A stretch of 46,831 bases of DNA from Prevotella sp. (GTDB lineage: Bacteria; Bacteroidota; Bacteroidia; Bacteroidales; Bacteroidaceae). Under the pieces are notes generated by a model that worked only from the letters and a program-made list of their open reading frames with translations, ran no database searches and was not told where the DNA came from. Positions 1-46,831 of this stretch are shown in pieces. Location: NCBI GenBank assembly GCA_017443345.1, contig JAFSNR010000010.1, positions 1 to 46,831 of the forward strand, written 5' to 3'. Both the position numbers and the translations under genes were made by a program. Each line of letters opens with the position of its first letter. Within the stretch, counting starts at the first letter, position 1.

Positions 1-194
1 AGGGCGCAGAGGTTCGCTACACCACCGACGGCAGCAACCCAACGGCTGAGAGCACGCTCTACTCCGAGGCCATCACCCTGAACGCCACCACGACCATCAA
101 GGCCATCGCTATCCTCGACGGTGTATCCTCTGAGGTAGCCACCAAGACCTTCACCAAGAGCGGTGAGAGCGGCGGGTTCGACCTTGGGAACTAG
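1..194 (+). CDS. C-terminal fragment with a chitobiase/hexosaminidase-type (CHB_HEX_C / FN3-associated) domain
   Basis: The reading frame enters the window from the left (first full codon at 3) and ends at TAG 192-194, giving 63 residues. The visible part contains RYTTDGSNPT, the ..STLYSE.. core and a TIKAIAI strand, the signature of the small beta-sandwich repeat found at the C terminus of chitobiases and of many Bacteroidales surface or DNA-binding proteins. It closes with a Gly/Ser tail ending FDLGN. In Bacteroidales the smalltalk peptide that follows usually sits beside an HU-family DNA-binding protein, and some of those carry a C-terminal extension of this kind, so HU-like is a reasonable inference. 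The N-terminal domain is outside the window and the function cannot be decided here. Confidence 0.7.
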   Translation, partial: GAEVRYTTDGSNPTAESTLYSEAITLNATTTIKAIAILDGVSSEVATKTFTKSGESGGFDLGN

Positions 195-200
195 TTCTTT

Positions 201-221
201 AGTTTAGAGTTTAAAGTTTAT
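201..221 (+). repeat. 7-bp tandem array AGTTTAN x3
   Basis: Units AGTTTAG, AGTTTAA and AGTTTAT lie head to tail, followed by AGCTT and then the ATG of the next gene at 227. The same word in the opposite orientation makes the array at 32486-32520. This is one of ten such arrays in the window. Confidence 0.85.
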
Positions 222-226
222 AGCTT

Positions 227-340
227 ATGACGAAGAAGGAAACGCTTAAGTGGACGCTGCAGATTATCGCATCGATCATCTCGGCAGTGCTGACGGCAAT
301 GGGCACAGTATCGTGTATGAGTTTTAACCCGGCATTTTAG
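227..340 (+). CDS. smalltalk family micro-protein (37 aa)
   Basis: ATG 227 to TAG 338-340 encodes a 37-residue peptide: a short lysine-rich N terminus (MTKKETLKW), one hydrophobic segment (about residues 9-28) and a conserved-looking end with Thr-Val-Ser-Cys. This matches the Bacteroidales 'smalltalk protein' family (roughly 30-40 aa, MKKE.. start, single hydrophobic helix, a late VTSC/VSC). Its biochemical role is not established. It starts 32 bp after the stop of the preceding gene, with a heptamer array between them, so the two are probably co-transcribed; a hairpin terminator follows at 355. It is too short for most gene callers. Confidence 0.8.
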   Translation: MTKKETLKWTLQIIASIISAVLTAMGTVSCMSFNPAF

Positions 341-354
341 CCGCTAACAAAGAA

Positions 355-387
355 CCCCTGCAAGCATTCAGACTTGCAGGGGCTTTT
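355..387 (+). terminator. Bidirectional hairpin terminator between smalltalk and secG
   Basis: A perfect 10-bp stem CCCCTGCAAG (355-364) / CTTGCAGGGG (373-382) with an 8-nt loop is followed by CTTTT. It sits between convergent transcription units (smalltalk to the left, the secG operon to the right). The T-run is better for the rightward transcript; the leftward side reads TTCTTTG. Confidence 0.85.
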
Positions 388-445
388 CTGTTTTGAGAGA
401 CACGAGCCGACAAAGGGCTCCAGCTTCTCAAACTCGGGCGATTGC

Positions 446-862
446 TTACTTAGCAGGCTGTGCAGGGGCTGCGGGAGCCTCAGGGGCAGCAGGGGCTGCA
501 GGAGCCTCGGGAGCTGCGGGAGCCTCGGTAGCTGCAGGAGCAGCTGCGTCCTTCTGCTGGCTGGCACCGAATCCAGGCAGGTTGTTGGGGTTGGTGGCAG
601 GAGCCTGATAGTTCTCCATCACGGAGCTGTCGCTGGTAGCCTGAGGAGCTACATAAGCGCAAGCCACGCTGATGAGTACCATGAAGGCTGCGAGGCCCCA
701 AGTGGTCTTCTCGATGAAGTCAGTGGTCTTGCGAACACCACCAATCTGGTTGTAACCTGAGAACTGAGAAGCCAGACCGCCTCCCTTTGATTCCTGAATG
801 AGCACGATGCCGATCATCAGCAGGGCTGCAATCACGATGAGAATTACTAATAATGTGTACAT
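446..862 (-). CDS. secG: SecG, preprotein translocase subunit, with long Ala/Pro tail
   Basis: 138 residues. SecG is the small membrane subunit of the SecYEG channel and assists SecA-driven export. The N terminus is a membrane helix (residues 1-22, MYTLLVILIV..), followed by the family loop IQESKGGGLASQFSGYNQIGG (about 23-43), the RKTTDFIEKTTW stretch and a second helix (about 56-72). After residue 105 the protein becomes an Ala/Pro/Glu tail with repeated APEAPAAP-like units, longer than the tail of enterobacterial SecG (about 110 aa in total). It is the last gene of a minus-strand operon with lptE and the TPR-like gene; the gap upstream is 5 bp. The tail DNA is GC-rich and repetitive, so its length may vary between strains. 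Confidence 0.95.
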   Translation of the reverse strand: MYTLLVILIVIAALLMIGIVLIQESKGGGLASQFSGYNQIGGVRKTTDFIEKTTWGLAAFMVLISVACAYVAPQATSDSSVMENYQAPATNPNNLPGFGASQQKDAAAPAATEAPAAPEAPAAPAAPEAPAAPAQPAK

Positions 863-867
863 CTTTT

Positions 868-1638
868 TTACTTTCTTTTTTTATTATTATTTATAATCAG
901 CTTCTCTAAAAAGCGTATTTGGTCTGCAAAGTAAGCATTTTTTTTCGGAAATTGCAAACTTAATCGCTGAATAATTTCAAGTGCCTTCGAATATCTGCCT
1001 TGTTTGATGTAAATTCGGGCCAAAGTTTCAGTAAAATACTCCTCACCGACCATTTCCTGGGGTGTTTCATCCTCTTTTTCCGACTGAGGTGTCAGCAGGG
1101 GTCCCTCGTTGAGAACGATGCGCCCTTTGTCAGAATTTATGAATGAATCGATCAGCGCCTGACCCTTCATTTCGGGCACCGATTTTACAGCAGCGTCGCC
1201 CTCGGTCTCAAGCAGATAGGCCACATAGTCGACAGCAGCGTCGGCAGGGGTGGGCTTACGCTTGGATTTCTGCTGCGAATCCTCCTTGGGAAGCGAGTCG
1301 AGGAAGTTGTCGATCAGGGTGCTAGTACGACTAGAGGGACTAGTTGAACTAGAAGTACTAGAAGAACTAGAAGAACTAGAATCTTTCCCTGGACTCTTCC
1401 TCACGCGATAGTGGGCAGCCTCAATCATATCGAAGAGCACCCGACGATCGGTGATGTAGATGGCTGCGCGACGCAGTTCCTCGTCGAACGAGGGGTCGTG
1501 AAGCAAATAGAGGTTCTGGAGCATCAGCAGCCGAGCCGTCTGATAATAAGGATAGAGTGCGAGCGTGGATCGCAACTCGTAGAGCGTGTCGCGATCGAGG
1601 TACTCAGGGTGGTTTATCAGCTCAGCTATCCTTTCCAT
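868..1638 (-). CDS. TPR-like protein of unknown function in the lptE-secG operon
   Basis: 256 residues, no signal peptide. Residues 1-80 are helical and repeat-like (TLYELRSTLALYPYYQTARLLMLQNLYLL); residues about 85-110 are an almost pure Ser/Thr linker; the C terminus (ARIYIKQGRYSKALEIIQRLSLQFPKK) is a clear tetratricopeptide-type helix pair. No catalytic motif is visible. It starts 5 bp after lptE and ends 5 bp before secG, so it is translated with envelope-biogenesis genes. This gene order recurs in Bacteroidales to my knowledge, and a scaffold role in envelope assembly is only an inference. The Ser linker is encoded by a 9-bp repeat (see 1322-1379). Confidence 0.75.
   Translation of the reverse strand: MERIAELINHPEYLDRDTLYELRSTLALYPYYQTARLLMLQNLYLLHDPSFDEELRRAAIYITDRRVLFDMIEAAHYRVRKSPGKDSSSSSSSSTSSSTSPSSRTSTLIDNFLDSLPKEDSQQKSKRKPTPADAAVDYVAYLLETEGDAAVKSVPEMKGQALIDSFINSDKGRIVLNEGPLLTPQSEKEDETPQEMVGEEYFTETLARIYIKQGRYSKALEIIQRLSLQFPKKNAYFADQIRFLEKLIINNNKKRK
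1322..1379 (-). repeat. 9-bp in-frame repeat with CTAG every 9 bp
   Basis: CTAG occurs at 1322, 1331, 1340, 1349, 1358, 1367 and 1376, exactly 9 bp apart. On the coding strand the unit is close to TCTAGTTCT, so each copy adds Ser-Ser-Ser or Thr to the linker of the TPR-like protein. Because the unit is three codons, gain or loss keeps the frame. Confidence 0.9.
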
Positions 1639-1643
1639 ATCTC

Positions 1644-2165
1644 CTACCAGTTTGCCACAGCGGCATTGAAGATCTGACTGACGATGTCCTCCACCATCTT
1701 CGTGACGAGTTCCTCCTGCACCTGATTGAGCGAGAGGGTGGTCTCGTAACTCTGCGAAGCCGAGAACTGCTGTTCGAAGTCTTCTGCGTGGTTCACGTTG
1801 TTGGTGAATCGCACATTCACGGTGAGTGTCAACTCGGTCATCGCTGAGAATCCCTCAGAGCTGACAGCCTTGTTACGCTGCTCATAGCGGGTGATCTCAC
1901 CCTCCAGTTTCAGGTCGCCATTACGCTTTACCTGTGCCAGTCGTGTCTGCGCAGCGAACTTGTCCTTGAGCGTGTTGTTGAAGATCGATCCCATCGGTGC
2001 CCAGACGTAGCTTGAGCGGATGGGGAAATCGGCAATCTGGATACTCTTGGTCTTCGTATAGTCGATGCTGGCGCCGTTGAACTTATAGCTCACGGAACAG
2101 GCGCTGATGATGGCGACGAACGTCACCATCAAAGCCACTTTCAGATATTTATTTCTCCAGTCCAT
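1644..2165 (-). CDS. lptE: LptE-family LPS-assembly lipoprotein
   Basis: 173 residues from the start at 2165 (MDWRNKYLKV). LptE is the outer-membrane lipoprotein that plugs the LptD barrel in lipopolysaccharide export. The N terminus has a hydrophobic signal and lipobox ending IISAC, with the lipidated Cys at residue 23, followed by SVSYKFNGASIDY and the beta-rich LptE body. A longer frame back to 2282 exists, but it would run without a signal peptide through the sigma-54-type gene; the 2165 ATG gives a proper lipoprotein signal. It overlaps the end of that upstream gene by 17 bp, indicating translational coupling. Confidence 0.85.
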   Translation of the reverse strand: MDWRNKYLKVALMVTFVAIISACSVSYKFNGASIDYTKTKSIQIADFPIRSSYVWAPMGSIFNNTLKDKFAAQTRLAQVKRNGDLKLEGEITRYEQRNKAVSSEGFSAMTELTLTVNVRFTNNVNHAEDFEQQFSASQSYETTLSLNQVQEELVTKMVEDIVSQIFNAAVANW

Positions 2166-3387
2166 ACTGTTTAAGTCTACGGTAGAGTGTGCGGTCGGAG
2201 ATACCCAGTTCCTGAGCGGCCTTACGACGATTGCCGTGATTGCGCTCAAGCGCCTTCTCGAGCATCTGTTTGCTGATGTCATTGAGGTTCAGGCTCTCGG
2301 GTTCTCTCTCGGGTTCGATATATTCCTCTGCAAAGGCATCCTCGGCCGTCCCAACCGCTGGAATGGGATTGATAGGCGTGATAGGAGCCAGTTGCGTATT
2401 ATTGGTGATAGGCGCTGCGATGGCCTGCCCGCCACCTTGGACATCCTCGAGCTGCTTCTTGAGCAGGCTTACTTCGCGACGCATGTCGTTCACGTTGCCA
2501 CGAAGTTCGAAGAGTATCTTGTAGAGTATCTCGCGCTCGTTCTCAAACGAGTGGTCGCCACCTTCCTTATGGATAGTCACAAGCTGGGTTGACTCCTGAT
2601 CCTGAGGGATGAACTGGCTGAGCACGTCGGCCGTGATGTTGCGCTCAGGCGAGAGTACACTGATCTGCTCGGTGATGTTCTTCAGCTGGCGCACGTTGCC
2701 TGGCCACTTATAGCGCATCAGCAATTGCTTGGCTCCCTCGTCGAGCACCACGCGGTCCATCTTGTACTTCTCGGCCATCTGCATCGCAAAGAGTCGGAAG
2801 AGCAGGATGATGTCCTCGCCACGCTCACGAAGCGGCGGCATCTGGATGGGTATCGAGTTCAGACGATAGTAGAGGTCCTCGCGGAAACGTCCTTCGCTGA
2901 TGGCCTGACGGATATTCACGTTCGTGGCAGCCACGATACGCACGTCGGTCTTACGGATCTCAGTGCCTCCCACGGGGATATACTCTCCTGTCTCGAGCAC
3001 ACGCAGCAGTCGCGCCTGAGTAGCCAGCGGCAGCTCGCCCACCTCGTCGAGGAACAGCGTTCCCTTATTGGCCACACCGAAGTAGCCAGGTGAGTCGTTG
3101 ATGGCACCCGTATACGAACCCTTCACATGTCCGAAGAGCTCAGAGTCGATGGTGCCCTCTGGGATAGAGCCGCAGTTGATGGCAAAATACTTCTCACGTC
3201 GGCGAGGCGAGTTGTCGTGAATCACACGGGGGATGATCTCCTTACCCACTCCACTCTCTCCGAAGATGAGCACACTCAGGTCTGTGGGCGCCACTTGGAG
3301 GGCGACGTCCAGCGCACGGTTCAAAGCATCGCAGTTGCCCACGATATTATACCGTTGTTTGATGGCTTGAAGTTCTGTTGTCTTCAT
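2149..3387 (-). CDS. Sigma-54-interacting AAA+ transcriptional activator without receiver domain, Fis-type HTH
   Basis: 412 residues from the ATG at 3387. Domains: AAA+ core (about 15-260) with Walker A GESGVGKE (43-50), sigma-54 contact loop GSYTGA (80-85), Walker B LFLDEVGE (101-108) and LYYRLN; a variable linker; and a C-terminal Fis-like HTH (ISDRTLYRRLKQYGLEK). There is no N-terminal response-regulator receiver, which is usual for this Bacteroidales lineage. The contact loop is GSYTGA rather than GAFTGA. The start at 3387 is preferred over the in-frame codon at 3408 because relatives begin M..ELQ.IKQR and because a -7 element lies at 3396-3403, leaving no room for the longer form. It heads the lptE-TPR-secG operon. 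Confidence 0.9.
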   Translation of the reverse strand: MKTTELQAIKQRYNIVGNCDALNRALDVALQVAPTDLSVLIFGESGVGKEIIPRVIHDNSPRRREKYFAINCGSIPEGTIDSELFGHVKGSYTGAINDSPGYFGVANKGTLFLDEVGELPLATQARLLRVLETGEYIPVGGTEIRKTDVRIVAATNVNIRQAISEGRFREDLYYRLNSIPIQMPPLRERGEDIILLFRLFAMQMAEKYKMDRVVLDEGAKQLLMRYKWPGNVRQLKNITEQISVLSPERNITADVLSQFIPQDQESTQLVTIHKEGGDHSFENEREILYKILFELRGNVNDMRREVSLLKKQLEDVQGGGQAIAAPITNNTQLAPITPINPIPAVGTAEDAFAEEYIEPEREPESLNLNDISKQMLEKALERNHGNRRKAAQELGISDRTLYRRLKQYGLEK

Positions 3388-3395
3388 TGAGCTGA

Positions 3396-3403
3396 CAAAA
3401 TTA
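3396..3403 (-). promoter_or_regulatory. -7 element TAATTTTG of the sigma-54 activator/lptE/secG operon
   Basis: On the minus strand TAATTTTG matches the Bacteroidetes TAnnTTTG -7 box. It ends 8 bp before the start codon at 3387, so the transcript would be leaderless or nearly so. No perfect -33 TTTG is seen at 19-21 bp. Confidence 0.6.
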
Positions 3404-3458
3404 CACATTATTTCTGAATTATCTGCAATTTTGGCAGATTTTTAACTCAAAATCACGT

Positions 3459-4457
3459 TTATTTCTTCTCGAGCTTGATTAAGAGCAGTCCGATGGCCGT
3501 CCAAATGAGCTCACGGACACGCACGATCAGCGCCACGAAGATACCAGCCTGAGCCGACAGACTGAGACCCTCGGCCGACATCAGGAAGCCTCCCTCGCGA
3601 CCACCCAGTTGCAGCGGCATGAAGAAGAGCATGTTGGCAAAAAGCGTCGTGAAGGCATAAATGAGGATGCACTGCGGAATGGTGACCTCGGGCATGATGA
3701 CCAGCAGGATAAAGTAGATCTCGAGCGTGGAGAAGAGTCGGCAAAGCAGTTCGAGCACGACGGCAGTCACGAACGTACGCGGATTCTGGTTGTGCAGCGC
3801 TGCTATCTGTGCATCGACCTCAGCGAGCTTGTCCCTGTTGCGCTCCACGAACGGCTGTGCCCAGCGCTTCACCATCGGGAAGTGACTCAGGATGTTCATG
3901 CCCGTCACAGCGATGCCCTTCTTATAGCCTCGGGTGAAGAACCAGATGACGACGAGACAGACGATCGCGATGATCGGCAGCAGGATACAAGCCAAGGTGG
4001 TCATCGACTGCGTCAGCACATAGAGCCCTACGGACAAGAGCCAGAACCAGAAGTGGCTGTAGATATGCGTCATCACGAAGAGGATGACAGACGAGGAAGC
4101 CTTGGCGGTGCCGATCTTGGGCGAGAGCGACATGATGCGATAGGGCTCACCACCCATCAGTCCACCAGGCGTGGCATAGTTCAGGGCAAAGGCCGAGATG
4201 GTGATCTTGTAGAGCCACCAGAAGCCTACGCGGCATTGACGGCAGACACCTCGCTCACCACCGATGCTGTCGATGATGATATACCACGTGGCCGTATTGA
4301 AGATGTAGAGGAAGCCCCATAGGGCAATCACAGCGAAAAACCAGTAGCCGGCATGCTTCAGCCCAGCCCAGACTTCTTGGAAGTCGAGCTGCGTCACCAT
4401 GATGATCAGCACCAGGAGACCGAAGATGAAGAAGCCGTTCTGGTATTTCTTTTTCAT
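3459..4457 (-). CDS. Flippase-like / lysylphosphatidylglycerol synthase TM-region family membrane protein
   Basis: 332 residues with about eight hydrophobic segments, beginning MKKKYQNGFFIFGLLVLIIM. Motifs such as LNYATPGGLMGGEPYR and the late FMPLQLGGREGG are typical of the UPF0104/AglD-type family (membrane part of MprF-like proteins). Members are integral membrane proteins linked to lipid or polyprenyl-phosphate handling; the substrate of this one is unknown. The start codon overlaps the stop of the PdxA-like gene by one base (TAATG), so the two are coupled. An aminoacyl-lipid synthase domain is absent, so it is not a complete MprF. Confidence 0.8.
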   Translation of the reverse strand: MKKKYQNGFFIFGLLVLIIMVTQLDFQEVWAGLKHAGYWFFAVIALWGFLYIFNTATWYIIIDSIGGERGVCRQCRVGFWWLYKITISAFALNYATPGGLMGGEPYRIMSLSPKIGTAKASSSVILFVMTHIYSHFWFWLLSVGLYVLTQSMTTLACILLPIIAIVCLVVIWFFTRGYKKGIAVTGMNILSHFPMVKRWAQPFVERNRDKLAEVDAQIAALHNQNPRTFVTAVVLELLCRLFSTLEIYFILLVIMPEVTIPQCILIYAFTTLFANMLFFMPLQLGGREGGFLMSAEGLSLSAQAGIFVALIVRVRELIWTAIGLLLIKLEKK

Positions 4458-5494
4458 TACTTGAACTGGTCCTTGGGCCTTGGGAGTGAGAAGCGTGCCT
4501 TGTCACCGTCCTCGCGCTTCTCGTGATAGAGCTTCGGCAGCGGATGAGCCAGCGGCTCGTCGTACTCCTGACGATGACGATACATGTCGATAGCCATATA
4601 GATGGCGTGACGAAGGGATTGCTCGTCGGCGATGCCCTTGCCGGCAATGTCGAACGAGGGTTCCTGATCGGGTGTGGTCACGATGGCCGAGATACCAGCC
4701 TTCAGCTTCACACCGTACTCCTGTGCAAGGGTCTTGAAAGGCACGATGCCCTGATCGTCGTACATGGCGAGCACACCATCGAACTGCTCATAAAAGTTCT
4801 CTCCGAAGAACTGATCGGCCACGTAGGGACCAAACACCTGCATACCTTCCTTCACAATCGTGTCGATGGCAGGACGGATAATCTCCTTCTCCTCTGTCCC
4901 CTCCTGGGGATTGAGTGCCAAGATGGCGATGCGGGGGTTCGAGATGCGGAAGTCGCGCTTCAGACTCTGGTGGAAGATACGGGCCTTCTCACATATCTTC
5001 TCGGCAGTGATGGCGGCAGGCACCTCCTTCAGAGGCAAATGGGTGGTTACCAGTCCGATACGCACGATCTCACTCACCATCACCGTCAGCGACTTGTCCT
5101 CCTTCGGACGATTGTTGGAGGGCTTCACAGGAGCCGTCACCAGCACATCGTAGAGGTGCTTTATCAGGTCCTCCTTCGCACGAGCCATCGCCTTACGGGC
5201 AGCCTCAGCCGACTCCTCCGTCGACTGACCGAACTCCACCTTCACCTCGTCGTCGAACGTAGCCAAGAGGTTCAAGCGTCCATCGCGGGCATCTTCTGCC
5301 TGGTTGATGGGTGAGAACTGTGTCTCCAGATTCAACGCCTTACGATGGAAGGCTGCCACCTTGGGCGCGCCATATATAATAGGTGTACACAACTCGAACA
5401 TCATCGGATCCTCAAAAGCCTTGAGAATCGTCTCGTAGCCGATACCGTTGGTATCACCATGCGTGATTGCCACGCGAATCTTTCTATCTTCCAT
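4457..5494 (-). CDS. pdxA: PdxA-like protein lacking the metal-binding histidines
   Basis: 345 residues from ATG 5494 (MEDRKIRVAITHGDTNGIGYE). PdxA oxidises 4-phosphohydroxy-L-threonine in vitamin B6 synthesis and needs a divalent metal held by three histidines (His166, His211 and His266 in E. coli). The fold-level signature is clear throughout: GDTNGIG (13-19), LVTAPV (118-123), LVTTHLPL (148-155), FDGVLAMY (238-245), FDIAGKG (281-287). But the GHTE segment after VTAPV is missing, NPHAG is NPQEG (195-199), MYHDQG is MYDDQG (244-249), and the later DHGTA is DQEPS (276-280). The frame is intact. It therefore looks maintained but is unlikely to be a working PdxA. A longer TTG-started frame at 5503 begins inside the octamer array and is rejected. 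Tight synteny with rlmN and the flippase-like gene. Confidence 0.8.
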   Translation of the reverse strand: MEDRKIRVAITHGDTNGIGYETILKAFEDPMMFELCTPIIYGAPKVAAFHRKALNLETQFSPINQAEDARDGRLNLLATFDDEVKVEFGQSTEESAEAARKAMARAKEDLIKHLYDVLVTAPVKPSNNRPKEDKSLTVMVSEIVRIGLVTTHLPLKEVPAAITAEKICEKARIFHQSLKRDFRISNPRIAILALNPQEGTEEKEIIRPAIDTIVKEGMQVFGPYVADQFFGENFYEQFDGVLAMYDDQGIVPFKTLAQEYGVKLKAGISAIVTTPDQEPSFDIAGKGIADEQSLRHAIYMAIDMYRHRQEYDEPLAHPLPKLYHEKREDGDKARFSLPRPKDQFK

Positions 5495-5497
5495 ATA

Positions 5498-5545
5498 TCT
5501 CAATTTCTCATTATCTCATTATCTCATTTTCTCAATTTCTCATTT
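5498..5545 (-). repeat. 8-bp tandem array (TCTCAWTW) x6 between rlmN and the PdxA-like gene
   Basis: The word TCTCA recurs at 5498, 5506, 5514, 5522, 5530 and 5538, always 8 bp apart, with AT-rich 3-bp fillers. On the coding (minus) strand the unit is TAATGAGA. The rlmN stop codon (5524-5526) lies inside it, and the PdxA-like ATG (5494) follows directly. An 8-bp period puts the TGA and TAA words into all three frames. Confidence 0.9.
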
Positions 5546-6567
5546 TTCAAAGCAGTTGAAAGTAGTCCGCACGCTGCGAAGATATCCTGTCCACGACTCG
5601 CCCGAATGGTGGTAAACACGCCATGATTCGTCAGATAGTCGCGCAGACTCTCCATCCGTTTCTCATCGGCACCTGGCAGGTCCACATCGGGTATCTCGTG
5701 GAATCTGATCAGGTTCACCCTGCACTCCAGTCCCTCGAGCAGCCTGACAATCTCACGGGCATGAGTCGTCGTATCGTTCAGGCCTGCGAAACAGATATAC
5801 TCGAACGAGCAGCGACGCTGGTGGGTGAAGTCATACTGCTTCAACAGCTCCACCACCTCCGTGATCGACATCTGCCGCTCGGCTGGCATCAGCTGCTGAC
5901 GCTGTTCGGGCAGCGGCGAGTGCATCGAGATGGCCACATGGCACTCACTCTCGTCGAGGAAACGTTTCAGTTTGCCCTTGATGCCGACACTGCTGACGGT
6001 GATCCGCTTGGGACTCCAGGCGTAGCCATAGTCCGACGTCAGTATCTCCGTAGCCCTCAACACGTTGTCGAGATTATCCATCGGCTCGCCCTGACCCATA
6101 AACACGATGTTGGTCAGCGACTCTCGCTCAGGCAAGGCGTAGATCTGATTCAGGATATCACCAGCCGAGAGACTGCCCTCGAAGCCCTGCTTACCCGTCT
6201 GACAGAACAAGCAGTTCATCTTGCAGCCCACCTGGCACGACACGCATAGCGTGGCCCGTTCACCGTCAGGGATATAGACCGTCTCGACGAACTTCGATCC
6301 GTCGCCAACGGGGAAGAGGTATTTGATGGTACCATCCTTCGAGCGCTGACAGTCGATGGGGTCCATAGCTCCTACGACAAATTGTCGGATCAGCTGCTCG
6401 TGATTGGCCTTCGAGATGTTCGTCATCTCGTCGATGCTTCTCACATGCTGCTGATAGAGCCACTTGGCAATCTGACTGGCTGTGAACTGGGGCATTCCCA
6501 GCTCCTTCACCAGCGACTTCAGTTCACCGAGCGACATGCCCATTAAAACGGTCTTTCCTTCAGTCAT
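5524..6567 (-). CDS. rlmN: RlmN, dual-specificity 23S rRNA A2503 / tRNA A37 C2-methyltransferase
   Basis: 347 residues, the normal family length. RlmN is a radical-SAM enzyme that methylates C2 of adenine in 23S rRNA and some tRNAs. The iron-sulfur motif CxxxCxxC is seen in VGCKMNCLFCQTGKQG (about residues 113-128), preceded by CVSC. GQGEPMDNLDNV and the late IFAACGLL, which holds the C-terminal catalytic Cys, are also present. The last residues (ALKNEKLRK) are encoded by DNA running into the octamer array, and the stop codon is part of the array. A -7 element lies upstream at 6584-6591. Confidence 0.96.
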   Translation of the reverse strand: MTEGKTVLMGMSLGELKSLVKELGMPQFTASQIAKWLYQQHVRSIDEMTNISKANHEQLIRQFVVGAMDPIDCQRSKDGTIKYLFPVGDGSKFVETVYIPDGERATLCVSCQVGCKMNCLFCQTGKQGFEGSLSAGDILNQIYALPERESLTNIVFMGQGEPMDNLDNVLRATEILTSDYGYAWSPKRITVSSVGIKGKLKRFLDESECHVAISMHSPLPEQRQQLMPAERQMSITEVVELLKQYDFTHQRRCSFEYICFAGLNDTTTHAREIVRLLEGLECRVNLIRFHEIPDVDLPGADEKRMESLRDYLTNHGVFTTIRASRGQDIFAACGLLSTALKNEKLRK

Positions 6568-6583
6568 AAATAATATTTGGGCG

Positions 6584-6591
6584 CAAAGTTA
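6584..6591 (-). promoter_or_regulatory. -7 element TAACTTTG of rlmN
   Basis: On the minus strand TAACTTTG fits TAnnTTTG, 16 bp before the rlmN ATG. No clear -33 TTTG at the standard distance. Confidence 0.55.
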
Positions 6592-6669
6592 CAAAATTAT
6601 CTCGAATTTTTTGGTTTTCTCAGAAAATATTGCGATATTTGCACCTTATAAAACAAACAAAATCACTTC

Positions 6670-10351
<3,682 letters not shown>

Positions 10352-10353
<2 letters not shown>

Positions 10354-10384
10354 TTATCAATTATCAATTATCAATTATCAATTA
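10352..10384 (+). repeat. Heptamer array AATTATC x4.7 between fusion gene and permease
   Basis: Four full AATTATC units (10352-10379) plus AATTA fill the whole gap between the fusion-gene stop (TAA 10351-10353) and the permease ATG (10385). The upstream stop codon overlaps the first unit. Confidence 0.95.
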
Positions 10385-11653
10385 ATGAAGAAATCCCCTT
10401 GGGCCTGGGTGCCCACCCTATACTTCGCAGAAGGCGTGCCTTACGTGGCCGTCATGACCATCTCGCTGATTCTCTACAAGCGACTCGGCCTGTCCAACAC
10501 CGACATCACGCTCTACACCTCGTGGCTCTATCTGCCCTGGGTCATCAAACCCCTCTGGAGCCCCTTTGTCGACATGTTGCGCACCAAGCGCTGGTGGATT
10601 GTCACCATGCAGCTGCTCATCGGCGCCTCGCTGGCTGGGGTGGCCTTCACCATCCCTGCCGACTTCTGGCTACAGGGCTCACTGGCCTTCTTCTGGCTGA
10701 TGGCCTTCTCGAGTGCCACCCACGACATCGCTGCCGACGGCTTCTATATGCTCGGCCTCGAGCAGCACGAGCAGGCCTACTTCGTGGGCATCCGCTCCAC
10801 CTTCTACCGCATCGCCACCATCTTCTCCTCAGGACTGCTGGTAGGCCTCGCTGGAGCCCTGCAGGTGCTCACCCGCTCCATCCGCTATTCCTGGAGCCTC
10901 GTGTTCTACCTGATGGCAGGCCTCTTCATCGCCTTCTGGCTCTATCACAACTGGGTACTGCCTCGTCCCTCAGAGGATGCCGATCGTGGCCGTAAGACCG
11001 CCAACGACATCTTCTGCGAGTTCCGCGATACGGTCATCACCTTCTTCCGCAAACCCCAGGTGTGGGTAGGCATCTGCTTCATGCTCTTCTACCGCATGCC
11101 CGAAGGACTGCTCGCCAAGATCAGCGCCCTCTTCCTCGTTGACAAGGTGAGCAACGGCGGTCTGGGACTCTCCGATGGTGAGTTCGGCCTCGTACAGGGA
11201 ACGGTGGGTGTCATCGGACTGACCCTCGGCGGCATCCTCGGCGGCATCTGCGCCAGCCGCGACGGACTGAAGCGCTGGCTCTGGCCCATGGTGATTGCCA
11301 TCACCCTGCCCGACCTCGTCTACGTCTACCTCTCCTATGCCCAGCCCTCCGACCTCATCAACATCGGCACCTGCATCTTCATCGAGCAGTTCGGCTACGG
11401 CTTCGGATTCTCGGCCTATATGCTCTACCTTATATATTATAGTCAAGGTGAGCACAAGACGGCCCACTACGCCCTCTGCACGGCCTTCATGGCACTGTCG
11501 ATGATGATACCAGGCCTCTTCGCAGGAGCCCTCCAGGAGAGTGTCGGCTACCCCACGTTCTTCCTCATCGTGGTAGCCGCCTGCGCCATGACCTACATCG
11601 TCACCTCGCTCCTCAAGATCGATCCCGAATTTGGCAAAAAGAAGGCGGCTTAG
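10385..11653 (+). CDS. AmpG-like MFS permease
   Basis: 422 residues with about twelve hydrophobic segments. The start MKKSPWAWVPTLYFAEGVPY and the stretch YKRLGLSNTDITLYTSWLYLPWVIKPLWSP are typical of the AmpG branch of the major facilitator family, which imports muropeptides. In Bacteroidales these permeases are often beside SpoIID/LytB genes, and the gene here directly follows a SpoIID-domain protein, so cell-wall recycling is the likely pathway; the substrate is an inference. The ATG at 10385 follows the heptamer array; an in-frame start at 10325 would overlap the upstream gene and lacks support. The last 13 codons overlap a hairpin that terminates the convergent cysE gene. Confidence 0.85.
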   Translation: MKKSPWAWVPTLYFAEGVPYVAVMTISLILYKRLGLSNTDITLYTSWLYLPWVIKPLWSPFVDMLRTKRWWIVTMQLLIGASLAGVAFTIPADFWLQGSLAFFWLMAFSSATHDIAADGFYMLGLEQHEQAYFVGIRSTFYRIATIFSSGLLVGLAGALQVLTRSIRYSWSLVFYLMAGLFIAFWLYHNWVLPRPSEDADRGRKTANDIFCEFRDTVITFFRKPQVWVGICFMLFYRMPEGLLAKISALFLVDKVSNGGLGLSDGEFGLVQGTVGVIGLTLGGILGGICASRDGLKRWLWPMVIAITLPDLVYVYLSYAQPSDLINIGTCIFIEQFGYGFGFSAYMLYLIYYSQGEHKTAHYALCTAFMALSMMIPGLFAGALQESVGYPTFFLIVVAACAMTYIVTSLLKIDPEFGKKKAA

Positions 11654-11670
11654 ATACCTAAGCCGCCTTC
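11641..11670 (-). terminator. Perfect 13-bp hairpin built from the overlapping 3' ends of permease and cysE
   Basis: GAAGGCGGCTTAG (11641-11653) pairs with CTAAGCCGCCTTC (11658-11670) around an ATAC loop. Both stop codons (TAG 11651-11653 plus; TAA 11650-11652 minus) are inside the stem. The T-run for the cysE transcript is the complement of AAAAA at 11636-11640 in the permease coding sequence. Confidence 0.85.
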
Positions 11671-12570
11671 ATAGCTTGCGTCCACCGCTTTCGACTGCAG
11701 AATCCTCGAATTCGGCGGCACGCTATGTGTCAACCAGATGTTACCACCAATCACCGAATGATGCCCGATGGTGATACGCCCCAGTATCGACGCGTTCGAA
11801 TAGATTGTCACGTAGTCCTCGATGATCGGGTGTCTCGGCACGTTCAGCATATTGCCGTTCTCGTCGTATTTGAAGCTCTTCGCACCTAATGTCACACCCT
11901 GATACAGCGTCACGTGGTTGCCGATGATCGTCGTCTCACCAATCACCACGCCCGTACCATGATCTATCGAGAAATACTCGCCTATCTGCGCACCCGGGTG
12001 GATGTCGATACCCGTCTTCGAGTGGGCCAGCTCCGTGATGATTCTGGGGATCACCGGCACCTGAAGCTCGTGCAACTTGTGGGCGATACGGTAGTGCGTC
12101 ATCGTGTTCACCACGGGGTAGCTGAAGATCACCTCACCGTAGTTGGGAGCCGCAGGGTCGTTGTCGAACATCGCCTCCACGTCGGTGTAGAGCAGGCGCT
12201 TGATCTCAGGCAGCGCGTCGATAAACTCCAGCGCCAGCCGCTCGGCCTCGTCGTAGACCTGAGCCTTCGTGCGGATAGCCTCGCAATCCTCACAGAACTG
12301 CAGTCCGTGGGCAATCTGCTTCACCAGCTGCGTCATCAGCTGCTCCATGTGTACGCCGATGTAGTACGACCTGATGGCCTCGTCGGGCTGTCGCTTATTA
12401 AAATAGTCTGGGAAGATAATGTTCTTCACCAGCAGCACAATCTCCTTGACCGCCTGAACCGATGGCAGCGGTGCCTCCGTCACGGGCATCATTCCCACCT
12501 CCTTCTCGGTCTGTTTCGACAGCAGCTCCACGTTCTTGCGCAGCGTGTCGTTCGTCAGCTTCTTATCCAT
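11650..12570 (-). CDS. cysE: Serine O-acetyltransferase (CysE/EpsC type)
   Basis: 306 residues from ATG 12570 (MDKKLTNDTLRKNVELL). It makes O-acetylserine from serine and acetyl-CoA, the first step of cysteine synthesis. The N-terminal half is helical; the C-terminal half is a left-handed beta-helix with ...GIDIHPGAQIGEYFSIDHGTGVVIGETTIIGNHVTLYQGVTLGAKS, the family's catalytic His-containing stretch, then VPRHPIIEDYVTIYSNASILGRITIG. Upstream in-frame starts at 12603 and 12630 are rejected because a full promoter (-33 12619-12622, -7 12591-12598) lies between them and 12570. Convergent with the permease, sharing a terminator stem. Confidence 0.93.
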   Translation of the reverse strand: MDKKLTNDTLRKNVELLSKQTEKEVGMMPVTEAPLPSVQAVKEIVLLVKNIIFPDYFNKRQPDEAIRSYYIGVHMEQLMTQLVKQIAHGLQFCEDCEAIRTKAQVYDEAERLALEFIDALPEIKRLLYTDVEAMFDNDPAAPNYGEVIFSYPVVNTMTHYRIAHKLHELQVPVIPRIITELAHSKTGIDIHPGAQIGEYFSIDHGTGVVIGETTIIGNHVTLYQGVTLGAKSFKYDENGNMLNVPRHPIIEDYVTIYSNASILGRITIGHHSVIGGNIWLTHSVPPNSRILQSKAVDASYEGGLGI

Positions 12571-12590
12571 GATTTTCCGTTTTGCCTCTG

Positions 12591-12622
12591 CAAAAGTAGA
12601 CATTTTAGCCGACACCACCAAA
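12591..12622 (-). promoter_or_regulatory. Promoter of cysE
   Basis: Minus strand: -33 TTTG (12619-12622), 20-bp spacer, -7 TACTTTTG (12591-12598). This fits the Bacteroidetes consensus and fixes the cysE start at 12570. Confidence 0.85.
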
Positions 12623-12639
12623 TTTTGCACTTAAAATTT

Positions 12640-13533
12640 TCAATTCTTGGTTGGTATTTGGTAGTCGATAGCCGAGTTCCAGCTGTCATCCACTGTGATG
12701 GTGAAGCTCACCTTCGTCACCTTCCCGTCGAAGATATTCCCACGACAGGTCGTGATGCAGTTTCGGCGGATGGGGATGCTGTCGATGACGGTCGACGTCA
12801 GCAGGTCGCCCCCCTGAAACGTGCCGATGGTCGCCTCCAGATAAGCATCGTCCTGCCAAGGGATGGTGTAGATCTCCAGTGGCGTCTCGCTCTTGTCGAA
12901 CCAAGCCGCCTGCTTCGACTTCACGTTGCCATAGCCACTCTGCGCATCAATCGAGCCCGAGCCGCCCTCATAATAGATCCTGATGCTGTCGGCCTTCTCT
13001 GGGACGGCATCCTCGTTGACGAACCTCACCTTTGCCACCACCCGTCTCAAGTTCATCTCAAGGTTGATGGCACTGTCGCCCACCGTCAGCGCCTTCGAGG
13101 CAAAGAAGGTGTCCGTATAGCCCTTAGCATTCGTAAACGAGATCGACTCGTGTTTGCTGGCCGTTCGCTTGTTCACGCTGGGGTTTCCGTTCGAGCTATG
13201 CGCCACGATGGCCAGCCGGTAATTGCCCAACGGCAGCGTAAACCTCCCTTCGCCAAAGCCCTCATCGCCCAGCTCCTGGTTCTTCTGGTCCACCCTTTCG
13301 CCGTTCTCGTCGAAGACCACAAAATTCAAGTGGTTACACACATCCTCAATGTTTGCCCTCGTCGCTGCACTGAACGGCATCTGCTCAAAACTCATGACAC
13401 GAACCACCACGTTCGCCTCCCCATCGTCAGCGTCGCCCGAACGCCCACCCAGGTTCATTTTCTCACACGATGCCACCAACAGCACCACACCAAACACAAT
13501 TGCCCCCAAAAGGCCGAAATGCTTGTTCTTCAT
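12640..13533 (-). CDS. FimB/Mfa2-type fimbrial anchor lipoprotein
   Basis: 297 residues. Signal peptide with lipobox LLVASC (Cys at about 23), then a beta-rich body beginning ANVVVRVMSFEQMPFSAATRANIEDVCNHLNFVVFDENGERV, the pattern of the Mfa2/FimB family, which anchor type V (fimbrillin) pili to the outer membrane in Porphyromonas and relatives. The second domain carries RRVVAKVRFVNED.. and closes with an immunoglobulin-like strand set. No fimbrillin gene is adjacent in the window, so this may be a solitary anchor or an adhesin-tip relative. A -7 element lies at 13576-13583. A long plus-strand frame over this gene and cysE is a shadow. Confidence 0.8.
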   Translation of the reverse strand: MKNKHFGLLGAIVFGVVLLVASCEKMNLGGRSGDADDGEANVVVRVMSFEQMPFSAATRANIEDVCNHLNFVVFDENGERVDQKNQELGDEGFGEGRFTLPLGNYRLAIVAHSSNGNPSVNKRTASKHESISFTNAKGYTDTFFASKALTVGDSAINLEMNLRRVVAKVRFVNEDAVPEKADSIRIYYEGGSGSIDAQSGYGNVKSKQAAWFDKSETPLEIYTIPWQDDAYLEATIGTFQGGDLLTSTVIDSIPIRRNCITTCRGNIFDGKVTKVSFTITVDDSWNSAIDYQIPTKN

Positions 13534-13575
13534 CTCGTAAAAATTTAAGAGTTAAACAATAAATAATATCACCGA

Positions 13576-13583
13576 CAAAAGTA
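13576..13583 (-). promoter_or_regulatory. -7 element TACTTTTG of the fimbrial lipoprotein gene
   Basis: Minus-strand TACTTTTG, 42 bp before the start codon at 13533. TTTG words lie at 12 and 23 bp, neither ideal. Confidence 0.55.
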
Positions 13584-13780
13584 AGACAATTTCATCAAAC
13601 AATCGCCAAACCGCCGAATTATTTAAGATATATTCACAATTAAGCAGCTCAATGAGCGCATTATACCTATAATATCACTCACTATTTGTCTTTAGGGTGA
13701 AATACTTAATAGGTATGAATAACAAACTTCTCTTATCGGCGGAAATCCCCCTAATGAAGGACGGATAATGAGAAAAATAG
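13584..13780. other. AT-rich spacer, no gene seen
   Basis: The whole gap 13534-13881 is 348 bp. Besides the promoters and hairpin listed separately, this part has only short frames, no tRNA-like fold and no clear repeat. It may mark the left border of the palindrome-bracketed module. Confidence 0.5.
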
Positions 13781-13833
13781 AACGATGTAGGTCGAAATCT
13801 CGATAAAAATTCAAGATTTCGACCTACATCGTT
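13781..13833 (+). repeat. Left 20-bp palindrome
   Basis: Arm 13781-13800 (AACGATGTAGGTCGAAATCT) pairs perfectly with 13814-13833; the loop is 13 nt with ATAAAAA. The right arm runs into the -33 TTTG of the ATPase promoter, so the palindrome could act as an operator. Confidence 0.95.
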
Positions 13834-13863
13834 TGCAATTCTCAGAAAAAAGAAGTATATTTG
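13832..13863 (+). promoter_or_regulatory. Promoter of the ATPase-nuclease gene
   Basis: -33 TTTG (13832-13835), 20-bp spacer, -7 TATATTTG (13856-13863). The first two bases of the -33 box are the last two of the left palindrome. Confidence 0.85.
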
Positions 13864-13881
13864 CACCAAAATTTATAAGAT

Positions 13882-15354
13882 ATGGCAGCTATCATTGGTA
13901 GGAAACAGGAACAAAATGAACTCAGCCGTTTGTATCATTCGGACGAAGCAGAGATGGTAGTGGTATATGGCAGGCGTCGCGTAGGGAAGACTTATCTTGT
14001 CAATCAAGTGTTCGCCAAAACTGGATTTGCCTTTAAGATTACAGGACTCTATAAACAGAATATGTCTGTACAGTTGAAAAACTTCTCTCTGGCTCTCCAA
14101 GAGTATTTCCATAAAGAAGAAAGCAAGCAACCAGCCTCATGGATGGATGCCTTTGCCTTATTGAAAATCTACCTCAATAATAACAAAACAGGTGCCAAAC
14201 GTGTACTCTTTTTCGATGAGTTGCCTTGGATGGACACAAAAGGAAGTCGTTTTTTGAATGCCTTTGAATGGTTCTGGAACGGATGGGGATGTGCTCAGGA
14301 CGATTTGTTGCTTGTAGCATGCGGCAGCGCCACCAATTGGATTATCAATAAGTTTTTTCAGCAAAAGGGAGGCCTTTACAACCGCGCCAACAGTAAGATG
14401 TATCTCAGTCCGTTCACATTAGCAGAGACGGAGCAATACCTACAGAAACAAGGATTTGAAATGGAACGCTATGACATCGCCCAAGTCTATATGATTATGG
14501 GAGGCATACCGTACTACCTCAAACAATTGGAGCCAGGACGTCCACTCGCAGACAATATAGACAACTGTTTCTTTAAGAAGAACGGCAAGCTGTGGGATGA
14601 GTTTGACCATCTGTATGAGACACTCTTTGATCAGTCCGAACTATATCTTAGAATAGTCGAAGCACTGGCAACAAAGCGAGTAGGACTGACCAGAGACGAG
14701 GTCGTGACAACAACCAAATTGCCTGACAACGGTAAATTGTCAAAGGCATTGAAAGATTTGGTGAAATGCGGGTTTGTAAGAGATTACGTCTATTTCGGCA
14801 AAAAAAGTAAGAGCAAGTCTTATCAGTTGGCAGACTTCTACACGTTGTTTTATCTTCGATTCATCAAGGATAACTATGGGCAGGACGAACATTTCTGGAC
14901 CCACATGCTCGACAATCCCAAGAAGACTGCCTGGCTGGGCTACAGCTTCGAACAGTTGGTTAAGGACCACATAGGACAAGTAAAACGGGCTTTGGGTATA
15001 GCATCTGTACTGACTCAGCAATCAAGCTGGTTTGTCACCAAGCGTACTGTTGATGCCTGTTCGGATAATGGAGAGGCTGACAGTAACGAGATAAATGGCG
15101 CACAGATTGATTTACTGATTGACAGGCGAGACTGCGCCATTAATGTCTGTGAAGCAAAGTTCTCTGGGGGCGAGTTTGTTATCGACAAGGACTATTCACT
15201 TAAACTACGAAACAAAATCATGGCATTCAAGGCTGCCACTAGTACTCCTAAAGCACTGGTTCTGACAATGATAACCACATTTGGAGTTAAGAAAAACCAG
15301 TATAGTGGGAATGTCAAGCAAGAAGTAGTATTGGATGACCTTTTTGTAGGATAG
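13882..15354 (+). CDS. AAA/STAND (MNS-type) ATPase with C-terminal PD-(D/E)XK nuclease domain (DUF234)
   Basis: 490 residues. Residues about 1-230 form a P-loop ATPase: Walker A VYGRRRVGKTYLV (about 28-40), Walker B RVLFFDELPWMD (about 106-117), then LVACGSATNWI as sensor. About 280-345 is a winged-helix-like region (TRDEVVTTTKLPDNGKLSKALKDLVKCGFV). The C terminus has the PD-(D/E)XK pattern D410...E424-A-K426 (QIDLLIDRR then CEAKF), matching the DUF234 restriction-endonuclease fold fused to archaeal-type ATPases. Functions of such proteins are mostly unknown; defence, toxin-like or selfish roles have been proposed for STAND proteins. It has its own promoter and is flanked on both sides by the same palindrome. 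Neighbours (fimbrial lipoprotein, sstT) are unrelated, consistent with insertion. Confidence 0.88.
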   Translation: MAAIIGRKQEQNELSRLYHSDEAEMVVVYGRRRVGKTYLVNQVFAKTGFAFKITGLYKQNMSVQLKNFSLALQEYFHKEESKQPASWMDAFALLKIYLNNNKTGAKRVLFFDELPWMDTKGSRFLNAFEWFWNGWGCAQDDLLLVACGSATNWIINKFFQQKGGLYNRANSKMYLSPFTLAETEQYLQKQGFEMERYDIAQVYMIMGGIPYYLKQLEPGRPLADNIDNCFFKKNGKLWDEFDHLYETLFDQSELYLRIVEALATKRVGLTRDEVVTTTKLPDNGKLSKALKDLVKCGFVRDYVYFGKKSKSKSYQLADFYTLFYLRFIKDNYGQDEHFWTHMLDNPKKTAWLGYSFEQLVKDHIGQVKRALGIASVLTQQSSWFVTKRTVDACSDNGEADSNEINGAQIDLLIDRRDCAINVCEAKFSGGEFVIDKDYSLKLRNKIMAFKAATSTPKALVLTMITTFGVKKNQYSGNVKQEVVLDDLFVG

Positions 15355-15356
15355 TC

Positions 15357-15410
15357 AACAGATGTGGGTCGAAATCTTCATAAAAAAACAAGATTTCGAC
15401 CTACATCGTT
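15357..15410 (+). repeat. Right palindrome, same arms as 13781-13833
   Basis: GATGTGGGTCGAAATCTT (15361-15378) pairs with 15390-15407 with one G-T position; the 11-nt loop again contains ATAAAAA. The right arm is identical over 20 bp to the right arm of the left palindrome. It begins 2 bp after the ATPase stop. No T-run follows, so it is not a simple terminator. Confidence 0.93.
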
Positions 15411-15472
15411 ACATTAATCAGAAAGCAATGGGCGAGGATTTTTCTATCTCTTATAATCATGCAGTATGGACA

Positions 15473-16496
15473 TCACATTTTCCCTTGCTTCATGCGCTCG
15501 TAGTATTCGGCGGTGGCGGTGAAGAAAACGTCGCCGCTGGAGTTGAGGGCGGTCTCGACGGAGTCCTGCACGACACCGATGATGGAGCCGACAGCGACGG
15601 CCTGCATGGCGATGTCGTTGCTGATGCCGAAGAAGGAGCATGCCATCGGAACGAGCAGCAGCGAGCCGCCAGCCACGCCTGAGCAGCCACAGGCTCCCAG
15701 GGCGGAAATCACGCAGAGGAAAAGGGCTGCACCGAAGGTCACCTCAATGCCAAGCGTATGGGCGACGGCGAGGGTCATCACCGTGATGGTCACAGCGGCT
15801 CCGTCCATATTGATCGTGGCGCCAAGGGGGATGCTGACGGAATAGAAATCCTCGTCGAGGCCGAGCTTCTTGCAGAGGGCCATAGGTGGTGAAGATCGAA
15901 AGGCCGTTCTCAGCCACAGTCGAGAACACGAGTCCGAGGATTCCGAAGGGGGCAAACTGGATGACCCACTTCACGGTCAGGGTGATGACCCCTGAGAAGT
16001 CGTCGACCACGCTGATGGTCTTCGGGCTGGCCACGAGCTTCAGGGCGATTCCGACGATGATAGACCAGAAGAGGATGCCGATATAGTTGGCATTGGCAAC
16101 GGCCTTGACGGGGTTCTCGACCATACTCGTCAGCAGATTCATAAACACGTCGGCCAGCGAGCCCGGGCCACTACCCTCGACGGCATCGGTCAGGTTGAGC
16201 GTCACGGGAAACAGGAAGCTGCCCACCACAGCGAGAACGGCAGCGATGAACGTACTGAGCATGTAGCGCGAGATAACCGTGCGGAATCTGGGGCCCAGTC
16301 CGCCTCCGGCCTTCGCTATCGACGCAGCCACCAGCACAGCCACCAGCACCGGGGCAATCGCCTTCAGCGCACTGACAAACACCTTTCCCAGGATGCCAAT
16401 AGCCGTCCACTCAGGCACCAGCAGTCCCAGCACAGCACCAATCATCAGTCCGACGAGGATGCGGAGCATCAGGCTCACCCCCGTCCATTTCTTCAG
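15473..16496 (-). pseudogene. sstT: sstT pseudogene (Na+/serine-threonine symporter) with internal deletion and frameshift
   Basis: The N-terminal part (VSLMLRILVGLMIGAVLG... to LSIFTTYG) and the C-terminal part ([30 protein letters not shown]... to MKQGKM) are both clear SstT, but in different frames. They meet near 15890 at the shared word TATGGCC. About 58 residues present in SstT relatives are missing, including the FFTRSSAANIP hairpin that binds substrate and sodium. A single deletion between two TATGGC copies, which lie in different codon phases, explains both the loss and the frameshift. At the expected start, relatives have MKKWTG but here the codon is CTG (16494-16496); the next in-frame start is GTG 16478. 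Two independent lesions make a functional transporter unlikely. Confidence 0.9.
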
Positions 16497-16568
16497 AATA
16501 GTTCGTTATACTCATATCGAATCGTTTTTCAGAAAAAAGTTGTTTTGTCGGTCAGTAACAAACAAAAG

Positions 16569-16966
16569 TGGAGCTGGAGGGAGTCGAACCCTCGTCCAAA
16601 CAGGGAAACCATACGCTTTCTACACGCTTATTCCAGCCTTCGGTTTTCGAGTGCCGACAAGACCTGGACCACCAATCGACACCTTAGCTCCTGAATTTCA
16701 TCCCCAAGTTGGAGCCCTTGAAGACTATTCCCGATTTAACCTGCGCCGCTTGATCTTCGGATTCGGAACAACATCCTCGGAGCGACGTCTCGTTCTCCTG
16801 CCTGGCAAGAGAATTAAGCTAGCAATCTACTGTACTTCGATTAAGCAGCGAGAGCATACTCATTGTTGCCAATTAATTTTTCTCTGACTCAGATTATGGA
16901 GGGAACCAAAGAAGCCTCCGCGTGCTTACGTACCATCTCGACCCGCTGTCAAATCCAAACAACCCC
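16569..16966 (-). ncRNA. ssrA: tmRNA
   Basis: About 398 nt. The 5' end GGGGTTG (reading from 16966) pairs with the 3' acceptor strand CAGCTCC (16576-16570), followed by discriminator A at 16569. The TPsiC arm GAGGGTTCGACTCCCTC lies next to it. CCA is not encoded and must be added. The tag frame (within about 16840-16880, minus) reads GNNEYALAA then TAA, the form I recall for Prevotella ruminicola. tmRNA with SmpB rescues stalled ribosomes and marks products for proteolysis. A full promoter lies at 17015-17045; about 50 nt of 5' leader would be removed. Confidence 0.96.
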
Positions 16967-17014
16967 AAGTCTAACAGTCGTAGCGAAAATGCGTCCGCTG
17001 ACGATTTCAGGGTG

Positions 17015-17045
17015 CAAAGATACGAATATTTTGCAAATCTGCAAA
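17015..17045 (-). promoter_or_regulatory. Promoter of tmRNA
   Basis: Minus strand: -33 TTTG (17042-17045), 19-bp spacer, -7 TATCTTTG (17015-17022). Confidence 0.85.
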
Positions 17046-17064
17046 CTTTTTCGATTATTTTTCG

Positions 17065-17072
17065 TAACTTTG
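17065..17072 (+). promoter_or_regulatory. -7 element TAACTTTG of the polysaccharide locus
   Basis: Plus-strand TAACTTTG about 84 bp before the first locus gene, divergent from the tmRNA promoter. No good -33 at 19-21 bp, suggesting activator dependence. The leader also carries the GTGAAAN array. Confidence 0.6.
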
Positions 17073-17115
17073 CAGCCGTTTCGATAATAAAAACGCGTCG
17101 CGCGCGTTAATAGAA

Positions 17116-17157
17116 ATGAAAAGTGAAAGGTGAAAAGTGAAAAGTGAAAAGTGAAAT
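17116..17157 (+). repeat. Heptamer array (R)TGAAAN x6 before the export lipoprotein gene
   Basis: Six units (ATGAAAA, GTGAAAG, GTGAAAA x3, GTGAAAT) run up to and include the first two bases of the start ATG at 17156. The same word in the same sense orientation is at 33766-33793 and 34439-34459 (minus). Confidence 0.95.
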
Positions 17158-17950
17158 GAAAATAAGAAATCTGATGATGGCGGTATGCGGGGCGATGATA
17201 CTGGCCTCGTGTACGCCCAAGACTGTGGCTTACTTCCCTGACATGACTGACGGCACACTACTCGCGATGGTGGAGAGCAAGGGTGTCATTCTGAAGCCTG
17301 CCGACAAGGTGTCGATCATCGTCAACACGAAGTCGGCAGAACTGAACAACGTGCTGAACCTCCCTGTCACCTCGCAGATCATCGGCTACAACGAAATCCA
17401 GTCTGTCAACCAGAGCCGAGGCACTTCGGGCTATACCATCGACCCAGAGGGCTACATCGACTTCCCGCTGATTGGCAGGATCAAAGCTGCCGGACTATCG
17501 CGAGCCGAGTTTGCTGCCCATCTGAAAAAGACGCTCGACGAGAAGAGCGTGGCCAAGGACGCTGTGGTGACTGTGGAATACCTCGACATGGGATACACAG
17601 TGATCGGCGAGGTGAAGGAACCAGGATTCTACACCTTCGACAACGACAAGACGACGCTGCTGCATGCACTGGGCAAAGCTGGCGACATGACTATCTACGG
17701 TAAGCGCGACGTCGTGAAGGTGATCCGTACGACGGACGGCAAGCAGGAGACCTACGTGATCAACATGACCGACGGCGCACAGATGGTGAAATCGCCAGGA
17801 TACGTCCTGCAGTCGAACGACGTGGTCTACGTGCAGCCCAACAATTACCGCAAGCGCCAGTCGGCAAATGCCAACGACACGACAACAGGCTCGTTCTGGA
17901 TCTCTGCCGTCTCCGTGCTGACTACGATCTTGGTGCTGATTTTTAAATGA
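17156..17950 (+). CDS. Polysaccharide export lipoprotein (Wza/BexD family)
   Basis: 264 residues from ATG 17156 (MKIRNLMMAVCGAMILASC; lipidated Cys about 19). A GTG start at 17144 inside the heptamer array adds only four residues and is less likely. The family forms the outer-membrane export channel for capsule or exopolysaccharide. Visible parts: the PES domain (LKPADKVSIIVNTKSAELNN ... IDPEGYIDFPLIGRIKAAGLSRAEFAAHL) and a SLBB repeat (YTVIGEVKEPGFYTFDNDKTTLLHALGKAGDMTIYGKR). It ends with a hydrophobic helix. Its TGA overlaps the first ATG of the next heptamer array (ATGA). Confidence 0.92.
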   Translation: MKIRNLMMAVCGAMILASCTPKTVAYFPDMTDGTLLAMVESKGVILKPADKVSIIVNTKSAELNNVLNLPVTSQIIGYNEIQSVNQSRGTSGYTIDPEGYIDFPLIGRIKAAGLSRAEFAAHLKKTLDEKSVAKDAVVTVEYLDMGYTVIGEVKEPGFYTFDNDKTTLLHALGKAGDMTIYGKRDVVKVIRTTDGKQETYVINMTDGAQMVKSPGYVLQSNDVVYVQPNNYRKRQSANANDTTTGSFWISAVSVLTTILVLIFK

Positions 17951-17974
17951 AGAATGAAGAATGAAGAATGAAGA
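17947..17974 (+). repeat. Heptamer array ATGAAGA x4 containing stop and start codons
   Basis: Units at 17947, 17954, 17961 and 17968. Each contains ATGA, that is, an ATG and an overlapping TGA. The upstream gene stops at the first TGA (17948-17950) and the next gene starts at the third ATG (17961). With a 7-bp period the ATGs occur in all three frames. Confidence 0.95.
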
Positions 17975-19532
17975 ATTAAATAAGCTGACTATCGGCGAGT
18001 TTGTGAAGGCTTGTCTCGCCAAATGGAAATGGTTTGTGGGCTCAGTGGTGGTGATCATGCTGCTGGCCATCGCCTACCTGGTGGTGACGCCGCCGAAGTA
18101 TACGAAGAAGGCTCAGGTGCTCGTGAAGGACGAGAGCGGTATGGGCGCTCTTATGGGACAGTTGGGAGGACTGGCCGAACTGGGTGGACTCATCGGTATG
18201 GGCGGTTCGTCGAACGTCTACAATGAACTCTACGCCATGCAGTCACCTTGGTTGCTGCTGAACGTGGTGAACCAGTTGCACCTCGACATGAGTTACACCA
18301 TCAAGGGCATCCGTAATAAGGATCTCTACGCAGAGGAGCTGCCCATCACCGTCGACTTCAAGGATATCACTGAGGAGGACGATGTGCGCATGAAGCTCGA
18401 CCTCAACAAGAACGGCGACATCAAGATCTACAAGCTGAAGAAGAACGACGACAAATACGACGACGAACTAACAGGCAAGGTAGGTCAGACTCTGAAGAGC
18501 TCCATCGGCACCATCGAAATAAAGGCAACCCCCTACCTGCCCCAGATGAAAGACGACGAAGTAACCATCACCGTTAAGCGCACAGAACCGATGGCGATGG
18601 TGGAACACTTGAAGAAAAAGAAACTGACCGTTGCTGTCAGCAATCGTGAGGCTTCGATTATCGACATTCAATACAAGGATGTCTCAAGACGTCGCGCCAC
18701 AGATGTCATCAATGCCATTATCGCAGAATACCGCAAGGAGTCTAAAGAGGACAAAGAGGCTGAGGCGCAAGTATCTGAACGCTATGTCATAGAGCGTCTG
18801 GCCTCGTTGGAGAATGAGCTGAAGAACATCGGACAGCGCGTAGCCGACTATAAGGGCAAGACGATGATGCCTGATATCGAAGTGATGGCCAAAGTGTATG
18901 CTGAGAGTGCAAAGGACATTTCAGAAGCTCTGCTAGAACTGAACAACAAGCTCTACGCTGTAGAAGCCATCCGCGACTATCTGAAAGACGATTCGAAAAA
19001 AGGCGAACTGCTGCCTGCCCTGCTGATATCTGAGAAGGATGGCGGTCTGGGCGACCAGGTGGGCGATTACAACAAGCTACAGCTACAACGTCAGAAGATT
19101 GTAGCCAGTTCGAGTAAGGAGAGTCCGCTGGTAAAAGATATCGACCTGCAACTCGCAGCGATGCACGATGCCGTTCTGGCTTCTGCCGAGAATGCCATCA
19201 CCCAGCTGAAACTTCAGCTGAAGAGTGTTACATCGAAAGAGAGTGAGGGCAAGCAACTGATAGCCTCAGCACCTAAGAAGTATATTGAAGGTCTAACAGA
19301 CGAGGAAGACCTGAAGATGCTCAGTCTGGTTCGCGTATTCCTGCTGCAGAAGCGCGAGGAGGCACAGATGACCAAGGCACTGAAAACGGACATCCGCGTG
19401 CTGACTCCCCCTCTTGGCGTCAAGGAGCAGAGTTCGCCCAACAAGAAGATCATTATCCTCTGTGCATTCCTACTGGGACTCTTTATCCCTGCCTGTTCTA
19501 TCATTTTTCGTGCACACCTCAGAAGAGAATAA
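17961..19532 (+). CDS. Chain-length determinant protein (Wzz/GNVR family, no kinase domain)
   Basis: 523 residues. It sets polysaccharide length as a polysaccharide co-polymerase in the inner membrane. TM1 is about residues 22-42 (WFVGSVVVIMLLAIAYLVV), followed by the Wzz domain (PPKYTKKAQVLVKDESG), a long helical hairpin (about 230-430) and the C-terminal GNVR-like element with TM2 (about 495-515). There is no C-terminal BY-kinase, unlike Wzc. The start is inside the heptamer array: ATG 17961 is the only array ATG in the right frame apart from more distant ones, giving MKNEELNKLTIGEF. The stop TAA is followed at once by the GTG of the next gene. Confidence 0.9.
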   Translation: MKNEELNKLTIGEFVKACLAKWKWFVGSVVVIMLLAIAYLVVTPPKYTKKAQVLVKDESGMGALMGQLGGLAELGGLIGMGGSSNVYNELYAMQSPWLLLNVVNQLHLDMSYTIKGIRNKDLYAEELPITVDFKDITEEDDVRMKLDLNKNGDIKIYKLKKNDDKYDDELTGKVGQTLKSSIGTIEIKATPYLPQMKDDEVTITVKRTEPMAMVEHLKKKKLTVAVSNREASIIDIQYKDVSRRRATDVINAIIAEYRKESKEDKEAEAQVSERYVIERLASLENELKNIGQRVADYKGKTMMPDIEVMAKVYAESAKDISEALLELNNKLYAVEAIRDYLKDDSKKGELLPALLISEKDGGLGDQVGDYNKLQLQRQKIVASSSKESPLVKDIDLQLAAMHDAVLASAENAITQLKLQLKSVTSKESEGKQLIASAPKKYIEGLTDEEDLKMLSLVRVFLLQKREEAQMTKALKTDIRVLTPPLGVKEQSSPNKKIIILCAFLLGLFIPACSIIFRAHLRRE

Positions 19533-20768
19533 GTGGTTGATCTGAGCCAGTTATCCATCGTCATGATTCTCCTGATGGAGGTATCGTGTCTGACATACCT
19601 TGAATATCGGGCATGGCATACGTTCTATACGCCGTTATGCGCCCTGATGTTACCTTATGTCGCCGTATTGCTGATTACGATTTCGATAGCTGGCAACTTT
19701 GGGTTCGTGAACTTCAACTACGATAGTATCTTTATATGGATCTATGGGCTGCCGCTCTTTGCGCTACCAAGCTATATGGCCTCAGCTCTGCTGCAGCATT
19801 ACGATCTGCCAGTAAAGACGACTATCGAGGACAACAGGGAGAAATTGTCGCCTATCCTTATTTTATCAGGAGCCATACTGGTTGTGGCACTACTCTTCAA
19901 ACTTTATCAGACCATCTCGCACGGCTTTAATCTTTTTGGAACAGAAGAGTTTACTGAGGAGTTCAGTGGCAAAGGTGTCTGGGCACATCTCAGAGAAATG
20001 ATCATGCCGCTGCTGATACTCTCGCTCTACTACGTCAAGAAGAAGAAGAACTTCCTGCTCTGGATACTCATTGCGCTCATGCTGGTTATCCAATTCAGCT
20101 ATATGGTGAAGGGCGCTATTATCATCGCAGTGGTATCTGCACTTCTCATGCGGCTCTATACAGGCAAGACCCATATGAATTTAACACTGGTTCTAGGCGT
20201 CATCATTGGTGCTGTACTGGTGTTCTATATGATCTACATGGTGATTCCTCTTCTGGGTAACGATGGTGAGGCGAATATGAATCTGGTGGAGTTCATTGCC
20301 CGACATTTCGTACACTATTTCACCAGCGGAACTCTGGGATGGAGCTATGACCTGGATCAGGGCATTCCTGACCACAATAACATATCCTACATCTTTGCGC
20401 CATTCGTCAACATCTACAACGCCCTTGCAGGTAATGAACTGATATCGCCCGTGAACCATATCTACTGGAACACAGGCATATCCTATACCAACGTAAGAAC
20501 ATTCTTCGGCACGATCTGCGTCTACACCAATGCCATTGAGTTCATCACCTATACCCTCGTCATCAGTTCTGTGATCTATACGTGGAAGGTGATGGCAGTG
20601 CTGTTCAGGAACGTGTACATCCATACCATCCTCTTCTATTATTGCGGTCTTCTGGCAATGGGATGGTTTGAGTTTTATTTCTTCCACCTCTCTTTCATTG
20701 AGATTCCTATTTTCGTCCTTTTCTATGCCTGGATATCAAGAAAGGAGGTAGCCCTTGGCCAGCGTTAA
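19533..20768 (+). CDS. Oligosaccharide repeat-unit polymerase (Wzy-type)
   Basis: 411 residues if started at GTG 19533, directly after the preceding TAA; ATG 19563 is the alternative. About eleven membrane segments, with a large periplasmic-type loop after residue 240 (GDGEANMNLVEFIARHFVHYFTSGTLGWSYDLDQG), typical of Wzy polymerases, which are otherwise poorly conserved. It joins undecaprenyl-linked repeat units in the periplasm. Position between the chain-length protein and the flippase supports the call. Its last 14 bp overlap the next gene. Confidence 0.75.
   Translation: MVDLSQLSIVMILLMEVSCLTYLEYRAWHTFYTPLCALMLPYVAVLLITISIAGNFGFVNFNYDSIFIWIYGLPLFALPSYMASALLQHYDLPVKTTIEDNREKLSPILILSGAILVVALLFKLYQTISHGFNLFGTEEFTEEFSGKGVWAHLREMIMPLLILSLYYVKKKKNFLLWILIALMLVIQFSYMVKGAIIIAVVSALLMRLYTGKTHMNLTLVLGVIIGAVLVFYMIYMVIPLLGNDGEANMNLVEFIARHFVHYFTSGTLGWSYDLDQGIPDHNNISYIFAPFVNIYNALAGNELISPVNHIYWNTGISYTNVRTFFGTICVYTNAIEFITYTLVISSVIYTWKVMAVLFRNVYIHTILFYYCGLLAMGWFEFYFFHLSFIEIPIFVLFYAWISRKEVALGQR
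20742..20749 (+). promoter_or_regulatory. Strong Shine-Dalgarno AAGGAGGT for a TTG start
   Basis: AAGGAGGT lies inside the wzy-like coding region, 5 nt before TTG 20755. Such matches are rare in this window and in Bacteroidetes generally, and it decides the start of the flippase gene. Confidence 0.75.
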
Positions 20769-22197
20769 GCGGAATCTTGCCTACAGCACACTGCTCACGA
20801 TGAGTACGTATCTCGTACCATTGATTGTGTTCCCATATATCAGCAGGGTTTTAGGAGTTGGCGGCATCGGCATCGTGGATACAGTAGACAACATGATTGA
20901 CTACTGCATCCTTTTCTCGATGATGGGTCTGACCTCAGTCGGTGTGAGGGAGATTGCCAAGAATAAGGACAACCCAGAGGCATTGAGTCAGACCTTTACA
21001 GACTTGTTTGCGCTCAACTTGTGTTCGACGTTATTGATTGCTGTGGTATTCGGTCTGATTGTCGCACTCTCTCCAACATTACAGGACTATGGGCTGCTCA
21101 TTCCCATCGGCATTCTCAAACTAGTAGCCAACCTATTCTGGATAGAGTGGTTCTATAATGGACTCGAAGAGTTCAGATATATCACCCTGCGATCCATCAT
21201 CCTGCGCACGATATTCGTTCTGGCTGTGTTCCTGCTAGTCCATCGCGAAACCGATGTGACAGTCTACTATGCCCTTTTCGCAGGTATCACTGTTGGCAAC
21301 GCCGTCTGCAATTGGTATCACAAGCGCACCTATCTCCACTGGGATTTAAGACGCGCCCATATCAAGCGCTACTTCAAACCTTTCTTCATGTTGGGCATAT
21401 TCGCCATGCTCTCGGCAGTCTACTTCAAACTGTCATTGCCTGTACTCAGTTTCATCACGGATAACAAAGAGGCTGGCAACTATGCCACTGCTACGCGTGT
21501 CTATCAGGTAGTGATAGCCCTAATCAGCACTTTGACTGCTGTTATGATTCCAAGGATGAGTGTCCTGATAAAGGAGAATCAATTCGATAAGGTCAGGCAA
21601 TATACCGATGTCGCTTTCAAACTGCTATTTCTGTTCTCATTCCCCATCATCTGTTTCGTAGAACTCTTTGCGCCTGACATCATCCGGCTATTTGCGGGAG
21701 CAGGCTTTGAAGGAGCCATCTTGCCCATGCGTATCATTATGCTACAGCTCATTGTCATTGGTGCAGAAAAGATCATCGTACTGCAGCTGTTGGTGCCACT
21801 CAGGAAAGATAATACCATTGTGAAGGCAGGCCTCGCTGGCGTAGTGGTATGGACCTTGCTCACGATGCTGCTGGTTCCAAGATTCAGCAGCATAGGGACT
21901 GCGATGGTATGGGTGGCAGCAGAGACAACGGTTCTCACTATCGCTACCATCGAGACCAGCCGCTCTTTAGACATACGTTTCCCCTTCCGTCAGTTGTTCC
22001 TGTCTGTTGGTTTTGCACTTCCTTATCTGTTGATAGGATGGCTAGTACTCATGATAACCCATCAGCCTGTCATCAGAATTCTTCTTTGTATTCCCCTGTT
22101 CACAGCTTATGCATCAGTACTTGAGGCAAAAGTCTATCAGACTGGTATCATCAAGACCATCTCCAACATCATATTCAAGACATCAGACCATGCATAA
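20755..22197 (+). CDS. Oligosaccharide flippase (Wzx, MATE/MOP superfamily)
   Basis: 480 residues, TTG start (MASVKRNLAYSTLLTMSTYLVPLIVFPYISRVLGVGGIG). The N terminus with N-PLI-FPY-SRVLG is the classic Wzx signature; about fourteen membrane segments follow. Wzx moves undecaprenyl-linked repeat units across the inner membrane. The TTG is supported by the perfect Shine-Dalgarno and by homology from the first residues; the next in-frame ATG would cut the first helix. Overlaps the previous gene by 14 bp and the next by 8 bp. Confidence 0.9.
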   Translation: MASVKRNLAYSTLLTMSTYLVPLIVFPYISRVLGVGGIGIVDTVDNMIDYCILFSMMGLTSVGVREIAKNKDNPEALSQTFTDLFALNLCSTLLIAVVFGLIVALSPTLQDYGLLIPIGILKLVANLFWIEWFYNGLEEFRYITLRSIILRTIFVLAVFLLVHRETDVTVYYALFAGITVGNAVCNWYHKRTYLHWDLRRAHIKRYFKPFFMLGIFAMLSAVYFKLSLPVLSFITDNKEAGNYATATRVYQVVIALISTLTAVMIPRMSVLIKENQFDKVRQYTDVAFKLLFLFSFPIICFVELFAPDIIRLFAGAGFEGAILPMRIIMLQLIVIGAEKIIVLQLLVPLRKDNTIVKAGLAGVVVWTLLTMLLVPRFSSIGTAMVWVAAETTVLTIATIETSRSLDIRFPFRQLFLSVGFALPYLLIGWLVLMITHQPVIRILLCIPLFTAYASVLEAKVYQTGIIKTISNIIFKTSDHA

Positions 22198-22978
22198 GAA
22201 GTTCGCTATCGGCATTGTTACCTATCAGCCTGACGAGCAACGACTGAAAGAGAACATCGCAGCTGCCAAGGTTCAACCTGAGGCAGGAGATATCCTGATA
22301 GCCGACAACGATAAAGGCGAGAACCTGGGTATGGCCAGCGGACTGAACCAACTATGCCAACAAGCTATCGATCTGGGGTATGAATGGGTGGTTACACTGG
22401 ATCAGGATTCTGTGATGCAACCAGGTACGCTCAGCGAGTTTACCCATTACACGGATTTGGAAGATGTGGCCATCATCTGTCCACGTATAGAGGATAGGAA
22501 CATGGGGCGTCAATACGCTCGTAGCGACAAAGGCACAGAGTACATTCAGCACTGCATTACAGCAGGAAACCTAGTCAGACTCTCTGCGTGGCAAGCCGTA
22601 GGAGGATTCTCTGAAGAACTATTTATCGATGGAGTAGACTTCGATTTCTGTATGAAGCTTCAGGAGCATGGCTACAAGATTCTGCGCACCAACAATGTCT
22701 TTTTGTTGCAGGAAGTGGGGCACGGACAAGCCATCAACCTACCCTTCCACAAACAGATCTCAATCCTTAATCACTCGCCCTTGCGACTCTACTACATCGC
22801 CAGGAACTATCTCTACATCGGTAGTCAGCATCGCCAACTACTCCACTGGGCCCTAGAGGTAACTAAGCGCATGCTCATCGTCGTCTGTTTCGAACAAGAC
22901 AAATGGAGGAAACTCTGCTACATGTTCACAGGCATCCGCCATTATCGCAAAGGTATCATGGGGAAGAAATCATCATAA
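22190..22978 (+). CDS. GT2 glycosyltransferase, rhamnosyltransferase-like
   Basis: 262 residues from ATG 22190 (MHKKFAIGIVTYQPDEQRLKENI). GT-A fold with YEWVVTLDQDSVM (DQDS as the DxD motif, about residues 67-70) and CITAGNLVRLSAWQAVGGFSEELFIDGVDFDFCMKLQEHG, a layout shared with RfbF-like rhamnosyltransferases. It would add a sugar to the lipid-linked repeat unit in the cytoplasm; donor and acceptor are unknown. The start overlaps the wzx stop (ATGCATAA). The longer frame from 22109 is rejected because it lies inside wzx. Confidence 0.85.
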   Translation: MHKKFAIGIVTYQPDEQRLKENIAAAKVQPEAGDILIADNDKGENLGMASGLNQLCQQAIDLGYEWVVTLDQDSVMQPGTLSEFTHYTDLEDVAIICPRIEDRNMGRQYARSDKGTEYIQHCITAGNLVRLSAWQAVGGFSEELFIDGVDFDFCMKLQEHGYKILRTNNVFLLQEVGHGQAINLPFHKQISILNHSPLRLYYIARNYLYIGSQHRQLLHWALEVTKRMLIVVCFEQDKWRKLCYMFTGIRHYRKGIMGKKSS

Positions 22979-22983
22979 CACAA

Positions 22984-23007
22984 AAAATCACACTTTTTTG
23001 TGATTTT
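22984..23007 (+). promoter_or_regulatory. Operator 1 of hipBST: TCACA-N6-TGTGA
   Basis: The core 22988-23003 reads TCACA, 6 nt, TGTGA, extended by AAAA/TTTT to a 9-bp half-site on each side. The same core with the same spacing occurs at 23049-23064. It lies just upstream of the -33 region. Confidence 0.8.
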
Positions 23008-23032
23008 GCTTGGAATTTTCGCTTTTATTTCT

Positions 23033-23040
23033 TACTTTTG
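23033..23040 (+). promoter_or_regulatory. -7 element TACTTTTG of hipBST
   Basis: TACTTTTG with CTTG 20 bp upstream (23009-23012) in the -33 position. It is placed between the two operators. Confidence 0.75.
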
Positions 23041-23048
23041 CACCAAAA

Positions 23049-23064
23049 TCACAATATAATGTGA
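23049..23064 (+). promoter_or_regulatory. Operator 2 of hipBST: TCACA-N6-TGTGA
   Basis: Second copy of the inverted repeat, spanning the probable transcription start and ending one base before the hipB ATG (23066). Binding here would block both polymerase and translation start. Confidence 0.8.
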
Positions 23065-23065
23065 A

Positions 23066-23260
23066 ATGAAGGAAATAGGAGAGATCATAAAACAAAGGCG
23101 TGTTAAGTTGGGAATTACTCAACTCATCTTAGCCCAATTGGCTGGTGTGGGCATTAACACTGTAGTAGCCATAGAACGTGGAGAGGGTAATCCTCGTCTG
23201 AAGACTCTGGAGGCAATAGCAGATACACTCGGAATGAAACTGGATTTAATACTGAAGTAA
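23066..23260 (+). CDS. hipB: HipB-type XRE-family antitoxin/repressor
   Basis: 64 residues, a bare Cro/C1-type HTH (MKEIGEIIKQRRVKLGITQLILAQLAGVGINTVVAIERGEGNPRLKTLEAIADTLG). HipB proteins repress their own operon and take part in the toxin complex. Shorter than E. coli HipB (88 aa), lacking its C-terminal tail. Two matched operators frame its promoter. The next gene follows after 6 bp. It heads a three-gene module set inside the polysaccharide locus. Confidence 0.9.
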   Translation: MKEIGEIIKQRRVKLGITQLILAQLAGVGINTVVAIERGEGNPRLKTLEAIADTLGMKLDLILK

Positions 23261-23266
23261 TAAACG

Positions 23267-23590
23267 ATGAGAGCCTGCAAAGTATATATTAACAAAAAGG
23301 AAGCTGGACTCTTGGAAGAAACCGACGAGAAAAAGTATGTTTTCACATATTCCAACGATTATATTGCAGCAGGGAATCGACTGCCTGTCTGTATAGCTAT
23401 GCCTGTAAGGGAAGAGCCTTACAAATCGGACTATCTTTTCCCTTATTTCTTCAATATGCTCTCAGAAGGAGCAAACAGGAAGACGCAATCCATGTTGCTC
23501 CATATCGATGAGGATGATGACTTTGGGATCCTCTTAGCTACAGCACAAGTTGACACCATCGGTGCAGTAACCATTAAACCAATCAAATGA
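23267..23590 (+). CDS. hipS: HipS-type protein (HipA N-subdomain-like) of a HipBST system
   Basis: 107 residues (MRACKVYINKKEAGLLEE ... RLPVCIAMPVREEPYKSDYLFPYFFNMLSEGANRK ... DFGILLATAQVDTIGAVTIKP). This matches the N-terminal 'couple_hipA' subdomain of HipA as a separate protein. In the E. coli O127 HipBST system HipS is the antitoxin that neutralises the HipT kinase. The last bases overlap the HipT start (ATGA), so HipS and HipT are made in coupled amounts. Function is assigned by family and gene order. Confidence 0.88.
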   Translation: MRACKVYINKKEAGLLEETDEKKYVFTYSNDYIAAGNRLPVCIAMPVREEPYKSDYLFPYFFNMLSEGANRKTQSMLLHIDEDDDFGILLATAQVDTIGAVTIKPIK

Positions 23591-24525
23591 TGGAGCCAAA
23601 GAACACACCCCGCTGGAAGCCTGTCGTTTTCCACTTGCCATATGACAGCCCCCTTGATGACTTGACGGTTGAGATTGCTATGAATAATGTGGGCAGAATT
23701 TCCCTTTCAGGAGTCCAACCTAAATATTCACTCGTAAAAGGCGAAGACGGACAGTTGCGTTATTCAAAAGAAAACGAGCAAGGGACTTATATGATGAAGC
23801 TGGCACCTACTGCCTATTTTCGTCATCTTCAGGATTTCCCTGCCAATGAACATCTGACCATGAGCATCGCCTCTCATGTGTTCAGCATTGAAACAGCAGA
23901 ATGTGCGATGGGATTCTTCCGTAACGGGCATCCTGCCTATATTACCAAAAGGTTTGATATTGATCCTGACGGCAGCAAGTTCGTACAAGAAGACCTTGCC
24001 TCAATAGCAGGATTTACGGATGTAAAAGGGGGAACCGACTATAAGTATTCTAACCTCAGCTATGAGGAATGCGGACAACTGATAGCAGAACACGTCAATG
24101 CCAAACCCGTCGAATTACTCAAATTCTTCAGGTTAGTGCTCTTCAACTTCCTTTTTCTCAATAACGATGCCCATCTGAAGAACTTCTCACTTATCAATCG
24201 AGGGGAAGAGTATCAGTTGGCCCCCGCATACGATTTAATGAACACCTCATTCCATCTGAGTAACTACAATAATATCTTCGCACTCGATAAAGGGCTGTTC
24301 AAAGAAGGGATGAATCTGTCAGACACCCGTTGGGTTACGCGTGATGATTTTATTGAATTCGGAAAGCGACTTGGATTACCTGAAAAGACTGTTTTCTTAT
24401 TCATCAATCAGATGACAGCCCAAGAAGAGAAAGTCAGATGGTTTGCAGAGCACTCGTTCTTAACAGAAGAGTTAAAGAAGCTGTATTGGAAAGATTACCA
24501 TTTCCGTTGCTCAATGCTGAAATAA
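23587..24525 (+). CDS. hipT: HipT-type Ser/Thr kinase toxin of a HipBST system
   Basis: 312 residues counting from the first of two Met codons (23587, 23590). HipT/HipA kinases phosphorylate proteins of translation such as aminoacyl-tRNA synthetases. Visible: the Gly-loop Ser pair S39-L-S41 followed by GVQPK (the SxS regulatory motif of HipT), lysine in MMKLAP (K71), catalytic NNDAHLKNF (182-190; D184, N189) and the metal-binding YDLMNT (D206). All catalytic residues are intact. It lacks the N-subdomain, which is supplied by HipS. Followed 11 bp later by a GT2 gene, so the module is embedded in the polysaccharide operon. Confidence 0.9.
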   Translation: MMEPKNTPRWKPVVFHLPYDSPLDDLTVEIAMNNVGRISLSGVQPKYSLVKGEDGQLRYSKENEQGTYMMKLAPTAYFRHLQDFPANEHLTMSIASHVFSIETAECAMGFFRNGHPAYITKRFDIDPDGSKFVQEDLASIAGFTDVKGGTDYKYSNLSYEECGQLIAEHVNAKPVELLKFFRLVLFNFLFLNNDAHLKNFSLINRGEEYQLAPAYDLMNTSFHLSNYNNIFALDKGLFKEGMNLSDTRWVTRDDFIEFGKRLGLPEKTVFLFINQMTAQEEKVRWFAEHSFLTEELKKLYWKDYHFRCSMLK

Positions 24526-24536
24526 AGATTACCTAT

Positions 24537-25277
24537 ATGAAAAAGATTGCCCTATTCTGTGTATCATATCAGTCGGACAAGGAGTGCGAAGCGTATTTAA
24601 CCTCTGTAGACACTGCTGTTAAAAAAGCGGCTAACGAGGTGACCGTCGATGTCTTTGTAGCCAATAACACGAAGGATGATAATCCTGGTTACTTCGGAGC
24701 CATTAAGAGACTGATGGATGATCTGGATGTCACGAGCTATGACTATACCATTATCAGCAACGTAGACCTGGCAGTAGAGGAGGATTTCTTCCTGAAACTG
24801 GCGAATTACAAATATGACAAGCATACGGGTTGGATAGCGCCTCAAATATGGTCACAGCTTGAGGGAAGGGATCGGAATCCCCAAAGGCTGGAACGACCCA
24901 CGCTCAAAAAAATGAAGATTCTGAAGGCTTTCTATCAATATCCTATCCTCGATACGCTTTACCATCAGACAGTCTATCGCAGAAAGAGATACCACGCTGA
25001 AGCCCCAGCGGGTACTATCTATGCAGGGCACGGTTCACTCATCATCCTCACAAAAGCCTATTTCCAAAAGTATAGAATCATCGACTACCCTATGTTCCTG
25101 TTCTGCGAAGAACTCTTCTTGGCAGAGAACTGTAGAAAGGCTGGGTTGAAAGTGGTTTATGAGCCCAGTATCAAAGTAAGCGATAAAGAACATGTTTCCG
25201 TAGGAAAGATGTCTCACAAAGACTATTGCCGTCATAATCTTGCTGCTATGAACTATATTCTTCAGAATTTTTACTGA
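24537..25277 (+). CDS. GT2-like glycosyltransferase
   Basis: 246 residues from ATG 24537 (MKKIALFCVSYQSDKECEAYLTSVDTA). GT-A fold with DVFVANNTKDDN, DYTIISNVDLAVEEDF (the VD-containing donor motif) and the acceptor region AGHGSLIILTKAYFQKYRIIDYPMFLFCEELFLAENCRKAG. It resembles capsular GT2 enzymes; the sugar is unknown. The longer frame from 24438 overlaps hipT and is rejected. It is AT-richer than the genes after 25341. It ends before an internal promoter. Confidence 0.8.
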   Translation: MKKIALFCVSYQSDKECEAYLTSVDTAVKKAANEVTVDVFVANNTKDDNPGYFGAIKRLMDDLDVTSYDYTIISNVDLAVEEDFFLKLANYKYDKHTGWIAPQIWSQLEGRDRNPQRLERPTLKKMKILKAFYQYPILDTLYHQTVYRRKRYHAEAPAGTIYAGHGSLIILTKAYFQKYRIIDYPMFLFCEELFLAENCRKAGLKVVYEPSIKVSDKEHVSVGKMSHKDYCRHNLAAMNYILQNFY

Positions 25278-25279
25278 TT

Positions 25280-25330
25280 TTACGAAAAAAAGACGTACCT
25301 TTGCGCACTAATTACGAAAAAAGTACGTTA
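25280..25330 (+). promoter_or_regulatory. Internal promoter with a 32-bp-spaced direct repeat
   Basis: -7 TACCTTTG (25296-25303). TTACGAAAAAA occurs at 25280 and again at 25312, each followed by a variant of GACGTA/GTACGT. The two copies flank the -7 box three helical turns apart. It would allow the second half of the locus to be expressed independently. Confidence 0.6.
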
Positions 25331-25340
25331 TAAGTATAGA

Positions 25341-26363
25341 ATGAACGTTCGAAAGGTGTCAGTCATTTGTCCTGTCTTCAATGAAGAAAGATTCATTGAA
25401 GCATGCATCGTGTCTATCATCGAACAGGATTATCCGCAGGATATGATGGAGGTATTGTTCGTCGACGGACGCAGCACTGACAAGACACGTGAGATTATCG
25501 AGTGCTATATGAAGCAGTATCCGTTTATCAAACTGCTCGACAACCCTGAACGCATCGTGCCCTACGCCCTGAACAGAGGACTGGAGGCTGCAAAGGGTGA
25601 AGTCATCATGCGACTCGACGGACACTGCACCTACCCCACGAACTACATCTCGGAGCTCGTGAGATACCTCTACCAGCTGAATGCCGACAACGTGGGTGGC
25701 GTGTGGAACACCCAGCCTGCGAAGGATACGCCCGTCTGTCAGGCCATCGCCCAGGCATCGAGCCATCCCTTCGGCGTAGGCGGTTCGATGCACAAGATCG
25801 GAGCGTCGAAAATCATTGAGACGGATACGGTGCCTTTCGGCTGTTACAAGCGTGAGGTGTTTGAGAAGACAGGTCCCTTCGATACCGACCTGGTGAGAAA
25901 TCAGGACGACGAGTTCAACGGACGCCTGCAGAACCTGGGAGGCAAGATCTACCTGATTCCGCAAGTCATCATCAACTACACAGCGCGCGACACCCTCTGC
26001 AAGATGCGGAAGATGTACTATCAGTACGGTCTCTACAAGCCGCTGGTGAGCAAGAAACTGGGTGCGCCGGCGACTGTCAGACAGTTCTTCCCACTGGTGT
26101 TCCTCCTGGGACTGATCTTCGGTGGAATCGCCAGCATCTTCTCGCCCTACATCCTGCATGCCTACACGACGTTCCTGATGCTCTATCTCTTTATCGGCAT
26201 CGTGGTAGGCAGCATGAGTGCCATCCGTATGCATCAGCCCCTGTTGGCATTGCTGATGCCCTACGTGTTCTTTAATATCCACATGAGTTACGGCATCGGC
26301 TATCTCGTTGGTATCTTCAACGTGATCGGCAAACGTACCACTCAGGTTAAACCCAACAGATAA
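25341..26363 (+). CDS. ExoA-like GT2 glycosyltransferase with C-terminal membrane segments
   Basis: 340 residues. N-terminal GT-A domain: VSVICPVFNEERFIEACIVSIIEQDYP, VLFVDGRSTDKT, EVIMRLDGHCTYP (DGH as the DxD equivalent), and RNQDDEFNGRLQNLGGKIYL. Three to four hydrophobic segments follow (about 250-330). The pattern matches succinoglycan ExoA, a beta-1,3-glucosyltransferase, and related capsule enzymes. First gene after the internal promoter; 3 bp before the aminotransferase gene. Sequence here is noticeably richer in G+C than in 22190-25277. Confidence 0.85.
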   Translation: MNVRKVSVICPVFNEERFIEACIVSIIEQDYPQDMMEVLFVDGRSTDKTREIIECYMKQYPFIKLLDNPERIVPYALNRGLEAAKGEVIMRLDGHCTYPTNYISELVRYLYQLNADNVGGVWNTQPAKDTPVCQAIAQASSHPFGVGGSMHKIGASKIIETDTVPFGCYKREVFEKTGPFDTDLVRNQDDEFNGRLQNLGGKIYLIPQVIINYTARDTLCKMRKMYYQYGLYKPLVSKKLGAPATVRQFFPLVFLLGLIFGGIASIFSPYILHAYTTFLMLYLFIGIVVGSMSAIRMHQPLLALLMPYVFFNIHMSYGIGYLVGIFNVIGKRTTQVKPNR

Positions 26364-26366
26364 GCA

Positions 26367-27560
26367 ATGAAGATACCGTTCTCACCCCCCGATATCACAG
26401 AGCAGGAAGCTCAGGAAGTGACGGCAGCCCTGCTGTCAGGATGGATCACGACAGGGCCGCGCACCAAGCAGCTCGAGAGGGATATTGCCCAGCTCTGCGG
26501 TGTGGAGAAAGCCGTGTGCCTCAGTTCGGCTACAGCCTCCCTGGAGTCTATCCTCCAGATGCTGGGTATCGGTCCTGGCGACGAGGTGATCACGACTGCC
26601 TACACCTATACGGCTACAGCGAGTGTGGTGTGTCATATCGGTGCCACCCTGAGGTTTGTGGATACGCAGAAGGATTCGCTGGAGATGGACTACGACCAGA
26701 TGGCTGATGCCATCAACGAGCGGACGAAGGCTGTCATACCAGTAGACCTGGCAGGCATTCCCTGCAACTACGAGAAGGTGTTTGCTGCCGTCGAGAGCAA
26801 ACGGAGTCTGTTCCGTCCCAGCAACGACCTGCAGAAAAGTTTCGGAAGGGTGATGGTGGTGGCTGACGGGGCACACGCCTTGGGAGCCCAGTGGCGAGGA
26901 CAGATGGTGGGTGCCATTGCTGACTTCACCTCGTTCAGCTTCCATGCCGTGAAGAATTTCACCACTGGTGAGGGTGGCGCACTGACCTGGCGCAGCAGAG
27001 AGGACATCGACAACGAGAAGATGTATAAGGAATTCCAGTTGCTGACGCTTCACGGACAGAGCAAGGACGCATTGGAGAAGAGCGCGCTGAACTCGTGGGA
27101 ATACGACATCATCTATCCTGGCTATAAACGTAACATGACAGACATCATTGCAGCCATCGGACTGGTACAGATGAAACGCTTCCCTGACCTCCTGGCACGC
27201 AGGAAGGAGCTCATCCATCGCTACGACGAGGCACTGAAGGACGAGAACGTGAAGGTGCTGCCCCACTATACGGACGACTACACCTCGTCAGGACATCTTT
27301 ATCTCGTCAGACTCGAAGGTCGCAACAGTGAGGAGCGCAACAAAGTCATCAACCAGATGGCAGAACGCGGCATAGCCACCAACGTGCACTACAAGCCGCT
27401 GCCGATGATGACTGCCTACAGGCGACTGGGATTCGACATCAAGGACTTCCCCAACGCCTACCACTTCTTTGAGAACGAGATCACGTTGCCACTCTATACG
27501 AAACTGACTGACGAGCAGGTGGACTATATTTTGGAAAACTTCAAGGACATCATACATTGA
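26367..27560 (+). CDS. DegT/DnrJ/EryC1/StrS sugar aminotransferase
   Basis: 397 residues. PLP-dependent enzyme making an amino-sugar nucleotide for the polysaccharide. Features: IPFSPPDITEQEAQEV..LLSGWITTGPRTKQLE, CLSSATASLE for cofactor phosphate binding, GAHALGA, and SFHAVKNFTTGEGGA with the Schiff-base lysine K196. The C terminus NVHYKPLPMMTAYRRLG is typical of the family. Intact length. Its stop overlaps the next start (TTGA). Likely provides the 4-amino sugar loaded by one of the following phosphoglycosyl transferases; that pairing is an inference. Confidence 0.92.
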   Translation: MKIPFSPPDITEQEAQEVTAALLSGWITTGPRTKQLERDIAQLCGVEKAVCLSSATASLESILQMLGIGPGDEVITTAYTYTATASVVCHIGATLRFVDTQKDSLEMDYDQMADAINERTKAVIPVDLAGIPCNYEKVFAAVESKRSLFRPSNDLQKSFGRVMVVADGAHALGAQWRGQMVGAIADFTSFSFHAVKNFTTGEGGALTWRSREDIDNEKMYKEFQLLTLHGQSKDALEKSALNSWEYDIIYPGYKRNMTDIIAAIGLVQMKRFPDLLARRKELIHRYDEALKDENVKVLPHYTDDYTSSGHLYLVRLEGRNSEERNKVINQMAERGIATNVHYKPLPMMTAYRRLGFDIKDFPNAYHFFENEITLPLYTKLTDEQVDYILENFKDIIH

Positions 27561-28144
27561 TCAGATTCTTCGACATCATATTCTCTGCATTGGGACTGGT
27601 CGTACTCGCACCCGTCTTTGCTGCCATCTGTCTGAAAATCAAATTGGGCAGCAAAGGAGGCTGCTTCTACATCCAGGAGCGCATAGGGAAAGACGGCAAA
27701 CCCTTCGGACTCTATAAGTTCCGGACGATGCGCATCGGTGCCGACAGCGAGGGACTGCTCACCGTGGGAGAACATGATCAGAGAATCACCCGTATCGGCT
27801 ACTTCCTCCGCAAGACGAAGATGGACGAACTGCCTCAGCTGCTGAATGTGCTGAAGGGTGAGATGAGCCTTGTGGGTCCGAGGCCAGAGGTGAGGAAATA
27901 CGTGGATCTCTATACGGAGCAGCAGCGCAGGGTGCTCAGCGTAAGACCTGGTATCACCGACTACGCCTCGATAGAATACGTCAACGAGAACGAGCTGCTG
28001 AGTCAGGCTGAGGATCCTGAGCGTACCTATATCGAGAAGGTGATGCCTGCCAAGATCCAGCTGAACATGCGCTATCTGGAGCACTACACTGTGGTCGAGT
28101 ATTTCAAGATTATCTTTCTGACGTTTAAAAGTCTGGTGTCATGA
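27557..28144 (+). CDS. Initiating phosphoglycosyl transferase 1 (bacterial sugar transferase)
   Basis: 195 residues with a TTG start (MIRFFDIIFSALGLVVLAPVF). A monotopic small PGT: a re-entrant helix (5-30), IQERIGKDGKPFGLYKFRTM, KMDELPQLLNVLKGEMSLVGPRPE (catalytic DE pair) and VRPGITDYAS. It transfers a sugar phosphate from UDP-sugar to undecaprenyl phosphate. TTG is the only start that keeps the first helix, and it overlaps the previous stop. Followed, with a 4-bp ATGA overlap, by a second enzyme of the same type. Confidence 0.92.
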   Translation: MIRFFDIIFSALGLVVLAPVFAAICLKIKLGSKGGCFYIQERIGKDGKPFGLYKFRTMRIGADSEGLLTVGEHDQRITRIGYFLRKTKMDELPQLLNVLKGEMSLVGPRPEVRKYVDLYTEQQRRVLSVRPGITDYASIEYVNENELLSQAEDPERTYIEKVMPAKIQLNMRYLEHYTVVEYFKIIFLTFKSLVS

Positions 28145-28713
28145 AACGTGCCTTTGACTTCTGCTGGGCACTCGTCTGCCTCATCCTCTTCTCACCTCTC
28201 TTCCTGGTGTGCTACATCGCCATCCGTCTGGAGGATGGTGGACCAGCCTTCTTCCGTCAGGAACGTATCGGCAAGGGAGGAAAGCCCTTCGACATCCTGA
28301 AATTCAGGAGTATGACTACAAACGGGAACCGCGATGAATACGCCCTCTTCAAACATGAGAAGAACGAGAACCTGACGAAGGTGGGGCGTTTCCTGAGAGA
28401 CCACCATCTGGATGAACTCCCACAGTTGTGGAACGTCGTGAAAGGGGATATGGCGTTTATCGGTCCTCGTCCTGAACGGAAATACTATATCAACCTGATT
28501 ATGGAGCAGGATCCCAGATACGAACGACTGTACCAGTTGCGCCCTGGGGTGACCAGCTACGCAACCCTGCACAACGGCTATACCGACACGATGGAGAAGA
28601 TGCTCACCCGTCTGGAAATGGATCTCTACTATCTGGAGCACCAGTCGCTGATGCTCGACGCCAAGATCCTGGCGCAGACCTTCCTCTACATTGCCTTCGG
28701 CAAGAAATTCTAA
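28141..28713 (+). CDS. Initiating phosphoglycosyl transferase 2 (bacterial sugar transferase)
   Basis: 190 residues. Same architecture as its neighbour: MKRAFDFCWALVCLILFSPLFLV helix, RQERIGKGGKPFDILKFRSM, HLDELPQLWNVVKGDMAFIGPRPE and LRPGVTSYATLHNGYT. Complete, with all catalytic motifs. The two copies differ throughout, so this is not a recent tandem duplication. Last gene of the plus-strand locus; it converges on the lipocalin-like gene with a 2-bp gap and no visible terminator. Confidence 0.92.
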   Translation: MKRAFDFCWALVCLILFSPLFLVCYIAIRLEDGGPAFFRQERIGKGGKPFDILKFRSMTTNGNRDEYALFKHEKNENLTKVGRFLRDHHLDELPQLWNVVKGDMAFIGPRPERKYYINLIMEQDPRYERLYQLRPGVTSYATLHNGYTDTMEKMLTRLEMDLYYLEHQSLMLDAKILAQTFLYIAFGKKF

Positions 28714-28715
28714 GT

Positions 28716-29171
28716 TTACTGTTTTCTGAACTGCAATTGCAGGGTGGATGATTTCAGAGTCATCTCATCCTTATTCATACGCAGGACATCGAAGCGTTCC
28801 GTCAGAGCGTTGATGCCATAGGGACGGATATCGTCGAGATGTCCTTCTGTAATGATGGGATCGCCTGCCTCGCGGTCTTTCTCATGGGGATTGGAAAGTG
28901 TCAGCTGGTTCTGCTCCAGCTTGAACTGCTCGTAATATTCACGACCTGCACCTCCTTCGTCCTTACGGTCGGCTCCCCTCAACTGAATCAGGTTCTTCTG
29001 AACAGCCCAGAATACACGCTTCTGTGAGAGGTCTTGATGCTGGGAATTGGCCAACGTATCGACACTGACCAGATGCCAGAAGCCGTCGAAATCGCCATTA
29101 TCTGAAGTCTCCAACTCGCATGATGTCAGGAGAGGGAGCATGGCTATGAGTAGATAGAATAACTGTTTCAT
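28716..29171 (-). CDS. Lipocalin-like lipoprotein
   Basis: 151 residues. Signal peptide and lipobox (LLIAMLPLLTSC, Cys about 18), then a small beta-rich domain beginning GDFDGFWHLVSVDTL, as in the Bacteroidetes 'lipocalin-like' family (Lipocalin_4 type). Ligand and role are unknown. The start codon overlaps the stop of the wzi-like gene (ATGA), so the two are co-translated and it may act with Wzi at the outer membrane. Confidence 0.7.
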   Translation of the reverse strand: MKQLFYLLIAMLPLLTSCELETSDNGDFDGFWHLVSVDTLANSQHQDLSQKRVFWAVQKNLIQLRGADRKDEGGAGREYYEQFKLEQNQLTLSNPHEKDREAGDPIITEGHLDDIRPYGINALTERFDVLRMNKDEMTLKSSTLQLQFRKQ

Positions 29172-30694
29172 TTTGCGAAGATACCTGATTTAACAATCGA
29201 CAATTGGGCACCATAGTTGTCGCCCAGTAACTTTCCCTGATCCATGCCAAGAGCCCCTCGAAGAATCCACCCATGACGCAGTTGCCAGAACAACTCTGCC
29301 AAGAGGCTGAAGTTATACTGCGGCGAAGTGAAAGGATCGTCATAGGTGCCAAGACCCGTCTGATAAGTAGTCAGCAGACGATAATGGAGCGTCGGCAGAG
29401 GGTCTCCACTCAGTCCTAAGTGCCAAGCCACCATACGGTTATTGGCTACACGAATCGTGCCATCCTCATTATATAGCGGCGAGCGATAAAGAGGGTTGCC
29501 CATCACCTGCCCCCAGTGTTGCCAACCTGTATACACATAGTTATTATAGTAGTTGTCGTCGCCTCCGATGTGATCGCTATAGGCTGGTGTGCGATCATGA
29601 TAGACAGGGCCACTCTGGTATTTCGAGTAAAGATACTCTACGACGATGTCGTTCAACCAACAGAAACGCTTCAACTTCAGTTCTGCCCCCAGGAGCATAT
29701 CCTTGAAATCGTAAAGCAAGTAGCGGCTGTCTTTCTTGGAGTTCCATTCGTCGCCTGTGCCATAGCCGTCGTAGTCGAGTTGGAACATCGCTGACTGGTC
29801 TTCGAAGAAATGGTCGACATAAGTACTGATCGCGAAGGCATCAGCCTCGTAATTCAGACGTGCCACCCAGGACCCCAGATGATTGCCGCCAGCATTGCCA
29901 TACATACCCTCGCCCACCTCGGAGCCTCCAGGAACCAAGGCATGCCAGAAGGCTTTAAGACCCTTCTCGTTATCGGTCCACATCCAGTTGCCGCCTTCCA
30001 TCTCACGATAGGAGCGGCCACCAAACTGACTGGCCATCTCCAGTCCCAGTTCTGCTGTGAATCTGCCAGGACCAATCTTCAGATAACCTGCCTTGCTGTG
30101 ATAGAGCGTGTTCTCCGTCCGTTTGGTATAGGGCGCTGCGAAATCCTGCTGCCACTTGTCGTCGGTTGTTATGCCGTAAGCGATGTGACCCTTCAGGGCG
30201 AGCCAGTTCCTGGTGCCTGGAATCGACCAGTAGTCAGGCAGGGCGAGACGTACCTGAGGGACTGGACGGGCGTTGATACCCAAGGTCTGCGAACCCGTAC
30301 TCAGCTCCTGGTTCTTCAGTTCCATCGGCTGTTCCTTGGCTCCGACAGTGAGCACACCCTTCAGCCAACGGCCTTCAACATAAGCCTGCTGTACTACGAA
30401 TGTACTGGTGAAGCCTGCTGCCACAACCAGATCGACGCCATAGCCAAGGCCCCACTTCCGACCATCGTCGGCAGAAAGTGGACGCTGGAGGGCAGCTCGC
30501 ACGAAACCATTCGAGGTCTTCAGCGAACTCAGACCGTACTTATTGGCATTCAGCCACAAGGGGGTATGGTCGCCACTGGAGAGTGTCGCCTGTATCTCAG
30601 CCCGATAGTACAGACTGTCGAAGATCGAACGATCCTGTGCGCTGACAGCCAGATGGCTATACATTATTAATAAAATAGAAGCGAAATATCTCAT
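29168..30694 (-). CDS. Capsule assembly Wzi family outer-membrane protein
   Basis: 508 residues from ATG 30694 (MRYFASILLIMYSHLAVSAQD, signal peptide). Wzi is an outer-membrane beta-barrel that helps attach capsule to the cell surface. The sequence alternates aromatic and charged residues typical of a barrel (AEIQATLSSGDHTPLWLNANKYGL... YKIGPGRFTAELGLEMASQFGGR-like strands) and ends with a terminal strand (YGAQLSIVKSGIFAK). The longer frame to 30736 is excluded by a -7 element at 30703-30710. Opposite strand to the capsule cluster but adjacent to it. Confidence 0.85.
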   Translation of the reverse strand: MRYFASILLIMYSHLAVSAQDRSIFDSLYYRAEIQATLSSGDHTPLWLNANKYGLSSLKTSNGFVRAALQRPLSADDGRKWGLGYGVDLVVAAGFTSTFVVQQAYVEGRWLKGVLTVGAKEQPMELKNQELSTGSQTLGINARPVPQVRLALPDYWSIPGTRNWLALKGHIAYGITTDDKWQQDFAAPYTKRTENTLYHSKAGYLKIGPGRFTAELGLEMASQFGGRSYREMEGGNWMWTDNEKGLKAFWHALVPGGSEVGEGMYGNAGGNHLGSWVARLNYEADAFAISTYVDHFFEDQSAMFQLDYDGYGTGDEWNSKKDSRYLLYDFKDMLLGAELKLKRFCWLNDIVVEYLYSKYQSGPVYHDRTPAYSDHIGGDDNYYNNYVYTGWQHWGQVMGNPLYRSPLYNEDGTIRVANNRMVAWHLGLSGDPLPTLHYRLLTTYQTGLGTYDDPFTSPQYNFSLLAELFWQLRHGWILRGALGMDQGKLLGDNYGAQLSIVKSGIFAK

Positions 30695-30702
30695 ATTGGG
30701 CG

Positions 30703-30710
30703 CAAAATTA
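30703..30710 (-). promoter_or_regulatory. -7 element TAATTTTG of the wzi-like operon
   Basis: Minus-strand TAATTTTG ends 8 bp before the ATG at 30694; the transcript would be leaderless or nearly so. Confidence 0.65.
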
Positions 30711-30739
30711 CAAAGAAAAAACGAGATAAGAAACACTTA

Positions 30740-30805
30740 TAGGGAAAATCCCCTCCCCGTTTAGGGAAAATCCTTTGCAAACCTGTCGAATTTGTCGTTA
30801 CTTTG
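30740..30805 (+). promoter_or_regulatory. Promoter with TAGGGAAAATCC direct repeat
   Basis: TAGGGAAAATCC occurs at 30740-30751 and 30762-30773, 22 bp apart (two helical turns), the second copy touching the -33 TTTG (30774-30777). A 20-bp spacer leads to the imperfect -7 TTACTTTG (30798-30805). The layout is that of an activator-dependent promoter. Confidence 0.7.
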
Positions 30806-30854
30806 CACTGTGAATCAGAAATAACGAATGTTGAACAATCAAAATGATACGATT

Positions 30855-31940
30855 ATGAAGAAGATGTTTTTCGCACTGATGGTGATGCTGACCACAACGA
30901 TGACAGCAAGTGCAATGAGCTACGAGCAGGCCCGTAGCGAGGCCCTGTTCCTCACCGACAAGATGGCATACGAGCTGAATCTGACTGACGAGCAGTACGA
31001 AGCAGCTTACGAAATCAACCTCGACTACCTGATGGGGGTAACAGGTCGCGCTGATGTGTTCGGTACCTACTGGGAGCGCAGGAATCTCGATCTCAGCTAT
31101 ATCCTGCTCGACTGGCAGTGGAACGCCTACATAGCAGCCAGCTACTTCTATCGCCCACTCTACTGGGATGCAGGCTATTGGCACTTCGGCGTCTATCGTC
31201 GCTATCCGCATCGTGACTATTTCTTCTTCGGACGTCCACACTTCTATGCCACCTATCGTGGCGGACATGCCTGGCACGTTCATGGGGGACATGGTTACTA
31301 CTACGGACACAGGGAGCACTTCCGTTCTTCTCCCAGAGAGCACTTCGGCATGCACGATCGCTGGAACCGGGGTGACTTCCGTGGACCTGGCCATAGCTCT
31401 ACCCGCGTGACAGCCGGACCTGGTCGCGGTGGGAATCATGGTGGCAACATCGGAGGCTATCATGGAGACAATCACAGAGGCAGGATTGGCAACAACGCAG
31501 GCGGCTCCCGTCCGACGAATCCTGGCAACGGAACTGTAAACCGCCGTCCTGGCAACAGCTTCGGAGGCTCATACGGCGGCAGCAGCAGCGGCAATTCCAA
31601 CGTGAACAGAATGTCAGCTCACAGATACGGGAGTTCGAACAAGAATAATGGCACCAGCGGCGTTCGCCAAAACGGTTCGTACTCAGGCGGAGGTTTCTCA
31701 AGCAAACCGTCCCACTCAAGCAGCGGAGGCTTCTCAAGCAGACCGTCACACTCTAACGGCGGAGGCTCCTTCTCAGGCGGAACCCGATCAGGAAGTTCAC
31801 ACTCAGGTGGATTCTCAGGAGGCTCACGTTCAAGTGGTTTCTCTGGTGGTTCACACTCTAGTGGAGGCTCACACGGTGGAGGTTCACACGGTGGTGGATC
31901 ACATGGTGGTGGCGGAGGTCACTTCGGAGGCCACAGATAA
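30855..31940 (+). CDS. Secreted Gly/Ser/His-rich protein of unknown function
   Basis: 361 residues from ATG 30855. Signal peptide MKKMFFALMVMLTTTMTASA, then a conserved-looking helical domain (about 20-105: MSYEQARSEALFLTDKMAYELNLTDEQYEAAYEINLDYL) that resembles Bacteroidales periplasmic proteins responding to envelope stress. Next comes an aromatic/His/Arg-rich section (YWHFGVYRRYPHRDYFFFG), then about 220 residues of Gly, Ser, Asn and His ending in repeated GGSHGGGSH units. The tail may bind metal or be surface exposed; this is inferred from composition. Controlled by the repeat promoter at 30740-30805. The translated start at 30828 adds nine residues without a signal and is rejected. Confidence 0.7.
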   Translation: MKKMFFALMVMLTTTMTASAMSYEQARSEALFLTDKMAYELNLTDEQYEAAYEINLDYLMGVTGRADVFGTYWERRNLDLSYILLDWQWNAYIAASYFYRPLYWDAGYWHFGVYRRYPHRDYFFFGRPHFYATYRGGHAWHVHGGHGYYYGHREHFRSSPREHFGMHDRWNRGDFRGPGHSSTRVTAGPGRGGNHGGNIGGYHGDNHRGRIGNNAGGSRPTNPGNGTVNRRPGNSFGGSYGGSSSGNSNVNRMSAHRYGSSNKNNGTSGVRQNGSYSGGGFSSKPSHSSSGGFSSRPSHSNGGGSFSGGTRSGSSHSGGFSGGSRSSGFSGGSHSSGGSHGGGSHGGGSHGGGGGHFGGHR

Positions 31941-31946
31941 GAAAGG

Positions 31947-32453
31947 CTACAGTTCAAGTGTGCGGACTTCCGCATTCGACATCCTCTGAATTTCGCTCAT
32001 TGATTTATTAAAATATACTGCCTGAATGGCCTTGTTCATAATCCCATGGCCTACAGCCAGCACCTTCTTTCCTGGGAATGTCTTCCTGACATAAGCGATG
32101 AATTCGCCAGCCCTGGAAAGAAGGTTTTCTAATGTCTCGATGTCATCAGGCCACACTTCACCCTTCAGCTCTGGGATAAAGCGACCAGTAAAGCTGCCCC
32201 AGTCGCGTTCGCGCAACAAGGGGATAGTGATTACCTCGAGACCATGAGGCCCGGCAATGATCCTTGCCGTATCGACAGAGCGTTTCAGGTCGCTGGCGAT
32301 GACGGCATCGAGGTGACGATCCTTCCACGCCTCACTGAACTCCTGAGCCTGACGGATGCCGTTCTCATTCAGCTCGCCCTGCGTCTGTCCTTGCATGATC
32401 TGACGGGCATTATCCACTGTCTCTCCGTGTCTGACTAAGTATAAAGTGGTCAT
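31947..32453 (-). CDS. Histidine phosphatase family protein (phosphoglycerate-mutase-like)
   Basis: 168 residues. MTTLYLVRHGETVDNARQIMQGQTQGELNENG gives the RHGE phosphohistidine motif (residues 8-11), with VIASDLKRSVDTARII and the second catalytic His in VLAVGHGIMNKAI. Substrate is unknown; relatives act on small phosphates (CobC, PhoE types). Ends 6 bp from the convergent Gly-rich gene with no terminator visible. Its -7 element is at 32473-32480. Confidence 0.9.
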   Translation of the reverse strand: MTTLYLVRHGETVDNARQIMQGQTQGELNENGIRQAQEFSEAWKDRHLDAVIASDLKRSVDTARIIAGPHGLEVITIPLLRERDWGSFTGRFIPELKGEVWPDDIETLENLLSRAGEFIAYVRKTFPGKKVLAVGHGIMNKAIQAVYFNKSMSEIQRMSNAEVRTLEL

Positions 32454-32472
32454 AATTCTCTAAAATTTCATG

Positions 32473-32480
32473 CAAAAATA
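32473..32480 (-). promoter_or_regulatory. -7 element TATTTTTG of the histidine phosphatase gene
   Basis: Minus-strand TATTTTTG, 19 bp before the ATG at 32453. It is separated from the divergent -7 box by the heptamer array. Confidence 0.6.
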
Positions 32481-32485
32481 CGAAA

Positions 32486-32520
32486 AAACTATAAACTATG
32501 AACTATAAACTATAAACTTT
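32486..32520 (+). repeat. Heptamer array AAACTAT x5 between divergent promoters
   Basis: Five units (AAACTAT, AAACTAT, GAACTAT, AAACTAT, AAACTTT). This is the reverse complement of the word at 201-221. It fills the space between the two divergent -7 elements, where both -33 boxes would lie. Confidence 0.95.
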
Positions 32521-32523
32521 TTG

Positions 32524-32531
32524 TATATTTG
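32524..32531 (+). promoter_or_regulatory. -7 element TATATTTG of the DUF308 gene
   Basis: Plus-strand TATATTTG, 27 bp before the ATG at 32559; no TTTG at the -33 position. Confidence 0.65.
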
Positions 32532-32558
32532 CAGCGTAAAACTAAGAAAATAACGTAT

Positions 32559-33260
32559 ATGAAGATATTTCAAAGTTCTGTTTTCCGTGCTATCTGTTCC
32601 ATCGCCATCGGTATTCTGCTGATCAAATATCCCGATAATACCGTCACGTGGATCACAGTTGCCATTGGTGTCCTGTTCCTGCTTTCAGGACTGATTTCCC
32701 TGATTGTCTATGTGAATGCCCGCAAGAATGTGTCGGAGTATAAGATTGTCGATGCTGAGGGCCGTGTAGTGGCTGGCGAGAAACCCACATTCCCCATCGT
32801 CGGCGTGGGTAGTCTCATTCTGGGATTCCTCCTCGCACTGACTCCCAACATCTTCATCACAGCCCTGATGTATATTATCGGCGGCATCCTGATTCTGGGA
32901 GCCATCAACCAGTATATGAACCTGATCAATGCCCGCAAGTATGGTAAGGTAGGCTTCGGCTATTGGGTATTCCCCTCTGTTATTCTGCTGATAGGTCTCT
33001 ATGTCATCATCAAGCCCATGGCCCCTGCCAATATGGCGATGCTCGTTCTGGGCTGGTGCTCGCTGCTCTATGGAGTAACGGAGCTGATCAACTCCATCAA
33101 GTTCCATGCTGACAGAAAGAAATTCAAGGAGGCTCAGGAGATTCCTGTAGCCGAGGAGGTCGTAGAGAAAACCGAAGAACTGACGGCTGAAGAGATCAAG
33201 GACGAAGCACCTGGCGATAATAATCTGCCTTACGCTCCAACTTCATCGGATAAGCTCTAG
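32559..33260 (+). CDS. DUF308 (HdeD-like) membrane protein
   Basis: 233 residues from ATG 32559 (MKIFQSSVFRAICSIAIGILLIKYPDNTVTWITVAIGVLFLLSG). Six hydrophobic segments arranged as short pairs, as in the HdeD/DUF308 family linked to acid resistance in E. coli; activity is unknown. A charged C-terminal tail (EEVVEKTEELTAEEIKDE) follows. The -7 box at 32524 excludes the longer start at 32529. The final 65 bp overlap the 3' end of the convergent DNA-glycosylase-like gene. Confidence 0.8.
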   Translation: MKIFQSSVFRAICSIAIGILLIKYPDNTVTWITVAIGVLFLLSGLISLIVYVNARKNVSEYKIVDAEGRVVAGEKPTFPIVGVGSLILGFLLALTPNIFITALMYIIGGILILGAINQYMNLINARKYGKVGFGYWVFPSVILLIGLYVIIKPMAPANMAMLVLGWCSLLYGVTELINSIKFHADRKKFKEAQEIPVAEEVVEKTEELTAEEIKDEAPGDNNLPYAPTSSDKL

Positions 33261-33759
33261 AACTGCTGGGCATACGATAGAGGCGCAATGAGCGACCTTC
33301 GAACGTAATGCCCGCATATTCACCCACTTTTGGAGGTTCAGCACCAAACTGGCGACAGGCTATCTCTGTGGCCAGTTGTCCTGCTGTGACGATACTTTCG
33401 CACTGGGGAAGATCGCGCACCATCTGTCGGAGGTCTGTCTCCTCCACAATCTCAAGGTCTTTGTCTGAAGCCGTTCCTGTCGTCCGACGGATACGGGTAG
33501 CGGTATCAAAAAGGGCGATACCCTGTGTTTCGAGAAAAGGGATCAAACGATCCAGTCGGAAACACTTATTTGATGCATCGACGAAATAGTCCTTATCCTC
33601 AAAGAAGAGCAGTCCGAAGATGCGCCACATGTCGTTGATGAAATTCGGGTAATAGAACTTCATCGACCACCGTTTCTCTGAAGGAGGAAAAGTGCCAAGC
33701 ATCAGCAGCCTGGCACCCTGGGGGAGAAACGGTTCAAAAGGATGCCTCTCAACTTCCAT
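33196..33759 (-). CDS. Uracil-DNA glycosylase superfamily protein (Mug-like)
   Basis: 187 residues from ATG 33759 (MEVERHPFEPFLPQGARLLMLGTFPPSEKRWSMKFYYPN). The GTFPPSEKR loop and YY..N.MWRIFG match the water-activating and uracil-pocket motifs of the UDG fold; the late MPSSSRAYP is the DNA-intercalation region (HPSxR type). Probable base-excision repair enzyme; specificity is unknown. A GTG at 33762 directly precedes and is less likely. Its 3' end overlaps the DUF308 gene by 65 bp. Third gene of an operon with the endonuclease and udk. Confidence 0.82.
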   Translation of the reverse strand: MEVERHPFEPFLPQGARLLMLGTFPPSEKRWSMKFYYPNFINDMWRIFGLLFFEDKDYFVDASNKCFRLDRLIPFLETQGIALFDTATRIRRTTGTASDKDLEIVEETDLRQMVRDLPQCESIVTAGQLATEIACRQFGAEPPKVGEYAGITFEGRSLRLYRMPSSSRAYPMKLERKADYYRQVLRP

Positions 33760-33765
33760 CACTTC

Positions 33766-33793
33766 TTCACCTTTTACTTTTCACCTTTCACTT
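33766..33793 (-). repeat. Heptamer array GTGAAAN x4 (sense, minus strand) between udk and the UDG-like gene
   Basis: Plus-strand units TTCACCT, TTTACTT, TTCACCT, TTCACTT. The udk stop (TGA, 33788-33790) is part of the array, and the UDG-like start (33759) follows 6 bp later. Same word as at 17116 and 34439. Confidence 0.93.
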
Positions 33794-34420
33794 CTTCATC
33801 CCTTCCATCACTTCCTCTGAGAAGCCCTGAATATAGGTTCTCAGGATATCGATACCGCGTTTATTCTCGCGCCCCCAGGGGATGATGAGGTCGGCAAACT
33901 TCTTCGTGGGTTCGATAAACTGTTCGTGCATGGGCTTTACATCGTTCTCGTAGTGGTCGAGTACCATCTCGACGGTTCTTCCACGCTCCACAACATCACG
34001 ACGGATATTACGGATCAGGCGCACGTCACTGTCTGTGTCCACGAAAATCTTCAGGTCCATCATGTCGCGCAGTTTCTTGTAGTGCAGCGTCATGATACCC
34101 TCGAGGATGATAACTGGCTTCGGCTCCAGATGGATCGTCTCAGGCAGACGGTTGGAGATCACATACGAATAGGTGGGCTGTTCGATGGCCTCACCGTTTC
34201 TCAACTTCTTGATCTGCTCCGTCAGCAGTTTCCAGTCGAAAGCATCAGGATGGTCGAAGTTAATCTGCTTCCGTTCCTCGGGTGTCAGATCCGACGTATC
34301 ATTATAATACGAATCCAAAGGGATAACGACTGCACAGTGAGGAGGCAGCGCTTTGGCAATACGCTTCACGACGGTGGTCTTGCCCGAACCTGAACCGCCA
34401 GCGATTCCGATAATAATCAT
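33788..34420 (-). CDS. udk: Uridine kinase
   Basis: 210 residues, the usual length. MIIIGIAGGSGSGKTTVVKRI is the P-loop (about 7-15); PLDSYYNDTSDLTPEERKQINFDHPDAFD is the uridine-binding segment; VILEGIMTLHYKKLRDMMDLKIFVDTDSDVRLIRNIRRDVVERGR carries the lid arginines. It phosphorylates uridine and cytidine in pyrimidine salvage. Middle gene of a minus-strand operon; both junctions carry the GTGAAAN heptamer. Confidence 0.95.
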   Translation of the reverse strand: MIIIGIAGGSGSGKTTVVKRIAKALPPHCAVVIPLDSYYNDTSDLTPEERKQINFDHPDAFDWKLLTEQIKKLRNGEAIEQPTYSYVISNRLPETIHLEPKPVIILEGIMTLHYKKLRDMMDLKIFVDTDSDVRLIRNIRRDVVERGRTVEMVLDHYENDVKPMHEQFIEPTKKFADLIIPWGRENKRGIDILRTYIQGFSEEVMEGMKK

Positions 34421-34438
34421 ATCCTATTTTTTTCGTTA

Positions 34439-34459
34439 TTCACTTTTCACTTATTACTT
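34439..34459 (-). repeat. Heptamer array AAGTGAA x3 (sense, minus strand) between endonuclease and udk
   Basis: Plus-strand TTCACTT, TTCACTT, ATTACTT. The endonuclease stop codon (TAA, 34454-34456) lies within it. Confidence 0.9.
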
Positions 34460-35473
34460 TCTCAGATACACCACCGTCGGCAGATGGTCACTATAGCCGT
34501 TAAGCCACTGGTCTCCGGCATGTGTGCGCAGGGTGTTACCCCTATAGGGCCCCTCCTGCTGGATGAGATACGACCGACGGAACACCTGGTAATCCGTCAG
34601 CTTCAGTCCTGCTTTGTTGAGAAGCGACGACGAGACGATGATCTGGTCGAACAGATTCCATGAACCTTGGAACTGCAGGGTACCATCGCCTGCAGCGAGT
34701 ACGTTCCACCAAGGGTTATAGAGGTCGCCCTCACCCACTTCAGCCATTTCACGCTTGGCACCCAGGCACTTGGCCATCGAGGCATCCTGAGGATCGTCGT
34801 TCATATCACCCATGATCAACAACTTCACTTGTGGATCATCCTTCAGCAGCGAATCTTTCACCACCTTGAGCTGCAAACCGCCTTCCTCACGGTAGTAAGA
34901 GGTGGCACCACGCGATGGAAGATGATTCACCACGATGGTGACGTGTTCATCAGCCAGCGTACCACTGACAATCAAGAATCCACGACTGGCCCGATTCGCA
35001 TCCTCTGGTAACTTATATATATAAGGTACGAGCTTCACGTTTCGGACACTGAAGCGCGCAGGGTCATAGAGCAGGGCACAATCGACACCACGCTGATCAG
35101 GACCTTCGATATGCACGAACTGATAATTGCGGGCTTTCAGGGGAGCCTCGTTACAGAGATCCGTCAGACACTTGGCGTTCTCGACCTCAGCCACACCGAT
35201 GGCAGCACAGCCTTCCTCCAGCTTGTCGGTACCCATCTCAGAAAGCACACGCGCCATATTGTGCAACTTGTTGACATACTTCTCAGCCGTCCATTTATAG
35301 GTACCTTCGGCCAGGAACTCGTAATCGTTCTTACCCTCGTCGTGACAGGTGTCAAACAGATTCTCCAGATTATAGAAGCCTATCGCATAGTCGGCTTTCC
35401 CTCCATCAGGACGGGATCCACTGACAGTTATTGTTGTCAGAAAAGTCCCTAGAAATAATAGTAATATTCTCAT
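34454..35473 (-). CDS. Exported endonuclease/exonuclease/phosphatase (EEP) family protein
   Basis: 339 residues from ATG 35473 (MRILLLFLGTFLTTITVSGSRP, signal peptide). EEP core: YAIGFYNLENLFDT (metal Asn/Glu), GVAEVEN (catalytic Glu), VNHLPSRG (His), LLIMGDMNDDP (Asp/Asn) and the terminal GYSDHLPTVVYL (Asp-His). All catalytic motifs are intact. Substrate could be nucleic acid or a phosphoester in the periplasm. The longer frame to 35536 is excluded by a full promoter (-33 35520-35523, -7 35493-35500). First gene of an operon with udk and the UDG-like gene. Confidence 0.88.
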   Translation of the reverse strand: MRILLLFLGTFLTTITVSGSRPDGGKADYAIGFYNLENLFDTCHDEGKNDYEFLAEGTYKWTAEKYVNKLHNMARVLSEMGTDKLEEGCAAIGVAEVENAKCLTDLCNEAPLKARNYQFVHIEGPDQRGVDCALLYDPARFSVRNVKLVPYIYKLPEDANRASRGFLIVSGTLADEHVTIVVNHLPSRGATSYYREEGGLQLKVVKDSLLKDDPQVKLLIMGDMNDDPQDASMAKCLGAKREMAEVGEGDLYNPWWNVLAAGDGTLQFQGSWNLFDQIIVSSSLLNKAGLKLTDYQVFRRSYLIQQEGPYRGNTLRTHAGDQWLNGYSDHLPTVVYLRK

Positions 35474-35492
35474 ATCCGATCGTTTATGAGTG

Positions 35493-35523
35493 CAAATATA
35501 GCACAAAAATCCGAGCAGACAAA
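35493..35523 (-). promoter_or_regulatory. Promoter of the endonuclease-udk-UDG operon
   Basis: Minus strand: -33 TTTG (35520-35523), 19-bp spacer, -7 TATATTTG (35493-35500). Confidence 0.85.
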
Positions 35524-35541
35524 GAAAAAGGCACAAAAAAG

Positions 35542-35573
35542 TTTGTAGATTCCAAAAAAACTTCGTACCTTTG
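35542..35573 (+). promoter_or_regulatory. Promoter of rpmE2
   Basis: -33 TTTG (35542-35545), 20-bp spacer, -7 TACCTTTG (35566-35573). Fully consensus, as expected for a ribosomal protein gene. Confidence 0.88.
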
Positions 35574-35624
35574 CACCCGCTTTATGCGAAATTTGTATTT
35601 AAACATTAATATTTTAACAACAAA

Positions 35625-35879
35625 ATGAAAAAAGGTATTCATCCAGAAAACTATCGCCCCGTCGTATTCAAGGATATGTCCAACGGCGATATGTTCCTTT
35701 CGAAGTCTACAGCAAAGACGAATGATACAGTAGAATTCGAAGGCGAAACTTACCCAGTGGTAAAAGTCGAAATCTCGAGCACCTCTCACCCGTTCTACAC
35801 TGGTAAGAGCAAGCTCGTTGACACCGCAGGTCGTGTTGATAAGTTCATGAGCCGCTACGGTAAGGCTGCGAAGAAGTGA
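35625..35879 (+). CDS. rpmE2: 50S ribosomal protein L31, type B
   Basis: 84 residues ([30 protein letters not shown] ... [32 protein letters not shown]). HPFYTGK and GRVDKF are diagnostic of L31. The CxxC zinc motif of type A is absent, so this is the zinc-independent (type B, YkgM-like) form that in Bacteroidetes is often the only L31. It stands alone between its own promoter and a strong terminator. Confidence 0.97.
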
Positions 35880-35897
35880 GCATAAACGAAAAATTTT

Positions 35898-35945
35898 AAA
35901 AGGCGCGTTCCTGGTAGTTGCATATGCCATGACGCGCCTTTTTTC
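35898..35945 (+). terminator. Rho-independent terminator of rpmE2
   Basis: Stem AAAAGGCGCGT (35898-35908) / ACGCGCCTTTT (35932-35942), then T-run. The 23-nt loop may hold a small inner stem. Confidence 0.9.
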
Positions 35946-35964
35946 ACACCAAACAATCACTGAT

Positions 35965-37029
35965 ATGAAACGACTCGTATTCTTGATTCCACTATTCCTG
36001 TTGGCCTCCTGCGGAGGTGGTAGCGACGACAGTCCTTACGCGCCTATACCGACGCCTACTCCCACACCGACGCCAACGCCGACACCCACTCCTACACCGA
36101 CTGTTCAGAATGAAAATAAGAACGACGCTTCAGCAAATGAATACCTGGCCCGTCTGGAGATGCCTAAAGCCAAGAGCGGTTCACAGGTCATCACCCACAC
36201 GGCTGAAGGCTTGGGTGTGAACTACTCGCTTGAGTGGGATCCTGCGCTGAAGGCACAGCGATGGACTTGCTACCAGTTCTACAAGGACATCTTCCCTACA
36301 AACGGCAATACCCGCAAGAAACTATGGCCCGATGGCGATCCCTGGGCTTATAATCCAGATGTGCCTGCGGCAGACCAGCCGGCCAGGACCAATGAGTTCA
36401 GCAAGACCTACTACCCAGGGTTCCCAGAGACTAATGCCAACTATTTCCAGAAAGGACATATCTGTCCGTCGGCTGACCGTCTCTTTAATAAGGATGTGAA
36501 TGAACAGACTTACTATATGACCAACGTCATGCCGATGGTAGGCCATTTCAACAGTGGCATCTGGAGTAAGATGGAGGCTAAGCTACGCGAATGGCTGGGA
36601 GAGACAGTAGATCCCGGCACTTATGCAATGACCAGGAACTGGAATGACTTCTGCGACACACTGTATATCTGCAAAGGCGGTACGATAGACAAGGCTGAAC
36701 AGATTATCGGCTATACCATAGAGTCTGCCAAGACCTCCGGTGAGGATGCGCCACACGTAGGCCGTCATATCATCCCTCGCTACTTCTTCATGGCCTTGCT
36801 CGCCGTTAAGGACGGTAAATACAAGACCCTGGGTTTCTGGGTGGAGCATCTGAACGAAGACCACTCTAACGATGATCTTGGAAACTACATCGTCAGCATC
36901 GACAAACTGGAAGAGCTGACGGGTATTGACTTCTTCTGCAATCTGCCTGACGACATCGAGAATGATGTGGAGAATATCGATTCCGAAATCATCAAATCTG
37001 AGTGGGGAATGACTGACAAAAAGAAATAA
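35965..37029 (+). CDS. DNA/RNA non-specific endonuclease (NucA family), lipoprotein
   Basis: 354 residues from ATG 35965 (MKRLVFLIPLFLLASCGGG; lipidated Cys about 16). A Pro-Thr repeat linker follows (about 29-50, ten or so PT units). The nuclease domain has YQFYKDIFPTNGN.. and the beta-beta-alpha-metal motif QKGHICPSADRLF (about 162-174; catalytic His about 165; the usual DRGH is replaced by QKGH), then TNVMPM and N..IWSKME. It would degrade nucleic acid at the cell surface. The frame from 35929 begins inside the rpmE2 terminator and is rejected. Confidence 0.9.
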   Translation: MKRLVFLIPLFLLASCGGGSDDSPYAPIPTPTPTPTPTPTPTPTPTVQNENKNDASANEYLARLEMPKAKSGSQVITHTAEGLGVNYSLEWDPALKAQRWTCYQFYKDIFPTNGNTRKKLWPDGDPWAYNPDVPAADQPARTNEFSKTYYPGFPETNANYFQKGHICPSADRLFNKDVNEQTYYMTNVMPMVGHFNSGIWSKMEAKLREWLGETVDPGTYAMTRNWNDFCDTLYICKGGTIDKAEQIIGYTIESAKTSGEDAPHVGRHIIPRYFFMALLAVKDGKYKTLGFWVEHLNEDHSNDDLGNYIVSIDKLEELTGIDFFCNLPDDIENDVENIDSEIIKSEWGMTDKKK

Positions 37030-37045
37030 AAACACATGAAATACT

Positions 37046-37083
37046 AAAAAAAAGTGAAAACATGCGTGCTTTCACTTTTTTTT
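37046..37083 (+). terminator. Terminator after the nuclease gene
   Basis: A14-type stem AAAAAAAAGTGAAA (37046-37059) / TTTCACTTTTTTTT (37070-37083) with a 10-nt loop. It is immediately followed by a -7 element. Confidence 0.8.
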
Positions 37084-37085
37084 TG

Positions 37086-37093
37086 TATCTTTG
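37086..37093 (+). promoter_or_regulatory. -7 element TATCTTTG of the glutathione peroxidase gene
   Basis: TATCTTTG two bases after the terminator T-run, 38 bp before the ATG at 37132. The -33 region would lie in the terminator hairpin. Confidence 0.65.
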
Positions 37094-37131
37094 CGCTGTA
37101 AGAACTTAACACTTCTATTTTTAAACTAAGA

Positions 37132-37683
37132 ATGAAAACCGTTTACGATTTCACTGTCAAGGACAGAAAAGGTAAGGACGTCTCTTTGAAAGAGTACGCC
37201 AACGAGGTGTTGCTGATTGTCAATACAGCAACCAAGTGTGGATTCACCCCCCAATACGACGAACTGGAGAAGCTCTATGAGAAGTATCATGCAGAGGGTT
37301 TCGAGATCCTCGATTTCCCCTGCAACCAGTTCGGTCAGCAGGCTCCTGGTACCGATGAGAGTATCCATGAGTTCTGTAAATTGAATTTCGGCACTGAGTT
37401 CCCCCGCTTCAAGAAGGTCAAAGTCAATGGCGACGATGCCGACCCTCTCTTCAAGTTCCTCCAGGAGCAGAAAGGTTTTTCAGGCTGGGATATGAACCAT
37501 CCGATTGCCCCCCTGCTCGAGGACATGCTCTCAAAGGCTGATCCCGACTACAAGCAGAAACCAGACATCAAGTGGAACTTTACCAAGTTCCTCATCAACA
37601 AGAAGGGACAGGTCGTAGCACGCTTCGAACCTACAGAAGCCCTCGCCAATATCGAGGCACAGATTGAAGCACTGCTCAGATAA
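37132..37683 (+). CDS. Glutathione peroxidase family (thioredoxin-dependent type)
   Basis: 183 residues. Reduces peroxides. Peroxidatic Cys36 in VNTATKCGFTPQY, Gln in FPCNQFGQQAPG (about 62-73), the Trp-Asn pair in IKWNFTKFLI, and a possible resolving Cys82 (HEFCK), which suggests thioredoxin rather than glutathione as electron donor. No signal peptide. Stands alone between two hairpin terminators. Confidence 0.94.
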   Translation: MKTVYDFTVKDRKGKDVSLKEYANEVLLIVNTATKCGFTPQYDELEKLYEKYHAEGFEILDFPCNQFGQQAPGTDESIHEFCKLNFGTEFPRFKKVKVNGDDADPLFKFLQEQKGFSGWDMNHPIAPLLEDMLSKADPDYKQKPDIKWNFTKFLINKKGQVVARFEPTEALANIEAQIEALLR

Positions 37684-37710
37684 AAATTCCTCCCAAACAT
37701 ACAAACATCA

Positions 37711-37740
37711 AAAAAGGCTCGTTTCACAACGAGCCTTTTT
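37711..37740 (+). terminator. Symmetrical terminator after glutathione peroxidase
   Basis: Perfect stem AAAAAGGCTCGTT (37711-37723) / AACGAGCCTTTTT (37728-37740), 4-nt loop. It carries A- and T-runs on both sides and can stop transcription in both directions. Confidence 0.93.
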
Positions 37741-38006
37741 CACAAAAAAAATCTTAAAAAACTAAATTAATCAACCATAAACCTTAACCATTAAAATCTT
37801 TCTTTTCTGGTGCAAATATACGACGAGATTTCGAGAGTCATGTTCACGTAGCGTTTTTTGATGTTTAAAATGCGTTATTTAATGGATTTTCGACTCGAAA
37901 TCACGAAAATTAAACGTTTTTAGGCCTAAATCGACATTTTTTTGCCTAAAAAAGAGAGTAATTCGAAGAAATTATCTAATTTTGCACATACAATTAAGAA
38001 CCATAA
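37741..38006. other. Long leader region of the histidine kinase gene
   Basis: No gene seen. It holds a plus -7 TAATTTTG (37977-37984, 22 bp before the ATG), an inverted repeat TTTTTAGGC (37917-37925) / GCCTAAAAA (37944-37952), and a second one GATTTCGAG (37827-37835) / CTCGAAATC (37894-37902). A leftward TATATTTG (minus, 37812-37819) points at the symmetrical terminator. Confidence 0.55.
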
Positions 38007-39692
38007 ATGGATTTTCGTATACTATTAACCCTCGCTATTGTGGCAGTTATTGCCGTTTTCTTCCTTATTGGAAGGAACGAATACCTGCGGCGTATACGAT
38101 TCATGGAGCGCACACAGCTCAATGCCATCTTCACCAACATCACCCACGAACTGCTCACGCCTCTCACCGTGATCTCTGCCTCCGTCGACAAACTCAGGGA
38201 CGGGAAACCCGAAAACGGGCATGACTATGACCTGATGCAACTTAACATCCAGCGTATGGTGCGCCTGCTGCAGCAGATGCTCGAGACCAGCAAGTCGGAA
38301 GCTGGTCAGCTGAAGCTGCTGGTGACTCAAGGCGACGTCATGCGCTATATCCGAGAGACGGCAGAATGTCTCGAACCCCTGATTATCAAGCGGAAGATGA
38401 AGTTCACCATCACCTGTCAGCCTGAGAGTATGATGGGTTGGATAGATACCGACAAGCTCGACAAGATCATCTATAACCTCCTCTCGAATGCCGCCAAATA
38501 CTCGGCAGAAAACGGGGAGGTCTCCATCAAAGCCACCACGAACTACACTTATGATCACATCCGCATCATCGTCAGCGACACAGGAGAAGGAATCCCACCC
38601 GATAAGATGAAACACCTCTTCGAGCGCTTCTATATCGGTGACTACCGCGAGCAGCGCACCATCGGCACAGGCGTAGGCCTGGCCCTCACCCACGACCTTG
38701 TCTACCTGCATCAAGGCACCATCGACTGCCAGAGCGAGCTGGGTAAGGGCACCACCTTCACTGTCACCCTCCCTATCTATAAGGAAGCCTTCAAACCCGA
38801 GCAGATCGACGAACAGCATAAGATAGACTTCAACATCCCCAAGAACGCGATTGTCGATTTCAAGTCTGTCGTGCCCGACATCAATGCGCATATTGATGAC
38901 GACACCAACGACGAGGACAGTTACAAGGTGCTGATTGTCGAGGACAACCTCGAACTGCTGATGCTCATGCAGCAGCTTTTGAAGTCCTACTACCGCGTCT
39001 ACATTGCTCCCAATGGTGCCGAGGCCTTGAAGATTGTCCAAGACAAGGAGATCGACCTGATAGTCTCCGACGTGATGATGCCCGAGATGGACGGCTACGA
39101 ACTGACGCGCACCCTCAAGGGCGACGCCAACTTCAACCATCTGCCCATCATCTTGCTCACGGCCAAGAAACTCGCTGAGGACGAGACAGAAGGCCTCGAG
39201 GCTGGTGCCGACGACTTCCTGACCAAGCCCTTCAGACTGAAGGATCTCAAGTTGCGTATCGACAATATCATCGAGAACCGCAAGCGCATGCAGGCCGAAT
39301 TCAGCCAGGAGAGCGTCGAGGACACCCGTCAGAAGGTGGCTAAGCCCCTCACGCCCGATGAGATCTTCCTCAACCGCGTCCTCGATTTCGTACACCAGCA
39401 CCTCGCCGATGAGGACTACGACCGTGATGCCCTTGCAGCCGATATAGGCGCCAGTGCCTCCACCTTATATAATAAACTGAGGGCCATTACGGGTATGAAC
39501 GTCTCAGCCTTCATCCGCGACGTCCGCATGAAGGAAGCCCGTCGCATGGCAGAGGAGAATCCGAATCTGCGCGTCAGTGACCTCGCCTACAATGTCGGAT
39601 TCCACGATCCGCGCTACTTCTCCACCTGTTTCAAGAAGCAATTTGGCATCCAACCCAAGGAATTCCTCGACAGCTTGCAACCAAAATCTTAA
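38007..39692 (+). CDS. Hybrid histidine kinase - receiver - AraC regulator without a sensor domain
   Basis: 561 residues. One membrane helix (about 5-22), then HisKA with NITHELLTPLTV (His47), HATPase with NLLSNAAKYS (about 155), DTGEGIP and GTGVGLAL, a receiver domain (VLIVEDN about 312; phospho-acceptor Asp about 355 in LIVSDVMMPEMDG; ..TKPF) and a C-terminal AraC HTH (about 455-556, ending CFKKQFGIQPKEFLDSLQP). This is the cytoplasmic half of a Bacteroidetes hybrid two-component system (HTCS); the usual large periplasmic beta-propeller/Y_Y_Y sensor is missing. No polysaccharide-utilisation genes are next to it; TrpB2 follows after a heptamer array. The signal may come from a partner protein. 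Confidence 0.92.
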   Translation: MDFRILLTLAIVAVIAVFFLIGRNEYLRRIRFMERTQLNAIFTNITHELLTPLTVISASVDKLRDGKPENGHDYDLMQLNIQRMVRLLQQMLETSKSEAGQLKLLVTQGDVMRYIRETAECLEPLIIKRKMKFTITCQPESMMGWIDTDKLDKIIYNLLSNAAKYSAENGEVSIKATTNYTYDHIRIIVSDTGEGIPPDKMKHLFERFYIGDYREQRTIGTGVGLALTHDLVYLHQGTIDCQSELGKGTTFTVTLPIYKEAFKPEQIDEQHKIDFNIPKNAIVDFKSVVPDINAHIDDDTNDEDSYKVLIVEDNLELLMLMQQLLKSYYRVYIAPNGAEALKIVQDKEIDLIVSDVMMPEMDGYELTRTLKGDANFNHLPIILLTAKKLAEDETEGLEAGADDFLTKPFRLKDLKLRIDNIIENRKRMQAEFSQESVEDTRQKVAKPLTPDEIFLNRVLDFVHQHLADEDYDRDALAADIGASASTLYNKLRAITGMNVSAFIRDVRMKEARRMAEENPNLRVSDLAYNVGFHDPRYFSTCFKKQFGIQPKEFLDSLQPKS

Positions 39693-39714
39693 AAATTGCA
39701 TCGGAAATGCAATT

Positions 39715-39742
39715 TTCTTCATTCATCATTCTTCATTCTAAA
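39715..39742 (+). repeat. Heptamer array TTCWTCA x3-4 before trpB
   Basis: Units TTCTTCA, TTCATCA, TTCTTCA, TTCTAAA. Reverse complement of the TGAAGAA word at 17947. Ends 10 bp before the trpB -7 box. Confidence 0.88.
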
Positions 39743-39752
39743 TTATAATCTG

Positions 39753-39760
39753 TACCTTTG
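39753..39760 (+). promoter_or_regulatory. -7 element TACCTTTG of trpB2
   Basis: TACCTTTG 34 bp before the ATG at 39795; the -33 region would fall in the heptamer array. Confidence 0.7.
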
Positions 39761-39794
39761 CACGCGGATATCACCAATCCTAAACATTATCATT

Positions 39795-41153
39795 ATGGCT
39801 AAACAGAAAAAATTCATCCTCCAAGAGAGTGAGATCCCAACACAGTGGTACAACATTCAGGCTGACATGCCCAACAAGCCGATGCCTCCCATCCATCCTG
39901 CTACCAAGCAGCCTCTGGGTGTAGACGACCTCGCACACATCTTCCCTCGTGAGTGCTGTGTGCAGGAGCTCGACACAGAACATGCATGGATCGACATTCC
40001 CGAAGATGTGCTCGACAAGTACAAATATTATCGCAGCACCCCGCTGGTTCGTGCTTACGCCCTGGAAGAGGCCATCGGAACCCCTGCCCACATCTATTTC
40101 AAGAACGAGAGTACCAACCCATTAGGTTCACATAAGATCAACTCCGCCCTGCCTCAGTGCTACTATGCCAAGCAGGAAGGCACGACGAATGTCACCACAG
40201 AGACTGGTGCCGGACAGTGGGGAGCAGCCCTGAGCTACGCTGCCAAGATCTATGGTCTCGACTGTGCCGTCTATCAGGTAAAGATCACCATGCAGCAGAA
40301 GCCTTATCGCTCCAGCATCATGCGTACCTTCGGAGCCGTCGTCGAGGGTTCTCCCTCAATGTCAACCCGTGCCGGAAAGGACATCCTGACCAAGGATCCT
40401 ACCCACTCTGGTTCACTGGGTACAGCTATCTCTGAGGCTGTCGAACTGGCTACCACCACACCAAATTGTAAATATACGCTGGGCTCCGTGCTCAACCACG
40501 TAGGTCTGCACCAGACCATCATCGGTCTCGAGGCCGAGAAGCAGATGCAGATGGCTGGTGAATATCCCGACATCGTCATCGGATGCTTTGGTGGAGGCTC
40601 CAACTTTGGAGGTATATCCTTCCCATTTATGCGTCACAACCTGAAGGACGGCAAGACAACAGAGTTCATTGCTGCCGAGCCCGACAGTTGTCCGAAGCTC
40701 ACCCGAGGCCAGTTCCGCTACGACTTCGGCGACGAGGCTGGCTACACCCCACTCCTCCCGATGTACACACTGGGTCATAACTTCCGGCCCTCAAACATCC
40801 ACGCTGGCGGTCTGCGTTATCATGGTGCTGGCATGATCATCTCCCAGCTCATCAAGGACGGTCTGATGCATGGTGTCGACATCCCACAGCTTGAGACCTT
40901 CGAGGCTGGTATGCTCTTCGCCCGCACTGAGGGAATCATCCCTGCTCCTGAGAGCTGTCACGCCATCGCAGCCACCATCCGCGAGGCTCAGAAGTGCAAG
41001 GAGTCTGGCGAGGAGAAGGTCATCCTCTTCAACCTCTCCGGCCACGGCCTCATCGACATGCCGAGCTACGAGTCATTCATCAAGGGCGACCTGCAGAACT
41101 ACACCGTCACCGACGAGATGATAGCAGCAAACCTCGCAGAACTGGATAAGTAG
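39795..41153 (+). CDS. trpB: TrpB2-type tryptophan synthase beta chain
   Basis: 452 residues from ATG 39795 (MAKQKKFILQESEIPTQWYNIQADMPNKPMPP). PLP enzyme joining indole and serine. PLP lysine K114 in NPLGSHKINSA, GAGQWG, phosphate loop CFGGGSNFGG, and SGHGLIDMPSY near the end. The long N-terminal extension and overall length place it in the TrpB2 class, which often works without TrpA; no trpA is adjacent. It is followed 24 bp later by an epimerase gene. The in-frame extension to 39696 includes the promoter and is rejected. Confidence 0.92.
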   Translation: MAKQKKFILQESEIPTQWYNIQADMPNKPMPPIHPATKQPLGVDDLAHIFPRECCVQELDTEHAWIDIPEDVLDKYKYYRSTPLVRAYALEEAIGTPAHIYFKNESTNPLGSHKINSALPQCYYAKQEGTTNVTTETGAGQWGAALSYAAKIYGLDCAVYQVKITMQQKPYRSSIMRTFGAVVEGSPSMSTRAGKDILTKDPTHSGSLGTAISEAVELATTTPNCKYTLGSVLNHVGLHQTIIGLEAEKQMQMAGEYPDIVIGCFGGGSNFGGISFPFMRHNLKDGKTTEFIAAEPDSCPKLTRGQFRYDFGDEAGYTPLLPMYTLGHNFRPSNIHAGGLRYHGAGMIISQLIKDGLMHGVDIPQLETFEAGMLFARTEGIIPAPESCHAIAATIREAQKCKESGEEKVILFNLSGHGLIDMPSYESFIKGDLQNYTVTDEMIAANLAELDK

Positions 41154-41177
41154 TCCCACCTCCTTCTATATAAAACT

Positions 41178-42032
41178 ATGGTAGAGCTAAAGAATGAAAT
41201 GCTGACCATTCAGGTGGCAGAGAAGGGAGCAGAACTCCAGAGTGTGAAGGACAACGATGGGAAAGAGTATATGTGGCAGGCTGGACCGCAATGGAACAGA
41301 CATTCTCCGATCTTGTTCCCAATCGTTTGTAGCGTGAACAACGACACTTATACGGTTGACGGCAAGGATTACCACCTGCCAAGACACGGATTTGCACGCG
41401 ACATGATGTTTACGGTAGTCAGTCTGACGTCCGAGAAAGTGACGATGGCACTCCACGATAGTGAAGAGACGCTGAAAGTGTATCCCTATCGATTCAATCT
41501 GGCAGTTACCTACCGACTGGAGGGCAACAAGGTCCACGTCATTTGGCACGTGGAGAATACGGACACCAAGGAGATCCATTTCCAGATAGGAGGTCATCCC
41601 GCCTTCAACATGCCCAGTGGCAAACTCGAAGGAATGATCAAACTGGACAATGAGGAACCTATGGACATGCTGAAGAGCTATGCCGATGGCAGCGTCGAAC
41701 TGGTAGAGGTTCCCCTGGAGGCCGATATGGGTATCATGGAAATCAACAACAACTTTTTCCGTGCCGACTCTGTCAAGATACACAAATCCCAGACGCATCG
41801 CGCCATGCTTATCGACACCAATGGCGAACCAGCGGTTACAGTGGACTACAAGGCTCCCGTATGTGCATTCTGGAGCCCTTACGACAAGCAGGCCCCATTT
41901 GTTTGTATTGAGCCGTGGTACGGAATAGGCGATCCCAGAGGCTTTAATGGCGAGTTTAAGGACAAGCCAATGATGAATCACCTCCAGCCCGGAGCCTCGT
42001 TCATGAGCAAATACACGATCACAATAGGATAA
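41178..42032 (+). CDS. Aldose 1-epimerase family protein
   Basis: 284 residues. Galactose-mutarotase fold with WQAGPQWNRHSPILFPIV, LPRHGFARD (His/Arg), QIGGHPAFN (catalytic His) and the late CIEPWYG (catalytic Glu). The N terminus (VELKNEMLTIQVAEKGAELQSV) fits the YeaD/LacX-like branch acting on hexose or hexose-6-phosphate; the exact sugar is unknown. Probably co-transcribed with trpB. Confidence 0.9.
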   Translation: MVELKNEMLTIQVAEKGAELQSVKDNDGKEYMWQAGPQWNRHSPILFPIVCSVNNDTYTVDGKDYHLPRHGFARDMMFTVVSLTSEKVTMALHDSEETLKVYPYRFNLAVTYRLEGNKVHVIWHVENTDTKEIHFQIGGHPAFNMPSGKLEGMIKLDNEEPMDMLKSYADGSVELVEVPLEADMGIMEINNNFFRADSVKIHKSQTHRAMLIDTNGEPAVTVDYKAPVCAFWSPYDKQAPFVCIEPWYGIGDPRGFNGEFKDKPMMNHLQPGASFMSKYTITIG

Positions 42033-42132
42033 AAGTGGTGAAGTGATAAATAATACTAAAAAGGAAGGATTTATTTGGTAGTTTCAGGAAAAATTGCGTA
42101 ATTTGCGCTTCGTAAAACATGAAGCGTAAAAT

Positions 42133-43263
42133 ATGAAGGAACTGAACAACCCGTTTGTAGTGTATGGTTATAAAGGCCCAGACTACTTCTGCGACAGGGT
42201 AGCAGAGACAGAGAGAATCATGAGTGGGCTGAGCAATGAGCGTAATATTACGCTTATTGCCCCTAGAAGAATCGGCAAAACAGGCCTGATTCACCATGTG
42301 TTCGCAAGTATCAGAGAGCAGCAGCCAGACATTTGCTGTATTTACTTTGATATTCTCGCCACAAAGACGCTCGACCAGTTTATACAAATAATGGCTCGCA
42401 ATGTGCTTGGCAGGCTCGACACCCCAAGCCAGTCTGCATTACGTAAGGTACAGGATTTTTTCAGTGCCTTTCGCCCCACGATGACATTTGACGCCAATAC
42501 AGGTATACCTACATTTTCACTGGATGTCGCAAGAGGTCAACAGGAGCAGTCGTTAAAACATATCTTCGACTACCTCAAACTGTCTAAGAAACGTTGCTAC
42601 ATAGCCATAGATGAGTTCCAGCAAATCACTAAATATCCTGAGACAGATACCGAAGCACTATTGCGGTCATTTATACAATTTGTACCGAATGTGTATTTTA
42701 TCTTTGCGGGCAGTAAGCAACACATGATGTCGGATATGTTCCTGTCGCCAGAGCGTCCCTTCTATCAGGGAGCACAAATCGTCAATATCAAGGAAATCAG
42801 CGAAAAGGTCTACTATGAATTCTCGAATGAGAAGCTTCTAAAGCATGGACAGGAGTTGCCAGAGGGCATATTCCATTATTTATATCTTAGGGTAGATGGA
42901 CAGACCTGGTATGTACAAGCAGTCTTGAATCGCATTTACAGCTATCAGACAGACCAGATATCAGAATCCGATATTGACTCGGCCATACAGGAACTGATTG
43001 ATGAGGAAGAAGTGGCATTCGAGAATTACTATTCGTCACTGACGACCAATCAGGCCGCACTGCTTGTGGCTATTGCCAAAGAACAACGCGTCAAGTCGCC
43101 TATGGCCCAGTCTTTCATCAGCAAATACCGCCTACCAGCCCTCAGCAGCATCAAAACCGCATTGGAAAGCCTCTCCGACAGTCAGTTCATCTATCAATAT
43201 CAAGGTGAGTATATCGTCTATGATCGATTCTTCGGTATGTGGCTCAGAGACAGAATTGAATAA
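42133..43263 (+). CDS. AAA/STAND-type ATP-binding protein without nuclease domain
   Basis: 376 residues. N-terminal PFVVYGYKGPDYFCDRVAETERI, Walker A LIAPRRIGKTGLI (about 38-50), Walker B CYIAIDEFQQI (about 155-165) and YFIFAGSKQHMM sensor, followed by a winged-helix-like C terminus (SPMAQSFISKYRLPALSSIKTALESLSDSQFI). Same broad class as the gene at 13882 but with a different C terminus: no D..ExK nuclease motif. No flanking palindrome of the 13781 type; a short CGCTTC/GAAGCG stem lies just upstream (42104-42127). AT-rich. Function unknown. Confidence 0.8.
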   Translation: MKELNNPFVVYGYKGPDYFCDRVAETERIMSGLSNERNITLIAPRRIGKTGLIHHVFASIREQQPDICCIYFDILATKTLDQFIQIMARNVLGRLDTPSQSALRKVQDFFSAFRPTMTFDANTGIPTFSLDVARGQQEQSLKHIFDYLKLSKKRCYIAIDEFQQITKYPETDTEALLRSFIQFVPNVYFIFAGSKQHMMSDMFLSPERPFYQGAQIVNIKEISEKVYYEFSNEKLLKHGQELPEGIFHYLYLRVDGQTWYVQAVLNRIYSYQTDQISESDIDSAIQELIDEEEVAFENYYSSLTTNQAALLVAIAKEQRVKSPMAQSFISKYRLPALSSIKTALESLSDSQFIYQYQGEYIVYDRFFGMWLRDRIE

Positions 43264-43281
43264 ATTATTCCAAAATAAGGA

Positions 43282-43749
43282 TCACCACAACCAATATTCT
43301 TCCTCGCCGTCGTAGACGATGGGGCCGGTCCAGCCGAAGTAGCGGCAGGCGTGGAGGACATCGTCCTGCATGTCGGGGGTGATGAGGCGATCGCCGCGAC
43401 GGGCCTCGAAGTATTGACGGCGACCCCATTTCTGAATGAGTAGGCGACGGATCTGGTATTCTACGCGGCCTGGCATATCCAGATAGAGTCGCGTCATACC
43501 TCGCTTCATCATCACAAGCTGGTTCTTGCGGAACATCTCACACTGTTCGCCACCTATCTTCGGATTACGGGGGTTGATGGCATTATAGGCCAACAGGGTA
43601 GTGTCGGCATACTGCCCCACAAGCCAGCGCAGACATTGCTCACGAAGTGGACAGTTGTCGATGAAACACACCAGATAATGGTCGGCCTTCTCACGGAAGA
43701 CCTCTTCCTGCAACAGGGTCGCTGACTGATTCTCTACCTTTGCTTTCAT
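43282..43749 (-). CDS. DUF6078 family protein
   Basis: 155 residues from ATG 43749 (MKAKVENQSATLLQEEVFREKADHYLVCFIDNCPLREQCLRWLVGQY). The C-x5-C-x5-C spacing in CFIDNCPLREQC is the mark of DUF6078 proteins of Bacteroidales; a metal or iron-sulfur site is possible. The rest is basic and helical, ending with GPIVYDGEEEYWLW. Role unknown. The longer frame to 43941 is excluded by a -7 element at 43755-43762. Confidence 0.75.
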   Translation of the reverse strand: MKAKVENQSATLLQEEVFREKADHYLVCFIDNCPLREQCLRWLVGQYADTTLLAYNAINPRNPKIGGEQCEMFRKNQLVMMKRGMTRLYLDMPGRVEYQIRRLLIQKWGRRQYFEARRGDRLITPDMQDDVLHACRYFGWTGPIVYDGEEEYWLW

Positions 43750-43754
43750 GAGGG

Positions 43755-43762
43755 CAAAGTTA
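43755..43762 (-). promoter_or_regulatory. -7 element TAACTTTG of the DUF6078 gene
   Basis: Minus-strand TAACTTTG ends only 5 bp before the ATG at 43749, so the mRNA would be leaderless. A GTTG lies 20 bp upstream in the -33 position. Confidence 0.65.
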
Positions 43763-43925
43763 CGAAAAAAGCTTGTAACAAACAACGGATTTTGGAAGAT
43801 TAACGCAATTCGGCCTAAAATAAAGGCAAAACGGGGAAGATTGAGGAAGGACAAAAATGGGGATAACGCAAAAAATGGAGGATTGGTGAAGGAGTTAGGT
43901 TTCTTATTCGTAACCCAAAAGACAG

Positions 43926-43933
43926 TAGTTTTG
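43926..43933 (+). promoter_or_regulatory. -7 element TAGTTTTG before a small ORF
   Basis: TAGTTTTG 29 bp before the ATG at 43963, with TTTC 22 bp upstream. Confidence 0.5.
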
Positions 43934-43962
43934 CAGCCCAAAATTAAAAAGGAATAAGAAAC

Positions 43963-44067
43963 ATGAGAAGTACATTCAAAATTATGTGTCTAATAACTAT
44001 TGCTTTAATTATCAGAACTTTAGAAGTAGCCTCATTCGGAATAGGTAATGGTTTAGAAACCACCTGA
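43963..44067 (+). CDS. Small hydrophobic peptide (34 aa), unrecognised
   Basis: ATG 43963 to TGA 44065-44067 encodes 34 residues with a basic N terminus (MRSTFK), a hydrophobic stretch (about 7-17, IMCLITIALII) and a polar end. It has an upstream -7 box, and a leftward -7 element (44110-44117) lies 43 bp beyond its stop. It could be a membrane-active peptide, a leader peptide or a remnant. No family recognised. Confidence 0.35.
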   Translation: MRSTFKIMCLITIALIIRTLEVASFGIGNGLETT

Positions 44068-44375
44068 ATTCATCATTCTGCTTTGTCTCAACATGTCAAA
44101 AATCTGATGCAAAGGTAATTGTTTTCTGTTAAACTGCCAACTTTTTTGCCAAATTTATTATGTTTATTTCTATTTCGAATGCAATCTCAACCTTATATGC
44201 TGTATATGCAGAACACGGCAATTTTTACTACAGGTATTTTTAGTACAACTTTCAATTTGATAGCAAATTGATTATTTTGGAGACATTTTTGTGTCAATTT
44301 GCGTCAAAACAAGAGTTTTGTCATTACAAAATGTAAGTTATTTGAATTTTTAACAAACAATTTGCAACGCATTCC
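44068..44375. other. AT-rich intergenic stretch with repeated CAATTTG words
   Basis: No gene seen. A leftward -7 TACCTTTG lies at 44110-44117 (minus). CAATTTG (44253-44259) pairs with CAAATTG (44264-44270) around a 4-nt loop, and CAATTTGC recurs at 44295 and 44358. It lies upstream of the amt promoter and may hold regulator sites. Confidence 0.5.
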
Positions 44376-44406
44376 TTTGTTTTTCTTTCATTTTGCAATA
44401 CCTTTG
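44376..44406 (+). promoter_or_regulatory. Promoter of amt
   Basis: -33 TTTG (44376-44379), 19-bp spacer, -7 TACCTTTG (44399-44406); ATG at 44436. Confidence 0.87.
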
Positions 44407-44435
44407 CATCCAATATATAACAAAATGACACTTGT

Positions 44436-45833
44436 ATGAAGGTAAAGAAACGCTGGATAATCCTAATGGCGGCAATGACGCTGATAGCCATTGCAGGTGT
44501 TTTTGTAGACGAGCCCACGTTTAAGTGCGACTGGTCGGTGATTTCCACTGCCGATGTAGCCTGGCTGATCACAGCAACCATCTTTGTGTTGATGATGACC
44601 CCGGGATTGTCGTTCTTCTATGGCGGCATGGTGGGAGCGAAGAATGTTATCTCGACTATGCTCCAGTCGTTTATTGCAATGGGACTGATTTCAGTGCTGT
44701 GGGTGGTGATTGGATTCTCGCTTTGTTTCGGTGATGACATTGGCGGTATTATCGGCAATCCGCTGACGTTCCCCATGTTCCACAACGTAGGCGGTGCCGT
44801 TTATACCACGCCTGCGGGTAATATATTAGGTGGTGCCACCATCCCGCTGGCCCTCTATGCCCTGTTCCAGATGAAGTTTGCCATCATTACCCCATCGCTG
44901 ATTACGGGTTCGTTTGCCGAACGTGTGCGCTTCTCGGCCTACATGTTCTTCATGATGTTTTTCTTCTTCCTGATATATTGTCCGCTGGCCCACATGACGT
45001 GGCATCCAGAAGGGCTGTTCTGTCGCTGGGGAGTCATCGATTTTGCCGGTGGTATCGTGGTACACGCCTCCAGTGGTGTTGCCGCTCTTGCTGGAGCCAT
45101 CTATTTAGGCCGACGTAAAGCAGAGACCCGCAGAAGCGAACCAGCCAATATTCCCTTTGTGCTGCTGGGAGCGGCCTTGCTGTGGCTGGGCTGGTTCGGC
45201 TTCAATGCGGGTTCTTCGCTGCATGCCGACGGACAGGCCGTCAAGGCCTTCTTGAATACCAATACGGCTTCGGCAACGGCCATGATGACCTGGATTTTCT
45301 TCGACTGTCTGCGTGGTCGCAAGCCCTCGGCTATGGGTGCTGCCGTTGGATGCGTGGTTGGTCTAGTGGCCATCACTCCCTCTGCCGGCTATGTCACTGT
45401 TGGTCAAAGCATCTTCATTGCTTTCGTCATCACGCTCATCTGCAACATTGCTGTCTATTGGCGTTCACGCAGCAGCATCGACGATGCTCTCGACGTGTTC
45501 CCCACTCACGGTACAGGTGGTATCTTCGGTACCGTCCTGACGGGTATCTTCATCCAAGAAGGACTCATCGCTGGTACATGGGACGGATTCGTGATTTTCC
45601 TCTACCACCTGCTGGCCATCGTCATCGTCTTTGTCTACACATTCGGCATGAGTTGGCTGGGCTATACGCTGATAGACAAGCTGATTCCGATGCGCGTTTC
45701 GGTCTATAGCGAGAAGGTAGGACTCGATTACAGCCAGCACGACGAGCACTATGGCCTGGCCCATGTCGGCGAACGAGAAATAGCGGAATATGAAGAACAT
45801 ATCCGCGAAAAGGAAATGAAAGGCAACGGGTAG
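44436..45833 (+). CDS. amt: Ammonium transporter (Amt family)
   Basis: 465 residues, about eleven to twelve membrane segments. Carries ammonium into the cell. Conserved parts: TPGLSFFYGGMVGAKNV, GSFAERVRFSAY, DFAGGIVVHASSG with the first pore His, LGWFGFNAGS, and DVFPTHGTGGIFG with the second pore His. The cytoplasmic C terminus is charged (EEHIREKEMKGNG). No glnK (PII) gene follows, unlike many bacteria; instead an ATP-grasp gene starts 53 bp later. Confidence 0.95.
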   Translation: MKVKKRWIILMAAMTLIAIAGVFVDEPTFKCDWSVISTADVAWLITATIFVLMMTPGLSFFYGGMVGAKNVISTMLQSFIAMGLISVLWVVIGFSLCFGDDIGGIIGNPLTFPMFHNVGGAVYTTPAGNILGGATIPLALYALFQMKFAIITPSLITGSFAERVRFSAYMFFMMFFFFLIYCPLAHMTWHPEGLFCRWGVIDFAGGIVVHASSGVAALAGAIYLGRRKAETRRSEPANIPFVLLGAALLWLGWFGFNAGSSLHADGQAVKAFLNTNTASATAMMTWIFFDCLRGRKPSAMGAAVGCVVGLVAITPSAGYVTVGQSIFIAFVITLICNIAVYWRSRSSIDDALDVFPTHGTGGIFGTVLTGIFIQEGLIAGTWDGFVIFLYHLLAIVIVFVYTFGMSWLGYTLIDKLIPMRVSVYSEKVGLDYSQHDEHYGLAHVGEREIAEYEEHIREKEMKGNG

Positions 45834-45886
45834 GCGAGTTTTGTTCGGGAATGAGCGTAATTAATGCATAATAAAGTAACACAAAT

Positions 45887-46831
45887 ATGAATATGAACAT
45901 CAGGATAAATGAATTGGTTGACAGCCGTGATACGGTGAACAAATGGATGGAACGATTTGGAGTTAGGTTCGGGGTCTATAAGCATGGAATTTTCAATGAA
46001 CAGCTGTTCCCTTTTGACTCCATCCCCCGAATCATCTCCAGTGACGATTGGGCTTATCTGGAGAAAGGACTTCGTCAGCGCGTGACAGCACTGAACAAAT
46101 TTCTTTGGGATGTGTACCACGACAAGCGCATCATCAAGGACGGTATCGTACCTGAGGAGTTTGTGTATTCCTCGAAAGGCTATATGCCTGAGTGTGAAGG
46201 CATCAGTCCGACGGGAGAGGTCTATGCCCACATTGCAGGCATCGACCTCGTTGAAGGCAAGGACGGCCAGTGGTATGTGCTGGAGGATAACTTGCGCATC
46301 CCTTCCGGTGCCAGTTATCCGATGATAGCCCGTGAGATCACTCGTAAGGTGTCGCCGCAGACCTTCACCCAGAATGCCGTGGCCGAAAACCGCGACTATG
46401 CCCGTCTGCTTGCCGCAATGATGGAAGAGATGAACGATGGCCGTGGCATCTCGGTCATCCTTACCCCAGGCCGCTATAACTCAGCCTATTTTGAGCACAG
46501 TTATTTCGCTGAGAAGACTGGGGCCACGCTGGCCTATCCCGGCGACCTGTTTGTGGAGGATAATAAGGTATACTATGCGGGTATCTACAAGGAGAAGACC
46601 CGAGTGGGCTGCATCTACCGTCGTGTGAGTGACGAGTACATGGACCCGCTTCTGTTCGAAGCTTCCTCACTGCTGGGCATCCCCAATGTGATGCAGGCCT
46701 ACAAGGCAGGTAATGTGGCACTCATCAATGCCATCGGCAACGGTGTGGCCGACGACAAGGGCATCTACTATTTCGTGCCGAAGATGGTGGAATACTATCT
46801 CGACGAGAAACCCATCCTGCAGAATGCCCCC
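45887..46831 (+). CDS. Circularly permuted type-2 ATP-grasp protein, 5' part
   Basis: 315 codons visible from ATG 45887 (MNMNIRINELVDSRDTVNKWMERFGVRFGVY); the frame is open at the window end. The sequence KGLRQRVTALNKFLWDVYHDKRIIKDG, GIDLVEGKDGQWYVLEDNLRIPSGASYP and YRRVSDEYMDPL is typical of the CPATP-grasp (DUF404/407) family of about 480 residues. Relatives are usually next to alpha-E and transglutaminase-like genes and are thought to make a small peptide-like product; the partners would lie to the right. No promoter of the local type is seen in the 53-bp gap after amt. Confidence 0.88.
   Translation, partial: MNMNIRINELVDSRDTVNKWMERFGVRFGVYKHGIFNEQLFPFDSIPRIISSDDWAYLEKGLRQRVTALNKFLWDVYHDKRIIKDGIVPEEFVYSSKGYMPECEGISPTGEVYAHIAGIDLVEGKDGQWYVLEDNLRIPSGASYPMIAREITRKVSPQTFTQNAVAENRDYARLLAAMMEEMNDGRGISVILTPGRYNSAYFEHSYFAEKTGATLAYPGDLFVEDNKVYYAGIYKEKTRVGCIYRRVSDEYMDPLLFEASSLLGIPNVMQAYKAGNVALINAIGNGVADDKGIYYFVPKMVEYYLDEKPILQNAP

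Follow-up and report, generated by a model that had tools for sequence, protein, structure and literature searches.

A palindrome at the promoters of PDC-S27 ATPase-nuclease genes of Bacteroidales as a putative self-operator

Why should a single ATPase-nuclease gene of a Prevotella genome stand between two copies of one palindrome? The arrangement lies in the window, i.e., the whole stretch of 46,831 nucleotides that we analysed, and a sequence-only reading of it had offered two answers: a mobile or selfish unit of one gene, bounded by terminal inverted repeats, or an ATPase-nuclease that recognises its own palindromes. The presence of the same palindrome on both sides of the gene is real (Table 1). 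The upstream palindrome consists of perfect arms (AACGATGTAGGTCGAAATCT and its complement) on either side of an A-rich spacer of 13 nt. In the downstream palindrome, a direct copy of 50 nt, the right arm (15391-15410) is a perfect match over its 20 nt, and the left arm (15358-15377) has mismatches at 3 of 20 positions. Two hairpins with shared arms had been described; the outer arms of the pair indeed form perfect 20-bp inverted repeats, but the right hairpin on its own is imperfect.

Table 1. Features of the PDC-S27 locus, in positions of the window
Feature	Position	Strand	Basis or remark
Relic-like stretch	13736..13780	+	Resembles the 3' tail of a recombinase-like gene preceding solo palindromes in G129 and G095
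Upstream palindrome, putative self-operator	13781..13833	.	Perfect 20-nt arms; family comparison
Putative Bacteroidota-type promoter	13832..13863	+	TTTG 13832-13835, 20 nt, TATATTTG 13856-13863
PDC-S27 gene, 490 aa	13882..15354	+	PADLOC profile, Pfam, alignment, predicted structure
Downstream palindrome, direct copy of the upstream one, 90% identical	15361..15410	.	

Promoters of Bacteroidota have the consensus TTTG / TAnnTTTG. At the putative promoter of the gene, the -33-like TTTG covers the final two bases of the upstream palindrome, so that the palindrome does run into the -33 box as had been noticed, and the -7 box sits 49 bp from the palindrome centre. Around the downstream palindrome, no -7 box was found at 20-160 bp on either strand. 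The gene had been called AT-rich, and its GC content is in fact 43%, lower than the 51% of the window and the 56% and 60% of the neighbouring genes, which encode a fimbrillin-type anchor and, in two frames, a sodium:dicarboxylate symporter. The two frames of the symporter gene (15473-16478, minus strand) overlap; this gene was probably broken by a deletion, because relatives (e.g., G018) are about 156 nt longer at that place. Elsewhere in the window, a single frame of 1227 residues (6670-10353, plus strand) combines a family-2 glycosyltransferase, DUF4922 and a SpoIID domain.

We searched the 4.16-Mb genome for the 17-nt core of the arm, allowing up to 2 mismatches. It occurred at 4 places, all of them at the two palindromes of the window; the control, the same pattern read backwards, occurred once. 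A palindrome scattered through the genome with no link to such ATPases, an outcome considered in the sequence-only reading, is not what we found: the arm is present only at this gene.

Based on profile searches, the product of the gene can be classed as a full-length candidate defence protein of PDC-S27. The PADLOC profile PDC-S27 (PDLC04984) matched residues 1-488 of 490, i.e., the full length, with an E value of 3.8e-193. Pfam gave ATPase_2 (PF01637) with 51.5 bits, above the curated cut-off of 33.2. The protein had previously been labelled a DUF234 ATPase, a label that does not hold at E <= 0.1, where DUF234 (PF03008) is absent from its Pfam matches; no transposase domain is found among its Pfam matches either. 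In the AlphaFold2 model (mean pLDDT 94.6), the predicted domains are an AAA ATPase (residues ~1-250), a winged helix (~252-316) and a PD-(D/E)XK nuclease (~346-490), their limits being read by eye from the predicted secondary structure. When 73 family members were aligned (all but the window protein itself being 37-56% identical to it), the Walker residues, R168, D410, E424 and K426 were invariant. We assign D410, E424 and K426 to the PD-(D/E)XK motif D...E-x-K, which would then be intact. Among solved structures, two archaeal ATPases of this family come closest, followed by CED-4, plant NLR domains and Orc1/Cdc6, and SSO1545 (2fna) is among the top structural matches. These matches span mainly residues 1-332 and barely cover the nuclease part.

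To place the palindrome in a family context, relatives were gathered from 53 loci of genome contigs, from paralogues in the window's own genome and from a profile search of family-level genomes. The family profile had a match in 189 of the 399 genomes, part of which were used for the gene sample. This sample, derived mostly from metagenomes of gut and rumen Bacteroidales, comprised 138 copies, 133 of them distinct (5 duplicate genes were left out), and 132 with 180 bp of upstream DNA (1 gene with less was left out). Within these 180 bp, an inverted repeat with a score of at least 10 was found for 96 of the 132 family genes, compared with 1/132 after dinucleotide shuffling and 5/59 other genes from the same loci. 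Among the 36 family genes scoring below 10, several resemble weak versions by eye and some do not. With a looser measure of the repeat, score 8 was reached by 119/132 and score 11 by 89/132 family genes. A palindrome ahead of the gene is a rule of the family, and most of the sampled relatives carry one, with unlike sequences in different protein lineages. The earlier concern that the palindrome might be absent around orthologues did not come true, though its sequence changes with the lineage.

The position of these repeats was then expressed relative to the promoter. A TAnnTTTG -7 box is located within 60 bp of the start in 104 of the 132 family genes, and the other 28 were left out of the phasing count. 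In 88 of the 104, a repeat scoring at least 8 has its centre 25-75 bp ahead of the -7 box; 16 have none in this zone. The distances from centre to -7 box are trimodal, with 26 genes at about 38 bp, 21 at about 48 bp and 24 at about 59 bp (71 of the 88), and the three groups lie one helical turn apart. By the Rayleigh test with a period of 10.5 bp, p was ~7e-16 for all genes, ~1e-6 for clusters at 60% identity (n = 36; 28 in groups) and 0.005 for clusters at 55% identity (n = 20; 15 in groups); almost the same genes served first to notice the groups and then to test them, the 10.5-bp period alone came from outside knowledge, and periods of 9 to 12 bp score as well. A first pass over a wider zone had given the same distance groups with more noise, and the repeat picked in that pass overlies the -7 box itself in nine genes.

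Repeats become less frequent with distance. The near zone contains a repeat in 85 of 101 genes, and the successive zones further upstream in 27, 23, 21, 12 and 11 of 101. Of the 27 repeats in the next zone, 17 lie near 90, 100 or 112 bp, i.e., about 53 bp further upstream. The tandem arrays at L153, L141, L113 and L114 have a repeat interval of 53-54 bp, or about five turns; other multiple copies are spaced 84 or 156-164 bp apart. A repeat that is located at the gene's own promoter and keeps a set helical phase points to a DNA site, the bound protein of which would act on the promoter; the simplest case would be a self-operator that the ATPase reads.

Two other families were compared in the same manner. 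In PF09820, another AAA/PD-(D/E)XK family, score 8 was reached at 5/24 and score 11 at 2/24 loci (2 of 26 loci dropped), with a repeat in the phased zone in 1/13. PDC-S01, a nearer family chosen as a control, proved to be intermediate, with 18/29 loci at score 8, 11/29 at score 11 (1 of 30 loci dropped) and 7/22 with a repeat in the phased zone. Promoter inverted repeats are perhaps a wider habit of such ATPase-nucleases. On viral contigs, carriage of the family gene was not confirmed in any case. Among 50,697 phage records, 7 contain a distant relative (less than 60% identity), as do 128 among 72,556 plasmid records. Eight phage and plasmid records were examined: in seven there is an upstream inverted repeat with a score of at least 9 within 260 bp, and L282 is without one. 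In L278 and L280, which are near-identical, the repeats lie further upstream than usual. Of the inverted repeats near the promoters of the PDC-S01 loci (L283-L312), some lie over the -7 box.

We further compared the palindromes with one another. Those outside the three distance groups were dropped (72/88 kept, 71 aligned). The centred alignment of 71 palindromes (effective number 37) showed a half-site core with C at position 14 and AA at positions 10-11 from the centre; the middle is an A/T tract, and some two helical turns separate the half-sites. At arm positions 13-17, 91-100% of the palindromes are symmetric, although positions 13 and 17 carry less than 0.1 bit of consensus. At least 10 nt are shared between the palindromes of 93% of the gene pairs at 90-100% protein identity (43 pairs) and 85% of those at 80-90% (33 pairs), compared with 4% at 40-50% (4,698 pairs). 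Judged from these comparisons, the palindrome differs by protein lineage but stays symmetric, and it follows the protein. A covariation analysis between residues and half-sites did not set the winged helix apart, which holds 11 of the top 50 pairs against 6.7 expected.

If another host regulator controlled such genes in common, the palindrome could be its operator; the phasing to the promoter would suit any regulator, and the half-site core is common across the family. We nevertheless consider this quite improbable. In none of the 29 within-genome pairs of family genes do the two palindromes have a run of 10 nt or more in common, and the window's genome has the arm at this gene alone; a single shared regulator would therefore need to read many unlike sites. 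Because the within-genome pairs listed are only 39-57% identical in protein, i.e., diverged in protein too, their unlike sites by themselves show only that the host imposes no common site.

A role in RNA was weighed as well. Terminators around acquired genes are common, and strong stems with A- or T-rich spacers, as found here, could be RNA hairpins or transcription terminators that bracket an acquired gene. The upstream stem, however, is already complete ahead of the -7 box, so the gene's own transcript would be without it. On the sense strand, the middle tract of the palindromes is an A run in 36, a T run in 24 and neither in 28; the use of both A and T runs, together with the place upstream of the -7 box, argues for DNA rather than RNA. 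Moreover, a phase of 10-10.5 bp suits helical DNA, and Rfam gave no match in 13300-15900. The chance that the stems act as RNA structures is thus very slight in our judgement.

Palindromes of the window's type were also found away from family genes. The exact type, GGTCGAAATC-N-GATTTCGACC, is present in 6 of 398 genomes of the window's genus. It occurs twice each in G000 and G034, flanking the gene, and as a solo palindrome in G129, G095, G643 and G776, where the 7.5-10 kb examined contain no family gene. Among the 399 family genomes, GTCGRAATCN{8,22}GATTYCGAC was found at 11 places in 7 genomes. Eight of these adjoin a family gene or its relic (two in G000, four in G346, one in G318 and, next to a 49-residue gene relic, one in G289); those in G466, G533 and G178 differ in their spacers, and in the stretches examined no family gene passed the search threshold. 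Solo palindromes in relatives suggest that the genes are gained and lost while the palindromic sites can stay.

One near-identical pair of alleles, the only one of its kind, allowed a closer view of gain and loss. With flanks 97% and 99% identical, G346 has palindrome-gene-palindrome where G318 has an unlike spacer of 203 bp, and the changed segment extends beyond the palindromes, by 46 bp at its start and by about 100 bp at its end. The check for empty sites in relatives thus yielded this single pair and no precise edge at the palindromes. At a second locus, the ATPase genes of the two species are different, and each species retains palindromes of the type that belongs to the other's gene, although that gene is absent there. 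A further seven genomes of their genus have the neighbouring gene; no family gene was present in the stretch examined, and the exact GTCGRAATC palindrome was absent anywhere in these genomes. An unoccupied version of the window site was not found among relatives, which have the symporter gene in common with the window but no counterpart of the stretch on the palindrome side; at the solo palindromes of G643 and G776, the flanks are too diverged in the relatives searched for the origin of these copies to be traced. We also observed an interspersed repeat of up to ~180 bp (L141, ~3242-3433) at about twenty places each in G318 and G346, often at contig ends, and stretches of ~45 and ~41 bp (L182, ~3685-3730; L181, ~3975-4017) that recur many times across genomes of the genus.

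Solo palindromes, and the mutual retention of palindromes at the second locus of G346 and G318, are also what might be seen if palindrome and gene moved together as a single-gene mobile element, the nuclease inserting beside the palindrome or duplicating it, with solo palindromes as empty or vacated sites. The occurrence of the gene in unrelated contexts among loci of 86-95% DNA identity and the palindromes of L136, identical over 57 nt on both sides of the gene, fit such mobility too. Even so, we regard it as unlikely. A like copy within 300 bp downstream was detected for just 7 of 85 family genes (three more, L005, L016 and L017, were recognised by eye), and the edges of the segment in the G346/G318 pair lie outside the palindromes. 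Directly outside the palindromes of four double-palindrome loci, a search for short ungapped repeats gave 0, 3, 0 and 0 nt, i.e., none longer than 3 nt at the junctions. There is no transposase domain; some shared stretches exceed the unit (L021/L022 to -789, L010/L011 to -176); and mobility does not predict a helical phase relative to the promoter. The single-gene mobile or selfish unit of the sequence-only reading is hence not borne out, and a transposon with terminal inverted repeats was dropped as the main reading in view of the rare downstream copies and of a changed segment that does not end at the palindromes. A homing endonuclease gene was rejected on another ground: whole palindromes stand on both sides, so the recognition site, if the palindrome is that site, is not split. 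The downstream copy of the window would rather be a rare duplicate of the same putative binding site than the end of a jumping element.

The DNA preceding some of the palindromes raised the question of a recombinase. The relic-like stretch of the window, taken together with the palindrome, is 80% identical over 100 nt and 79% over 97 nt to G129/G095, where a recombinase-like 3' tail precedes the solo palindromes, and in L005 a relic of the tail follows the palindrome. Inspection of L122, L123 and L005 showed 3' tails of a degenerate recombinase-like gene adjoining window-type palindromes. The palindromes could accordingly be attachment or end sites of a recombinase element, with the ATPase gene as a passenger, but we hold this to be highly improbable. 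Strong matches to the 49-residue recombinase tail were confined, in the loci that we searched, to the neighbourhood of palindromes of the window's lineage (G129, G095 and L005); weak matches were obtained in L104 and L138. Palindromes, in contrast, precede the gene family-wide, and the tail search found no recombinase gene near the solo palindromes of G643 and G776.

A -7 box is mostly lacking near the additional copies: for nine downstream and four solo copies, a -7 box within 20-160 bp was found in three. For the downstream copy of L014, the -7 box is at 80.0 bp. In L011 (~3448-3530), exactly 48.0 bp separate the downstream palindrome from the -7 box of the RhuM-like frame that it precedes, which is the register of the palindrome at the ATPase gene's own promoter. 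In G643 (L181, 4630-4680), a PF09820/PF08011 ATPase-nuclease gene has its -7 box 91.0 bp after the window-type solo palindrome, a distance also seen for second copies in the PDC-S27 family.

We think it probable, with room for doubt, that the upstream palindrome serves this gene alone as a DNA operator and is read by the gene's own product. The ATPase is proposed as the reader because the site is private and travels with the gene. That an ATPase-nuclease might recognise its own palindromes, as suggested at the outset, gains indirect support from upstream palindromes that are lineage-specific and appear to keep a fixed helical phase. In this scheme of self-control, a dimer or ring of the ATPase would bind the two half-sites via the winged helix and, from one fixed face of the helix, touch or block RNA polymerase; sites lying over the -33 or -7 box would favour repression. 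Control of the gene by its own product would keep a DNA-cutting, defence-like protein at a safe level, and a signal, perhaps invading DNA, would change the ATP state and alter the control. A pure operator does not account for the downstream and solo copies, most of which have no -7 box nearby. A wider proposal, which we make tentatively and with considerable doubt, is that PDC-S27 unites a sensor ATPase, a sequence-specific transcription factor and a nuclease; the palindrome would be operator and nuclease site at once, the sites would outlast the genes, and elements with the same address would control or exclude each other.

With a defined DNA core for each protein and many natural pairs of unlike proteins and sites, the binding target and the timing of switch-on are directly testable. 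Such an operator would show how a one-gene nuclease system stays safe without a separate regulator. In the open literature, with subscription papers and bioRxiv preprints outside the scope of the search, we recognised no report of these palindromes.

Several known systems share parts of this arrangement. RAYT/REP systems have one gene with palindromes and solo palindromes elsewhere; we tried this model and rejected it, since the protein has no HUH transposase domain among its Pfam matches and the genome has no palindrome family, the arm being found at only 4 places. Orc1/Cdc6 initiators bind inverted DNA boxes and have the fold of AAA ATPase plus winged helix that is predicted for the window protein, in which a nuclease domain follows.

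PDC-S27 itself is a PADLOC single-gene defence candidate, described as an ATPase with PD-(D/E)XK, the composition predicted for the window protein, which matches the profile over its full length. The description (PMC12988326) counts 3,503 in archaea and 4,562 in bacteria and gives the candidates as unvalidated for anti-phage defence; the word 'palindrom' was not found in that paper, and the text consulted mentions no promoter palindrome. In type II toxin-antitoxin systems, promoter inverted repeats are bound by the gene product (PMC3874152); for the window, such binding is only proposed, and the unit is one gene with no partner, unlike a toxin with its antitoxin. Restriction-modification systems controlled by C proteins likewise contain a dangerous nuclease under an autogenous operator (putative in our case), and operator-based incompatibility has been described for them (PMC3874152). 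In those systems a separate small control protein reads the site, whereas no such gene adjoins in the window and a predicted winged helix is part of the nuclease polypeptide. The STAND/AAA regulator IniR combines an SSO1545-like ATPase domain with DNA binding and acts on a promoter, and SSO1545 is a top structural match of the window protein too; IniR controls iniBAC and has LuxR-like and MalT-like domains, with no nuclease described in the text consulted (PMC5760070), whereas the window protein has a predicted one. In their way of working, C proteins and ATPase regulators such as IniR are the nearest parallels to the putative self-operator of PDC-S27.
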